The notes under the pieces: model-generated
Told to the model about the DNA's origin: nothing
Database searches by the model: none
Seen by the model: the letters and a program-made list of their open reading frames with translations, nothing else
Assembly (NCBI GenBank): GCA_017445845.1
Contig: JAFSRY010000057.1
Location: 1-49,910, forward strand
DNA length: 49,910 nt
Reading direction: 5' to 3'
Origin: Prevotella sp.
GTDB taxonomy: Bacteria > Bacteroidota > Bacteroidia > Bacteroidales > Bacteroidaceae
Translations under genes and position numbers: made by a program
In this document: positions 1-49,910 of the stretch, piece after piece
How positions within the stretch are numbered: the stretch's first letter is position 1
How the letters are laid out: every line of letters starts with the position of its first letter

Positions 1-1
1 C

Positions 2-346
2 GCCGACGAGACCACCGAGGGTCTGAAAGGCGTGTACGAAGAGACGGTCATCACCGACGGCCTCGACAAGATCTACTTCTGGGCTGCTGCCGACGGTGCG
101 TTCAGCAATGCCACGAGCAAACTGACCGTGCCTCCCACCCGCGCCTACCTGCAACTGACATCAGCCCCCGCTGCCGCTGGTGCCCGCCTGATGGTGAGCT
201 TCGACGGCGAGGCCACGGGCATAGCCACCATCAGCCGTGACGGCCAGACGGACATCCAGACCGTCTACGACCTGCAGGGCCGCCGCGTCAACAGTCCGGT
301 GCGGGGTGGCCTCTACATTGTGGGTGGAAAGAAGATTGTCTTTTGA
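2..346 (+). CDS. C-terminal end of an exported protein with a T9SS-like tail (5' truncated by window edge)
   Basis: The reading frame is open from the first bases of the window, so this is the last 114 codons of a longer gene; the visible GTG at 32 is not the true start. The end reads VYDLQGRRV, then a short spacer, GGLYIVGGKKIVF and the stop. This matches the short C-terminal sorting-like tail common on Prevotella surface and secreted proteins (type A T9SS-like; export route inferred). The preceding stretch has the alternating hydrophobic pattern of a beta-sandwich and no recognisable catalytic motif. A 52-residue peptide gene follows after 44 bases, as it does after three other tail-bearing genes in this window. 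What the protein does is unknown because its main domain lies outside the window. Confidence 0.8.
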   Translation, partial: ADETTEGLKGVYEETVITDGLDKIYFWAAADGAFSNATSKLTVPPTRAYLQLTSAPAAAGARLMVSFDGEATGIATISRDGQTDIQTVYDLQGRRVNSPVRGGLYIVGGKKIVF

Positions 347-390
347 GCATTGGAGATTGAACATTGAAACATTAAAAACAAACGATTGAT

Positions 391-549
391 ATGAAAAAGA
401 ATTATAAAGCTCCCATGATGACGGTGGTGAACCTGCGCCTGCAGCACCATATCCTCGTTGCCTCGGAGAACCTGAGCGGTGCGCGCAGCGTCAGCGAAGG
501 CACTGCCGGCGCTCGCGGTGATAACGGCGGTTGGGAAGACGAGGACTGA
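391..549 (+). CDS. Short peptide gene of the MKKxYxxP family (copy 1)
   Basis: This ATG-to-TGA frame encodes 52 residues. It begins MKKNYKAPMMTVVNLRLQ, has a hydrophobic I-L-V-A-S centre near residues 21-25, a Gly/Ser/Ala-rich variable part, and ends GGWEDED. There is no classical signal peptide. It is supported as a real gene by three relatives in the window (16657, 20516, and 46717 on the minus strand) that share the M-K/R-K start, Y-x-x-P, the central hydrophobic-hydrophobic-x-x-S and an acidic Trp-containing end. Each follows a gene that ends in a T9SS-like tail; here the gap is 44 bases. The function is unknown. Plausible roles are a secreted peptide, a processed precursor, or a partner of the upstream surface protein. 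Confidence 0.7.
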   Translation: MKKNYKAPMMTVVNLRLQHHILVASENLSGARSVSEGTAGARGDNGGWEDED

Positions 550-602
550 GCCGACCGTGAATGTCGTAATGACACTCTCATAAGACATGTGTATAAAGGA
601 CA

Positions 603-641
603 CCCCCGGCCTGCGCTGCGAATAGCTGGCAGTGCCGGGGG
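603..641 (+). terminator. GC-rich hairpin after the peptide gene
   Basis: The arm CCCCCGGCCTGC at 603-614 pairs with its complement at 629-641, with one bulged T. It lies 54 bases after the peptide stop. No T-run follows, so it may be a terminator, an RNA-stabilising hairpin or a repeat rather than a standard intrinsic terminator. Confidence 0.45.
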
Positions 642-642
642 G

Positions 643-1150
643 TTCAAAAGGAAACACGACATTTCAGAAATTGAAAGTGCCATTTTTCATGTGATTTAAA
701 CAGATACTACAATTCGATGCTTATGAGAAGCTTCTCATAAATGCAATCGCGATGCCAAGCAATTCTGCGGGCTGACGGACTCTCTGGCAAGGGGCACTAA
801 CAAACTCGACTCCGCTTTCAACGCATCATTCGCATCGCTGAACGTGGTCAAGGTCATGATGAAGGAAAGGGGAATGGAATATTCCATGTCCAACTTCAAG
901 TTGCTGATGACCAACACGGGCGCACCGAGCTTCGCGGTTGAACTTTTTCGACCGCAAAGGTACACAATAAGAGGGTGTGTCATAGAACATTCGAAGAAGT
1001 GTCGTCCTCACAGATGATTCGGGCCTTTTTCTTGCCGGCATAGGCTTGCTGCCTTTCGAATGTTTCTCTGTCCATGAACCAAACAAATCAACTTCTTCCT
1101 GCAAGGAATAAGGAAAAAAGCTACACATCCAAATTTATTCAGGAAATTTC
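643..1150. other. Gene-free stretch with a degenerate open frame
   Basis: There is no convincing gene between the hairpin and the promoter of the GH127 gene. On the plus strand the frame is open from 727 to 1017 and encodes a protein-like stretch (LTDSLARGTNKLDSAF, then NVVKVMMKERGMEYSMSN, then LLMTNTGAPSFAVELF). It has no proper start and follows an in-frame stop at 724-726. Its composition looks like formerly coding DNA, so it may be a gene relic. I do not recognise the family. Confidence 0.35.
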
Positions 1151-1181
1151 TTTCTACTCTCAAAGGTTTTTCGTACTTTTG
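1151..1181 (+). promoter_or_regulatory. Bacteroidetes-type promoter for the GH127 gene
   Basis: TACTTTTG at 1174-1181 fits the Bacteroidetes -7 consensus TAnnTTTG, and TTTC sits 19 bases upstream at 1151-1154 near the -33 position. Transcription would start near 1187, giving a very short leader before the ATG at 1198 or the in-frame ATG at 1207. Confidence 0.6.
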
Positions 1182-1197
1182 TGCCATTATAATCAAT

Positions 1198-3234
1198 ATG
1201 TATAGAATGAAAAAGAGTTTGCTGAGTGCTTTAGGAATGTTTCTTTTGGCAACCGTTTCGGTGTCTGGAGCTGATGGCAGAGAATATATCGAGAACCGTG
1301 CTCCATTGGTGGAGAAGACATATATGCAGCTTCCCTTGGGCAGTATCAAGGCAGAGGGTTGGCTGAAGGAACAGCTGTTGCGGATGCGCAGTGGACTGAC
1401 CGGTCATCTCGACAGCATATACGAACAGGTGTGCGGACCTCGCAACTGCTGGCTCGGCGGCGACGGCGATGCCTGGGAGCGCGGCCCTTACTGGATCGAC
1501 GGCCTGCTGCCATTGGCCTATATCCTCGACGACGATGCCTTGAAACAGAAGGTGAAGCCCTGGATAGAATGGACATTGGCCTCACAACAAGAGAGCGGGC
1601 AGTTTGGTCCCACTGTCGACCGCAGCTATGAGCCGGGGCTACAGCGCAACAATGCCCAAGACTGGTGGCCACGCATGGTGATGTTGAAAATCATGCAGCA
1701 GTACTACATGGCAACGGGCGACGAGCGTGTCATCGCCTTCCTCACCCGCTACTTCCGCTACCAGTTGCAGGAGCTGCCCAAGAACGACCTCGGTCACTGG
1801 AGTTTCTGGGGACAACGTCGTGGCGGCGACAACCTGCAAGTGGTCTATTGGCTTTATAACATCACTGGCGACAACAGCCTGCTCGAACTCGCCAACCTCA
1901 TCCACAGCCAGACCCACGACTGGACCCGCATCTTCACCTCTGGCGACGAGCTATACAGACAACTCAGCCTCCACTGTGTGAACCTTGGTCAGGGGTTCAA
2001 GGAACCTGTCGTCTATTGGCAACAGTCCCACGACCCGAAACACCTCAATGCCCCGAAGCAGGCCATGCGTACCATCCGCAACACCATTGGTCTGCCCACA
2101 GGACTATGGGGCGGCGACGAACTGTTGCGTTTCGGCGAGCCCACGGTCGGTTCAGAGTTCTGCACCGCCACCGAGATGATGTTTTCTCTGGAAAGTATGC
2201 TTGAGATTACCGGCGACGGCCAGTGGGCCGACCACCTGGAACGTGTGGCCTATAACGCCCTGCCCACGCAGGCCGACGATGCCTTCACCGCCCGTCAATA
2301 CTACCAGCAGGTCAACCAGGTCAACGTCACACAGGCCTGGCGACAGTTCTCGACACCCCACGACGACACCGACCTACTCTTCGGCACCCTCAACGGCTAT
2401 CCCTGCTGCACCTGCAATATGCACCAAGGGTGGCCTAAGTTCGTCCAGAACCTATGGTATGCCACGACCGACAAAGGACTTGCGGCACTTGTCTACGGAC
2501 CATCGGAAGTGACGGCCCAGGTTGCCAACGGACGCACCGTCACCATCAAAGAAGAAACCTGCTATCCCTTCGGAGAGGAAGTCAGGTTCACCATCAAGAC
2601 CTCCCCCACCCTCTCCAGAAAGAAGAAGGCAAAAGCCGCCCCCGTCACATTCCCGTTCCATCTCCGCATTCCTGCCTGGTGTGAGGACCCGAAGGTATCC
2701 GTCAACGGGACCCCACTGGAGGGCTTGGGAGCCACACCCGTTATCGACCGCACATGGAACGACGGAGATGTCGTCACCCTACGTCTTCCCATGCAGGTTC
2801 GTTCGAGCCGATGGTATGGCGGCAGTGCCTGCATTGAGCGGGGACCGCTGGTCTACGCCTTGAAGATGCAGGAGAATTGGACCCGGAAGTCTTTCGACGA
2901 CAGCCACCGTCAGTATGGCGACTGGTACTATGAGGTGACGAGTCCGTCGCCTTGGAACTACGGTCTGCGCCATCAAGCCGTCGACCATCCCGAACAATTC
3001 TTTGAAGTAACGACCGCACCCCAATCCTCCTATCCTTGGAACGTCGGCAATGCCCCGGTCACCCTTCGTGTGAAGGCATTGCGGATGAAGGACTGGTCGC
3101 TGGCCCGCAACTCCTGCGGTCCCATCAGCTACTACACCCAGCAGGGGCGCGACTATGAGGACGAAGAAACCGACATAGAACTCATTCCTTACGGATGCAC
3201 CACGCTCCGCATTGCCGAGTTCCCCGTCAGATGA
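1198..3234 (+). CDS. GH127-type beta-L-arabinofuranosidase, exported
   Basis: The gene encodes 678 residues with an N-terminal signal peptide (MKKSLLSALGMFLLATVSVS). An ATG at 1207 would give a tidier signal start and a longer leader. The body is the (alpha/alpha)6-barrel glycosidase formerly called DUF1680. The metal/catalytic set of the family is present: SEFC gives Glu320 and Cys322, and YPCCTCNMHQGW gives Cys403 and Cys404. This matches the Glu-Cys-Cys-Cys zinc site described for the GH127 enzyme HypBA1, in which the first Cys of the CC pair is the nucleophile. The family releases terminal beta-L-arabinofuranose from arabinosylated glycans. With a signal peptide it probably acts in the periplasm. 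The neighbouring GH9 gene on the opposite strand suggests a plant-glycan setting. The exact substrate, or membership in the related GH146, cannot be settled here. Confidence 0.88.
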   Translation: MYRMKKSLLSALGMFLLATVSVSGADGREYIENRAPLVEKTYMQLPLGSIKAEGWLKEQLLRMRSGLTGHLDSIYEQVCGPRNCWLGGDGDAWERGPYWIDGLLPLAYILDDDALKQKVKPWIEWTLASQQESGQFGPTVDRSYEPGLQRNNAQDWWPRMVMLKIMQQYYMATGDERVIAFLTRYFRYQLQELPKNDLGHWSFWGQRRGGDNLQVVYWLYNITGDNSLLELANLIHSQTHDWTRIFTSGDELYRQLSLHCVNLGQGFKEPVVYWQQSHDPKHLNAPKQAMRTIRNTIGLPTGLWGGDELLRFGEPTVGSEFCTATEMMFSLESMLEITGDGQWADHLERVAYNALPTQADDAFTARQYYQQVNQVNVTQAWRQFSTPHDDTDLLFGTLNGYPCCTCNMHQGWPKFVQNLWYATTDKGLAALVYGPSEVTAQVANGRTVTIKEETCYPFGEEVRFTIKTSPTLSRKKKAKAAPVTFPFHLRIPAWCEDPKVSVNGTPLEGLGATPVIDRTWNDGDVVTLRLPMQVRSSRWYGGSACIERGPLVYALKMQENWTRKSFDDSHRQYGDWYYEVTSPSPWNYGLRHQAVDHPEQFFEVTTAPQSSYPWNVGNAPVTLRVKALRMKDWSLARNSCGPISYYTQQGRDYEDEETDIELIPYGCTTLRIAEFPVR

Positions 3235-3531
3235 ACAAAATGTGAAACATAAATATGTAATCTAATCATGAAAAAGAGTATTCACTCTGTTCGCCTCTGA
3301 GAACTACGAAAAGGCGGTCGGCACCGTCAGCGACATAATCAGGCGTGCGCTCGACCTCCCATGAGGAACTGATTGTAAGACTCGACGAAGTGAGCAGCCT
3401 CTGTCACGTTGTCATCATCAAGTCTCCGCTGCCCCTGTCCTACACATCGACGTTCTTCGAATTCGATTGCGGCTATAGGAACGCAGAGTGTGAGGCGGCA
3501 ATCTTTCCTAAACGACGAAACTACCAAACGA
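3235..3531. other. Intergenic stretch with possible gene relics
   Basis: A tiny frame starts at 3268 (MKKSIHSVRL, then stop). In a shifted frame it is followed by LFASENYEKAVGTVSDII to a stop at 3363, then by another open stretch (HEELIVRLDEVSSLCHVVII) in a further frame. This looks like a frameshifted, decaying gene, but no family is recognisable. No clear terminator was seen between the converging genes on either side. Confidence 0.3.
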
Positions 3532-5910
3532 CTAATCTTTCACTTTTCCTCCTGCCCAGGCAGCGAGCGTGCCGAGGAAGCGGCTGACGGGTTCTATCCA
3601 TATCTCCTTGAACGTTGCGTAGGCCGACGGATGCCAGTAGGGTTCGTCGTTTTGGAAGCTGTCGATGCCTACAGCCAGTGCTCCTACCGTGTTATGAGTG
3701 CAATAGACGAACATCGTCGGGAAGTCATAGCCCACGCCATACATCAGGCTCTGTCCGAAGGGGTTGCGCCCGACGATCCACTCCAACTGCTGCTGCACGA
3801 GGTCGAGGCCTTCCTGGTCGTTGAGCAACGTAGAAGCCTCGGCCAGTGCCCATGCCGATGCAAGGTGGCAGTTGGTGCTTCCATGGAAGTTATAGTTGTC
3901 CCAGATGGGGAAGGTGCGTAGGGCGTAGTGCTCGTTGAGTTGTGTGCCTGCCTCATACTGCAGGAGCGCATAGTTCTTGCTTTCGTTTGCCTTCTGCTTC
4001 ATGTCGGCACGACGATAGATGCCGTTAGGAACGAGGTCAAAGGGAGCCGCGACGGCACAGCCGGGTTTGAGGAAGCTGTTGCTGTAGAGAGAAACGGCAT
4101 CGACCCAACTCTTTCTCTCGGCAGCCTCGGGGAAGACCTTGCAGAGTGCGTGCAGAGCCAACATCGGCACCTCTTCGAAAGAGGCGTGGCAGAAGTGTTG
4201 CAACTGCTGGCGACTCGTGTCGCTATAGAAATATCCGGCATAGGGAATGCCCTCACTGAAAGTCTGTTCCTGACAAGCAATGACGAGCCTGCCGAACTTC
4301 TTCGCAGCCGCCTCATAGCGGGTTTCACCGAAACGCTCATAGAGCAGTGACGAGGCGATGGCTCCCCAGGCAGCATCGATGAGTGGCACGACGGTGTGCG
4401 CCTCATTGGTCAGACAGGCCTGCTCCCAGTTGTCAATGGCAGCGGCAAGCAGTTCTTCTTTCCTGTCGGCAAGGGTCGGCAGACGATCGGCGGCCATCAG
4501 GAAGACTGCCGTGCCCTGAAAGTTCTCCCATGACACATTCACAGCTTCACAATAGGCATCATCGTAGGTACCTACTTCGTTGTCGGAATAGATGCGCTGG
4601 GTAATCCATGTGACATGACGGCCACCCTTGAACCGTGTATTCAACAGCCAACTGACTCCCCATGCGGCTTCCTCTTCGATTCTCTCAGCGAGCGTCGTGA
4701 GCTTCGGGTCCTTCCTAACCACATCGAGACAATTCATCAGCGCATAACAGCCGTCGGCTGTGCGCCAGAAGCCTTGCGAAAGGTCGCCGGCATCGTGCCA
4801 GCCACCATTGGCAGGCTTTGTCTCGTCTTCGAAATAGGCATAGCTATCCTGATGGCACACGCTGTGGATGCCCGACACCGCAAAGCCGCATCGCTGGCTG
4901 AAATAGAAGTTCAATGCCGCGAACAAGGGCTGCAGCCAAACATTCTCACCGATGGTGAACGGTTTCGACTCATAGTCGCCATAGCGCAAAGTATAGGTGC
5001 CTGGTTTGTTGAAGGCCGAGAAGTCGAGTGAGGCGAAAGTATTGCCCTTGTTGCTTACACGCTTCGGTTCACCCGTGAAGACGGCATTTCCCTTCCCATC
5101 GACCACAGAGAACTCACTGTCGTCGGCAGAACGGATGAGTGCCACCTTGCTGTCATCAGGACGATAGCCAATATGAGAGAAGGCAAACTGTCCTTCCGGC
5201 ATTGCCCAACCAGAGTAGTGGTCGGGTTCTACACGCTGCAACTCGAGGTGATCAAAGTCGATGGTCACATACTGTTCGCCCATTTCGCGGTCGTAGCCCA
5301 CAAGGGTCTGCCATATCTCGAAGCGCACGATGCTGTCGCGTTTCATATAGTCAATTTCCCACGTCACCTGCTGCCATTGGCCCTGCTTCAGGTCAACGTT
5401 CATCTCGCGGCCCGGCGTGAGGGTTTCCTCGGGGTTGACAGCATCGACCAGGTCGAAGGCGAGGTTGACATTGGAATTTTTCGACGGATGGATATAGACC
5501 CAAAGGGAGAGACGGTTATAATGGGTCCAGTCTTGCGGACCGTCGAAGGTCAGCGCAACACAAACCTCTCCCCCCTGCAGGCCGTTGTAGGCATCCTTCG
5601 GTTTACGATTGGCTTTGATGTGTTCGCGGTCGAGCATCGACATGTGATAGCGCAGCGACTGGCTTCCGTCCTTGCAACGCTCGACAGTATAGGAAATATC
5701 TACGGGGCCTTTCTTCACTTCCCATCGTCCGTTGCCCTCCATGTCTTCAAGGAGTAGCGAGTCGAGAACTTCTTTCTGTGCCCACTTTGTCACAAGGGCA
5801 TTCTCCATATTGGGTTCCAGGGGGAACGGCTTCAAAAAGTCGTCTCCCTTCTGCGAACAGGCCACGCAACCCAACAGCGCCGCCAGCAGGTAAGCATTGA
5901 TGTTTTTCAT
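3532..5910 (-). CDS. GH9 family glycoside hydrolase lipoprotein (endoglucanase-type)
   Basis: The product has 792 residues. The N-terminus MKNINAYLLAALLGCVACSQ is a lipoprotein signal with candidate lipid-bearing cysteines at 15 or 18. Residues about 45-225 form a beta-sandwich resembling a carbohydrate-binding module, about 230-320 form the Ig-like domain typical of N-terminal CelD-type regions (GYRPDDSKVALI), and the rest is the GH9 (alpha/alpha)6 barrel. The catalytic base motif GGWHDAGD is at residues 369-376 (Asp373, Asp376). The C-terminal KEIW Glu769 aligns with the family's acid residue. GH9 enzymes cleave beta-1,4-glucans and related polymers; as a lipoprotein it probably sits at the outer membrane. 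The substrate could be beta-glucan or xyloglucan; sequence alone does not decide. Confidence 0.88.
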   Translation of the reverse strand: MKNINAYLLAALLGCVACSQKGDDFLKPFPLEPNMENALVTKWAQKEVLDSLLLEDMEGNGRWEVKKGPVDISYTVERCKDGSQSLRYHMSMLDREHIKANRKPKDAYNGLQGGEVCVALTFDGPQDWTHYNRLSLWVYIHPSKNSNVNLAFDLVDAVNPEETLTPGREMNVDLKQGQWQQVTWEIDYMKRDSIVRFEIWQTLVGYDREMGEQYVTIDFDHLELQRVEPDHYSGWAMPEGQFAFSHIGYRPDDSKVALIRSADDSEFSVVDGKGNAVFTGEPKRVSNKGNTFASLDFSAFNKPGTYTLRYGDYESKPFTIGENVWLQPLFAALNFYFSQRCGFAVSGIHSVCHQDSYAYFEDETKPANGGWHDAGDLSQGFWRTADGCYALMNCLDVVRKDPKLTTLAERIEEEAAWGVSWLLNTRFKGGRHVTWITQRIYSDNEVGTYDDAYCEAVNVSWENFQGTAVFLMAADRLPTLADRKEELLAAAIDNWEQACLTNEAHTVVPLIDAAWGAIASSLLYERFGETRYEAAAKKFGRLVIACQEQTFSEGIPYAGYFYSDTSRQQLQHFCHASFEEVPMLALHALCKVFPEAAERKSWVDAVSLYSNSFLKPGCAVAAPFDLVPNGIYRRADMKQKANESKNYALLQYEAGTQLNEHYALRTFPIWDNYNFHGSTNCHLASAWALAEASTLLNDQEGLDLVQQQLEWIVGRNPFGQSLMYGVGYDFPTMFVYCTHNTVGALAVGIDSFQNDEPYWHPSAYATFKEIWIEPVSRFLGTLAAWAGGKVKD

Positions 5911-5983
5911 CGGGTTTTGATTCTGTTGTTATTCCCTTTGTCGTTATGACGCTAATCCGTTATAACGTTATTCTGATTTTTAG

Positions 5984-8900
5984 TTACTTCAGCATCTCTC
6001 TCACGGCGCGTTCCAGCTGGGTGTCATGACCAGCGAGGAAGTCTTCGGGCGAGTTATATACTTCGATGTCGGGGTTGAGCTGAGTGTTCTCGCCGAAGCG
6101 TCCGTCCATCCCCTGACAGCCCACCTGAGGAATGCCAAACACCATGCCATTGATGAGTGTCTCCCACCATACTGCCGTCATCGTGCCTGCAACAGGCGTG
6201 CCGATGAGCTTGCCGATGCCCAGCGTCTTGTATACCCACGGAAAGCCGTGACCATTGCTATAGTCGTCTTCGCACATCAGCACACACGACGGCTTGGTCC
6301 ACTTGTTATAGGGGTCGCTGCCGACATACTTTCCGTGAGGAATAAACTTCTGATACTCTTTTCCTGAGAGCAGGGTGCAGAGGTCGTCGTGCAACCAGCC
6401 GCCGCCGTTGTGTCGCTCGTCGACGATGACGGCTTCCCGATTGCGGTTCTCGTCGCTGAGCAGTTCACGATAGACCTCCCGGAAACTGCCGCTGTCCATT
6501 TTTCTTACATGAACATAAGCCAGCCTTCCACCCGACAAGGAGTCGACTAACTGGCGGTTGCGGTCGACCCAACGCTCATAGAGCAGGTCGGTCTGCTGAC
6601 TCTGCGAGATGGCCCTCACAACCACATCGAAGCGTTTCCCGTCGGAAGGATTGAAGACCGACAGACGCACAGGCTTGCCCGCCTTTCCGTCGAGCAGCGG
6701 CTGATAGTCCATGTCTTTCGTGATGGCGGTACCGTCAATCTTCTCGATGACAGAGCCTGCGACGACACCCGTCTTCTTCACGGCAAAAGGCCCGCGCTTG
6801 ATGACCTCTTTTACCAGTAGTCCTTCACCATCGTAGTCGCTGTCGAAGAACAGTCCGAGATAGGCCGACGACAAGCTGGGGCCGCCGGGATAATAACGGG
6901 CACCGGTGTGAGAGCCGTTGAGTTCGCCCAGCATCTCACTGAGCATTTCTCGGAAGTCATACTCATTGTTAATGTATGGAAGGAAGCGGCGATAGCTCTC
7001 GCGATACATCTCCCAGTCTACTCCGTGAAGGTCTTCAACATAGAATTTGTCTTTCACCTGCTGCCAGATGTGGTCGAAGATATACGCCCGCTCCTCATAG
7101 GGCCGGTAGTTGAAGACTGTCTCGAAGTCAATGTTCTTCTGCTCCTTCTTGCCGATGTCAATCTTCTTGATGTTGCCGCCCGAACAGATGAAGAGGTTCT
7201 TGAAGTCTTTGTCGGCGAACATCTGGCCACTGACACCCTTCATCACCTTCTCGGTCTTGTTTTCCTTCAGGTCATGCTTCCACAGGTCGAGTCCGCCTTC
7301 AAAAGCCGACTGATAATAGAGTGTGTCGCCACCGGGAGAGAGGATGGCATCGCCCAGACGCGACGAGTTGACGGTCAGCCGCTGGATGCGGTCACGACAA
7401 GCGGACACATCCCCTGACAACGCCTCAGCAAGAGAGAAGGTGGCCTCGGGCTTGTCATCATCCTTCTTGTTATCTTTTCCTTTCTTCTTGTTCTCTTTGC
7501 CATCCTTCTTCTCATCCTGAGCGGGAGAGGTCTTCTTATGGGCTTCATCCCACAGGGCACGCTCTTCCTTGGTCATCAGAAAACGCTCGTAGGCATCGAT
7601 ATCGAAGAACATGATGTAACAGTCGCTCTCTGCACCCCAGCTGCCATGACTGCGGTAGCCGGCACGGTCACTCTCGAAAATCATGGCCTTTCCACCGAGC
7701 ACCCAACGGGCAGAGCCTTCGTTATATCCGCTTTGGGTGAGGTTATAGAGCATAGAACCGTCGGCACTGACCACTGCCACATCTTTGCTGTTCCAACCGC
7801 CACGTCCGATATAGCTCGTCAGAAGCCACTTGGAGTCGGGACTCCACTCGAACCATTCGTCACCGTCGCTGTAAGAGAAGTTGAAGTCTTTCTCCATGAT
7901 GCGCCTCACCTGCCTGGTCTGCAAGTCCATGACACAAAGGGCTCCGCGGTCCTCGATAAAAGCCAGCTGCTTGCCGTCAGGACTGTATTGGGGCTGGAAG
8001 GAGGTGATGTCAGTTTGTGTGAGCCGCTCTTCCACCATCTCCGTTGCATAGGGGAACAGTTTCTCGTCGTCCTTGGTCAGACGGGTCTGGTAAACCTGCC
8101 AATGGCCGCCACGTTCGGCAGCATAAGCCACGGCACGACCATCGGGAGCAAAGCATACGGAACGTTCCTGCTCGGGGGTATCGGTGATTTGTTTTGTGGT
8201 TTTATATTCTACGGATGTCACGAAGATATCGCCACGCAATACAAAGGCGACCTGCTTGCCATCTTTCGACACGGCAATGCCCGAGGCTCCCGAAGTGCGG
8301 GTCTGACGGATGAGGTCACGGTCCTGACGGTCGGCGATGATGCTGACGTTCAGCTTCTGCGGCTCCTGTCCGGCCTTCATGGTGTAGAGCTCACCGTCGT
8401 AGCTGAAGCAGAGGGTGCCGTCGTGAGCTGCCGTGAGGTAGCGTACGGGATGATGCTTCATCTTCGTCAGTTGCCGCTCCGAGCCCTGCAGCGTGCGAAG
8501 GTATACATTGCTCGTTCCGTCCTGTTCGCTCAGATAGTAATACGACTGTCCGTCGGCAGCCCATACCGGGTTGCGGTCCTCGCCGGCAAAAGAAGTCTGC
8601 TTGGTGTGTCGGCCTTCATGGACGAGCCAGATGTCGCGGGCGATGGGCGACTGATGGTGCTTGCGGAACTCATCCTCATAACCTTTCTTGTCGTAATAAA
8701 GGGCATCGCCTTGGGCATTGAAGCACAGACCTTCCATCGTCAATGCCGAATAGAGGCTGGGACGGCCACCATCGACAGACACCTCGTAGACTTGCGGGAA
8801 CTGGGCACTGGGGAAGATGATAGACTCTGCCGTTGGCATGATATTGGACAGGAAGAGTACCGACGAATCATCTTTGAACGTCAGGGGCTTCTCACTGCCA

Positions 8901-9220
8901 CTATTGGTCGTCAGCCGCCGTGGTTCACCGCCCTCCATATTAATAATGTACACGTCGAGACTGCCCTCGCGGCTGGAAGCAAAGGCGATGCGGCTGCCGT
9001 CGGGGCTCCACACGGGACTTGACTCATAGGCAGCATTGCTGGTGAGCTGTCGTGCTGCACCGCCCTTGGCCGAAACCGTGTAGAGGTCGCCCTTATAAGA
9101 GAACACCACCGTCTGCCCGTCGGGCGAAATGGCACAATGGCGCAACCACAACGGGTGTTCCTGAGCCTGCACTGTCATAGCGGCAAGCATGAACACCATG
9201 GAAAGAATCTGTTTCTTCAT
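5984..9220 (-). CDS. Tricorn-like S41 protease with beta-propeller and PDZ domain
   Basis: The product has 1078 residues with a signal peptide (MKKQILSMVFMLAAMTVQAQ). Residues about 25-550 and 600-700 carry PD40/WD-like propeller blades (ISPDGQTVVF, WSPDGSRIAF, YSPDGKQLAF). A Lys/Asp-rich linker lies at about 560-595. A PDZ domain at about 780-870 precedes the S41 peptidase domain. Tricorn-type catalytic residues are recognisable: His771 in LNGSHTG, Ser988 in DDYSNGHGF and Glu1044 in RFGENTQLNPD. Family members degrade peptides; in Bacteroidales they are exported and probably periplasmic. The charged linker is longer than usual. It lies 73 bases upstream of the GH9 gene on the same strand and may be co-transcribed, though the functions look unrelated. 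Confidence 0.88.
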   Translation of the reverse strand: MKKQILSMVFMLAAMTVQAQEHPLWLRHCAISPDGQTVVFSYKGDLYTVSAKGGAARQLTSNAAYESSPVWSPDGSRIAFASSREGSLDVYIINMEGGEPRRLTTNSGSEKPLTFKDDSSVLFLSNIMPTAESIIFPSAQFPQVYEVSVDGGRPSLYSALTMEGLCFNAQGDALYYDKKGYEDEFRKHHQSPIARDIWLVHEGRHTKQTSFAGEDRNPVWAADGQSYYYLSEQDGTSNVYLRTLQGSERQLTKMKHHPVRYLTAAHDGTLCFSYDGELYTMKAGQEPQKLNVSIIADRQDRDLIRQTRTSGASGIAVSKDGKQVAFVLRGDIFVTSVEYKTTKQITDTPEQERSVCFAPDGRAVAYAAERGGHWQVYQTRLTKDDEKLFPYATEMVEERLTQTDITSFQPQYSPDGKQLAFIEDRGALCVMDLQTRQVRRIMEKDFNFSYSDGDEWFEWSPDSKWLLTSYIGRGGWNSKDVAVVSADGSMLYNLTQSGYNEGSARWVLGGKAMIFESDRAGYRSHGSWGAESDCYIMFFDIDAYERFLMTKEERALWDEAHKKTSPAQDEKKDGKENKKKGKDNKKDDDKPEATFSLAEALSGDVSACRDRIQRLTVNSSRLGDAILSPGGDTLYYQSAFEGGLDLWKHDLKENKTEKVMKGVSGQMFADKDFKNLFICSGGNIKKIDIGKKEQKNIDFETVFNYRPYEERAYIFDHIWQQVKDKFYVEDLHGVDWEMYRESYRRFLPYINNEYDFREMLSEMLGELNGSHTGARYYPGGPSLSSAYLGLFFDSDYDGEGLLVKEVIKRGPFAVKKTGVVAGSVIEKIDGTAITKDMDYQPLLDGKAGKPVRLSVFNPSDGKRFDVVVRAISQSQQTDLLYERWVDRNRQLVDSLSGGRLAYVHVRKMDSGSFREVYRELLSDENRNREAVIVDERHNGGGWLHDDLCTLLSGKEYQKFIPHGKYVGSDPYNKWTKPSCVLMCEDDYSNGHGFPWVYKTLGIGKLIGTPVAGTMTAVWWETLINGMVFGIPQVGCQGMDGRFGENTQLNPDIEVYNSPEDFLAGHDTQLERAVREMLK

Positions 9221-9247
9221 ATTTAAATTGGTTTTATAATAATCATC

Positions 9248-10252
9248 TCAAATCCCATATCTCAGCCATTGCCACCCTTTCCTGCCCGACATCCTCATCA
9301 TCCACTCCGATGTCAGTAAGCAGAGCGCCAGGACGCTTCCGAACTTGACCCAAGGATGAATGGGCAGCAGGTGCTTGTTGACGATGATAAAGATGAAGAC
9401 AAAGATGAAGTGGGAGAAGTAGAAAACGGTGCTGGCCGTCCGCCAATGTCGATAGTCGATGGCGGTGGAAAGGGTTTCGTGTTGCAACAGGACGACAAAG
9501 AGCATAAAGACTGTCGGCACGAGCATGAAGTAGAAGTCGTTGGTCATCGGAGCATGAAGTTTGTTGACAATGAGGACTTCTGCTGCCGACAGAACCAGAC
9601 TGCCGACACAAAACCATCCGGCAGAGGTCCATTGGCGCAGGCGCTGTTCATTTTCAGCAATATATTTACCCACGACACAGAAGACGAAGGCAGAGAGGAA
9701 ACTGATTTCAATATGTCCCAGCGTTTCTGCCGCCTGCTGCCATGCCGTTGGCAGGAAGTCCCGGTAATAAGTGCCGAGGACAACCACGCCATAAGGCACC
9801 AATCCGGCAAGAAAAAGGCTTCGTGTAGAGAACCTTTTTGACAGGAAGAAGATCAGGGGAACACACTCCATCAGTGCCATCAGGAACCAAGAGCCCGAGA
9901 AGGTGGAGCCGAAGAAGAAGCCGCGGACAAAGCGCAGCAGGTTGACGGGAAAGGAGGTCTCCGGCTCTACGAAGGCATGGAGGAGGGTGATGGGGAGTTC
10001 GATGACAAACCAAAACAGATAGAGTATGCCGAGTCGGCGCACATAGTGCCGCCAGTCTTGCCGTTCTATGGATTTCCGAAAGAAAAAGAAGGCACTGGCC
10101 ACAAAGAAAAAGGGCACTGCCAGTCGTGCCAGCCAGTTGATGACAAGGACTTCGGTTATTCCCGAGAACGGCTGGGCATGAATGGCCACTACAAAGAGTG
10201 CCGCCACCATTTTGGCAATGTCGATGGTGTTGTATGTGGGTCGTTGCAGCAT
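9248..10252 (-). CDS. Integral membrane acyltransferase (acyltransferase 3 family)
   Basis: The 334-residue protein is dominated by hydrophobic segments, about ten transmembrane helices. Its start, NTIDIAKMVAALFVVAIHAQ, contains the conserved early His of the acyltransferase 3/OafA/WecH-type family. These enzymes transfer acetyl or other acyl groups to sugars of envelope polysaccharides, using an acyl donor from the cytoplasm. The target glycan cannot be read from the sequence. The ATG abuts the TAA stop of the rel gene with no intervening base, so translation of the two is very probably coupled. Confidence 0.8.
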   Translation of the reverse strand: MLQRPTYNTIDIAKMVAALFVVAIHAQPFSGITEVLVINWLARLAVPFFFVASAFFFFRKSIERQDWRHYVRRLGILYLFWFVIELPITLLHAFVEPETSFPVNLLRFVRGFFFGSTFSGSWFLMALMECVPLIFFLSKRFSTRSLFLAGLVPYGVVVLGTYYRDFLPTAWQQAAETLGHIEISFLSAFVFCVVGKYIAENEQRLRQWTSAGWFCVGSLVLSAAEVLIVNKLHAPMTNDFYFMLVPTVFMLFVVLLQHETLSTAIDYRHWRTASTVFYFSHFIFVFIFIIVNKHLLPIHPWVKFGSVLALCLLTSEWMMRMSGRKGWQWLRYGI

Positions 10253-12604
10253 TTACATGATGTGCTGGACGTCTTGCAGACCGTCAATCTTCTTGAGGTT
10301 TTCCATGATGATGCGCACCTCGTCACGGTCGTGGACACGCAACTCGATGCTACCGTCGAAGATGCCGTCGTTGGCCGTGATGGTGACCCGATGGATATTG
10401 ACGTCGAACTCACTGGTGATGACCTCTGCCACATCGTGAATCATTCCCTTTCTGTCGATGCCCTGTATCTCGATGGTGGCATCGAAGAAGAGTTCCTTGT
10501 GCATGTCCCATTTCGCATCGAGGATACGGTTGCCGAAACCCGACTTGAGCTTGGTGGCGACAGGACAGGTGCGCTTATGGATTTCAATGTGGTTCTGATT
10601 GTCGATAAATCCCAGGGCATCGTCGCCCGGAATGGGATGGCAACAGGAAGGGAAGACATAACAGGCGATGGTCTTCTCAGAGATATAGACGGGTACTTTC
10701 TTGTTGAAGTCTTTGCCTACGACAATCAGGCCCTGAGGCTCGGCATCGCCCCTACCCTCACCTGACGATGAGTGCACACTCTCAGAAGATTGTCCGGCAG
10801 CGGTGTCATCAGCTTTCGAAGCGGGCAGTGAAGGAGTGTCGGACTTCAGGAAAGGCACATAGCGTTTCCAATTGTTCGACGACGTTGTTTTGGTTTTCTT
10901 TTTCTTCCTTCGGATGGCTTCCAGGTCTTTGTCGTCGAGGACAATGGTCTTCTTCCCTAATGCCAGCAGCAGGCTGTCGTGTCGGTTCAGCTCATGATAT
11001 TCGCAGAGACGGTCGAGGATGCCACTGTTCAGCTCCAGCTCATGTTGTCCAAGCCACTCCTGCAGAATGGCTTCGCCACGATGCTGTGTCTCGCGGTCCT
11101 GTTTGCGCAGCTGGGCTTGTATCTTTGCCTGGGCCTTGGCCGTAGAAACGAACGTGAGCCACGACGACTGCACATGCTGCGACTTTGAGGTGAGGATTTC
11201 GACCTGGTCGCCACTCTGCAGGCGGTGGCTCAACGGAACAAGTTTATGATTGACCTTCGCACCGATACAATGTGTTCCGAGGAAGGTATGGATGGAGAAG
11301 GCAAAGTCGAGTGCCGTGCAACCGGCAGGCATGGTCTTGATTTCTCCCTTCGGAGTGAAGACGAAGATTTCTGAGGCAAAGAGGTTCAGTTTGATAGCAT
11401 CGAGGAAGTCCATGGCATCGGGCTGCGGGTCGTCGAGGATTTCCTTAATGGTCTTCAGCCAGTCGTTGAGTTCACTCTCTTCGTTTTCGGCATGATCCTT
11501 GTATTGCCAGTGGGCAGCGAAGCCCTGCTCGGCAATCTCGTTCATACGGTCGGAACGGATCTGCACCTCTATCCACTGTCCCTGCTTCGACATCAGCGTC
11601 ACATGAAGGGCCTGATAGCCGTTGGCCTTTGGATGGTTGAGCCACTCGCGCATTCGGTCAGGATGGCTGGTGTATATCTTCGTGAGGGCTACATAGATAT
11701 TGAAACACTCGTTGATCTCCTCTTCGCGTTTCTTCGGGGTGAAGATGATTCGTACGGCCAGTATGTCATAAATCTCCTCGAACGTCACATGCTTGTTCTG
11801 CATCTTTGTCCAGATGGAATAAGGTGTCTTCACACGGGCACGGATTTCATACTTGCATCCCATTGCGTCGAGGGCCTTGCGGATGGGGCCTGTGAACTGT
11901 TCGAAAAGCTTGTCGCGGTCTTCTTTGGTATAGGAGAGTTTATTGGAGATGTTCTGATATTCTTCGGGATGTTCGAACTTGAAGCTGAGGTTCTCCAGCT
12001 CGCTTTTGATTTTGTTCAGTCCGAGTCGGTTGGCGAGCGGGGCATAGATGTAGAGGGTTTCGCCAGCAATCTTATATTGTTTGTTGGCAGGCTGCGACTC
12101 GAGGGTGCGCATGTTGTGCAGACGGTCACAGATTTTGATGAGGATGACGCGGATGTCGTCGCTCATGGTGAGGAGCAGTTTCTTGATATTCTCTGCCTGA
12201 GCCGACGCCTTGTCGCCGAAGATGCCGCCAGAGATCTTGGTCAGTCCGTCGACAATCTGGGCAATCTTCGGACCGAACATATTGGCGATGTCCTCAACGT
12301 TATAGTCGGTGTCTTCCACTACATCGTGGAGCAGGGCTGAGCAGATGCTCGTCGACCCCAGTCCCATCTCCTCGCTGGCAATGAGGGCGACAGCGATGGG
12401 GTGCATGATATAGGGTTCGCCCGAGAGACGGCGCACGCCCTCATGGGCTTTCTTGGCAAAGTTGAAAGCCTTGGTGATGATATCCACTTTCTTTCGGTGG
12501 GGCGAGGCAAGATACGACTTCAGCAATCGCTGAAAGGCTTCGTCCACCATGCGCTCCTCTGCTGTCTGGCGCGTCATCTCATTCTTGTTTTCTTCATCCT
12601 TCAT
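10253..12604 (-). CDS. rel: Bifunctional (p)ppGpp synthetase/hydrolase (Rel/SpoT family)
   Basis: The 783-residue protein has the full long-RSH architecture. An HD hydrolase domain lies at about 45-200 (MHPIAVALIAS, ALLHDVVEDT). A synthetase domain lies at about 240-370 (YDILAVRIIF, GYQALHVTL, EVQIRSDRMNEIAEQGFAAH). A TGS domain lies near 410-470 (VFTPKGEIKTMPAGCTALDF), a conserved Cys/His-rich segment (CYVFPSCCHPIPGDD) near 655, and an ACT domain closes the protein. It makes and breaks the alarmone (p)ppGpp in the cytoplasm and so controls the stringent response. The intact HD motif argues for hydrolase activity, and the YQALH and EVQIR motifs for synthetase activity. It directly abuts the acyltransferase gene downstream. 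Confidence 0.93.
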   Translation of the reverse strand: MKDEENKNEMTRQTAEERMVDEAFQRLLKSYLASPHRKKVDIITKAFNFAKKAHEGVRRLSGEPYIMHPIAVALIASEEMGLGSTSICSALLHDVVEDTDYNVEDIANMFGPKIAQIVDGLTKISGGIFGDKASAQAENIKKLLLTMSDDIRVILIKICDRLHNMRTLESQPANKQYKIAGETLYIYAPLANRLGLNKIKSELENLSFKFEHPEEYQNISNKLSYTKEDRDKLFEQFTGPIRKALDAMGCKYEIRARVKTPYSIWTKMQNKHVTFEEIYDILAVRIIFTPKKREEEINECFNIYVALTKIYTSHPDRMREWLNHPKANGYQALHVTLMSKQGQWIEVQIRSDRMNEIAEQGFAAHWQYKDHAENEESELNDWLKTIKEILDDPQPDAMDFLDAIKLNLFASEIFVFTPKGEIKTMPAGCTALDFAFSIHTFLGTHCIGAKVNHKLVPLSHRLQSGDQVEILTSKSQHVQSSWLTFVSTAKAQAKIQAQLRKQDRETQHRGEAILQEWLGQHELELNSGILDRLCEYHELNRHDSLLLALGKKTIVLDDKDLEAIRRKKKKTKTTSSNNWKRYVPFLKSDTPSLPASKADDTAAGQSSESVHSSSGEGRGDAEPQGLIVVGKDFNKKVPVYISEKTIACYVFPSCCHPIPGDDALGFIDNQNHIEIHKRTCPVATKLKSGFGNRILDAKWDMHKELFFDATIEIQGIDRKGMIHDVAEVITSEFDVNIHRVTITANDGIFDGSIELRVHDRDEVRIIMENLKKIDGLQDVQHIM

Positions 12605-12697
12605 ACCTCATTCCTCATATCTCATTGACGTTCCCTTCGGTTTCCGTTTTATCAGAAGAGCTAATCATAATTACTAATTACTCATTACTAATTATTT

Positions 12698-13972
12698 TCA
12701 CCTTACCCTGAGTTTCTTTCCGAAACGGATATTGTTGTTCTTCAGTCCGTTCAGCCTGCGCAGGCGGGCAACGGTGGTATGGTTGCGCTTGGCGATGGCA
12801 CCGAGGTTGTCGCCCTTACGAACCGTCACATAACGGCTGCCGGCCGAACGTCCACGCCCCGTCTTCGGGGCCTGGGCTTCCTTGACGACCACCTCAGAGC
12901 GTTTCTTGTTATACTCATCGGCATTGAAGTCGTAGATGGCCTGCTCATTGTCGATGAAAGCCGTGATGAGGTTCGACGGCAACCGCAGGTCCATGGGTTT
13001 CGTCCCGACGTTGATGATATTCTTACGATACTGCGGGTTCAGCTCTTGCAGCTGGCTCACGGGCATCGACAGCACTTGGGCAATCTGCTCGAAATGCACG
13101 TCGCGGCTCACCATCACGGTGTCGGTTTTGGCAGGCAGCTGCGTGCGCATGGGACAGATGTTGTGCTCGCAATAGTAGTTCATCACATAGTTGGCAGCAA
13201 TGAAGGCAGGCACATAGCCGCGTGTCTCGCGAGGCAGATAGGGATAAATCTCCCAGTAGTCTTTGCTGCCCCCGGCACGGTGGATGGCCTTGTTGATGTT
13301 CTCCGGACCGCAGTTATAGGCTGCGATGACGAGGTTCCAGTCGCCGAAAATCTTATAGAGGTCACTCAGATAGTGGGCAGCGGCATTCGATGACTTCAGC
13401 GGGTCGCGGCGCTCGTCGTAGAGGGTGTTCACCTCCAGCCCATACTGTTTGCCCGTGGCCAGCATGAACTGCCACAGCCCCGTGGCGCCGACGCGGGAGA
13501 CGGCATTAGGGTTCAGCGCCGACTCGATGACAGGCAGATACTTCAGCTCCAGCGGCAGCCCGTAGCTCTCGAGGGCCTGCTCGAAAATGGGCATGTAGAA
13601 ATTAGAGGCTCCGAGCATCAGGCTCACCGAACGGCGCAGGCGACCGGTGTAACGGTCGATGCACGCCTGCACGACTTCATTATAGACCATCTCCATCTCC
13701 GTGGGCAGTGCCGAGAGACGCTCGATATACTCTTCTTTCGAATAGACAGGGTTCACATCGGGCAGGTTGCAGTCGTCGGCTGCCGACAGATAGGTGGCGT
13801 TATGGAAGAGCTGCAGAAGGCTGTCTACATCCTGTGTCATACCTTCAGGCAGGTCTATCGTCTCTTGTTGTCCCTGGTCGTCGGTCACAATAATCTCTGT
13901 CTCCTCATACTGCGCCAGCATGGGAAGGGCGAACATCGACAACAGGGCTATGGTAAGTTTCTTTCTATACAT
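12698..13972 (-). CDS. Membrane-bound lytic transglycosylase, MltD-like, with C-terminal LysM
   Basis: I chose the ATG at 13972 (MYRKKLTIALLSMFALPMLA) because it gives a proper signal peptide; an upstream in-frame ATG at 14026 would prefix an unlikely leader. The 424-residue protein has a soluble lytic transglycosylase domain at about 125-290, with catalytic Glu150 in LPVIESALNPNAVS followed by GATGLWQFM and AAYNCGPENI. One C-terminal LysM repeat (VTVRKGDNLGAIAKRNHTT) binds peptidoglycan. It cleaves glycan strands to 1,6-anhydro-muropeptides in the periplasm. A strong promoter lies just upstream. MltD is the closest architecture, though E. coli MltD carries more LysM repeats. Confidence 0.9.
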   Translation of the reverse strand: MYRKKLTIALLSMFALPMLAQYEETEIIVTDDQGQQETIDLPEGMTQDVDSLLQLFHNATYLSAADDCNLPDVNPVYSKEEYIERLSALPTEMEMVYNEVVQACIDRYTGRLRRSVSLMLGASNFYMPIFEQALESYGLPLELKYLPVIESALNPNAVSRVGATGLWQFMLATGKQYGLEVNTLYDERRDPLKSSNAAAHYLSDLYKIFGDWNLVIAAYNCGPENINKAIHRAGGSKDYWEIYPYLPRETRGYVPAFIAANYVMNYYCEHNICPMRTQLPAKTDTVMVSRDVHFEQIAQVLSMPVSQLQELNPQYRKNIINVGTKPMDLRLPSNLITAFIDNEQAIYDFNADEYNKKRSEVVVKEAQAPKTGRGRSAGSRYVTVRKGDNLGAIAKRNHTTVARLRRLNGLKNNNIRFGKKLRVR

Positions 13973-14048
13973 ATTTTTATATATAAGCTTGCGTGGAATA
14001 ATGGACATTAAGGCCGCAGGGTCCACCCTGCGACAACGAATTTGACTG

Positions 14049-14080
14049 CAAAGATACCAATTTATTTTTGCTCTGCCAAA
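14049..14080 (-). promoter_or_regulatory. Bacteroidetes-type promoter for the lytic transglycosylase
   Basis: On the minus strand TATCTTTG (14049-14056) exactly fits TAnnTTTG, and TTTG (14077-14080) lies 20 bases upstream. The start of transcription would fall near 14043, about 70 bases before the ATG at 13972, which supports that start over the one at 14026. Confidence 0.75.
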
Positions 14081-14091
14081 TAATCAAAGAG

Positions 14092-14150
14092 ATTTTTAGA
14101 CAGATTGACATGATTTTAGACAGAAAGACAGATTATCAGACAGAAGGACA
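14092..14150. repeat. Copies of a GACAGAAGGACA-type short repeat
   Basis: The stretch holds several versions of TTTTAGACAGA(A)(A/G)GACA in a row, in A/T-rich intergenic DNA. The same word occurs after the two peptide-gene terminators at about 16908 and 20765. The rest of this intergenic gap up to the next promoter is A/T-rich and shows no gene. Confidence 0.55.
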
Positions 14151-14400
14151 AAAGGAAATATTCATGGCCTGAGATTTGAGGTTTGCCTCTTCGAAAAAAA
14201 ATACTAAGGTTCCACACATTCGGCCTGTCATTTTTTCGAAGGATGTCATACATAAACAAAGGGAAAACAATGATAAAGGAATTATTTTCCAGGCAGTGAC
14301 AGAAAAAAGATACAAAAAAAACATTTTAACGTATATCCATGCCATTTTCTTTCAATTTGACAGAAAATTATGGGTTTTTAATAAAAAATTCGTTATTTTT

Positions 14401-14432
14401 CTTGCATGTTTACTACGAAATAACTAATTTTG
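14401..14432 (+). promoter_or_regulatory. Promoter with long leader for the first modular surface protein
   Basis: CTTG (14401-14404), a 20-base spacer and TAATTTTG (14425-14432) match the Bacteroidetes promoter form. The same CTTG-N20-TAnnTTTG arrangement, followed by a similar GCAGnCAAATT, stands before the paralogous gene at 17646. Both leave a leader of about 155-160 bases whose last part (GTTTAACAATTAAAA) is shared. Confidence 0.6.
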
Positions 14433-14596
14433 CAGTCAAATTCTATAAGGATAACCATCAAGAGGAATATACATACGTCTATTTAACATACTTTTCAAGA
14501 AACGTCCCATGTGACGAAGTTCTCCAACGAACCACTCACAACAAAGGATGACAAAATACTGCTATCAATAATAAGTTTAACAATTAAAACAACAAC

Positions 14597-16606
14597 ATGA
14601 GTATGAAAAGATTTACACTCATCATCGTGGCTGCACTACTGACCACGCTATCGTTTGCACAGAAGCCTGCTGCAACATTGAACAAGATTGTTACCCCTCC
14701 CACTAAAGTATTGGCTGACGCTGTCCTTACAAGCCAGAACTCAACAAGCCGAGTGCTCAAGGCACCCAGGAAAGCAGAAGCACCTGCGGGCACAGCTAAG
14801 ACCTACATCAGATCAGGTTCCTACATTTCCAGTGATGGATATATCCATGGTCAATCTGGCTTCACCACTATTGTCTTCGGCGAAGAAAACAAGGTCTACT
14901 TCGAAAAGTTGATTTATTCATTAGACTTCGATGTATGGATTGAAGGTACGCTCAGCGAAGACGGCACAAAGATCACCGTACCCATGGGACAACAACTGGG
15001 AACCATACAATACGGCGATGTATTCCTGGGTATCGGCTATCCCTCCTCAGCCCAAACCATGGAAGGCAACCTGACCTTTACTGTCAGTGGAAACAAGATT
15101 ACGCTCGACACATATACCAATTATACTATTGGTGTCGTCAGCGGATTGTTCACATTCAACGGAAACCTCTACTTCACAGCCAATGCCGGCTTGAACTATG
15201 GTGACTATGCTACAGCCTTCGAACTCTTCGAAGAACCCGAGACCATCACCGTTCCCGACAACCTCGAAACAGAAGACATGCCTTTCACCGGCTCTGAGAA
15301 CGCATCTACCGACTATGCCACCACCGTAAAGGTAGGATGGGATGGCTCCGACGTGTATATCCAGGGCTTCAACAAGTTCCTGCCCGAAGCATGGATCAAG
15401 GGTACGCTGGGCGAAGACAACATCGTCACATTCCCCGTACAGTACATGGGTAAAGACGACACAACACCTTACTTCCTCACTGGTTACTCAAGTTCAGGCA
15501 CACTGCCCGGAGCGAAAATGGAATACTCTGCCGACGACAACACGTTCACGGGAAGCGGAACCATCAACCTCAACGGCAACAGTTCTTCTTGGTCTTCCAT
15601 CGTCTTCTATAACGGTGTCATCATCGGTCACGCTCCGGAACCCATCACAGTTCCTGATGGACTCGTAACAGAAAGCTATCCTATCAGTGCCACAGACAAC
15701 AGCAGTGCCAACTACAGCGGCACCGTTGAAGTTGGCATCGACGGCACTGACATCTACTTCAAGAACCTCCTGGCCAATGTACCCGACGCATGGGTGAAAG
15801 GTACCATTGCCGATGACGGCACCGTCACCATCCCCATCCAGTATGCAGGCAAAAACAGCGGCTATGGCATCGGAATGTATGCCGTAGGCTACGGCAACTC
15901 GACCTTCACTGACATCGTACTTCAATACCATGCCGAATACGACGTGTTTGTGGCACAAAACGTCATCGCAGCCAGCGCAAAGAAGAACTCATGGAGTTTC
16001 TACTTCGACGACGACATCCTGCAGAATGCCGTCATCGGTGTACCCCCTGTCAGTGTCACAGCCAATACTGCCGACGAGACCACTTACTATGCTACATTCT
16101 ATGATGCCAACTTCAACTATGTAGCCGATGCCAACACTACTGTCTACACTGCCAAAGTCGATGAAAGCGGAGAATGGATGAATCTGTCTGAGATAGCCAA
16201 TAAGGTTATTCCTGCAGGAACAGCCGTTATCCTGGAAGGCAAAGCCGCTACCATCACACTGAAAGGCAGCCGCGCTGCAGCCGAAGCTGTCGAGAACAAC
16301 GACCTCAAGGGTACTGCCGCTGACAAGGCTCCTGCTGAAGGCGTAACGACATACGTTCTTGCCAATGGTGACGCTGGCGTAGGCTTCTACCAGTTTGCAG
16401 GCGCAACACTCGCAGCAGGCAAGGCTTACATCGAAATCGCCGGTGACGCTGCCGCTAAGGTGCTGACATTCGGTGAGACAACAGCCATCAAGGGCGTTGC
16501 CGACGTGAAGGCTGACGATGCCGTCATCTATAACCTCGCCGGTCAGCGCGTGAACAATGCCCAGAAGGGTATCTTCATCCAGAACGGTAAGAAGGTCGTC
16601 TTCTAA
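14597..16606 (+). CDS. Modular exported surface protein with T9SS-like tail (paralogue A)
   Basis: The 669-residue protein begins with a signal peptide (MKRFTLIIVAALLTTLSFAQ, from an ATG at 14597 or 14603). It contains a repeated module of about 120 residues, at roughly 85-200, 215-340 and 350-480, with the signature DVYIQGF..LPEAWIKGTL and then QYMG. A module at about 493-640 (YYATFYDANFNYVADAN, IPAGTAVILEG, GVGFYQFAG) follows, and the protein ends VIYNLAGQRV...KGIFIQNGKKVVF. The tail suggests type IX export and cell-surface attachment (inference). No catalytic motif was seen; a binding or adhesin role is possible. A 52-residue peptide gene and a terminator follow. A paralogue with the same ends lies next to it at 17646. 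Confidence 0.85.
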   Translation: MSMKRFTLIIVAALLTTLSFAQKPAATLNKIVTPPTKVLADAVLTSQNSTSRVLKAPRKAEAPAGTAKTYIRSGSYISSDGYIHGQSGFTTIVFGEENKVYFEKLIYSLDFDVWIEGTLSEDGTKITVPMGQQLGTIQYGDVFLGIGYPSSAQTMEGNLTFTVSGNKITLDTYTNYTIGVVSGLFTFNGNLYFTANAGLNYGDYATAFELFEEPETITVPDNLETEDMPFTGSENASTDYATTVKVGWDGSDVYIQGFNKFLPEAWIKGTLGEDNIVTFPVQYMGKDDTTPYFLTGYSSSGTLPGAKMEYSADDNTFTGSGTINLNGNSSSWSSIVFYNGVIIGHAPEPITVPDGLVTESYPISATDNSSANYSGTVEVGIDGTDIYFKNLLANVPDAWVKGTIADDGTVTIPIQYAGKNSGYGIGMYAVGYGNSTFTDIVLQYHAEYDVFVAQNVIAASAKKNSWSFYFDDDILQNAVIGVPPVSVTANTADETTYYATFYDANFNYVADANTTVYTAKVDESGEWMNLSEIANKVIPAGTAVILEGKAATITLKGSRAAAEAVENNDLKGTAADKAPAEGVTTYVLANGDAGVGFYQFAGATLAAGKAYIEIAGDAAAKVLTFGETTAIKGVADVKADDAVIYNLAGQRVNNAQKGIFIQNGKKVVF

Positions 16607-16656
16607 AAGGTAATAAAGTAAAAGATGTAAAACAAAATAATAAAAACTTGACCATT

Positions 16657-16815
16657 ATGAAGAAATTAGCATATAAGGCACCTGCCATCAAGGCCGCCAA
16701 CATAGAGAGCGAAAACCTTCTGACCGTATCGTTCACCGTGAACGACGGCACTACCACCGAACAGTGGGGCAAGGAAGACGTAAACAATCTTTCATCATCT
16801 TCCGTCTGGGACTAA
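16657..16815 (+). CDS. Short peptide gene of the MKKxYxxP family (copy 2)
   Basis: This frame encodes 52 residues starting MKKLAYKAPAIKAANIES, with ENLLTVS in the centre, EQWGKED further on, and SSVWD at the end. It starts 50 bases after the stop of the modular protein and ends 56 bases before a strong intrinsic terminator, so the two genes probably share a transcript. Its first 23 residues are identical to those of copy 3 at 20516, while the second half varies. It has no signal peptide of the usual kind. The product and function are unknown. Confidence 0.75.
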   Translation: MKKLAYKAPAIKAANIESENLLTVSFTVNDGTTTEQWGKEDVNNLSSSSVWD

Positions 16816-16870
16816 CCCGACCTACCGAAAGAAATAATGACGCCGAGACCCCTCGGAACAATAACCTCCG

Positions 16871-16907
16871 ACAGCTGTCCACAAACAAGTGGGCAGCTGT
16901 TTTTTTT
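16871..16907 (+). terminator. Intrinsic terminator of the paralogue A-peptide operon
   Basis: The arms CAGCTGTCCAC and GTGGGCAGCTG form a strong hairpin followed by eight T bases. The same hairpin terminates the second operon at 20734. Confidence 0.9.
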
Positions 16908-16940
16908 AGGCAGAAAGGACAGGTTTTAAGACAGAAGGAC
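16907..16940. repeat. Two copies of the GACAGAAGGACA short repeat
   Basis: GGCAGAAAGGACAGGTTTTA is followed by AGACAGAAGGACA immediately after the terminator. The word matches the copies at 14092 and 20765. The following 250 bases (16941-17190) show no gene, promoter or repeat that I can support. Confidence 0.55.
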
Positions 16941-17190
16941 ATCGCCTTGATTTGAGATTTGAGGCTTGAGGCTTACATACAGAATTTGATTTGATTCGAT
17001 TCACATGATTTCTCGCCATAGGCGACTAAATAAAACAGAGAGGGGCTTGCTTCCCAACCGAAGGACGGCGGAGTTAAAGCGCTGTGACAGCTATTCCCGA
17101 AATCTCAAATTCATGATAAAAAACGCGCTGAAAGGGAACGCGGAAGCAAAAATCCAACATAAGGCTAAGTAGTTGACAATCATACACATA

Positions 17191-17323
17191 TCGTGACCAA
17201 AAATCCGACTGTTTTTTGGTCACGTTGTGACCAGCCTTTGGTCTCATTGTGACCAGCCTTTGGTCTCGTTGTGACCAGACTTTGGTCTCGTTGTGACCAG
17301 CCTTTGGTCTCGTTGTGAATTAG
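17191..17323. repeat. Tandem array of 22-base units with internal hairpins
   Basis: Four near-identical 22-base units run from 17224 to 17311 (starts 17224, 17246, 17268, 17290) with a partial fifth. Each contains GTTGTGACCAGCCTTTGGTC or a one-base variant, in which GACCA pairs with TGGTC. Just before, GTGACCAAAAA and TTTTTTGGTCAC (17193-17223) form a larger hairpin of the same type. The array is intergenic, 150 bases upstream of the promoter for the second modular protein. A second array with the same period lies at 39255. Confidence 0.85.
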
Positions 17324-17451
17324 GGAAGAGCGCGATACACATGTCTTATAAATGGCGATGACATTTCTTGCGAATGAATATGCAATATAGATACAAAACT
17401 GTTATTCTAAATCAAGAATTGTAATAATTTTGTAACTTTTTCCAGCCTTTT

Positions 17452-17483
17452 CTTGCGTAATTGTAACTTATTGTATATCTTTG
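17452..17483 (+). promoter_or_regulatory. Promoter with long leader for the second modular surface protein
   Basis: CTTG (17452-17455), a 20-base spacer and TATCTTTG (17476-17483) fit the Bacteroidetes promoter. The leader to the ATG at 17646 is about 155 bases and contains a small AGAGAG/CTCTCT hairpin near 17570-17585. The arrangement mirrors the promoter at 14401. Confidence 0.65.
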
Positions 17484-17645
17484 CAGCCAAATTGATAAAA
17501 AATCGCTCCAAATGGTGTATGGGGGACACAATAAAGAAAACCCGGCAGCCGACACAAGACACAGAGAGAACCAACACTCTCTATATATAATAAGGTAAAA
17601 AAAGGATAATAACACCAACACTAAAGTTTAACAATTAAAACCAAC

Positions 17646-20465
17646 ATGAGTATGAAAAGATTTACACTCTTTATTGTGGCTGCACTCATCGCCACCATCT
17701 CGTTCGCACAGAAGCCTGTGCTGACGGAAAAAAATCTTCCGACACCTTTCGCAATGACTAAAAATGTTGCGAAGCCTTCAACAGAATTCGGACAAACAGC
17801 TAAGGTAAACAACTTTTCCCCTGTCTTTGCCAACAAAGGAATGAGGAAAGCTCCTCGCAAGGCTTACGAAAACCGCGAAAAACTGTTCTCTGATGACTTT
17901 GAAAGTGGCACGCTTGACAATTGGACCGTCGTCCGCAACGGTGAAGGCACTGATGCAACAGACTGGAGAACTACCGTTTCAGCCAGTACTTTCAGTGGTT
18001 CGAGTATTCCAGCTCACAGCGGCGATTATGTTGCGATGAGTCGCAGCTGGGCTTCTACTGCTTATAGTGTTGACAACTGGCTCATCTCACCTCAGGTGAC
18101 TCTCGGTGGAGCAATGTCTTTCTGGGTGATGGACGACGGTCAATACCATGAGCATTATGATATTTATATTTCCACAACTGACACCGACCTTGGCTCCTTC
18201 ACCCTTCTTTACAGCCCGGGAAATGCATCAAGCACATGGTCAGAAGTCGCAGTCGACCTGTCTGCATTTGCCGGTGAGACAGGATACATTGCCATCCGCC
18301 ATCAGGATACCGACCAAGACTATCTTTTCATCGATGACTTCACTGTCTTCGGTGATGAAATCGAGTCTCCTGCTCCTGCCAACGTCCAAGTCGATGCACA
18401 AGACACAGATGCTACCTTCACTTGGGAAGGATGGAGCGACAGCTATACATTCCGCTACAGAACAACTGCATCTTCTGAGAAATATTTCTTTGAGGCTCTC
18501 ACTGGTGCAATACCTGAAGGCTGGACAACCATCGACAACGACGGTGATGGCAACAACTGGTATATCGCCGGCGGCACTCTGGCTTCTGCCAGCTATGGCA
18601 ACGGCGCCCTTACTCCGGATAACTGGCTGGTAACACCGCAGCTTGACCTGCAAGGAACCTTGAAAGTCAACCTGTGGGGTCAAGATCCCAACTGGGCAGA
18701 CGAACATTTCGCCATCTATCTTTCAACGACAGGAAATACTGTTGAAGACTTCACTACCGTGCTTCTGGCAGAAACAGTTGCAACAGGTGCCGTCACCGAA
18801 TATTCTGCTGACCTGAGCAGCTATGCAGGACAGAAAGGCTATATCGCCATCCGCCACTTCAACTGCACTGACATGTTCCGACTCAACGTTTCCGACTTCG
18901 GACTCTATGGCGCTGTTATACCTGCAGGTGATTGGATTTCAAAGAATACCACTGAGACTACTATCTTTATTGATGGTCTGACACCTGACACAAGCTATGA
19001 CTATCAGGTGATGGGAACCAAGAACAGCATTGACTCTGACTGGACTCCTGTTGCAACGTTTAAGACACGTACCGAACGACTCGAAGCCGTCAAACTCCCT
19101 GATGGTGTCACAGCTGAGACATGGGCCTTCACTGCCACAAGACAAACCGGATCAGTAACCGCATTCAACAATCCCAACGCCCAGCTTGCATTCGACGGCA
19201 ATGATGTCTACTTCTCTGGTTTCAACGACTATGTGCCCGCCGCATTCATCAAGGGTACCAAGAATGCTGACGGCTCGCTGAGCTTCCCCGCAAACCAGTA
19301 CCTGGGCACCGTCAGTGGAACAGAGTACTACTTCGAAGTATACAATGCAGACGCTCTTAACTTTGCTTTCGACGGAGAACTGACATACACATCTGACAAT
19401 TACTATTCTATCGGCACTGCACCCTACGAATTCAACTACAATGACTACTTCTCCGCCAACGCATCCATTTCACAGGAAGTCGACGAACTGGTAACTGTTC
19501 CCGCAGGAATTGAGACCGTCGTCTATACGATGAAGTACAAGTCATCAGCAACCTCGTCAAGCCGCGATGCCAAGACTTATGTAAACGTTGCCTTCGACGG
19601 AGCTGACGTCTACGTACAAGGTGTATGGAGCGGACTGCCCGATGCTTGGGTCAAGGGTAAGGTGACCGGAGACAAGATTACCTTCGCCAAGAAGCAGTAT
19701 CTGGGTTCCTACAGTACTCAATATCCGAATGTTTACTTTACTCCGTTCGATGCCAACGGCACAATTATCAACAACCTTGTGTGCGATTATGATGCAGAGT
19801 CGAAGTCGTTCGAGGCTACCGACAACTTCGCCATCACAATCAGCAAGACTGCTTTGACTTACTTCTCAAGAGTTTACGCTCCTCTCTTCAAGGAATTCAG
19901 TGCAAACGTAACCGCTAAGAGCGCCGGCAATCCTGGAGATCCTTACTTCGCAACATTCTACGATGCAGAAGAAGGCTATGTGGCTGATGCTAACACCAAG
20001 GTCTACACTGCAAAGGTGAGCGAGAGCGGCGAATGGGTCGACCTGGCAGAAGTGACCAACAAGACCATTCCGGCAGGTAATGCCGTCGTCCTCGAGTCGA
20101 ATGCTGAAAACATCCAACTGGCTGGTGTAATCGGTGCTACTGGTACGCTGTCGAACAACGACCTGAAGGGTGCTGCCGCTGACAAGGCTCCTGCTGAAGG
20201 CGTAACGACATACGTCCTTGCCAATGGTGACGCTGGCGTAGGCTTCTACCAGTTCGCAGGCGAAACGCTCGCAGCCGGCAAGGCTTACATCGAAATCGCC
20301 GGTGACGCTGCCGCTAAGGTGCTGACATTCGGCGAGACCACCGCTATCAATGGTGTTGCCGACGTGAAGGCCGACAAGGCTGTCATCTATAACCTCGCCG
20401 GTCAGCGTGTGAACAATGCCCAGAAGGGTGTCTTCATCCAGAACGGTAAGAAGGTCGTCTTCTAA
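17646..20465 (+). CDS. Modular exported surface protein with T9SS-like tail (paralogue B)
   Basis: The 939-residue protein has a signal peptide (MKRFTLFIVAALIATISFAQ) almost the same as that of the upstream paralogue. Two jelly-roll domains of the cleaved-adhesin/choice-of-anchor type follow at about 75-240 (DDFESGTLDNWTVV, DNWLISPQVTL, GYIAIRHQDT) and 270-420 (DNWLVTPQLDL, GYIAIRHFNC). Between and after them are fibronectin-like stretches (TFTWEGWSDSYTFRYR). Two copies of the module with DVYFSGF or DVYVQGV, then AWVKG, lie at about 480-750. The C-terminal 170 residues and the final tail VIYNLAGQRV...NGKKVVF are nearly identical to paralogue A. A surface adhesin or glycan-binding role is plausible but not shown. 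Peptide copy 3 and a terminator follow. Confidence 0.85.
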   Translation: MSMKRFTLFIVAALIATISFAQKPVLTEKNLPTPFAMTKNVAKPSTEFGQTAKVNNFSPVFANKGMRKAPRKAYENREKLFSDDFESGTLDNWTVVRNGEGTDATDWRTTVSASTFSGSSIPAHSGDYVAMSRSWASTAYSVDNWLISPQVTLGGAMSFWVMDDGQYHEHYDIYISTTDTDLGSFTLLYSPGNASSTWSEVAVDLSAFAGETGYIAIRHQDTDQDYLFIDDFTVFGDEIESPAPANVQVDAQDTDATFTWEGWSDSYTFRYRTTASSEKYFFEALTGAIPEGWTTIDNDGDGNNWYIAGGTLASASYGNGALTPDNWLVTPQLDLQGTLKVNLWGQDPNWADEHFAIYLSTTGNTVEDFTTVLLAETVATGAVTEYSADLSSYAGQKGYIAIRHFNCTDMFRLNVSDFGLYGAVIPAGDWISKNTTETTIFIDGLTPDTSYDYQVMGTKNSIDSDWTPVATFKTRTERLEAVKLPDGVTAETWAFTATRQTGSVTAFNNPNAQLAFDGNDVYFSGFNDYVPAAFIKGTKNADGSLSFPANQYLGTVSGTEYYFEVYNADALNFAFDGELTYTSDNYYSIGTAPYEFNYNDYFSANASISQEVDELVTVPAGIETVVYTMKYKSSATSSSRDAKTYVNVAFDGADVYVQGVWSGLPDAWVKGKVTGDKITFAKKQYLGSYSTQYPNVYFTPFDANGTIINNLVCDYDAESKSFEATDNFAITISKTALTYFSRVYAPLFKEFSANVTAKSAGNPGDPYFATFYDAEEGYVADANTKVYTAKVSESGEWVDLAEVTNKTIPAGNAVVLESNAENIQLAGVIGATGTLSNNDLKGAAADKAPAEGVTTYVLANGDAGVGFYQFAGETLAAGKAYIEIAGDAAAKVLTFGETTAINGVADVKADKAVIYNLAGQRVNNAQKGVFIQNGKKVVF

Positions 20466-20515
20466 AAGGTAATAAAGTAAAAGATGTAAAACAAAATAAT
20501 AAAAACTTGACCATT

Positions 20516-20674
20516 ATGAAGAAATTAGCATATAAGGCACCAGCCATCAAGGCCGCCAACATAGAGAGCGAAAACCTTCTGACCACATCGCTGAACGTGA
20601 ACGAAGGCACTACCACCGAACAGTGGGGCAAGGAATATGTAGACAGTCCTTCATCACCCTCCATCTGGGACTAA
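20516..20674 (+). CDS. Short peptide gene of the MKKxYxxP family (copy 3)
   Basis: This frame encodes 52 residues starting MKKLAYKAPAIKAANIES, with ENLLTTS in the centre, EQWGKEY, and SPSIWD at the end. It begins 50 bases after paralogue B. The intergenic 50 bases are identical to those before copy 2. Residues 1-23 match copy 2 exactly; differences cluster in residues 24-30 and 41-51. The function is unknown. Confidence 0.75.
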   Translation: MKKLAYKAPAIKAANIESENLLTTSLNVNEGTTTEQWGKEYVDSPSSPSIWD

Positions 20675-20733
20675 TTCCTCGCACGACACAGAAACTCTAA
20701 GTTTTCCGAGACGACTCGGAATAATAATCTCCG

Positions 20734-20768
20734 ACAGCTGTCCACGAACAAGTGGGCAGCTGTTTTTT
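20734..20768 (+). terminator. Intrinsic terminator of the paralogue B-peptide operon
   Basis: CAGCTGTCCAC and GTGGGCAGCTG form the stem, followed by six T bases. It duplicates the terminator at 16871. A weaker CCGA/TCGG hairpin lies just before it near 20705-20720. Confidence 0.9.
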
Positions 20769-20823
20769 AGACAGAAGGACAGGTTTTAGACAGAAGGACA
20801 GGTTTTTATGTCTAAAACCTGTC
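20765..20823. repeat. Tandem GACAGAAGGACA repeats ending in a perfect hairpin
   Basis: TTTTAGACAGAAGGACAGG occurs twice in tandem. The end of the second copy, GACAGGTTTT (20797-20806), pairs perfectly with AAAACCTGTC (20814-20823). The same word occurs at 14092 and 16907. Confidence 0.65.
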
Positions 20824-20892
20824 GTTATATCGAAAGCAGAATACAATATTTGCAAGCGATTAGCGTTATTTAGTAAAAGTAATATTTATTGA

Positions 20893-21585
20893 ATGATGAA
20901 AAGAATTGTTTTATTGTCTATTGCCATCTGTCTCTATGTCTCCATGCAGGCACAGCACACGAAAGGCGACTTCTCTTTCGTACCGAAAGTAGGCCTCGAC
21001 CTGTCTAAGTTCACGAACGACGACATCCTTGTCGACTTCGGCAAGACTGTCAAGTCATCCTACAAGGAAGGCCTCACGGCGGGTTTCGATGCCGAGTATT
21101 TCCTGCATGAGCACGCCAGCCTGTCGGCCGGCATCTACTATATGAACATGGGTTCGCGCTATAAGGACTTTATGGGCGAAGACGACCAAAGCGGCACAGG
21201 CTGGTCACACTTCCGCACGACCATGGAGTTTATGCAAATACCTCTCATGGGCAGCCTGCATCTTGACAACGGACTCTCCGTCAAGTTAGGAGTCCAGCTG
21301 GGCCACATGATACATTCGAAGATCAGTTACGAGATGCAGTCGTGGACACGCGACGAGGATGGAGCCCGAGAGTATTCGGACCCCATCAAGAGCGATGGCG
21401 ACATCGTTGACGAATGGAAGAAGAAATTCTACTTTGGCATTCCCGTTGCCCTTGCCTACGAATATCAGAACGTCATCCTTGAGGCTCGCTACCTACGCTC
21501 CCTCACTCACCCGATGAAGTCGGACGTCTACAAAGAAAGCCACCATTCCACCTTCCTCTTCACCGTTGGATACAGAATCAAGTGA
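20893..21585 (+). CDS. Outer-membrane beta-barrel protein (porin-family/PorT-like)
   Basis: The 230-residue protein has a signal peptide (MKRIVLLSIAICLYVSMQAQ; the second Met at 20896 is equally possible). Its alternating strands (FSFVPKVGLDLSKF, FDAEYFLHEHASLSAGIYYM, VKLGVQLGHMIHSK, NVILEARYLRSLTH) fit an eight- to ten-stranded outer-membrane barrel. It ends FLFTVGYRIK, with an aromatic-rich last strand as expected. The family is common in Bacteroidetes and mostly uncharacterised. The isomerase gene follows after 21 bases. Confidence 0.75.
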   Translation: MMKRIVLLSIAICLYVSMQAQHTKGDFSFVPKVGLDLSKFTNDDILVDFGKTVKSSYKEGLTAGFDAEYFLHEHASLSAGIYYMNMGSRYKDFMGEDDQSGTGWSHFRTTMEFMQIPLMGSLHLDNGLSVKLGVQLGHMIHSKISYEMQSWTRDEDGAREYSDPIKSDGDIVDEWKKKFYFGIPVALAYEYQNVILEARYLRSLTHPMKSDVYKESHHSTFLFTVGYRIK

Positions 21586-21606
21586 GAAGTAAAAAAAGGA
21601 TAAATC

Positions 21607-23307
21607 ATGAGAAAAAGCAATTACGACAAATACCCACACATCGACCTCAGCGGCCAGCTGTGGAAGGGATGGAAGCAAATCATTTCCGAGTTGAAAGCTC
21701 GCCATTGCAGACTCATCATCGAGTGCTATCAGGGAGTCTTGATCAGCGAAGTCATTGAAGCCTTCGAAGCAGAAGGTCTTTCTGTTACTGACACCCGTCA
21801 GTTCTTTAAATCCGAAGCTGAGATCCGGCAGATGACGCAACCCTGGGTCACCGACGACCGTCTGTTCGGCCGACGCGCCGGTCACCTGCGGATGGAAGAC
21901 TTCATAAGAGAGGATGTCCATCTCAGTGAGGATGTCGTCGTCGGCCCTGCCGCCTCGCTGCTCTGTGCTCCCTCTGTGCCGAAGGGCCAGGCGCTGCTGG
22001 TCTATGCCGACATGGCCCGATGGGAGATTCAGCAACGGCAACGTCGAAAGGAAGTCTGTGCCTTGGGTGTCGACAACCGCGACGAGGCCCCGTCGAAACA
22101 ATACAAGCGCGGCTATTTCGTCGACTGGCTGGTATGCGACGAACTGAAGAAGCGTCTTCTCGACCGCATCGACTATTGGCTGGACACCACCCGGCCTGAC
22201 GAACCGAAGATGATGACGGGCGACACCATCAGAAACGGACTGGACATACTGTCGCAGCAGCCTTTCCGAGTCGTTCCCTTCTTCGACCCTGCCCCGTGGG
22301 GCGGACAATGGATGAAGGACGTCTGCGACTTAGACAAGACGAAGGAAAACTTCGGGTGGTGCTTCGACTGCGTACCCGAAGAAAACAGCATACTGCTGGG
22401 CGAGATGGAGCTGCCCGCCAACGACCTCGTGTTCTATCGTACGCGTAACCTCCTGGGAGCACCAGTCGAAGCACGCTTCGGACAGGACTTCCCCATCCGC
22501 TTCGACTTCCTCGACACCATGGGCGGCGGCAACCTCAGCCTGCAGGTGCACCCCACTACCGAATACATCCACGATACCTTCGGCATCTTCTATACGCAGG
22601 ACGAAAGCTACTATCTGCTCGATGCCGAGGAAGGGGCTACCGTCTACCTCGGACTCAAGAGCGATGTCAATCCCGACGAGATGATTGGTGCACTGAACAA
22701 AGCACAGAACACGGGTGAGGCTTTCGATGCCGAACGCTATGTGAACCGTTGGCCTGCCAAGAAGCACGACCACTTCCTCATTCCCGCCGGTACTATCCAC
22801 TGTTCGGGAGCCGGTGCGATGGTATTGGAAATCAGTGCCACACCGAACATCTTTACCTTCAAGCTCTACGACTGGGGACGTCTCGGGCTCGACGGTCTGC
22901 CCCGCCCCATCAACATCCGTCATGGCTCGCATGTCATCCAATGGGAACGTCAGACCGACTGGGTGCGCCAAAACATCGTCAATCACATCGAACCCATTGC
23001 CAAAGGAGACGGATGGCGCGAAGAACGGACCGGTCTGCATGAGAACGAGTTCATCGAGACGCGCCGCCACTGGTTCACCAAGACCGTCCACCACCATACG
23101 GGCGGCGGTGTAAACGTACTGAATGTCATCGAGGGTGACGAACTCATCGTAGAAAGCCCCACCAATGCCTTCAATCCTTACGTTGTGCATTATGCGGAGA
23201 CCTTCATCATTCCTGCCTGTGTCGGCGAATACACCATACGACCCTATGGCGCAGCAGAAGGCAAGGAGTGCGGAACCATCAAGGCTTATGTGCGATTCAA
23301 ATCCTAA
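21607..23307 (+). CDS. manA: Class I mannose-6-phosphate isomerase with N-terminal extension
   Basis: The 566-residue protein is far longer than the usual 300-400 for this enzyme. The last 330 residues are the cupin-type phosphomannose isomerase, with the zinc-site motifs SLQVHPTTEYIHDTFG, TQDESYYLLDA and FLIPAGTIHCSG. The first 230 residues form an extra domain (VIVECYQGVL-like start, LLVYADMARWEIQ, YKRGYFVDW) recalling nucleoside/phosphoribulose-kinase folds but without a P-loop. I recall similar long forms in Bacteroidetes and Firmicutes. The reaction interconverts mannose 6-phosphate and fructose 6-phosphate in the cytoplasm. A ROK kinase gene follows after 21 bases, which fits mannose or other hexose catabolism. 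Confidence 0.85.
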   Translation: MRKSNYDKYPHIDLSGQLWKGWKQIISELKARHCRLIIECYQGVLISEVIEAFEAEGLSVTDTRQFFKSEAEIRQMTQPWVTDDRLFGRRAGHLRMEDFIREDVHLSEDVVVGPAASLLCAPSVPKGQALLVYADMARWEIQQRQRRKEVCALGVDNRDEAPSKQYKRGYFVDWLVCDELKKRLLDRIDYWLDTTRPDEPKMMTGDTIRNGLDILSQQPFRVVPFFDPAPWGGQWMKDVCDLDKTKENFGWCFDCVPEENSILLGEMELPANDLVFYRTRNLLGAPVEARFGQDFPIRFDFLDTMGGGNLSLQVHPTTEYIHDTFGIFYTQDESYYLLDAEEGATVYLGLKSDVNPDEMIGALNKAQNTGEAFDAERYVNRWPAKKHDHFLIPAGTIHCSGAGAMVLEISATPNIFTFKLYDWGRLGLDGLPRPINIRHGSHVIQWERQTDWVRQNIVNHIEPIAKGDGWREERTGLHENEFIETRRHWFTKTVHHHTGGGVNVLNVIEGDELIVESPTNAFNPYVVHYAETFIIPACVGEYTIRPYGAAEGKECGTIKAYVRFKS

Positions 23308-23328
23308 ACAATAATAAAAGCATAGACT

Positions 23329-24423
23329 ATGAACTACAAACAAGACAAGAGAGTGATTATGACGCTGGATGCCGGTGGCACAAACTTTGTGTTTTCGGCC
23401 ATGCAGCATGGGGAAGAAATCGTGAAGCCGTTCTCGCTGCCCGCCTGCGCTGACGATTTAGAGAAGTGCTTAGGACAACTCGTCACGGGCTTTGAGCGCG
23501 TGAAAGCCGAAGTGCCCGTGGCACCCTCTGCCATCAGCTTTGCCTTCCCCGGTCCTGCCGACTATGCCGCTGGCATCATCGGCGACCTGCCCAACTTCCC
23601 GTCGTTCCGCGGTGGTGTGGCACTGGGTCCGTTCCTTCAGGAGAAGTTCGGCATCCCCGTATTCATCAACAACGACGGCAGCCTCTTTGCCTATGGCGAA
23701 GCCATGTCGGGTGTTCTTCCCGAAATCAACAGGAAACTGGCGGAGGCCGGCAGTCCTAAACGCTATAAGAACCTGTTGGGACTGACCTTTGGCACTGGCT
23801 TCGGCGCCGGAGTCGTCATCGACGGTGAACTGCTCATCGGCGACAATGGTCTGGGCGGTGACATCTGGTGTTTCCGCAATAAGATCCACCGGGAGTATAT
23901 TGCCGAGGAAGGTGTTGCCATCCGTGCTGTGAAGCGTGTCTATAAAGAGCTGTCTGGCGAAGACCACCAACTGGAGCCGAAGGACATCTGCGACATTGCC
24001 GACGGTCGCCGCGAAGGTAATCAGGAAGCAGCCAAACGCGCCTTTGCCGAACTCGGCGAGGTGGCAGGCGATGCCATTGCCATGGCCGACACCATTGTCG
24101 ACGGACTCATTGTGATTGGCGGTGGCGTGGCCAATGCCCACCGGCACATCCTGCCCGCATTGGTCGGCGAGCTCAACAGCCCGTTGAAGATGATGAACGG
24201 CGGTACGGTCCATCACATGCAAATGCGCGCCTTTAACCTGGAAGACGATGCCGAGTTTGGCGAGTTTGCCAAAGGAGAAGCTGTGAAGATCCGCGTACCA
24301 GATTCAGACACCGTTGTTGACTACGACCCGATGAAACGCATCGGTGTGGCTGTCAGTAAACAAGGTGCCAGCCGAGCTATTGCCATGGGTGCCTATCTCT
24401 TTGCCCTTCACCAACTGAACTAA
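23329..24423 (+). CDS. ROK family sugar kinase
   Basis: The 364-residue protein carries the ATP-binding signature LDAGGTNFVFSAM at its start (an ATG at 23359 is an alternative start). Further motifs are SFAFPGPAD, FINNDGSLFAYGEA with the catalytic-base Asp, LTFGTGFGAGVVIDG, and a C-terminal IGGGVANA. The Cys-rich zinc motif of many ROK proteins is not seen, and there is no DNA-binding domain, so it is a kinase rather than a repressor. The likely substrate is a hexose such as mannose or fructose, given the isomerase gene directly upstream; glucose is possible. It acts in the cytoplasm. Confidence 0.85.
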   Translation: MNYKQDKRVIMTLDAGGTNFVFSAMQHGEEIVKPFSLPACADDLEKCLGQLVTGFERVKAEVPVAPSAISFAFPGPADYAAGIIGDLPNFPSFRGGVALGPFLQEKFGIPVFINNDGSLFAYGEAMSGVLPEINRKLAEAGSPKRYKNLLGLTFGTGFGAGVVIDGELLIGDNGLGGDIWCFRNKIHREYIAEEGVAIRAVKRVYKELSGEDHQLEPKDICDIADGRREGNQEAAKRAFAELGEVAGDAIAMADTIVDGLIVIGGGVANAHRHILPALVGELNSPLKMMNGGTVHHMQMRAFNLEDDAEFGEFAKGEAVKIRVPDSDTVVDYDPMKRIGVAVSKQGASRAIAMGAYLFALHQLN

Positions 24424-24441
24424 AGTCGTTTGGTGGTTTGG

Positions 24442-26775
24442 TCATTTAGTTATTGTCGTCTCCAGACGGATGTCATCGGAAGAAGCACCGACCATCAGTT
24501 TGAACGAGCCTGGCTCTACGACCCACTGCATCTGCCGGTTGAGTAACTGAAAGTCTTCGTCGGAAAGGGTGAAACGAACCTGCTTCGTCTCACCTTTCTT
24601 TATATATACGCGCGCGAAACGAATGAGTTGCTTTTGAGGCCGCACGGTAGAAGCCAGGTCATCATGAAGATAGAGCTGGACGACTTCCTCGCCATCATAG
24701 TCCCCTGTGTTTCTGACATCCACCGTGACCTCATTTCCACTGACCCTAAGGTTAGAATAGTCAAAGGACGTATAGCTCAGGCCGTAGCCGAACGCATAGA
24801 GTGGCTTGGCGGTCTGTTCGACATAGTCATGGCTGACGGGAGCCTTCTTGTTGTAATAAACCGGCAACTGTCCTACACTACGGGGTACGCTGAACGGCAG
24901 ACGGCCGGCAGGATTAAAGTCGCCGAAGAGTACATCGGCAATAGCGCGTCCGCCTTCCTGTCCGGGATAGTAAGCTGTGAGCAAGGCATCGGCTTCGGCG
25001 GCAGCCCAGTTCTTCTCCATTGGACGGCCCTCGATATACACCACGACGAGGGGCTTGCCCGTTGCCTTCAGTGCCGACAGCAACTGCTGCTGACGACCCA
25101 GAAGAGAAAGCGTCGCACGGTCGTAACCTTCGCCACACTCCATGTCAGGAATCCGGGTGTTGCCCGATGCCTGTTGGGTATTGGCGGCACCCGTTGCTTC
25201 ATAGCTTGTCTTGAAGTCGCGGGCACTGGAGCCACCGACCACAGCCACGACGACATCTGCCTCGCGAGCCGCACGAAGGGCATCATTGATGTTATTCTCG
25301 GTTGTATCGCGAATGGCACAACCCTTTGCATAGACGACCTGACGGTCAGAGAGTTTCTCTCGGATGCCCATGAGCACAGTCTTCACATTGCCCTCTTCCT
25401 GTGGGGCGGTATAGTCGCCAAGCATGTTATACACATTGTCGGCATTGGGTCCCACGACAGCCACTTTCAAATCCTTTCGTAAGGGTAGGATATGGTGTTT
25501 GTTCTCCAACAGTGTCACCGAAGCCTGAGCCACATGCAGGGCAACCTCCACATTCTCTTTCGAACGTACCTCGCGGGCAGCAGCCTTCGGTTCCACATAA
25601 GGATGCTCGAAGAGTCCCATTTCAAACTTCATCCTTAGCACACGTTCGCAAGCCCTGTTGATGTCGGCTTCGCTGACGAGTCCCCGTGACAAGGCTTCCT
25701 GCAATCGGGCATGACAGAGACCGCCAAGGTCGACATCGACGCCGGCTTTCAATGCCATTGCTCCGGCATCCATGCCATCACGGGCGACGAAGTGGGTATG
25801 ATAAACCCCGTCGATGCTATAGAGGTCGGAAACGACAAAGCCGCCGAACTTCCAGTCATCACGAAGCAGGTCGTTGAAAAGCGAGCCATTGACGGTGCAG
25901 GGAATGCCGTCGATGGAATTATAAGATGTCATCACCGACAAGGCGCCAGCGTTGATGGCACGACGGAAGGGCGGCAGGAAGTTTTCATGCAGCTCGCGTG
26001 TGCCCAGATAGGAAGGGGCACCGTTCTGTCCACCTTCAGTGGTACCGTAGGCGATGAAGTGCTTCAATGTGGCAATGGTGCTATAGTCTTTCGAAAGGTC
26101 GCCACCACCCAATCCTTCGACCATCGCGGCACCCATCATGCCGGTCAGCACGGGGTCTTCACCGTAGGTTTCCTCGACACGAGACCAACGCGGTTCGCGG
26201 GCGAGGTCGAGTACGGGACCATAGCTGATATGGCCGCCTTGCAGACGTATCTCCTTAGCGATGACCTGTCCTGCCTGACGAATCAGGTCGTCGGACCATG
26301 TCGCAGCTAGACCGATACCCGTAGGGAAGACGGTTGTTCCGATGGCCATGTGACCGTGGGGAGCCTCTTCGGCAAGGAAGATGGGAATGCCGAGTCGCGT
26401 GTGTTCAATGACATACCGTTGGAGGGCATTGCCGGCTTTGGCTGCCAACTCCGGCGACAATCCATTGTCAAGGGTCTTCTTCGTCCAAGGGTCTGCACGG
26501 TAGACAGCCCAAAGCATACCAATATGCTGTTGGTCGACAAGCTGACGGAAATAGTCGGTTTCACTGACATTCTTCCGCTTGGCATCAATGGCATACGACT
26601 GCCAGCCGAGCGGACACAGCAACTGACCTACTTTCTCGTCGAGTGTCATACGGCTCATCAAGTCAGCCAATCGCGTTTCTATCGGAAGCGACGGATTTTT
26701 ATAATCGGGCTTTTCGGCTGCACGCAGAGAGGCTGTGGCAGCAACAAGAAGAATAAGGGTTAGTAGTTTTTTCAT
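24442..26775 (-). CDS. GH3 family beta-glycosidase, exported
   Basis: The 777-residue protein has a signal peptide (MKKLLTLILLVAATASLRAA) and the full GH3 layout: an N-terminal TIM barrel (GISYGPVLDLAREPRW-like region, ATLKHFIAYG), the nucleophile Asp317 in GFVVSDLYSIDG, an alpha/beta sandwich (VVAVVGGSSARDF, PLVVVYIEGRP), and a C-terminal fibronectin-like domain (VTVDVRNTGDYDGEEVVQLY). It removes terminal beta-linked glucose, xylose or related sugars from oligosaccharides in the periplasm. BglX-like architecture makes a beta-glucosidase or xylosidase most likely. It lies 8 bases downstream of the nucleosidase gene and may be in its operon. Confidence 0.9.
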   Translation of the reverse strand: MKKLLTLILLVAATASLRAAEKPDYKNPSLPIETRLADLMSRMTLDEKVGQLLCPLGWQSYAIDAKRKNVSETDYFRQLVDQQHIGMLWAVYRADPWTKKTLDNGLSPELAAKAGNALQRYVIEHTRLGIPIFLAEEAPHGHMAIGTTVFPTGIGLAATWSDDLIRQAGQVIAKEIRLQGGHISYGPVLDLAREPRWSRVEETYGEDPVLTGMMGAAMVEGLGGGDLSKDYSTIATLKHFIAYGTTEGGQNGAPSYLGTRELHENFLPPFRRAINAGALSVMTSYNSIDGIPCTVNGSLFNDLLRDDWKFGGFVVSDLYSIDGVYHTHFVARDGMDAGAMALKAGVDVDLGGLCHARLQEALSRGLVSEADINRACERVLRMKFEMGLFEHPYVEPKAAAREVRSKENVEVALHVAQASVTLLENKHHILPLRKDLKVAVVGPNADNVYNMLGDYTAPQEEGNVKTVLMGIREKLSDRQVVYAKGCAIRDTTENNINDALRAAREADVVVAVVGGSSARDFKTSYEATGAANTQQASGNTRIPDMECGEGYDRATLSLLGRQQQLLSALKATGKPLVVVYIEGRPMEKNWAAAEADALLTAYYPGQEGGRAIADVLFGDFNPAGRLPFSVPRSVGQLPVYYNKKAPVSHDYVEQTAKPLYAFGYGLSYTSFDYSNLRVSGNEVTVDVRNTGDYDGEEVVQLYLHDDLASTVRPQKQLIRFARVYIKKGETKQVRFTLSDEDFQLLNRQMQWVVEPGSFKLMVGASSDDIRLETTITK

Positions 26776-26783
26776 AGCTTCGG

Positions 26784-27449
26784 TTATACTTTTTTCTGCA
26801 GTGACTCCACAAAGTGGCGGGTTGTCTCGAAGGATGTCTCTGCCACTTGACTCCAGAAGTCATGGTATTGCGAGGCGTCGGTGTCGCGGAGAGGTATGTC
26901 GCTGATGACCCGATAGGAGATGAACGGCACATTGTATTTGTAGCAGGTCTGTGCTATGGCTGCACTCTCCATGTCGACGGCTTTAGCCTCGGGGAATAGT
27001 CCGACAATGTGGCGCATCTTCTCTTTCGAGTCGACGAACCAGTCGCCTGTGACGATGAGACCGGTATGAATATTGACGGAAGACTGTTGACTTTTGAATT
27101 GCTCAGCGAGTGCCAGCAGGCGGGCATCAGCCTTGAAACGGGCAGGCATTCCTTGTACCTGCCCATACTGGGTAGTGTCATCGATGGCCTTGCCGCAATA
27201 GACATCGTGATAGCAGAGTTCCGTACTGACGACGACATCCTTCACATTGACATCATCGCCGTTGCCACCGGCACAACCCGACGAGATGATGACGTCGGGC
27301 TGATAACTGCGAATCATCTCGGCTGCGCCCAAAGCAGCATTGACCTTTCCGATGCCACACTGACTGACGCAGACACCGTCTTTCTCACTGAACAGCGACT
27401 GGAGTCGTCGGAGTTCCTTCTCCATCGCTACGATAATACCAATCTTCAT
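26784..27449 (-). CDS. mtnN: 5'-methylthioadenosine/S-adenosylhomocysteine nucleosidase
   Basis: The 221-residue protein is of typical length for the family. It starts MKIGIIVAMEKELRR, with the catalytic-region Glu12, and contains VDMESAAIAQ (Glu161, substrate ribose contact) and YRVISDIPLRD (Asp184, the proton donor in the enzyme class). It hydrolyses MTA and SAH to adenine plus the thioribose moiety, feeding methionine salvage and autoinducer-2 precursor formation in the cytoplasm. Its start overlaps the stop of the upstream lipoprotein gene by four bases (ATGA), so the two are translationally coupled. Confidence 0.92.
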   Translation of the reverse strand: MKIGIIVAMEKELRRLQSLFSEKDGVCVSQCGIGKVNAALGAAEMIRSYQPDVIISSGCAGGNGDDVNVKDVVVSTELCYHDVYCGKAIDDTTQYGQVQGMPARFKADARLLALAEQFKSQQSSVNIHTGLIVTGDWFVDSKEKMRHIVGLFPEAKAVDMESAAIAQTCYKYNVPFISYRVISDIPLRDTDASQYHDFWSQVAETSFETTRHFVESLQKKV

Positions 27450-28282
27450 TGCTTCGTGTCCTCCAATGCTTGCAGACGCAGCTTGTCAGCAATCTCGCGG
27501 GCTTTCTGATTAACTTCGTCCATGCTGTTCTTACGATAATAGGAACGGGTGACACCGCCCGACGAGAGCACCAGGGAGTCGCCCTGCAGGTAGTCGATAC
27601 GGCAGGTGTCGTCAACGAGGTCGGTGACGGTGGTCGTCTTGTCTTCATTAAGGGTTGGCGTACCGCTTGTCACAACAAGGTAACCGTTCCACAGATGCCA
27701 CTCGGTGAAGTATCCCAACTGCGGATAGACCACGGGGCTTTCGCTCTCGAGCGTTGTCTCGCGAACGTAGCCTACGCTTTGTGCCACCCAGTTGCGAGTC
27801 ATGGAGAAGCCATACTCACGCGGAATGTAATAGAGTTCGCGCAGCGAGTCAGACATGGCTTCTACCAGCCGCTCCTGCTGACGTTCTGTTGCATTGACAT
27901 GATCGCGCAGCTTCGGCATCACGATGTAGCACCAGATACCCTTCAGCTGGTCGATATCGACAACGACATCGCCCTTGAGCGAGTCTGCCTCGTTGGGTAC
28001 CACACCCACACGGTCGCCAATCTTCGGCTTGCCGAGGATGCGCCCCTGCTTTGTGGCCTCAATGACGGAGTAGCGAATGGGGTCGCTGCCATCGGAGGGA
28101 AGGAGCACCAACGTAGAGTCGTTGCAGCCATCACAGGCCAGTCCATACACCGTCCGATCGCCAATCATCCGCCAGTTTTCTTCTGTCAGAGGGTTCACTT
28201 TCTCTTCCTTTTTGCTGTTGCCGCAGGCAGCCAGCAATGTCACCATGACCACAAGGGTCATCGTTATTGTCTTTGTTCTCAT
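27446..28282 (-). CDS. Lipoprotein of unknown function
   Basis: I chose the ATG at 28282 because it gives a clean lipoprotein signal (MRTKTITMTLVVMVTLLAAC), with the lipid-bearing Cys at residue 20; upstream in-frame codons would add an implausible leader. The 278-residue mature region contains CDGC (near residue 50) and beta-rich stretches (STLVLLPSDGSDP, GDRVGVVPNEADSL, GDSLVLSSGGVTRSY). It looks like two related beta-barrel or lipocalin-type halves with an alpha-helical tail (REIADKLRLQALED). I do not recognise a named family. It overlaps mtnN by four bases. Confidence 0.7.
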   Translation of the reverse strand: MRTKTITMTLVVMVTLLAACGNSKKEEKVNPLTEENWRMIGDRTVYGLACDGCNDSTLVLLPSDGSDPIRYSVIEATKQGRILGKPKIGDRVGVVPNEADSLKGDVVVDIDQLKGIWCYIVMPKLRDHVNATERQQERLVEAMSDSLRELYYIPREYGFSMTRNWVAQSVGYVRETTLESESPVVYPQLGYFTEWHLWNGYLVVTSGTPTLNEDKTTTVTDLVDDTCRIDYLQGDSLVLSSGGVTRSYYRKNSMDEVNQKAREIADKLRLQALEDTKQ

Positions 28283-28300
28283 AGTTATTCTTTCTGAAAA

Positions 28301-28356
28301 GCCTTGACAAACCTTCTCGCAAGGCCGCTGGCTCTTGTGGGGAGACTTGTCAAGGC
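28301..28356 (-). promoter_or_regulatory. Perfect 10-base inverted repeat between two genes
   Basis: GCCTTGACAA (28301-28310) pairs exactly with TTGTCAAGGC (28347-28356). It lies between the barrel gene at 28386 and the lipoprotein gene at 27446, both on the minus strand. It may act as an attenuator or terminator; there is no clear T-run. The loop of 36 bases is long. Confidence 0.4.
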
Positions 28357-28385
28357 TCGGTAGACGGTGAGAAACCATCTCTGAC

Positions 28386-28988
28386 TTAGAAGTTCACACC
28401 GAAGTTGATGTTGAAGGCATGTCCGTGAGCCGTCACAGGATCGGCCTTGCTGATGTTGGCAACGCCTGCCTGATAGGCGATTTCGAGATAGAGCTTGTTG
28501 TAGTCGGCACCGACACCAAACTTGAAGCCCATGTCGGGATGTTTGAAGGAGCCGTCACGGAAGGACGACTGGTCTTGATTGAGGTCTTTGTTCTTAATGC
28601 GACCACTGATGGCATACGAGAAATACGGGCCTACAAAGGGAATGATGGCGATTTCGTCGGTTGCCTGAATGCCGTATTTGATGAGTGCGGGGATTTCCAG
28701 ATAATTCAGACCGGCAGTGGTTCCATTTTCCTTACCGCCACGCTGGGTGTAATAGAGACCGCTCTCAAGGAACAGCGCATTGGAAACACGCATACCGACA
28801 ACGCCGCCGAGGGTCATGCCTGTTTTCGTGCCCATGCTGGCATCGCCACCGATACCAGACATATTCAGTCCGATACGGGCACCATAATAGAGACTCGACT
28901 TATCAAACGAGAAGTCACCGCTGCTGTACTGAGCGAAGGTAGGCAATGCCATGACTGTGACAACGATTGCCATGATAATTTTCTTCAT
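28386..28988 (-). CDS. Outer-membrane beta-barrel protein (porin family)
   Basis: The 200-residue protein has a signal peptide (MKKIIMAIVVTVMALPTFAQ). It has repeated barrel strands (SLYYGARIGLNMSGIG, MTLGGVVGMRVSNALFLES, GLYYTQRGG, KFGVGADYNKLYLEIAYQAG) and ends FNINFGVNF, with the terminal aromatic typical of outer-membrane barrels. It resembles the PorT-type beta-barrel family. A consensus promoter lies directly upstream. The function is unknown. Confidence 0.78.
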   Translation of the reverse strand: MKKIIMAIVVTVMALPTFAQYSSGDFSFDKSSLYYGARIGLNMSGIGGDASMGTKTGMTLGGVVGMRVSNALFLESGLYYTQRGGKENGTTAGLNYLEIPALIKYGIQATDEIAIIPFVGPYFSYAISGRIKNKDLNQDQSSFRDGSFKHPDMGFKFGVGADYNKLYLEIAYQAGVANISKADPVTAHGHAFNINFGVNF

Positions 28989-29048
28989 AATCTTCTTTTG
29001 TTAAGTTTATTGATGTTTATATTCTGCTATTTATTACTTTTTACGCTG

Positions 29049-29079
29049 CAAAGATACATTTATTTTTCCTTTTTTCAAA
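29049..29079 (-). promoter_or_regulatory. Consensus Bacteroidetes promoter for the barrel gene
   Basis: On the minus strand TTTG (29076-29079), 19 bases and TATCTTTG (29049-29056) give an exact TTTG-N19-TAnnTTTG. It is the best promoter match in the window. Confidence 0.85.
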
Positions 29080-29131
29080 AGATAATGCACAAAAAACGAC
29101 CCTCGAGCGAACTTTTTTGAGTTATTTGTGT

Positions 29132-29139
29132 TATCTTTG
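29132..29139 (+). promoter_or_regulatory. -7 element for mutY
   Basis: TATCTTTG fits TAnnTTTG. A TTTG at 29116-29119 is only 12 bases upstream, so the -33 element is unclear. Transcription from here would begin near 29146, after the ATG at 29128, so mutY must start at 29167. Confidence 0.6.
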
Positions 29140-29166
29140 CCGAAAAAACAGACAATACCGGTGATA

Positions 29167-30210
29167 ATGGAAGACTATTGGTTTGCAGGCAAACTGTTGA
29201 AATGGTTTCACGAGAACGGACGCCCATTGCCGTGGCGCGAGACCCGCGACCCCTATCTGATATGGCTCAGCGAGATTATTCTCCAGCAGACACGCATCGA
29301 GCAGGGACAGCCCTACTGGGAACGCTTCGTCGGCCGATGGCCCCGAGTGGAAATGCTTGCCGCCGCTACTGAAGACGAGGTGTTGCGCCTATGGCAGGGA
29401 CTGGGCTACTATTCGCGCGCCAGAAACCTGCACACTGCCGCACGCCAGATTGTCGAGCGAGGTCGTTTTCCAAATACTTTCAGTGAGATACGCCAACTGA
29501 AAGGTGTCGGCGACTATACGGCCGCAGCCATTGCCTCTATTGCCTTCGATGAGCCTGTGGCCGTCGTCGACGGCAACGTCTACCGTCTTCTCTCCCGGCA
29601 CTTTGCTATTGAGACACCCATCAACACCACTGAAGGTAAAAAGCAATTCACCCAACTTGCCAACCAACTCCTGCCACCGCACGAAGCCTCTGCCTTCAAT
29701 CAGGCAATGATGGATTTCGGAGCCATACAATGCACGCCTCAGTCGCCACGATGCCATCTCTGTCCACTTGCCGACAGTTGCCTTGCACTGGCTGAAGGAA
29801 GCATTGCCAAACTGCCCGTGAAACTGAAGAAACTGACCGTTAAGGAACGGCGCATGACTTACGTCTACATACGCCACAACGGATGCGTTGCCATCCGACG
29901 ACGACCCGCCGGCGACATTTGGCAGGGGCTTTGGGAACCCTACCTGTTACCAGAGGGACAAAAGCCGGAAGAGGCTTTTCCTAATGCCGATCTGCGGTTG
30001 TTACGAAAAGACGTAAAGCATGTGCTCACCCACCGCATCCTCCTTGCCGACTTCTACCTGTGGGAACCGACAGAGCGTCTCACCCTACCCGACGGCTACC
30101 AATGGACGCCCGAGGCCGACCTCAACAGCTATGCTCTACCCCGCCTCATTGAACAGTTGGTGAAAGGATTGGCCGGAGAAATCTATCACGGCGGCAGTAA
30201 GAATTCGTGA
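29167..30210 (+). CDS. mutY: A/G-specific adenine glycosylase
   Basis: The start at 29167 (MEDYWFAGKLLKWFHENG) is set by the promoter and by family length; the product has 347 residues. It has a helix-hairpin-helix glycosylase domain with Glu36 in LSEIILQQTRIEQ, LKGVGDYTAAAIAS, and the catalytic Asp in AVVDGNVYR. The 4Fe-4S cluster motif is complete (C-x6-C-x2-C-x5-C: CTPQSPRCHLCPLADSC). A NUDIX-like C-terminal domain recognises 8-oxoG (KHVLTHRILLADFY). It removes adenine mispaired with 8-oxoguanine. It converges on secG across a strong shared terminator. Confidence 0.94.
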   Translation: MEDYWFAGKLLKWFHENGRPLPWRETRDPYLIWLSEIILQQTRIEQGQPYWERFVGRWPRVEMLAAATEDEVLRLWQGLGYYSRARNLHTAARQIVERGRFPNTFSEIRQLKGVGDYTAAAIASIAFDEPVAVVDGNVYRLLSRHFAIETPINTTEGKKQFTQLANQLLPPHEASAFNQAMMDFGAIQCTPQSPRCHLCPLADSCLALAEGSIAKLPVKLKKLTVKERRMTYVYIRHNGCVAIRRRPAGDIWQGLWEPYLLPEGQKPEEAFPNADLRLLRKDVKHVLTHRILLADFYLWEPTERLTLPDGYQWTPEADLNSYALPRLIEQLVKGLAGEIYHGGSKNS

Positions 30211-30225
30211 GCATACAGAACGAAA

Positions 30226-30265
30226 CAACGGCATCACTGGTATCAAAGACCTTGTGATGCCGTTG
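30226..30265. terminator. Bidirectional hairpin between mutY and secG
   Basis: CAACGGCATCAC (30226-30237) and GTGATGCCGTTG (30254-30265) form a perfect 12-base stem between the converging genes. Confidence 0.85.
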
Positions 30266-30292
30266 CTGTCTATCGACAGTAGTCTGCGATTA

Positions 30293-30691
30293 TTATTTTG
30301 GCTGTGCAGGAGCTTCCTGTGCAGGTGCTTCCTGTGCAGGAGTTTCCTGAGCGGGAGCCTCAGCCTCGGGTGCCTGTTCCTCACCTACGCCGAATGCGGG
30401 AGCATTGACGGGATTGGTAGTCTGGGTTTCCGTGGCACTCTGCTCAAGCACGCTCTGGTCGGTGACGGCACGGGGTGCCACATAAGCACAGATGATGCTC
30501 AAGAGAACCATAGCGGCAGCGAGGCCCCATGTTGCCTTTTCTACGATGTCAGTTGTTTTACGAACACCCATAATGGCGTTTGACGATGAGAAGTTGGAGG
30601 CCAGACCTCCACCCTTCGACTCCTGGATCAGTACGATGCCAATCATCAGGATGGCAGCCAGGACGATGAGAATTACAAATAGTGTGTACAT
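30293..30691 (-). CDS. secG: Preprotein translocase subunit SecG
   Basis: The 132-residue protein has the family's two transmembrane helices (MYTLFVILIVLAAILMIGIV at the start, and WGLAAAMVLLSIICAYV near residues 53-70). Between them is the conserved IQESKGGGLASNF. The C-terminus is a Pro/Ala/Glu tail with repeated PAQEA units, as often seen in Bacteroidetes SecG. SecG joins SecY and SecE in the inner membrane and aids protein export. It is the last gene of the sigma-54 activator-lptE-TPR-secG cluster. Confidence 0.93.
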   Translation of the reverse strand: MYTLFVILIVLAAILMIGIVLIQESKGGGLASNFSSSNAIMGVRKTTDIVEKATWGLAAAMVLLSIICAYVAPRAVTDQSVLEQSATETQTTNPVNAPAFGVGEEQAPEAEAPAQETPAQEAPAQEAPAQPK

Positions 30692-30729
30692 CTTTTTAAA
30701 TTATTTTTTGTTTGTTATTTATTATTCTT

Positions 30730-31476
30730 CTACTGCTTTTTCCGACTCTCGTTGAGGATTAATTTCTCAAGATATCGGATTTGGTCTGCAAAGTAAGCAT
30801 TTTTTTTCGGATTATTCAAATTTATTCGCTTAATAATTTCTAAAGCCCTTGAATAACTGCCCTGTTTGATGTATATTTTGGCCAAATTCTCGGTCATATA
30901 GCCTTCGTCGACCTCATTTTCATCATTTTCAGCCGACTGGTCGGGTTGCGGGATTTCATAGTCTTCTTCGTCCTTCAACTGTATGCGACCGACGTCATTG
31001 TTGATGAATTCGTCGATGAGTTCCTGACCACGCAACTGAGACTGTCGGAATGCATTCTGGTCTTCCATGTGAAGAAGATAGGACACATAGTCCACGGCGG
31101 CATCAGCGGGAGTGGGCTGTCGGTGTGACTTTCCGACTTCCTCTTCGAGTGTGGGCTGTGAGTCGAGGAAACTGTCGATGAGTTCGCCGGTACGGTCGGC
31201 GCTGCGGTGCTTTGTCGGAGCCTCTTCCGATGGTTCGCGCTTCAGCTGATAGTGGACGGCCTCTACGAGTTCGAAGATTTTCTTCCGGTCGGTGATATAG
31301 ATGGCAGCCTTTCTCAACTCGCGGTCGAACGACGGGTCGTGGAGAAGAAACAGATTGCGGAGCATCAGCAGACGGGCAGGCTGGTAGTAGGGATACAAGG
31401 CCAGTTGGGCACGCAGCTCATAGAGCGTGTCCTTGTCCAATCGGTCGGGGTGGCTGGCTAATCTTACGATGTCCAT
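30730..31476 (-). CDS. TPR-like cytoplasmic protein of the lptE-secG cluster
   Basis: I chose the ATG at 31476 (MDIVRLASHPDRLDKDTLYE); a longer frame reaches 31539 but overlaps lptE. The 248-residue protein is mostly helical with no signal peptide or membrane segment. A TPR-like helix pair near the end (MTENLAKIYIKQGSYSRALE, INLNNPKKNAYF) follows a low-complexity acidic middle. Proteins of this type recur between lptE and secG in Bacteroidetes. The function is not known; a link to envelope biogenesis is inferred from position only. Confidence 0.75.
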   Translation of the reverse strand: MDIVRLASHPDRLDKDTLYELRAQLALYPYYQPARLLMLRNLFLLHDPSFDRELRKAAIYITDRKKIFELVEAVHYQLKREPSEEAPTKHRSADRTGELIDSFLDSQPTLEEEVGKSHRQPTPADAAVDYVSYLLHMEDQNAFRQSQLRGQELIDEFINNDVGRIQLKDEEDYEIPQPDQSAENDENEVDEGYMTENLAKIYIKQGSYSRALEIIKRINLNNPKKNAYFADQIRYLEKLILNESRKKQ

Positions 31477-31525
31477 TCTTTCTCTCTGTTGAAGTCGTCT
31501 CAAGTGACGACCTGCTTCGTTCTTA

Positions 31526-32053
31526 TTACCAGTTGGCAACGGTGGCGTTGAATATCTGGTCGCAGATGTCTTTCACCATCTGGGTGACCAGCTCTTCCTG
31601 CACGGAACTCAGGCTCTGGGTAGAGTCGTAGGTCTTTGTCGACGTGAACTGGCGTTCGAAGTCTTCCTTATGGTTGACATTGTTGGTGAAGCGCACGTTG
31701 ACACTCATCGTCAGTTCGACCTGAGCCGAATGGCCTTCGGAGGAGACAGACTTGTTGCGCTGAGAATACTGTGTAATCTCGCCTTCTATCTTCAGGTCGC
31801 CGTTGCGTTTGACTTGTATGAGTTTGGTATGGTTGGCATATTGGTCCTTGAGTTCGTTGTTGAAAATCGGCCCCATCGGACTCCACACATAGGTGCTTCG
31901 TATGGGAAAGTCGGCAATCTGTATGGTCTTCGTCGTGGCATAGTTGATGCTGGCGCCATTGAAGCTATACGTCGGTATGCAGGCGACGAGGCAGGTCATC
32001 ATGCAACAGACGACAAGCGAACAGACGATATGTAGCCTTCTATTCCAATCCAT
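31526..32053 (-). CDS. lptE: LptE-like LPS-assembly lipoprotein
   Basis: The start at 32053 (MDWNRRLHIVCSLVVCCMM) gives a lipoprotein signal with lipobox LVAC; it overlaps the end of the sigma-54 activator gene by 14 bases. The 175-residue protein has the LptE/RlpB features YSFNGASI near the new N-terminus, a central beta-sheet (LKIEGEITQYSQRN, VELTMSVNVRFTN) and a C-terminal helix (LVTQMVKDICDQIFNATVAN). LptE plugs the LptD barrel and helps place LPS in the outer leaflet. The family is divergent, so the call rests on the fold pattern and the conserved gene neighbourhood. Confidence 0.8.
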   Translation of the reverse strand: MDWNRRLHIVCSLVVCCMMTCLVACIPTYSFNGASINYATTKTIQIADFPIRSTYVWSPMGPIFNNELKDQYANHTKLIQVKRNGDLKIEGEITQYSQRNKSVSSEGHSAQVELTMSVNVRFTNNVNHKEDFERQFTSTKTYDSTQSLSSVQEELVTQMVKDICDQIFNATVANW

Positions 32054-33275
32054 ACTCTTTGATGCGCCTGTAAAGTGTGCGGTCAGAGATGCCCAGTTCG
32101 CGGGCGGCCTTCTTTCGGTTGCCACCGTTTCGGTCGAGGGCTTTCTGCAGCATCTGCCGTTCAATACTATTGAGGTTGAGCGTCTCCGGCTCATTGATTT
32201 CTTCTGCCTCGGCGTCTTCCACCTTTGGCTGTCCGACATTGGCTGGCTGGACGGTGGTAATGGTGGGCACTGCTGCATCGTCGGCCGGCGACGAGATGGC
32301 AAACCCCGAGGCACCATTCAAGGCCCGTGCCTCGTCGAGTTGCTTTCGGATACCGTTCATGTCGCGCCGCAGGTCGCTGACGTTGCCACGCAGTTCGACC
32401 AGGATTTTATAGAGCATCTCGCGTTCACTCTCGTAGGAGTGGTCGCCCTTTGTTCCGCCAATAATGGCGAGCTGAGTGCTCTCAGGGTCTTGGGGTATGA
32501 AGCGTCGCAGCGTGTCGAGACTGATTTCCCGCTGTTCGCTGAGCACCGACATCTGCTCGGTGATGTTCTTCAGTTGCCTTACGTTGCCAGGCCATTTGTA
32601 GCTGAGCATCAGCTGCTGCGCCTCTGGTGTGAGGGTAATCTTCGGCAAGCGGAACTTCTCTGCCATCTGCAGGGCAAAGAGTCGGAAGAGCAGCAGGATG
32701 TCATTACCCCGCTCACGCAAGGGGGGCATCTGGATGGGGATGGTGTTCAGACGATAGTAGAGGTCTTCGCGGAAGCGGCCCTCGGTGATGGCTTTCTGAA
32801 TGTTGACATTTGTGGCAGCCACGATGCGTACGTCAGTCTTACGGATTTGGGTTCCGCCGACACGGATGTATTCACCTGTCTCAAGGACACGCAGCAGGCG
32901 TGCCTGGGTGGCCAACGGCAGCTCTCCCACCTCATCGAGGAAGATGGTGCCTCGATTGGCAACGCCGAAGTATCCTTCGCTCTCTCCGACGGCTCCCGTA
33001 AACGACCCTTTCTCATGGCCGAAGAGTTCGCTGTCGATTGTCCCTTCGGGTATTGAGCCACAGTTGATGGCAAAGTATTTCTCACGTCGGCGCGGTGACC
33101 GGTCGTGAATGACCCTGGGGATAATCTCCTTACCTGTTCCGCTTTCACCGACAATAAGCACACTGAGGTCAGTTGGCGCCACTTGCAGTGCGACGTCAAG
33201 AGCACGGTTCAATCCGTCGCTGTTACCGACGATATTGTACCGTTGTTTGGTCTGTTGTAGTTCAGAAACGTCCAT
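32040..33275 (-). CDS. Sigma-54-dependent transcriptional activator without receiver domain
   Basis: The 411-residue protein starts directly with an AAA+ domain: Walker A GESGTGKE near residue 43, the sigma-54 contact loop GSFTGA near 90 (usual form GAFTGA), Walker B GTIFLDEVGELP and WPGNVRQLKN. A linker rich in Ala/Asp/Pro follows, then a Fis-type helix-turn-helix (NGGNRKKAARELGISDRTLY). There is no receiver or other sensory domain at the N-terminus, so regulation must come from elsewhere. It heads the lptE-TPR-secG cluster; this arrangement is common in Bacteroidetes. Confidence 0.9.
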   Translation of the reverse strand: MDVSELQQTKQRYNIVGNSDGLNRALDVALQVAPTDLSVLIVGESGTGKEIIPRVIHDRSPRRREKYFAINCGSIPEGTIDSELFGHEKGSFTGAVGESEGYFGVANRGTIFLDEVGELPLATQARLLRVLETGEYIRVGGTQIRKTDVRIVAATNVNIQKAITEGRFREDLYYRLNTIPIQMPPLRERGNDILLLFRLFALQMAEKFRLPKITLTPEAQQLMLSYKWPGNVRQLKNITEQMSVLSEQREISLDTLRRFIPQDPESTQLAIIGGTKGDHSYESEREMLYKILVELRGNVSDLRRDMNGIRKQLDEARALNGASGFAISSPADDAAVPTITTVQPANVGQPKVEDAEAEEINEPETLNLNSIERQMLQKALDRNGGNRKKAARELGISDRTLYRRIKEYGLE

Positions 33276-33282
33276 TGGGTGA

Positions 33283-33290
33283 CAAAATTA
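33283..33290 (-). promoter_or_regulatory. Possible -7 element upstream of the sigma-54 activator
   Basis: On the minus strand TAATTTTG fits TAnnTTTG. It ends only 7 bases before the ATG at 33275, so transcription from it would give a leaderless message or a downstream start. The -33 element is not evident. Confidence 0.35.
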
Positions 33291-33419
33291 CACAATTTCT
33301 CTGAAACGACTGCTATTTTGGCATACTTTTTAAGGTTTCTTCGCTCTTTTGGCTGGTCAGGCCGTTTTTTTTAGTAATCGTAAAAAAATAAATTTGTACG
33401 ATTTTTTTTGAACGGTTAC

Positions 33420-34049
33420 TTATTCCTGTTCGTCCAGCGGGAAGAAGCCGAAGAGCTTGGCATCAATCATGTCGGTCACCTGCTTGAAATCCTCGGGATT
33501 ATTGCCGAATTTCAGGCGGTCGCCATCGACGATGAGCAGCGGACCTTTATAGGTGCTGATCCAAGCCTCATAACGGTCGTTGAGTCCCTGGAGGTAATCG
33601 ATGCGGATTGACTTCTCAAATTCTCGTCCGCGTTTTTGTATCTGGGCGACGAGGTTAGGGATGGTCGACCGGATATAGATCATCAGGTCGGGCAGCTTCA
33701 CCAATGAAATCATCAGGTCGAAGAGGTCGGTGTAGTTTTCGAAGTCGCGGTCGCTCATCATGCCCTGCGCATGAAGGTTAGGAGCAAAGATGCGGGCATC
33801 CTCGAAGATTGTTCGGTCCTGGATGATGGTTTCCTTGCACTTCGCTATCTCAACGACCTCGGCAAAACGCTTGTTGAGGAAGTAAATCTGCGTATTGAAG
33901 GCCCAACGGGGCATGTCGGCATAGAAGTCAGCCAGATAAGGGTTGTTGTCTACGGGTTCAAATCTCGGTGTCCAGCCGTAGCGGTGGGCAAGCATTTTGG
34001 TCAGTGTGGTCTTGCCGCTTCCAATGTTTCCTGCGATGGCGATATGCAT
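33420..34049 (-). CDS. Deoxynucleoside kinase (paralogue 1)
   Basis: The 209-residue protein starts MHIAIAGNIGSGKTTLTKML, with P-loop GNIGSGKTT. It also has the family's IIQDRTIFEDARIF (the DRS/DRT region that positions the catalytic base and substrate), and IYIRSTIPNLVAQIQKRGRE, resembling the arginine-rich lid of the dCK/dGK family. It phosphorylates a deoxynucleoside in the cytoplasm as part of nucleotide salvage; which one cannot be told. It lies 26 bases after a paralogous kinase gene. Confidence 0.88.
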   Translation of the reverse strand: MHIAIAGNIGSGKTTLTKMLAHRYGWTPRFEPVDNNPYLADFYADMPRWAFNTQIYFLNKRFAEVVEIAKCKETIIQDRTIFEDARIFAPNLHAQGMMSDRDFENYTDLFDLMISLVKLPDLMIYIRSTIPNLVAQIQKRGREFEKSIRIDYLQGLNDRYEAWISTYKGPLLIVDGDRLKFGNNPEDFKQVTDMIDAKLFGFFPLDEQE

Positions 34050-34075
34050 ATGAGTTAGGATTAGGTGTTAGGGGG

Positions 34076-34696
34076 TTAGTCGGGGAAAAGGCCGAAGAGG
34101 GTCCGGTCTATCTTGTCGATGATGCCGGCGAAGTCGCGAGGGACATTCAGGTAGTCGATGTCGTCGACCTCGATGGTCATCACTTTTCCCGGATACTTAT
34201 GGTAGATGAAGTCTTCATAACGTTCGTTCAGGTTCGACAGATACTCAAGCGGGATGGTCTGCTCATAGTCGCGGCCGCGCTTCTGGATGTTCTGAACAAG
34301 ATGTGGTACCGATGCCCGAAGATAGATCATCAGGTCGGGTTCGCGTACGAGGCCCGTCATCTGGGCAAAGAGTTCCATGTAGGTCTGGAAGTCGCGGTCG
34401 TCAAGATACCCCATGGCCTTGTTGTTGGCCGTGAAGACATAGACGCCCTCGTAGATGGTACGGTCCTGAATGACGGTATGTCCGCATTTGGCAATCTCGA
34501 GTTGTGTCTTGAAGCGCTCCTTCAGAAAGAAGCATTCCAGATTGAACGACCACCGCTGAATGTCCTTGTAGTAGTCTTCCATGTATGGGTTGTAGTCGAC
34601 GGCTTCAAACCGCGGCTCCCATCCATAGTGCCGTGCCAAGAGACGGGTCAGCGTAGTCTTTCCGCTTCCGATGTTTCCAGCTATTGCAATGTGCAT
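34076..34696 (-). CDS. Deoxynucleoside kinase (paralogue 2)
   Basis: The start at 34696 (MHIAIAGNIGSGKTTLTRLL) aligns exactly with the neighbouring paralogue and sits 22 bases after a -7 element; an in-frame ATG at 34759 lies upstream of that promoter. The 206-residue protein has P-loop GNIGSGKTT, VIQDRTIYEGVYVFT, and IYLRASVPHLVQNIQKRGRD. It is clearly a tandem duplicate of the next gene, now diverged. Such pairs may form heterodimers or differ in substrate, as in some lactobacilli (inference). Confidence 0.88.
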   Translation of the reverse strand: MHIAIAGNIGSGKTTLTRLLARHYGWEPRFEAVDYNPYMEDYYKDIQRWSFNLECFFLKERFKTQLEIAKCGHTVIQDRTIYEGVYVFTANNKAMGYLDDRDFQTYMELFAQMTGLVREPDLMIYLRASVPHLVQNIQKRGRDYEQTIPLEYLSNLNERYEDFIYHKYPGKVMTIEVDDIDYLNVPRDFAGIIDKIDRTLFGLFPD

Positions 34697-34717
34697 GTGC
34701 TTCAAATAAGTTTGGCA

Positions 34718-34725
34718 CAAAGTTA
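34718..34725 (-). promoter_or_regulatory. -7 element for the deoxynucleoside kinase pair
   Basis: On the minus strand TAACTTTG fits TAnnTTTG; a TTTC lies near the -33 position at about 34746-34749. Transcription would start near 34711, about 15 bases before the ATG at 34696. Confidence 0.6.
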
Positions 34726-34897
34726 CAACTTTATTTCGATATACCGAAAGTTTTTGCACATTTATTCACCCGCACATTGTTTTTTTCACTCTTACGCGTG
34801 CGTACATATATATTATTTGTCAAGGAACGCATCAAGTAATATTAAGTAACCGTTAAAAAAACTATTACCGGCAGGCAGGAAATTCAAAAAAACTTCG

Positions 34898-34905
34898 TAA
34901 CTTTG
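34898..34905 (+). promoter_or_regulatory. -7 element for dapA
   Basis: TAACTTTG fits TAnnTTTG and lies 20 bases before the ATG at 34926. No clear -33 TTTG is seen. Confidence 0.6.
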
Positions 34906-34925
34906 TGCACTGAAATTCATTTCTT

Positions 34926-35813
34926 ATGAAGCAGAACATCTTCCGCGGACTGGGCATAGCCCTCGTTACTCCTTTTACAGCTGAAGGAGCCATTGATTTC
35001 AAAGCACTCAAACGACTGTTAGACTTTCAACTCTCCAACGGTGCAGACTTTCTCTGTATTCTCGGAACAACGGCCGAGACACCCTGTCTGACGATGGAGG
35101 AGAAAATGGCCATTAAAGACTTTGTGGTGGAAGTCAACAACCACCGTGTCCCCATCCTCATGGGTTGCGGAGGCAACAATACGGCGGCTGTCGTCAACGA
35201 CTTGCGTACGATGAACCTCGACGGCGTCGACGGCATCCTCAGCGTATGCCCTTTCTACAACAAACCGTCGCAAGAGGGGCTTTACCAGCACTTCAAAGCC
35301 ATTGCCGAGGCCAGTCCGCTGCCCGTCGTACTCTACAACGTGCCCGGCCGGACAGGTGTCAACCTGAAGCCAGAGACCACCGTGCGGCTGGCCCGCGACT
35401 TTGAGAACATCGTTGCCATCAAGGAAGCCTGCGGCCGACTGGAGCAGATGGACGAAATCATCAAGAACAAACCCGAATGGTTCGACGTGCTCAGCGGCGA
35501 CGATGCGTTGGCATTCTCGATGATTGCCAGCGGAGCCGCGGGCGTCATCTCCGTCATCGGCAATGCCTTGCCCAAAGAGTTCTCACGCATGATTCGCCTT
35601 GAGTTCAAAGGGGAATACAACTCTGCCCGCCGCATTCACCACCGGTTCACCGAACTCTATTCCTTGCTTTTCGTCGACGGCAACCCTGCCGGCGTAAAAG
35701 CCTTGTTACACGAAATGGGTTATATCGAAAATGAACTCCGCCTGCCCTTGGTGCCCACCCGCATCACGACGATGCAGAAAATGGCCGACATCCTGGCGGA
35801 ACTGAAAATATAG
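34926..35813 (+). CDS. dapA: 4-hydroxy-tetrahydrodipicolinate synthase
   Basis: The 295-residue protein is of standard length. It has the Schiff-base Lys166 in NIVAIKEACG, the catalytic Tyr137 in VVLYNVPGRTG, and the substrate loop ILGTTAETPCLT. The enzyme condenses pyruvate with aspartate semialdehyde, the first committed step to diaminopimelate and lysine, in the cytoplasm. It is transcribed alone from its own promoter. The family also contains N-acetylneuraminate lyases; the intact GTTAE loop supports DapA. Confidence 0.93.
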   Translation: MKQNIFRGLGIALVTPFTAEGAIDFKALKRLLDFQLSNGADFLCILGTTAETPCLTMEEKMAIKDFVVEVNNHRVPILMGCGGNNTAAVVNDLRTMNLDGVDGILSVCPFYNKPSQEGLYQHFKAIAEASPLPVVLYNVPGRTGVNLKPETTVRLARDFENIVAIKEACGRLEQMDEIIKNKPEWFDVLSGDDALAFSMIASGAAGVISVIGNALPKEFSRMIRLEFKGEYNSARRIHHRFTELYSLLFVDGNPAGVKALLHEMGYIENELRLPLVPTRITTMQKMADILAELKI

Positions 35814-35817
35814 GGAG

Positions 35818-35866
35818 CCCTGCCCCCGCCCCTCCCAAGGGTGGGGAGTGGCGACTCCTTCCCCCC
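35818..35866. repeat. GC-rich palindromic intergenic element (copy 1)
   Basis: The stretch contains CCCCTCCCAAGGGTGGGGAG, a near-palindrome, flanked by C-rich DNA just after dapA. Related C/G palindromes lie at 37584-37652 and 46822-46858. Confidence 0.6.
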
Positions 35867-35901
35867 TTAGGAGATATTGGTGGGTAGACCTGGGGATGGG
35901 A

Positions 35902-36444
35902 CTAATAGTTCTCAGCTTTCAATTCGAAGTACGACTGGGGATGGTCGCAGACGGGACATACCTCGGGAGCCTTGGGGCCGATGACGATATGTCCGCAGTT
36001 GCGGCACTGCCAGATACGGTCGCCGTCGCGAGAGAAGACGATGCCTTCCTCGATGTTGGCCAACAGCTTGCGATAGCGCTCTTCATGAGCTTTCTCAATG
36101 GCGGCAACGGCGCGGAACTTGGCGGCAATCTCGGTGAAGCCTTCCTCGTCGGCTTCCTGTGCCATCCGGTCGTACATGTTTGTCCATTCAAAGTTCTCGC
36201 CTTCGGCAGCAGCCTTCAGGTTCTCTACGGTTGACTTGATGGCACCGCCTTCCAGCAGTTTGAACCACATCTTGGCATGTTCCTTCTCGTTGGCTGCCGT
36301 CTCCTCGAAGATAGCGGCAATCTGCTGATAGCCGTCCTTCTTGGCCTTAGAAGCCCAATAGCTGTACTTGTTGCGAGCCTGGCTCTCACCGGCGAAAGCC
36401 TCCTGGAGGTTACGCTCGGTCTTTGTTCCTTTCAGTTCTTTCAT
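35902..36444 (-). CDS. rbr: Rubrerythrin
   Basis: The 180-residue protein has the di-iron four-helix bundle motifs [26 protein letters not shown] and [13 protein letters not shown]-terminal rubredoxin domain follows with [12 protein letters not shown] and [13 protein letters not shown]. It reduces hydrogen peroxide in the cytoplasm of anaerobes and so protects against oxidative stress. The length and domain order are standard. It is likely transcribed alone; no clear -7 element was seen in its short upstream region. Confidence 0.95.
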
Positions 36445-36537
36445 AATGCTTTGTGATTTTTAAATGGGTTTTCTTTTTTCCGCGAGAACATAGGACGCCT
36501 GAGGAGAACCTATGATTTTGCGGGAGTTCCTAATCAT

Positions 36538-37569
36538 TTACAGGGTGATTTCTCCTGCCATCGACTCGTTCATCTTTCGGCGGATGTAATCCGGGTCGTC
36601 GGAGTAGGCTTGCAGGTGCATGAGTTTCGTCACGGCAGCCTCAACCGTACTGTCGTAGCCGCTGACGACACCAGCCTCTTTCAGTTGGAAGCCCGTATCA
36701 TAGCGCGCCATCTCGACGGCACCAGCCACACACTGACTGATGTTGACGACGACGATGCCTCTTCCGGCAGCCTCGCCGAGCAGTCGGGGCAGCCACGGAC
36801 GCTGCGGTGCATTGCCGCTGCCGAAACTTCTCATGACGATGCCTCGCAAGCCTTTATAATCTAGCATATAGCGCATCATCCCTTCTTCCATGCCCGGATA
36901 GAGCGAGAACACTGCCACTCCCCTGTCCATCTTCGTATGCGCCACCATGGGTCGGCTGAAGTCGGGCCGCAGGATGAGGTGATGATTGTAGACAATGTTC
37001 ACGCCTGCCTCGCAGAGATGCGGGAAGTTAAACGTGTCGAAGGCATTAAATCCGTCGGCATCCTGCTTGGTGCTTCGGTTGCCTCGCAAGAGGTGACCGT
37101 TGAAGTAGATGCACACCTCGGGCACGATGGCGCGCCCGTCGTCATGGTGGGCTGCCGCCAGCTCGATGCTCGTCACGAGGTTCTCCTTGCCGTCCGTGCG
37201 CAGCTGTCCGATGGGTAGCTGACTGCCGGTAAGGATGACGGGTTTGGTGAGGTTCTCCAACATGAACGACAGTGCCGAGGCGGTATACGACATCGTATCG
37301 GTGCCGTGAAGGATGACAAAACCGTCGTAGCGGTCGTAGGCCCCGGCAATGATGTCCACCATCTCTGCCCACCGTTGCGGACTCATGTCGCTTGAGTCGA
37401 TGGGCGGATTAAACTGATAGACATCGATGTCGGTGCTGATCTGTCCAAACTCAGGCACACGGTCGATGAGGTGGTTGAAGTCTAACGGCTCCAGGGCTCC
37501 CGTCTTCGGGTTCTGTCCCATGCCGATGGTGCCGCCGGTATAGATAAGAAGTACTTTATTCGTGCGCAT
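36538..37569 (-). CDS. ansA: Type I (cytoplasmic) L-asparaginase
   Basis: I chose the ATG at 37569 (MRTNKVLLIYTGGTIGMG); an earlier in-frame ATG at 37605 would start in a repeat. The 343-residue protein has the first active-site Thr in TGGTIG, and VILHGTDTMSYTASALSFML with the second Thr-Asp pair. It has no signal peptide, which fits the cytoplasmic type I enzyme that deaminates asparagine to aspartate. It lies about 85 bases after rlmD on the same strand, separated by a GC-rich palindromic element. Confidence 0.92.
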   Translation of the reverse strand: MRTNKVLLIYTGGTIGMGQNPKTGALEPLDFNHLIDRVPEFGQISTDIDVYQFNPPIDSSDMSPQRWAEMVDIIAGAYDRYDGFVILHGTDTMSYTASALSFMLENLTKPVILTGSQLPIGQLRTDGKENLVTSIELAAAHHDDGRAIVPEVCIYFNGHLLRGNRSTKQDADGFNAFDTFNFPHLCEAGVNIVYNHHLILRPDFSRPMVAHTKMDRGVAVFSLYPGMEEGMMRYMLDYKGLRGIVMRSFGSGNAPQRPWLPRLLGEAAGRGIVVVNISQCVAGAVEMARYDTGFQLKEAGVVSGYDSTVEAAVTKLMHLQAYSDDPDYIRRKMNESMAGEITL

Positions 37570-37583
37570 AACTCTTAACTTTA

Positions 37584-37652
37584 TGTTTCCCCTCCCGACT
37601 TTCAACGAGGGGAAGGTGTCACCACTCCCCTCACTCGGGAGGGACAGGGGGC
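37584..37652. repeat. GC-rich palindromic intergenic element (copy 2)
   Basis: CCCCTCCCGACTTTCAACGA is followed by GGGGAAGG, and CCCCTCACTCGGGAGGG follows close by. It is a compound palindrome of the same style as at 35818 and 46822, placed between rlmD and the asparaginase gene. Confidence 0.6.
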
Positions 37653-37655
37653 TTT

Positions 37656-39113
37656 CTAACTCTCTCTCCTCTCCAGCAGCACCACGTTCTCTACATGAGG
37701 CGTATGTGGGAACATGTCGACGGGTTGCACTGCCACCACCTTATAGTCGGCATCCATATCGTGAAGGTCGCGAGCCTGTGTGGCGGGGTTGCACGATACA
37801 TAGACGATGCGCCGCGGGGCAGCCCTGAGAATGGTCTTCACCACATCGGGATGCATACCGGCACGCGGCGGGTCGGTGATGATGACATCTGGCCGGCCAT
37901 ATTCAGCGATGAAATCGTCGGTCAGGATGTCCTTCATGTCACCGGCAAAGAAGAGCGTGTTGTCAATCCGGTTGACCTCGGAGTTGACTTTGGCATCCTC
38001 GATGGCTTCGGGCACATACTCGATGCCGATGACCTTCCGTGCCTTCCTGGCGACGAAGTTGGCAATGGTACCCGTCCCTGTATAGAGGTCGTAGACCAGT
38101 TCACTGCCCGTCAGCCCGGCAAACTCGCGGGCTACGGAATAGAGATGGTAAGCCTGGTCGGTATTGGTCTGGTAGAACGACTTCGGGCCAACCTTGAAGC
38201 GCAGGTCTTCCATCGTTTCGAAGATATGGTCGGTGCCGCGGAATACGTTCACGGGCAGGTCGCCAAAGGTATCGTTACACTTCTGGTTGTCCACCCACAG
38301 CAGCGACGACACCTGCGGGAACCGTTCGGCCACAAACGCCAGCAAGTCCATGGCCTGACGGCGCTCATCGCCGGTGGTCTCCTTGAAACAGAACTGCACG
38401 AGCACCATCCATTCGCCGGTATTCGAATTGCGAATCATTACGTCGCGCAGCACGCCCACCTGGGCCCGCAGGTCGAAGAACGACATGCCGTGCTCCGTGG
38501 CGTAGTCGCGGATGGCGTTGCGGATGTCGTTATGTAGCGGCTCCATCAGGCAACACTCCTCAATGGGAAGTATCTTGTCGAAGGCTCCCGTGATATGGAA
38601 GCCCAAGGCATCGCGCGGATAGTCCTCGCCGGAGGCTATCTCCTCGCGCGTCAGATAGCGGCGGTTGGAAGCACCGAAGTCGAGTTTGTTGCGATAGTCG
38701 CGCGTCTTCACGCTGCCGAGAATGGGCCGGAACTCCGGCAATGCAATCTTTCCGATGCGTGTCAGCTGGTCGGACACCTGCTTCTGCTTGGCCTTCAGCT
38801 GCTCCGCATAGGGCAGGTTCTGCCATTTGCAGCCGCCACAGACACCGAAATGCCTGCACATCGGCGTCTCGCGCACGGGACTCAGCTCATGGAAACGCAC
38901 CACTTCGGCCTCGGCATAGCTGTGCTTCTTATGTCTGACCTGCAGGTCGACGACATCGCCGGGCACACAGAAGGGTACGAACACCACCAGCTGACTGGCC
39001 TCCTGACCGTCGTGGGCGGGAATAGGGATGCGCACCAGCGACTTGCCCTCGGCAGCCACATCGGTGATGGTGACACGTTCAAATATAGGTAGGGGTTTCT
39101 TTTTCCTTGTCAT
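37656..39113 (-). CDS. rlmD: 23S rRNA (uracil-5-)-methyltransferase RlmD
   Basis: The 485-residue protein has an N-terminal TRAM domain (about 10-70), then the iron-sulfur Cys set CRHFGVCGGCKWQ with the fourth Cys in EECCLMEP. The methyltransferase domain follows: VYDLYTGTGTIANFVA (SAM binding), ITDPPRAGMHPDVV, and the catalytic Cys in YVSCNPATQARD, ending with FPHTPHVENVVLL. It methylates a uridine in 23S rRNA in the cytoplasm. Closely related RlmCD/TrmA-type proteins are alternatives; the four-Cys cluster favours RlmD type. Confidence 0.9.
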   Translation of the reverse strand: MTRKKKPLPIFERVTITDVAAEGKSLVRIPIPAHDGQEASQLVVFVPFCVPGDVVDLQVRHKKHSYAEAEVVRFHELSPVRETPMCRHFGVCGGCKWQNLPYAEQLKAKQKQVSDQLTRIGKIALPEFRPILGSVKTRDYRNKLDFGASNRRYLTREEIASGEDYPRDALGFHITGAFDKILPIEECCLMEPLHNDIRNAIRDYATEHGMSFFDLRAQVGVLRDVMIRNSNTGEWMVLVQFCFKETTGDERRQAMDLLAFVAERFPQVSSLLWVDNQKCNDTFGDLPVNVFRGTDHIFETMEDLRFKVGPKSFYQTNTDQAYHLYSVAREFAGLTGSELVYDLYTGTGTIANFVARKARKVIGIEYVPEAIEDAKVNSEVNRIDNTLFFAGDMKDILTDDFIAEYGRPDVIITDPPRAGMHPDVVKTILRAAPRRIVYVSCNPATQARDLHDMDADYKVVAVQPVDMFPHTPHVENVVLLERRES

Positions 39114-39136
39114 TATCTATATACACTTTACGAATG

Positions 39137-39144
39137 CAAAGATA
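39137..39144 (-). promoter_or_regulatory. -7 element for rlmD
   Basis: On the minus strand TATCTTTG fits TAnnTTTG and lies 23 bases before the ATG at 39113. The -33 element is not clear. Confidence 0.65.
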
Positions 39145-39254
39145 CGCATTTTTTTCCCAACAGCGCATAAAAAGCAGAAGATTTTTTCCTTTCGCCCGAC
39201 AACTCTGACAAAGGACAGCAAGCCACGTTTCCATCAAAACATCCGACGAAAACT

Positions 39255-39487
39255 GACAAACGAAAAGCCCGAAGCTACCAAACGAAAAGCCCGAAGCTGA
39301 GCTTCGTAAGTGAGAAAGCTAAGCTTCGGGAATGTAAAATAGGCTATTTTGGTCAGTAAAATAGGCTATTTTGGTCGGTAAAATAGGCTATTTTACTCAG
39401 CAAAACAAGTTGTTTTGGTCTTCCGTTTCTTATTTTCGTGACCGCCGATAGGCCGTTTCGTGCTTGCCGATAGGCCGTTTCGTGTTC
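39255..39487. repeat. Compound array of 22-base units with changing sequence
   Basis: The stretch divides into consecutive blocks of 22 bases (one of 21, one short of 14). Two copies containing CAAACGAAAAGCCCGAAGCT start at 39255 and 39277. One related hairpin block starts at 39299. Three copies containing TAAAATAGGCTATTTT start at 39335, 39357 and 39379. A variant containing CAAAACAAGTTGTTTTGGTC starts at 39401. Two copies containing GCCGATAGGCCGTTTCGTG start at 39444 and 39466. Several units are near-palindromes. The period equals that of the array at 17224, and both arrays carry TTTGGTC in phase. It fills the gap between rlmD and the hydrolase gene. Confidence 0.8.
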
Positions 39488-39494
39488 TTCGGAA

Positions 39495-40622
39495 CTACTG
39501 TAAATACTTCGAGAAGAAGTCCGAAAGGGTGTCCCAAGGAATCAGGTTCTTCGGCTCGCCCTTCCCCATCGGCTCGGTGAACCCGCCGTCGTAGAGGTCG
39601 CAGTGCGTAGCTCCCGGAATGATGAGCAGCTGTTTGTTCTCAGGCACAGGGTTGGGCTTGGCTCCACCCTCTACCATATACCGGTAGGCGTCTTCGCCGA
39701 AATAGCGTGAATGGGCTTTCTCGCCGTGCATGACGAGTACGGCCGAACGGATTTCGTTGGTATAGTGGAGGAAGCGGGCATTGGCGTAGGCCTGTGTGCC
39801 GATGGTGCGCCATCCGTCGTTGGAGTTGCCGCTGCGCTCGTGGTAGCCGCGCGGAGTCTTATAGTAGTCGTAGTAGTCTTTCACGAACTGTGGAGCCTCT
39901 TCGGGCAGCGGGTCTACGACGCCGCCTGCCATCTTTGCGGGGTCCTCCAGTCGCTGCCGGCTCAGGGCTTCGCGGGCAGCATGGCGGTCGGCTTCGTTGT
40001 CGTTGGCATCATAGTATCCGTTGCCGCTGATGCGTGTCATGTCGTACATGGTCGATGCCACCGTGGCTTTGATGCGCGTGTCGGCAGCGGCAGCGTTCAG
40101 GGCAATGCCGCCCCAGCCGCAGATGCCGATGATACCGACCTTTTCGGCATCGACAAAAGAGAGTTTCGACAGGTAGTCGACGGCAGCCATGAAGTCCTCG
40201 GTGTTGATGTCGGGCGAAGCCGTCCGGCGCGGTTCACCGCTGCTCTCGCCGGTGAACGAGGGGTCGAAGGCCAGGGCCACAAAGCCGCGTTCGGCCATCC
40301 GCATGGCATAGAGTCCGCTCGACTGTTCCTTCGTAGCACCGAACGGACCGCTGACGGCGATGGCCGGATAGAGGTCCTGGGGTGCTGCTGCCTCAACGTC
40401 TAAGTCCTTCGGCGTATAGAGGTCGGCAGCGAGGGTCAGCCCAAACTGTGTTTCAAACGTCACCTTGCGGTGGTTCACATTCTCGCTCAGGGGGAACACT
40501 TTGTCCCACTCCTGTGTCAGTTGCAGTGTTGTCATATCGTCATTACTTTTGTTGATTTCTTTCTGTTGACATGCCGTCAGCACTCCCACTGCGAGCATGG
40601 CTGTTAATAATACCTTTTTCAT
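39495..40622 (-). CDS. Alpha/beta hydrolase lipoprotein
   Basis: The 375-residue protein has a lipoprotein signal (MKKVLLTAMLAVGVLTAC, lipid Cys at 18) and an alpha/beta-hydrolase domain. The nucleophile elbow reads GIIGICGWGGIAL, with Cys where Ser is usual, as in dienelactone-hydrolase-like members. The catalytic His lies in IPGATHCDLYDGG near the end. Substrate unknown; esterase or peptidase-like roles in the periplasm are possible. Its start overlaps the stop of the cyclophilin-like gene by four bases (ATGA), so the two are coupled. Confidence 0.82.
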   Translation of the reverse strand: MKKVLLTAMLAVGVLTACQQKEINKSNDDMTTLQLTQEWDKVFPLSENVNHRKVTFETQFGLTLAADLYTPKDLDVEAAAPQDLYPAIAVSGPFGATKEQSSGLYAMRMAERGFVALAFDPSFTGESSGEPRRTASPDINTEDFMAAVDYLSKLSFVDAEKVGIIGICGWGGIALNAAAADTRIKATVASTMYDMTRISGNGYYDANDNEADRHAAREALSRQRLEDPAKMAGGVVDPLPEEAPQFVKDYYDYYKTPRGYHERSGNSNDGWRTIGTQAYANARFLHYTNEIRSAVLVMHGEKAHSRYFGEDAYRYMVEGGAKPNPVPENKQLLIIPGATHCDLYDGGFTEPMGKGEPKNLIPWDTLSDFFSKYLQ

Positions 40623-41218
40623 TTGATGATTTTCTTTCCGTTTTCAATATATATGCCTTTCGGCAGAGTTGTGGCTTTCACGCCGTTGAGCGCCACCATG
40701 CCTTTGGATGCGGTTTCTGCCTTCGGGGCGTTGACCGCCGAAGGGTCCTCGACGGACAGCGTCACCTTCACCCGTCCCTTGCCAGCCTGCAGGAAGTCCT
40801 TCAGCTGTTCCAGTGAGCTGTATTCAATGCGTCCCAGGCGAGTGTAGCTCCAGCTGTTGCTGCCATAGAAAAGCACGATTTGGTTTCCGCTGTAGAGAAT
40901 GATGTCGCCTGCCACCGTCTTCAGCTGCTGGTTGCTCGTCGTCAGCGAGCGTCCCAAGGGGCCCACTTTCTCAAATCCGCCGTAGTCGTCGGCTTCGTAG
41001 GTGATGGGGCTTTCCGCAAGTGCCGCCAGGAGTTCCTCGGTGGCCTTGTTGACGACCAGTGTTGCCGGCAGCGTCTGGTTGCCGATGGTCAGATAGAGCT
41101 TTGTTCCTTGCTCTTTTTGGATTGTTGGTTGTGCCATAGTGTCGTCGCTGGTGCATGACATCACGAGCAGGGCTGCTGCCATGATGAGGATGCGATTGAT
41201 GAAGAGTCGTTGGACCAT
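40619..41218 (-). CDS. Cyclophilin-like fold lipoprotein with T9SS-like tail
   Basis: I take the ATG at 41218 (MVQRLFINRILIMAAALLVM, then SC) as the start; 41227 is also possible. It has a lipobox (LVMSC). The central 115 residues match the small cyclophilin-like domain (KLYLTIGNQTLPATLVVN, then FEKVGPLGRSLT, ILYSGNQIVLFYGSNSWSY). The C-terminus VALNGVKATTLPKGIYIENGKKIIK resembles the sorting-like tail of the other exported proteins here but with a weakened first half. It is coupled to the alpha/beta hydrolase downstream and lies 15 bases after the DHFR-like gene. The function is unknown; many such genes neighbour flavin reductases or hydrolases. Confidence 0.75.
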   Translation of the reverse strand: MVQRLFINRILIMAAALLVMSCTSDDTMAQPTIQKEQGTKLYLTIGNQTLPATLVVNKATEELLAALAESPITYEADDYGGFEKVGPLGRSLTTSNQQLKTVAGDIILYSGNQIVLFYGSNSWSYTRLGRIEYSSLEQLKDFLQAGKGRVKVTLSVEDPSAVNAPKAETASKGMVALNGVKATTLPKGIYIENGKKIIK

Positions 41219-41233
41219 AAAAAACAATATATC

Positions 41234-41911
41234 TTATTGAACTTGATACCTCATCCACACGATGCCGTCCTGTTCCTCCACGCTCTTGAAGACCAGTCGC
41301 ACGGGGTTGCTGTCTTTCCGGCGACCGTCGAAGGCTGCCGCCATACCTTCGCGGCCGTCAATTCCGTAGCCGTACATCATGCTCACCTCGTCGATGAGTC
41401 CCGCGTCGAGCATCGAACCGTTGATATGTCCGCCGCCCACGACTGCCAGTCGTTCCACACCGAACACGCCGCGCAGGGTTTCCATGGCCTGGCGAAGGTC
41501 GATGCTGTCGCGGCCGATGGTGATATAAGAGATGTGCTTGGCCCGCAGATAGTCAAGGTATTCCTGACTGGCGCGTTCGGAAAGAATCATCAGCAAGGGC
41601 CGGCCGAACTGCTCGGTCGTATCATCGTCCCACAACAGCGTTCCACGGGTGTCGACGCCGATGGCATAGCCGTCGGCCTCAACGGCACGATACAGCTGCT
41701 GGCCGGCAGCCTCATAGGGTGACGTCGGCTGGAACGTTCCTGCCTGAGCATAGTGCATGGCCAGTGTCGTCCGGCCTTCCAACGTGGCATCGCAGCCCAG
41801 TTGTGCCAGCGCTTCGTAATAATGGTTTGTGTCGTCAATTTGCTCGGTCATGGCGCAGTCTATCCTGCCGTCGAGCGATGCCATCATGTGGCAGATGATG
41901 TAGGGTCTCAT
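41234..41911 (-). CDS. Dihydrofolate reductase/RibD-C family protein
   Basis: The 225-residue protein has RibD C-terminal/DHFR-like features: MMASLDGRIDCAM at the start, LEGRTTLAMHYA, and AVVGGGHINGSMLDAGLIDEV. It probably reduces a pteridine-, flavin-pathway- or related ketone substrate with NAD(P)H in the cytoplasm. The free-standing form is common and poorly characterised; it need not act in riboflavin synthesis. It heads a probable operon with the cyclophilin-like gene and the alpha/beta hydrolase. Confidence 0.82.
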   Translation of the reverse strand: MRPYIICHMMASLDGRIDCAMTEQIDDTNHYYEALAQLGCDATLEGRTTLAMHYAQAGTFQPTSPYEAAGQQLYRAVEADGYAIGVDTRGTLLWDDDTTEQFGRPLLMILSERASQEYLDYLRAKHISYITIGRDSIDLRQAMETLRGVFGVERLAVVGGGHINGSMLDAGLIDEVSMMYGYGIDGREGMAAAFDGRRKDSNPVRLVFKSVEEQDGIVWMRYQVQ

Positions 41912-41937
41912 TGTCTGTTATGTTCTTTTTTCCGCTG

Positions 41938-41945
41938 CAAAGATA
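41938..41945 (-). promoter_or_regulatory. -7 element for the DHFR-like operon
   Basis: On the minus strand TATCTTTG fits TAnnTTTG. It lies 26 bases before the ATG at 41911. The -33 element is not clear. Confidence 0.65.
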
Positions 41946-42012
41946 CGCACTATTCTCCATATAGCTCTTATATGGATTGCAGATAAAAATACCAAAAATA
42001 CGGAAAAAAGAC

Positions 42013-42915
42013 TTACTCCTTCCGACTGGAAAGGAACTGGGAGGGCGTCATGCCTGTCGCCTGCTTAAAAAGTCGGGTGAAATGGTTGGGATATTCAAAG
42101 CCTAACTTGTCGGCGACCTGTGAGACGCCATGCCCGCCGATGAGCAGGTTCTTGGCCTGCATGACAATGAAACTGCGGATATAATCCTTGGGACTCTCGC
42201 CCTGGGCACTCCTGACGATGTCGCCGAAGTAACCGGGCGAGAGACAGAGTTCGCCGGCACAGTATTTCACGGTGGGAAGGCCGTTCGCGCGCTGGAGGTT
42301 GTTGCGATAATAGTCGATGAGCACCTGCTGAAACCGCTTGAGAATGTCGCTGCCTGCCGCCGTCAGGCTCTTGAACTGCCGCGCATAGAAACGGTTGCAG
42401 TAGTCGAGGATGAGCAGGATATAGTCTTTCACTATACAGTCTGACTCCTCCTGGCCGGGATGACTCACCAACTCCTTACGGATGTTTTCCATCAGCACTG
42501 CCAAGATGTCTTTTTCCTCGGCAGTCAGGAACAGCGCCTCGTTGGCATTATAGGAAAAGAAATGATAGCTGTTCAGGCGGCGTTCTATCTCCGTGCCCTG
42601 AACGAAGGTGTTGTCGAAGAGCAACACCCACCCGTGGTATTGCCGGCGCGTGCCGTTGTCGGCCTTCCCGCCCAGCTGTCCCGGCGCATACGCCATCAGC
42701 GAGCCGTTTCCCTCCACATAGGTGCCGATGCCATAGGTCAGATCTTCAGGAAACTCCCGCTGAAGAAACAGACCGAAGACATTAAAGCGGTTCAGCGAAT
42801 GCCGGATGGGGCCTACTTCGTCGTAGTGGATGATGGCGACGTGGGGATGGTAGACCGGCGCACCGATGTCACGCGCATAGTCGTTCGGATTGTTGATGTA
42901 GAGATCCAGCTGCAT
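42013..42915 (-). CDS. AraC family transcriptional regulator
   Basis: The ATG at 42915 (MQLDLYINNPNDYARDIG) is preferred; a longer frame from 42966 would overlap the preceding gene by 28 bases. The 300-residue protein has an N-terminal cupin-like sensory region (HPHVAIIHYDEV) and a C-terminal double helix-turn-helix (YCAGELCLSPGYFGDIVRSA, then VADKLGFEYPNHFTRLFKQA). It is a DNA-binding activator or repressor. The flavin reductase gene lies directly upstream on the same strand, with 23 bases between, so they are probably co-transcribed; the target genes are not shown. Confidence 0.85.
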   Translation of the reverse strand: MQLDLYINNPNDYARDIGAPVYHPHVAIIHYDEVGPIRHSLNRFNVFGLFLQREFPEDLTYGIGTYVEGNGSLMAYAPGQLGGKADNGTRRQYHGWVLLFDNTFVQGTEIERRLNSYHFFSYNANEALFLTAEEKDILAVLMENIRKELVSHPGQEESDCIVKDYILLILDYCNRFYARQFKSLTAAGSDILKRFQQVLIDYYRNNLQRANGLPTVKYCAGELCLSPGYFGDIVRSAQGESPKDYIRSFIVMQAKNLLIGGHGVSQVADKLGFEYPNHFTRLFKQATGMTPSQFLSSRKE

Positions 42916-42938
42916 AGCGAATGCAAAGAAAACCTTGG

Positions 42939-43559
42939 CTACCGGATGAAATTCATGCTTTGCCAAGGCTCACGCTCGGGGTAGTCGGGGTGGCCGTCGG
43001 CATGAATCTTCTTCAACAGCCAAGCCATATTGTCGGCCAGCGTACGCATGGTCTGCATACCCTCTGTGTCCTGACTCACTTCGCCTGGTGCCCTGCCGTA
43101 GGCAATGTTCCAATACTGGGAAGTCACGACGGGCATATTCAGCATCTCAAAAGCCAGGGTCAGCGTCTGATAGGCTGCCGATGCACCACCGCGCCGACAG
43201 ACAGCCACGGCAGCCGCCGGCTTATTCTGCACGTTGGCACCCGAGAAGAAGGCGCGTTGCAGGACGGCCATCACGGCACCGTTGGGTTGACCGTAATAGA
43301 CGGGCGAGCCGACGATGAATGCATCGGCCTCATTAAGTTTCTCTACGATACGGTTGCAGACATCATCATCAAAAACGCAACGGCCTAATTGCTTTGTCCG
43401 GCACTGCCCGCAGGCGATACAGCCACGCACGGGCTTGTTACCCAGCTGCATGATTTCAGCCTCTACACCGTTCTTCTCAAGTTGTCTGGCTATCTCTGAA
43501 AGTGCCGTAAATGTGTTTCCATTCCTGTTGGCACTCCCGTTTAACAATAATACTTTCAT
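42939..43559 (-). CDS. Flavodoxin-like NAD(P)H-dependent FMN reductase
   Basis: The start at 43559 (MKVLLLNGSANRNGNTFTAL) is preferred over 43589, which would overlap the preceding gene. The 206-residue protein has the FMN-phosphate loop NGSANRNGNT, a Cys-rich segment CIACGQC...RCVFDDD, and SPVYYGQPNGAVMAVLQRA. It reduces flavin, quinones or similar acceptors in the cytoplasm. The Cys triad resembles that of iron-sulfur flavoproteins, but its full binding motif cannot be confirmed. It is followed by the AraC gene. Confidence 0.85.
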   Translation of the reverse strand: MKVLLLNGSANRNGNTFTALSEIARQLEKNGVEAEIMQLGNKPVRGCIACGQCRTKQLGRCVFDDDVCNRIVEKLNEADAFIVGSPVYYGQPNGAVMAVLQRAFFSGANVQNKPAAAVAVCRRGGASAAYQTLTLAFEMLNMPVVTSQYWNIAYGRAPGEVSQDTEGMQTMRTLADNMAWLLKKIHADGHPDYPEREPWQSMNFIR

Positions 43560-43585
43560 TTGTAATTCTTTCGATTTTGATATTA

Positions 43586-45739
43586 TCAATGTAAGCCATA
43601 GACTTCGATGTCTCCGATGCGGACGATGCCGTCGGTGCCGCCGTTGGTGACGCTTACCCTCACATAGCGGGCCTCAACGGGTGTGATGGCAGCATCGGTC
43701 ACGGGAGCAATGTTACCGGTATGTGTACCCACAGTGGTCCATGACTGGCCGTCGAGACTGGTCTCAACGGTGAAGTTGCGACTGTTGAGTCCGGGTTCCA
43801 GTCCGGCAGCCTCGGCATGGCGCACCACATAACGGCTTACCAGGAAGGGTTCCTTGAAGTCTAACTGCACCCAGCCTGTTCCGTCGGCAGCTTCCGAAAT
43901 CCACATATACCGTTCCGAAGGCGACCCGTCGGCTGCGACATCGGCATCGGTCGTGGCGGGCGAAGACGTCACCTCCATAGCTTCGAGCATGGTGAGGTTG
44001 AAGGGCAGATGGTGGGCTTCGTTATAGTAGTTGAACCAATGGTCGGCACGGACTATGTTGACATTGCCGGGTGAAAGCGCGTCGAGGCGTTCTCTCAGGG
44101 CGACGAGCTGATCGGGACCGGCATCCCATACGGTAGCCTGTCCGGTGACGAACATCGGCTCATTTCCCCTGAAGTTCTTGATGTCACGGTTGAAGAAGTC
44201 GGTAATAACGTCTGCACCGCTGGCATAGCACGGATATTGCGGTACGACAGGCAGCCAATCGGACTGCACACTATACTGCAACCGGCCGTTCTGCCGCTCC
44301 CAGTCGTTGATGGTGAGACCGTAGAGGTAGGGGCAGTTGTCGGCATAGACCTTGCGCTGGGTGGCGCTGACGTCGTCCCAGATGGTGATGACGCGCAAGC
44401 CTGCCTTCTCGATGAAGCGCTGGGTGAGTTGGGCGTAAGGTGTTATCAGACTGCTGGAGTTAGAGCTGGCATAATAGCGCGAGTTATGTGCATCGTAGGG
44501 CATGGCATAGCCCACACCGGAGGGACCGCTGACGAAGCAGTCGTTGGCCGTGGCTTTCTTGTAATAGTAGTTCAGCATCATCGGCGAGATGTCGGCAAGG
44601 GCTGGGCTGATGGTCCAGTTCAGTGGCATCTTCCCGCGACCGCTCTGCTCGAAGATTTTTGCCATGGCATGTTGGCAATACTGAATGTTATCGCCGTCGC
44701 TGATATAGACGGAAGCATAGACTTTGTTCTCCAGCTTTCCACGTCGGGGAACAGGAGGTATGACGACGGGCTTGCTGACGGCAGTATAGACCGTGGCGTT
44801 CTCGAAGAAGTCGGCAGGAACCGTCGACAGGCCGCTGCGGGTAGCCTCGCCCACTCCCGTCCGTTCCTCGGGATACCATCCGATGACGATGTCGCGGCCG
44901 GGTGTGAGGTCTCTGAGCATCTTATCGAGCACCTGGCGCTCTGCTGCCGTCCGGGGGTCGAGCCACACACAGGCGGCACCACAGGCGGCACCGATGTCAT
45001 GGACGTAAGGAATGTTGGGACGCTCGCTGATGAGCAGCCGATGGCTGCAACGTTCCCAGTAGTTATTATAAAGATAGTTATACACGCCCGCCGCATTGTT
45101 CATGGTGAGCTGCGTCAGGTCTTCAACCACAGGGAAGTCCATGCCGTTGGCAATCAGCTTTTCCCTGATTTCGGCGGTCACAGGGAGAAGACGGTCCAGT
45201 CCGCCGATGGTAGCAGCGAGGTTTGAATAGTGATTGGTCAGCTCGTTACTGTAGAGTACAAGGCCATTGATTTCGTCCTGGAACGTCTTCACCAGGGAAT
45301 AACAGCGGGATGGCGACACCGCTGAAAGCCTCAGGCTGTGGGCCGATGGCCATGTTGTCCGGGGCTCCTCATTGTGATTATAGAGGAGGATACGCGGCTG
45401 AGAGCGGTTAACGATGCCCTGAAGCGTACAGAACATGATGCGCTCCTCATCGCTGAGCGAGGCTGAATTCATATCCAGTGTCTTCACCGTGGTAGCAGGC
45501 GGAAGAAACATCGGCAACAGGCGGTCTTCGGGCCAGCATACCTCGTTGGCCTCAAGAATACGCAAGCCCGAACTGTTCACATTGTACAGCGTATCGGCAA
45601 AAGTTATCTTTTCCACCTCGCTGACTTCACTCCGAAGAGCTGCACCATTTGCGAGATTCAAAATCATCTGGGTGGGTTGCTGCGCCTCCAGCTGAAGGGC
45701 AACCAAAAGGGCTAAAGTCAATGATAATGCCTTTTTCAT
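43586..45739 (-). CDS. GxGYxYP-type exported protein with discoidin domain
   Basis: The 717-residue protein has a signal peptide (MKKALSLTLALLVALQLEAQ). A short beta-rich N-terminal part (MILNLANGAALRSEVSEVEK, then ITFAD) resembles the start of its neighbour at 45765. The body has GPSGVGYAMPYDAHN, the signature of the GxGYxYP family (putative glycoside hydrolase) in the form GxGYxMP, and IRADHWFNYYNE-like later motifs. The C-terminal 140 residues form an F5/8-type discoidin domain (RYVRVSVTNGGTDGIVRIGD). It probably binds or cleaves a glycan in the periplasm or at the surface. It lacks the common tail of the other exported proteins. Confidence 0.8.
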   Translation of the reverse strand: MKKALSLTLALLVALQLEAQQPTQMILNLANGAALRSEVSEVEKITFADTLYNVNSSGLRILEANEVCWPEDRLLPMFLPPATTVKTLDMNSASLSDEERIMFCTLQGIVNRSQPRILLYNHNEEPRTTWPSAHSLRLSAVSPSRCYSLVKTFQDEINGLVLYSNELTNHYSNLAATIGGLDRLLPVTAEIREKLIANGMDFPVVEDLTQLTMNNAAGVYNYLYNNYWERCSHRLLISERPNIPYVHDIGAACGAACVWLDPRTAAERQVLDKMLRDLTPGRDIVIGWYPEERTGVGEATRSGLSTVPADFFENATVYTAVSKPVVIPPVPRRGKLENKVYASVYISDGDNIQYCQHAMAKIFEQSGRGKMPLNWTISPALADISPMMLNYYYKKATANDCFVSGPSGVGYAMPYDAHNSRYYASSNSSSLITPYAQLTQRFIEKAGLRVITIWDDVSATQRKVYADNCPYLYGLTINDWERQNGRLQYSVQSDWLPVVPQYPCYASGADVITDFFNRDIKNFRGNEPMFVTGQATVWDAGPDQLVALRERLDALSPGNVNIVRADHWFNYYNEAHHLPFNLTMLEAMEVTSSPATTDADVAADGSPSERYMWISEAADGTGWVQLDFKEPFLVSRYVVRHAEAAGLEPGLNSRNFTVETSLDGQSWTTVGTHTGNIAPVTDAAITPVEARYVRVSVTNGGTDGIVRIGDIEVYGLH

Positions 45740-45764
45740 ATTTTCCTAAACGACTTTTATTATA

Positions 45765-46325
45765 TCACAACTGTATCTTGGCAGAAAACGGACCGACTTT
45801 GACAATGTAGACGCCCGTGCCTAATGTTGCACGGCTCAAGAGCACTTCGCCGCCACGGATGGAAGGCGTAGGAAGGCTGCGACCATCGAGCGAATACACT
45901 CGGAGAAGGACACCATCGGGAATGCCACGCAGCATCACGCCCCCGTCCTGCAGAACACAAGAGAAGCCAGCTGACTCCACAACAGGCAGGACTCCGGTAG
46001 CCTCGCCGAACGCCAACTCGGCAATGTCGGATATTTCGAACACCACATCATCGGCAGTATCTGACTTCACCTTCAGCTTACCATCATCCGAAACCGTCAC
46101 AACGGGGTGGGCTTCGAAAAGAATGGCTGTCGTCGCCCCGCCCTTCGTCCTCACCAGCAGGCCTTCGCCTCCTTCGGCTACCGTGAGGAAGCTGATTTTC
46201 TTCAGGTCGGCAACACGCAGCCGTGTTGCTGTCCCGTCAGTATTCTGAATGCTCATGACTTTCTCTTGCGCCTGAGCCGACAGAACTCCGATAAAGAGTG
46301 TCGCTAATAAAAGTATCTTTCTCAT
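45765..46325 (-). CDS. Exported protein with T9SS-like tail, unknown function
   Basis: The 186-residue protein has a signal peptide (MRKILLLATLFIGVLSAQAQ). It then has two beta-repeat stretches: MSIQNTDGTATRLRVADLKK followed by ISFLT, and VVFEISDIAELAFGE. The end reads RVYSLDGRSL...GTGVYIVKVGPFSAKIQL, a good type A T9SS-like tail. The start resembles the N-terminal part of the GxGYxYP protein that follows after 25 bases. Unlike other tail-bearing genes here it is not followed by a short peptide gene. Its own promoter lies upstream. Confidence 0.78.
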   Translation of the reverse strand: MRKILLLATLFIGVLSAQAQEKVMSIQNTDGTATRLRVADLKKISFLTVAEGGEGLLVRTKGGATTAILFEAHPVVTVSDDGKLKVKSDTADDVVFEISDIAELAFGEATGVLPVVESAGFSCVLQDGGVMLRGIPDGVLLRVYSLDGRSLPTPSIRGGEVLLSRATLGTGVYIVKVGPFSAKIQL

Positions 46326-46431
46326 TTTTCCTGTTTTTATTCAATACCATTACATTACATAACCATAGGTCGGAAGCATCGTTCATCTCCCTGTGACGGA
46401 ACTCTGATGAACAAACTAATGAACGACGAGG

Positions 46432-46439
46432 CAAAGGTA
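46432..46439 (-). promoter_or_regulatory. -7 element for the tail-bearing gene at 45765
   Basis: On the minus strand TACCTTTG fits TAnnTTTG. It lies 106 bases before the ATG at 46325, so the leader is about 100 bases. Confidence 0.6.
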
Positions 46440-46543
46440 CTAAAAAAAATGAAAAGCCAACACCTTTTTACAATATTTTTCAACCTTCTGACAATATCAG
46501 CACCTGTATTCCCTACCCGCTCATCAGGAAATGAGCGGCAGGG

Positions 46544-46717
46544 TCAGTCTTCCCACTCGTCGTCTACAAAGCCGCGGGCACGGGCATCTTCACTGCCTCC
46601 GCCACCGTAGCCGAGACCGGAATTACCATTCACTCCTCCAACTTCACTTCCGCTAAGCAAGCGTTGCGGCTGGAGCCTGACAAACTCTGTCGTGGGTTCA
46701 AAATACTTTTTTCTCAT
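46544..46717 (-). CDS. Short peptide gene of the MKKxYxxP family (copy 4)
   Basis: This ATG-to-TGA frame encodes 57 residues. It begins MRKKYFEPTTEFVRLQPQRL, then LSGSEVGG, a Gly-rich stretch (GLGYGGGGSED), and ends FVDDEWED. It shares with the other three copies the M-K/R-K start, Y-x-x-P, Leu-Leu plus Ser in the centre and an acidic Trp-containing end. It begins 12 bases after the stop of a broken gene that ends with the T9SS-like tail. The function is unknown. Confidence 0.7.
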   Translation of the reverse strand: MRKKYFEPTTEFVRLQPQRLLSGSEVGGVNGNSGLGYGGGGSEDARARGFVDDEWED

Positions 46718-46729
46718 AATGACACTTTA

Positions 46730-46960
46730 TTATTTAATGATTATTTTATTTCCATTCTTAATATATATACCTTTGGTGGAGGGCTGGCCTGTGAGGCGTC
46801 GTCCGTCGAGGGTGAACCAAGCCTCACCCCTCAGCCCCTCTCCAAAGGACGAGGGGGAGTAGATACTATCGAAGTTCAGCAATGTTGATGTCAGCGCCGA
46901 ACGTGACGGCCTGGCTCGTTGTGTTACTGCTGTATGCAGGTCACTCTCGCTATTAACCGT
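46730..46960 (-). pseudogene. C-terminal relic of an exported tail-bearing gene
   Basis: Only the end survives: GEAWFTLDGRRLTG..STKGIYIKNGNKIIIK, then TAA at 46730-46732. Upstream the frame runs through SPSSFGEGLRG, encoded by a C/G-rich palindromic element, to ARPSRSALTSTLLNFDS; a second frame nearby reads SQAVTFGADINIAEL and stops at a TAG. The match to neighbouring genes ends near 46950, where the AT-rich element begins, so the main domain was lost when that DNA arrived or was deleted. The short peptide gene follows 12 bases after the stop. Confidence 0.75.
46822..46858. repeat. C/G-rich palindromic element inside the relic gene (copy 3)
   Basis: CCCCTCAGCCCCTCTCCAAA and GGACGAGGGGGAG form a near-palindrome of the same style as those at 35818 and 37584. 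Here it lies in frame just before the tail module (encoding SPSSFGEGLRG). Confidence 0.6.
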
Positions 46961-47587
46961 AGTCTGTGCCCATGCGCCCGTGTTTCGTCTGTTGGTGACA
47001 GGCAGAACACAGACAGGCAGATTTCTGATTTGTCAGAATATGCAGCGTTTCAGAAACTACAGATTTCTAAGATATTTGAGGAAAAGATTTCTGGAGCAAA
47101 GAAGAATGTGGAGAGACCTGTATTATTACAGGCTATAGACTATAGCAAACAAAATGGTGTTTCTATCCTTTTGGTTAGTGAACTTTCCAGACTTGGGAGA
47201 AATGCGTTTGAAGTGTTGGCTACAGTTAAAGACCTCATAGATAGTGGCATTAACCTCTATATGCAGAAAGAACAACTTACTTTGTTGGATGCAGAGGGAA
47301 AACCCACAATGTTTGCACCCATTATGATAGCCACTTTGTCAACGTGTGCCCAATTAGAGCGTGAAAATATAAAGTTCCGCTTAAATAGTGGTCGAAAGCT
47401 ATACATTGAGCGTGGTGGGAAACTTGGCCGTAAGGTTGGAAGTGTAAAGACCATTGAACAGAAGAAAGAACAGTACAAAGACATTATTAGCTACCTTAAA
47501 CGTGGCTATTCCATCCGTAACGTGGCTAAACTCACTAATAAGGGAATAAGCACAGTACAACGAATAAAAGCGGACTTCAATCTCTAA
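46934..47587 (+). CDS. Serine recombinase (resolvase/invertase), 5' end disturbed
   Basis: The catalytic domain is clear: ARVSSVGDRQNTDRQISDLS with the active-site Ser, VSELSRLGRNAFEVLATVKD, the arm region, and a C-terminal helix-turn-helix (RGYSIRNVAKLTNKGISTVQ). The product has about 205 residues from here. The residues before ARVSS (MQVTLAINRSLCPC) do not match the usual start of such proteins and seem to be flanking DNA fused on, so the first 8-10 residues are replaced. Recombinases of this type move or invert DNA. It lies at the left edge of an AT-rich element and may be inactive. Confidence 0.8.
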   Translation: MQVTLAINRSLCPCARVSSVGDRQNTDRQISDLSEYAAFQKLQISKIFEEKISGAKKNVERPVLLQAIDYSKQNGVSILLVSELSRLGRNAFEVLATVKDLIDSGINLYMQKEQLTLLDAEGKPTMFAPIMIATLSTCAQLERENIKFRLNSGRKLYIERGGKLGRKVGSVKTIEQKKEQYKDIISYLKRGYSIRNVAKLTNKGISTVQRIKADFNL

Positions 47588-47702
47588 TCGTAAGGGGTAG
47601 GGCATTAAAAAAGGTGCTCTACCTTCTTAATGGTTATGAATGGGAATATCCAAAAAATCCTAATAATTTGTAGGTTTTATGCTAAATGTGAATTGCTTTT
47701 AC

Positions 47703-47985
47703 TAATTTTGTAGCGAGTTACAAGTGCTCCGTAGAGTTGGAGCGCGTTTTAATGGCTCAAAACTTTTTAAAAAAGAGCGATTGTTGCTTATCCTTTACTG
47801 AAATCTGGACAATTTCGGCTACTTGGGATAGATACAATAAGCTCACACTGATTGGATTATTGTACCCTTTTGGGAATAGTATATCTGAAAAGGTGTGGGC
47901 TATTGTCTATTATCAAGTAGCAGGTAGTCCAGAACCTCAGTAAGATAGTTTTCAATAGTCCCACACTCTTAAACAATAATCCGCT
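47703..47985 (+). ncRNA. Possible structured RNA or leader region
   Basis: A -7-like TAATTTTG (47703-47710) precedes a hairpin (GTGCTCC with GGAGCGC, 47725-47745). Further on, nested inverted repeats occur: outer GGATTATTGT (47854-47863) with ACAATAATCC (47973-47982), inner GTGTGGGCTATTG (47893-47905) with CAATAGTCCCACAC (47953-47966). The gap between the recombinase and the first lipoprotein holds no credible gene; a 68-residue frame at 47737 looks random. A structured RNA is plausible but no class is recognised. Confidence 0.4.
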
Positions 47986-48047
47986 GACTTCTTGGGATTG
48001 GTTGGCATGGAGTAAATTTTACTAATCATTTAAATAAAACAAGATTT

Positions 48048-48491
48048 ATGAAGACATTAAGATTTTTAGGAATGGCTCTTATAGCCGTTTTAGTGAGTGT
48101 CAGTTTCTCTGCTTGCGGTAGTGATGATGATGAATCAAATACTAAAGTTCCCCCGAACGCAAAAGGTGTCAGTCTTTGGGCCCATGATTATGCCTCAGAA
48201 GAATACTTATGGATAAATGAACATGTCGTAATTAATGCCACCTCTTATAATGAAGCCGTTGATTTAAACGAAATGGGAAGAGTAAACGTCCCTTATTATC
48301 CGTTTACTATGGAAATAGTTTATGAGTTTTACAGTTCTCTAGCAGGAATTGAAATAAATGAAAGCAACTTTGGAAACTATGCTTCGGACTTTGAAATTAA
48401 ATACTTAAAGGAACATAGAAATTCATATAAATATGTCTATTTTGATGGGTCTATTAACTTGTTTAATAGAATTTCGTCTGTTAATTACTGA
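48048..48491 (+). CDS. Small lipoprotein on the integrated element (copy 1)
   Basis: The 147-residue protein has a lipoprotein signal (MKTLRFLGMALIAVLVSVSF with SAC; lipid Cys at 23). The mature part is rich in Tyr, Asn and Glu with beta-strand-like stretches (YPFTMEIVYEFYSSL, YKYVYFDGSINLFN); no family is recognised. Codon use is A/T-rich, unlike the neighbouring chromosome, consistent with transfer. The next gene, 19 bases away, has nearly the same signal peptide. Confidence 0.75.
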   Translation: MKTLRFLGMALIAVLVSVSFSACGSDDDESNTKVPPNAKGVSLWAHDYASEEYLWINEHVVINATSYNEAVDLNEMGRVNVPYYPFTMEIVYEFYSSLAGIEINESNFGNYASDFEIKYLKEHRNSYKYVYFDGSINLFNRISSVNY

Positions 48492-48510
48492 TTATATATA
48501 AATTAAAATC

Positions 48511-48975
48511 ATGAAAGCATTAAAAATGTTTGGAATGGCACTCCTTACAGTGCTTATGAGTGTTAGTTTCTCTGCTTGCGGAGATAGTGACGACGAAGAG
48601 GATAATGGTGGAGGCTTGCAAACTACCATTGAGGGAACTTGGTATCTAAAAACAGAAATCTGGTACGCATGGAGTAACGGCAAGGCTGATATGCAGAATA
48701 TCACAAGCCAGAAATCTTACGAAGATTACGACAAGGAAAGAGTGTGGGTTATCAAGAATGATGGCGACAACCTAAGTCTGATTCAAACAAGAAGAAATAA
48801 AGAAGCTCAGACTTATACACTTGAAAAGAAGGGCAACAATGAGTACCAAAAAGGGAATGACCGCGTCGTTGTTAAATCTGTCTCTGCAAAACAGTTGGTC
48901 ATTGATTACTATGACAACCACTATGGAGATTATGACGATGACAAAGAATATGGTGTCTATACCTTTATGAGATAG
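48511..48975 (+). CDS. Small lipoprotein with lipocalin-like domain (copy 2)
   Basis: The 154-residue protein has a lipoprotein signal (MKALKMFGMALLTVLMSVSF with SAC), closely matching that of the preceding gene. The mature part (IEGTWYLKTEIWYAWSNGK, then VWVIKNDGDNLSLIQ, KGNDRVVVKSVSAKQLVIDY) resembles the small lipocalin-like domain common in Bacteroidales lipoproteins. It probably sits in the outer or inner membrane facing the periplasm. A terminator follows, shared with the broken integrase on the other strand. Confidence 0.78.
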   Translation: MKALKMFGMALLTVLMSVSFSACGDSDDEEDNGGGLQTTIEGTWYLKTEIWYAWSNGKADMQNITSQKSYEDYDKERVWVIKNDGDNLSLIQTRRNKEAQTYTLEKKGNNEYQKGNDRVVVKSVSAKQLVIDYYDNHYGDYDDDKEYGVYTFMR

Positions 48976-49001
48976 ATAACCTTTAACTTGATACAACACA
49001 G

Positions 49002-49036
49002 AAAGGGTAGCACTATATAGTAGTTTGCTACCTTTT
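49002..49036. terminator. Bidirectional terminator at the element's right part
   Basis: GGTAGCA (49006-49012) and TGCTACC (49026-49032) form a stem flanked by A bases on the left and T bases on the right. It follows the second lipoprotein gene, and the stop of the broken integrase lies inside its right arm. Confidence 0.8.
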
Positions 49037-49510
49037 TCTTTTTATAGCTGCAAGTGACATTTTATTTATTACGGATGCAGTTATCTTTGAGGCTTCAAGA
49101 TGGTCTGTTCCTAAATATGCGATAAAGGCATTAACGGCAGATTGATAATTCTTCTTACCTTTAATAGTAGTAGTGGAAATCCACCATTGGCAAAACTGAA
49201 TAAAGTCCACAGGCTTATGTCTTTCTTCATCAGCCTTTAACATTTCTAAGATTTCGTCCAACGTGTAATTATTTGCATCGACCTGTAGCTTGTCGCACAT
49301 TTCCCTGTAACTTTCTACAAGTTTGTCAACCTTTCGTTTGATGGGTGTACCATCCTTGAAGTCCAACGATTTTGTGAGGTCGTCAGCAGTTGCAAATAGG
49401 CTCGTTGATAGTCTTTTAACCTTTCGATTGTACGTAAAACTAAGCTTTACGTTGTAGGTGCGGTCAACACGCAAACCGTCTTTCTTTACCATTGCTTTGA
49501 TTGTCAGCAT
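49028..49510 (-). pseudogene. Truncated tyrosine integrase (N-terminal part only)
   Basis: The frame starts at 49510 (MLTIKAMVKKDGLRVDRTYN). It holds the arm-binding domain (VKLSFTYNRKVKRLSTSLFA) and the beginning of the SAM-like core-binding domain (FIQFCQWWISTTTIKGKKNY, FIAYLGTDH). It ends after about 160 residues, where the family has about 400, and the catalytic Arg-His-Arg-Tyr domain is missing. The stop lies within the terminator hairpin, so a deletion seems to have joined the gene to foreign DNA. It lies 100 bases from tRNA-His, a typical target for such integrases. Confidence 0.82.
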
Positions 49511-49610
49511 TTTACGTTTAATTTTAAGCGGTAAACAATAGGTAAACAATCAATGGATTTTAGCCTATTTTTGAGGTATTTTGGTGCTGAATAAGTCAAA
49601 TTCAGACCAA

Positions 49611-49647
49611 ACAAAAACTCCCGTAAGTCATTGACTAACAGGAGTTT
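49611..49647 (-). terminator. Intrinsic terminator after tRNA-His
   Basis: On the minus strand AAACTCC and GGAGTTT, extended by an inner AGTCA/TGACT pairing, form a stem followed by a T-rich run. It probably ends the rRNA-tRNA transcript. Confidence 0.75.
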
Positions 49648-49653
49648 GTGGAG

Positions 49654-49728
49654 GGTGCCCGGACGGACTCGAACCGTCGACATTCAGAACCACAATCTGA
49701 CGCTCTAACCAACTGAACTACGGGCACC
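49654..49728 (-). tRNA. tRNA-His (anticodon GTG)
   Basis: Read on the minus strand it starts GGTGCCCGTAGTTCAGTTGG, has the anticodon stem-loop TCAGA-TTGTGGT-TCTGA with anticodon GTG, the T-arm GGTTCGAGTCC, and ends CGGGCACC. The extra G at the 5' end paired with C73 is typical of tRNA-His. The terminal CCA is not encoded. It lies 48 bases after 5S rRNA on the same strand and so belongs to the rRNA operon or a unit directly after it. Confidence 0.96.
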
Positions 49729-49776
49729 ATGTTGGTTGGTCTAAAATCAGTGTAAACACTGAAGTATTTGAAAAAA

Positions 49777-49885
<109 letters not shown>

Positions 49886-49910
49886 TATGGGGTTGACAGT
49901 CCACACAGGA

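Follow-up and report, generated by a model that had tools for sequence, protein, structure and literature searches.

A contig from a Prevotella sp. carries four genes for peptides of 52 to 57 amino acids, each placed directly behind a reading frame that ends in a tail resembling those of type IX secretion (T9SS) cargo, and the locus raises the question of what such peptides are and why they keep this company. The stretch of DNA analyzed here, called the window below, is 49,910 nucleotides long and represents a whole contig of a 2.46-Mb genome (G000) that is 75.5% complete.

Four Peptide Genes behind Tail-Bearing Frames

The first-pass annotation had described peptides that begin with M-(K/R)-K-(x)-x-Y-x-x-P, have a Ser after a central hydrophobic pair, and end in an acidic stretch with Trp, and had placed every peptide shortly beyond the stop of a frame with a YxLxGxRV...GKK tail. 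This description was borne out: the four short open reading frames are present (Table 1), the pattern is seen in all of them, the tail frames precede them at the distances listed, and the two further tail genes at 40619 and 45765 have no peptide downstream. None of the four peptides matched a Pfam family at E ≤ 1 and none reached an NCBIfam cut-off, and a sub-threshold match of the first 12 residues of P0001 to lasso_cyano (E = 0.24) can be seen as a hint in hindsight. Most relatives of the tail domain belong to rumen and gut assemblies of Prevotella, Prevotellaceae, and Bacteroidaceae.

Table 1. Peptide genes and tail-bearing frames of the window
Feature	Position	Strand	Remarks
LPP-like precursor peptide 1, 52 aa	391..549	+	leader MKKNYKAP...HILVAS, acidic Trp end; start 44 bases past tail stop
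Tail-bearing gene, 3' end, cut by window start (...VYDLQGRRVNSPVRGGLYIVGGKKIVF)	2..346	+	precedes peptide 1
LPP-like precursor peptide 2, 52 aa	16657..16815	+	start 50 bases past tail stop
Tail-bearing secreted protein directly ahead of peptide 2	14597..16606	+	no Pfam family
LPP-like precursor peptide 3, 52 aa	20516..20674	+	81% identity with peptide 2; start 50 bases past tail stop
Tail-bearing secreted protein directly ahead of peptide 3	17646..20465	+	Pfam Cleaved_Adhesin
LPP-like precursor peptide 4, 57 aa	46544..46717	-	start 12 bases past tail stop
100-codon open frame ending in tail, ahead of peptide 4	46730..47032	-	adjoins resolvase gene
Tail-bearing gene without peptide	40619..41227	-	Cyclophil_like2 domain
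Tail-bearing gene without peptide	45765..46325	-	

The frame ahead of peptide 4 is probably the remnant of a truncated cargo gene, since it is so short and lies beside a resolvase gene. The latter, a serine-recombinase gene (PF00239 Resolvase) on the plus strand at 46919-47587, suggests that the rest of the cargo gene was removed by an insertion. Inside the remnant, a G-rich stretch (CTTTGGAGAGGGGCTGAGGGGTGAGG, 46822-46847, minus strand) resembles part of a small repeat element, and no second copy was found in the window at up to three mismatches. The two secreted proteins ahead of peptides 2 and 3 have a long near-alike C-terminal region and share the tail and the following peptide, apparently through duplication of the whole 3' module.

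Linkage of Peptides and Tails across Genomes

The annotation had judged the tail link too regular for chance. Using a profile built from seven own-genome peptides, we found 23 matches in the own genome at E ≤ 10, one of which (L027) was judged a chance match and dropped. Twenty of the 22 remaining peptides stand directly behind a tail gene, 15 as recognized by a tail regular expression and five by eye, and the two tail-less cases lie 93 bases from a contig end (L018) and ahead of a lipoprotein gene (L023/L156). For other genomes, we picked by hand 20 regions from the profile matches, with the upstream side unseen, and scored the preceding gene with an HMM of the tail. A tail gene lies 5 to 145 bases upstream of 19 of the 21 peptides, in comparison with 2 of 29 control ORFs, of at least 150 aa, that these loci contain. 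Of the two peptides without such a gene, one (L180) stands behind a divergent tail recognized by eye. The link goes far beyond chance and is stronger than first described, which upholds the earlier judgment in the own genome as well as elsewhere.

Loci selected in other ways gave further counts. Among the best-scoring loci, a tail precedes 44 of 58 peptides (63 of 84 if some places are counted more than once) and 6 of 43 control ORFs of the same minimum length, and in tail-selected loci a tail precedes 3 of 96 such ORFs. Another 20 regions were chosen mainly because no tail had been seen upstream or because their genome gave no match to SprA, and three of them (L155, L164, and L165) are contig ends; here a tail lies upstream of 3 of 23 peptides. 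Seen from the side of the tails, 19 of the 35 loci that we selected with a tail-domain query hold a peptide, in all 19 directly behind the tail; among tail genes with room downstream, a peptide comes next in only 18 of 35, and it is thus not required by every cargo.

We also observed a second type of C-terminal tail, ending like NGxxYNxxGQxxK and followed by a peptide (L064, L104, L198, L206, and L211), which is apparently a permutation of the usual one.

Coding Selection and Leader Pattern

Among 20 peptide pairs with at least 60% identity, 18 provided a usable dN/dS, and two were left out for lack of a usable dS. The ratio was 0.06 to 0.36 in 14 of the 18 pairs and 0.50 to 0.84 in the four least diverged ones (dS ≤ 0.13), which include the window's own pair 16657/20516 at 0.76. 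Most of the compared pairs thus evolve as protein, the pattern by which the first-pass annotation had proposed to judge the frames. The rear of the peptide is mostly kept between close relatives and differs among paralogues, and the combination of a conserved front and a variable rear fits a processed precursor, as had been suggested.

The leader pattern was summarized over 154 distinct peptides after excluding matches with E > 1e-4 and lengths outside 35 to 90 aa. YxxP is found near the start of 153, the one peptide without the pattern being left out of the grammar count, and the resulting 100% at Tyr and Pro is partly by construction because the search profile itself weights these residues. 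Counting from the Tyr, a hydrophobic residue (ILMVF) is found at Y+5 in 69%, at Y+10 in 93%, and at Y+16 in 99% of the peptides. A LLxxS-type motif begins at Y+15 or Y+16 in 136 of 153; two residues before its Ser, one of A, T, C, or V was found in 109 of 140 cases; and a Trp near the C-terminus is conserved in 130 of 154. Some members finish the front with LLAGS, and a conserved double glycine was not seen at the end of the front in this set. It was this front, with MKK-x-Y-x-x-P, a hydrophobic-rich stretch, and LLxxS, that suggested a substrate of an RRE.

For the peptide profiles, L023 was dropped from the own-paralogue profile (A2) and L023, L030, L032, L092 (an in-frame fusion, >80 aa), and duplicates from a further profile (A3). 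In L092 (genome G487) and L191 (G245), the peptide frame continues in frame into a longer protein, before an apparent signal sequence.

A Candidate Maturation Cassette

As the first-pass annotation noted, the peptide genes of the window have no modification enzyme close by; the enzymes nevertheless seem to be supplied in trans, by a cassette at another place in the genome. In peptide-rich genomes, this cassette comprises a HprK-like kinase, an S24/S26-type (SpI-type) peptidase, and a PqqD/RRE protein, to which some loci add an ABC exporter and a NTP_transf_5 nucleotidyltransferase. PqqD (PF05402) passes the cut-off in all but one of 12 peptide-rich genomes, and it is also present, with other neighbors, in two of four peptide-negative comparison genomes. 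Ten of the 11 PqqD-positive rich genomes have kinase, peptidase, and PqqD in one locus; the remaining one, G245, has peptidase and PqqD only, and no kinase was found beside its RRE. Nucleotidyltransferase and exporter are both present in L234, L235, and, with a weak match for the former, L262, while the other loci have one or neither adjacent. A RpoD-like ORF was seen by eye near the cassette in 5 of 15 loci, and no precursor peptide lies inside the cassette loci L228 to L242. The stretches read in G317, G339, and G443 showed peptidase and ABC genes only, with neither RRE nor kinase, and the searches for PqqD and the peptidase did not find the cassette in the window's own genome at its 75.5% completeness.

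Compared with solved sequences, the RRE profile gave seven matches at E ≤ 10, including TfuB1 (E = 1.7e-5), PbaB1 (7.8e-4), TbiB1 (0.13), and LppB (0.29), whose solved structures all include the leader. TfuB1 and PbaB1 alone fall under 0.01, and the sequence match to LppB is weaker than that to TfuB1. The peptidase motifs GxSMxPF, xHR, and GD(G)N are each present in 27 of 28 distinct frames and fit the SpI-type leader peptidase with Ser-His-Asp known from the LPP system described below. The best NCBIfam match of the peptidases L231 and L243 is TIGR02228, signal peptidase I (E = 1.9e-5 and 5.6e-8), below its cut-off, and of three peptidases compared with Pfam, L243 passes Peptidase_S24, L231 falls below the cut-off, and L237 has no match. 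In the kinase, His and P-loop stand in the same register as in lasso-precursor kinases, with the full GxxGxGK[ST] in 18 and the DD motif in 20 of 25 distinct frames, although none of its database matches reaches a curated Pfam or NCBIfam cut-off; row L240 (not a kinase) was removed from the kinase alignment (A4) before the models used to read the cassette loci were built. The cassette kinase and PqqD also match the HPr-rel-A system (NCBIfam TIGR04352 / TIGR04353) weakly, in all cases below the curated cut-offs.

Co-occurrence and Distance of Peptide and Peptidase

To follow the cassette across genomes, we used a peptidase profile (A5) with rows from 11 genomes, of which six are in a family sample of 201 genomes and three (G055, G111, and G245) in an order sample of 247. 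By A2, 117 genomes of the family sample are peptide-positive and 84 negative. The peptidase profile matches 163 of the 201, consisting of 110 of 117 peptide-positive genomes and 53 of 84 others (Fisher P = 3.7e-8), and the figures are 78 of 79 and 31 of 52 among genomes at least 90% complete; without the six profile-source genomes, 104 of 111 peptide-positive genomes have it (P = 1e-7), with the caveat that these P values overstate independence because the genomes are related. The peptidase is far from specific, as its presence in so many A2-negative genomes shows. The seven peptide-positive genomes in which it was not matched are G000 (75.5% complete), G347 (87%), G370 (94%), G442 (86%), G473 (70%), G489 (81%), and G501 (69%).

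In the order sample, the peptide was detected in five genomes by A2 and in seven by A3, the peptidase in 33, and both in six. The peptidase is thus present in 6 of 7 peptide-positive genomes and in 27 of 240 others (P = 2e-5), or in 3 of 4 and 27 of 240 without the three profile-source genomes (P = 0.006). The six genomes with both span five other families, and their cassettes consist of kinase, peptidase, and RRE in five cases and of peptidase and RRE in G245. In G085, G178, and G211, which are not profile sources, kinase, peptidase, RRE, and ABC genes stand together.

The distance between peptide and peptidase is 3.8 kb in G317, 8.7 kb in G339, 10.2 kb in G443, and 9.1 kb in G178, and the two are on different contigs in G314, G337, and G456. 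The peptide loci of G317, G339, and G443 adjoin Poly_export (polysaccharide-export) or Wzc-like genes. The number of peptide-profile matches per genome reaches 23 to 25 in G000, 24 in G111, 23 in G280, and 20 in G301.

Peptides beside Lipoprotein Genes

The own genome has a full SprA, and in the family sample SprA was found in 109 of 117 peptide-positive genomes versus 46 of 84 others (P = 1.5e-10). The search gave no SprA match in eight peptide-positive genomes (G317, G339, G443, G456, G337, G314, G310, and G434), all eight of which have the cassette peptidase. In G314 and G434, the absence may reflect search misses because other members of their genera have SprA; the genera g178 and g185, which contain five of the eight, have no genome among the SprA-positive ones. 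We read the peptide loci of six of these genomes. In five, G317, G339, G443, G456, and G337 (L149 to L153), the peptide precedes a lipoprotein gene, and in the sixth, G314, the peptides follow tails (L084 and L154). The peptide-before-lipoprotein order was also seen in L156, L158, L160, and L161, and all six G055 peptides read stand 12 to 28 bases upstream of a lipoprotein gene. These genes were assigned as lipoproteins by eye; among seven scanned, there was one Mfa_like_1 and one LRR_5, and the remaining ones may be fimbrillin-like.

The peptides are thus linked to surface-protein genes more broadly than to type IX secretion. The association with the T9SS-like tail that had been claimed for the window stands, but it is not a link to type IX secretion as such, given the 8 of 117 genomes without a SprA match and the lipoprotein neighbors. 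A role in type IX secretion only was rejected on the cross-table of peptide and SprA given above.

Two other features were seen beside orphan peptides. The neighbors of those in L150 to L153, L166, and L167 end, as the peptides do, in Trp or Trp-Asp/Lys (GGNVWD, NSWDK, and VSVW), and in two genomes an orphan peptide is accompanied by a protein of 717 to 725 aa that has no Pfam match (L166:4484-6637 and L167:1659-3836).

The Nearest Known System and Other Readings

The nearest system is found in Bacillota, where the genes LppA/K/B/S/N/D encode the linear polyphosphorylated peptides (LPPs) and their enzymes (Popov et al. 2026, PMC13381572). According to that report, the core genes are those for an SpI peptidase, an RRE, a HprK-like kinase, an NTP transferase, and a MsbA-like exporter; the precursors have the motif YxxPxVLxHQxIxFETxxS, with cleavage following T-1; the products were seen with one to four phosphates, Ser3 being the site; and the LPPs are stated to be restricted to Bacillota and patchy, with one to three precursors inside a cluster that often co-localizes with capsule loci. 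The Bacteroidales cassette has the same gene set, though NTP_transf_5 and ABC genes often lie apart, and its precursors similarly combine a YxxP front with a variable rear, carrying LLxxS in place of FETxxS and, because of where LLxxS begins, the Ser at Y+19/20 instead of Y+18. The adjacency of the G317-type peptide locus to polysaccharide-export genes likewise recalls the capsule loci. The systems differ in that ours is found in Bacteroidales, in 117 of the 201 sampled genomes of one family, whereas LPPs are patchy in Bacillota; in that its precursors are scattered beside surface-protein genes and not gathered in the cluster; and in the conserved Trp near the C-terminus. No Bacteroidales LPP was evident among the titles and abstract openings listed in searches of one open literature collection, and the main text of PMC13381572 contains no word beginning with "bacteroid". 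What is new here is an LPP-like gene set in Bacteroidales whose many scattered precursors are tied to surface-protein genes.

Four other readings were weighed against this one. If the peptide were a cytosolic accessory of type IX secretion, for instance a small protein that chaperones or regulates tail-bearing cargo, comparable to PorP/SprF, the position of most members directly behind tail genes and the co-occurrence with SprA would follow, and in type B cargo, too, gene and partner gene usually form a cluster (PMC10202324). The partner here, however, is a peptide of about 50 residues without an apparent signal sequence, is also found in the eight genomes without a SprA match, and precedes lipoprotein genes in five of these and at every G055 peptide read; as an accessory function would also leave the YxxP leader and the cassette without a reason, we consider it improbable. 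A different possibility is that peptide and cassette are old lineage markers that co-occur through shared ancestry, the peptide having some other protein-level role. The genomes are related, the own genome has peptides with no cassette detected, the peptidase is common in A2-negative genomes, and the association outside the family is modest without the profile-source genomes; against this, six genomes from five other families again have both peptide and cassette, peptide and peptidase lie within about 10 kb in four genomes, and the leader grammar matches that of RRE substrates, which makes mere ancestry an unlikely explanation.

The remaining two readings keep the idea of a leader and change the enzymes. 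The LLAGS ending of some fronts would suit a leader-bearing bacteriocin or pheromone that depends on a C39 (PCAT) transporter for cleavage and export, and in RiPP clusters of Bacteroidales, PCATs are often found with GG-motif precursors (PMC10352776). Yet the front has no conserved double glycine at its end, a scan of three cassette ABC proteins gave no match to a C39 domain, and C39 was found in 3 of 12 peptide-rich versus 3 of 4 peptide-negative genomes; on the last count, C39 export was rejected, and we regard this reading as very improbable. The YxxP leader, PqqD RRE, HprK-like kinase, and nucleotidyltransferase are known from clusters of phosphorylated lasso peptides (paeninodin, pseudomycoidin, and Bsf), which share with our system a YxxP/WxxP leader, these three proteins, and an ABC exporter (PMC8498205, PMC10368454). 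That the peptides are lasso precursors matured in trans is nevertheless hardly credible: the leader peptidase family PF13471 (B2) was found in none of 20 genomes, which contradicts the B2 route, and an SpI-type peptidase takes its place.

A Proposed Pathway

The reading that we prefer, and consider probable, is that LPP-type RiPPs, linear and phosphorylated, are made from these peptides, with one cassette serving many scattered precursors. The first approximately 21 residues would be a leader, of which the PqqD-type RRE would bind the Tyr, the Pro, and the hydrophobic residue two after the Pro. The HprK-like kinase would phosphorylate the Ser of LLxxS, a site suggested by analogy with LPP, and the signal-peptidase-I-like serine peptidase would cut beside this motif, either between LL and xxS, as the analogy predicts, or after AxS. 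A cut after AxS would suit the signal-peptidase rule, given the A, T, C, or V seen two residues before the Ser in most cases. The nucleotidyltransferase may elaborate the phosphate, and the ABC exporter would release an acidic peptide of about 30 to 40 residues, mostly with a Trp-acidic end. With each precursor co-encoded with a surface-protein gene, every surface protein would have a distinct peptide. A role in the cell envelope is suggested by the neighboring genes, and our guess is that the product either forms part of the envelope or matrix or serves as a signal that tells which surface protein is being made.

A broader and more speculative version, which we offer tentatively and would not expect to hold in full, is a genome-wide labeling with peptides: one LPP-type cassette would mature up to about 25 phosphopeptides, each matched to one surface protein, be it an adhesin or an enzyme. 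Either released or surface-bound, the phosphopeptide could then serve as a signal, form part of the envelope or capsule, or act as a partner of its protein. The preferred reading provides a testable biosynthetic pathway for a very numerous and unnamed class of small proteins of gut and rumen bacteria. If it is true, linear polyphosphorylated RiPPs reach outside Bacillota, in a design where one enzyme set and many scattered precursors are tied to surface-protein genes, and the cause of the tail link becomes a question for experiment.

In genomes of other families where A3 found no peptide, kinase and peptidase genes occur together at L247, L249, L250, and L251, the first three additionally with an RRE and a weak NTP-transferase match, and these cassette loci are a place to seek other types of precursor.
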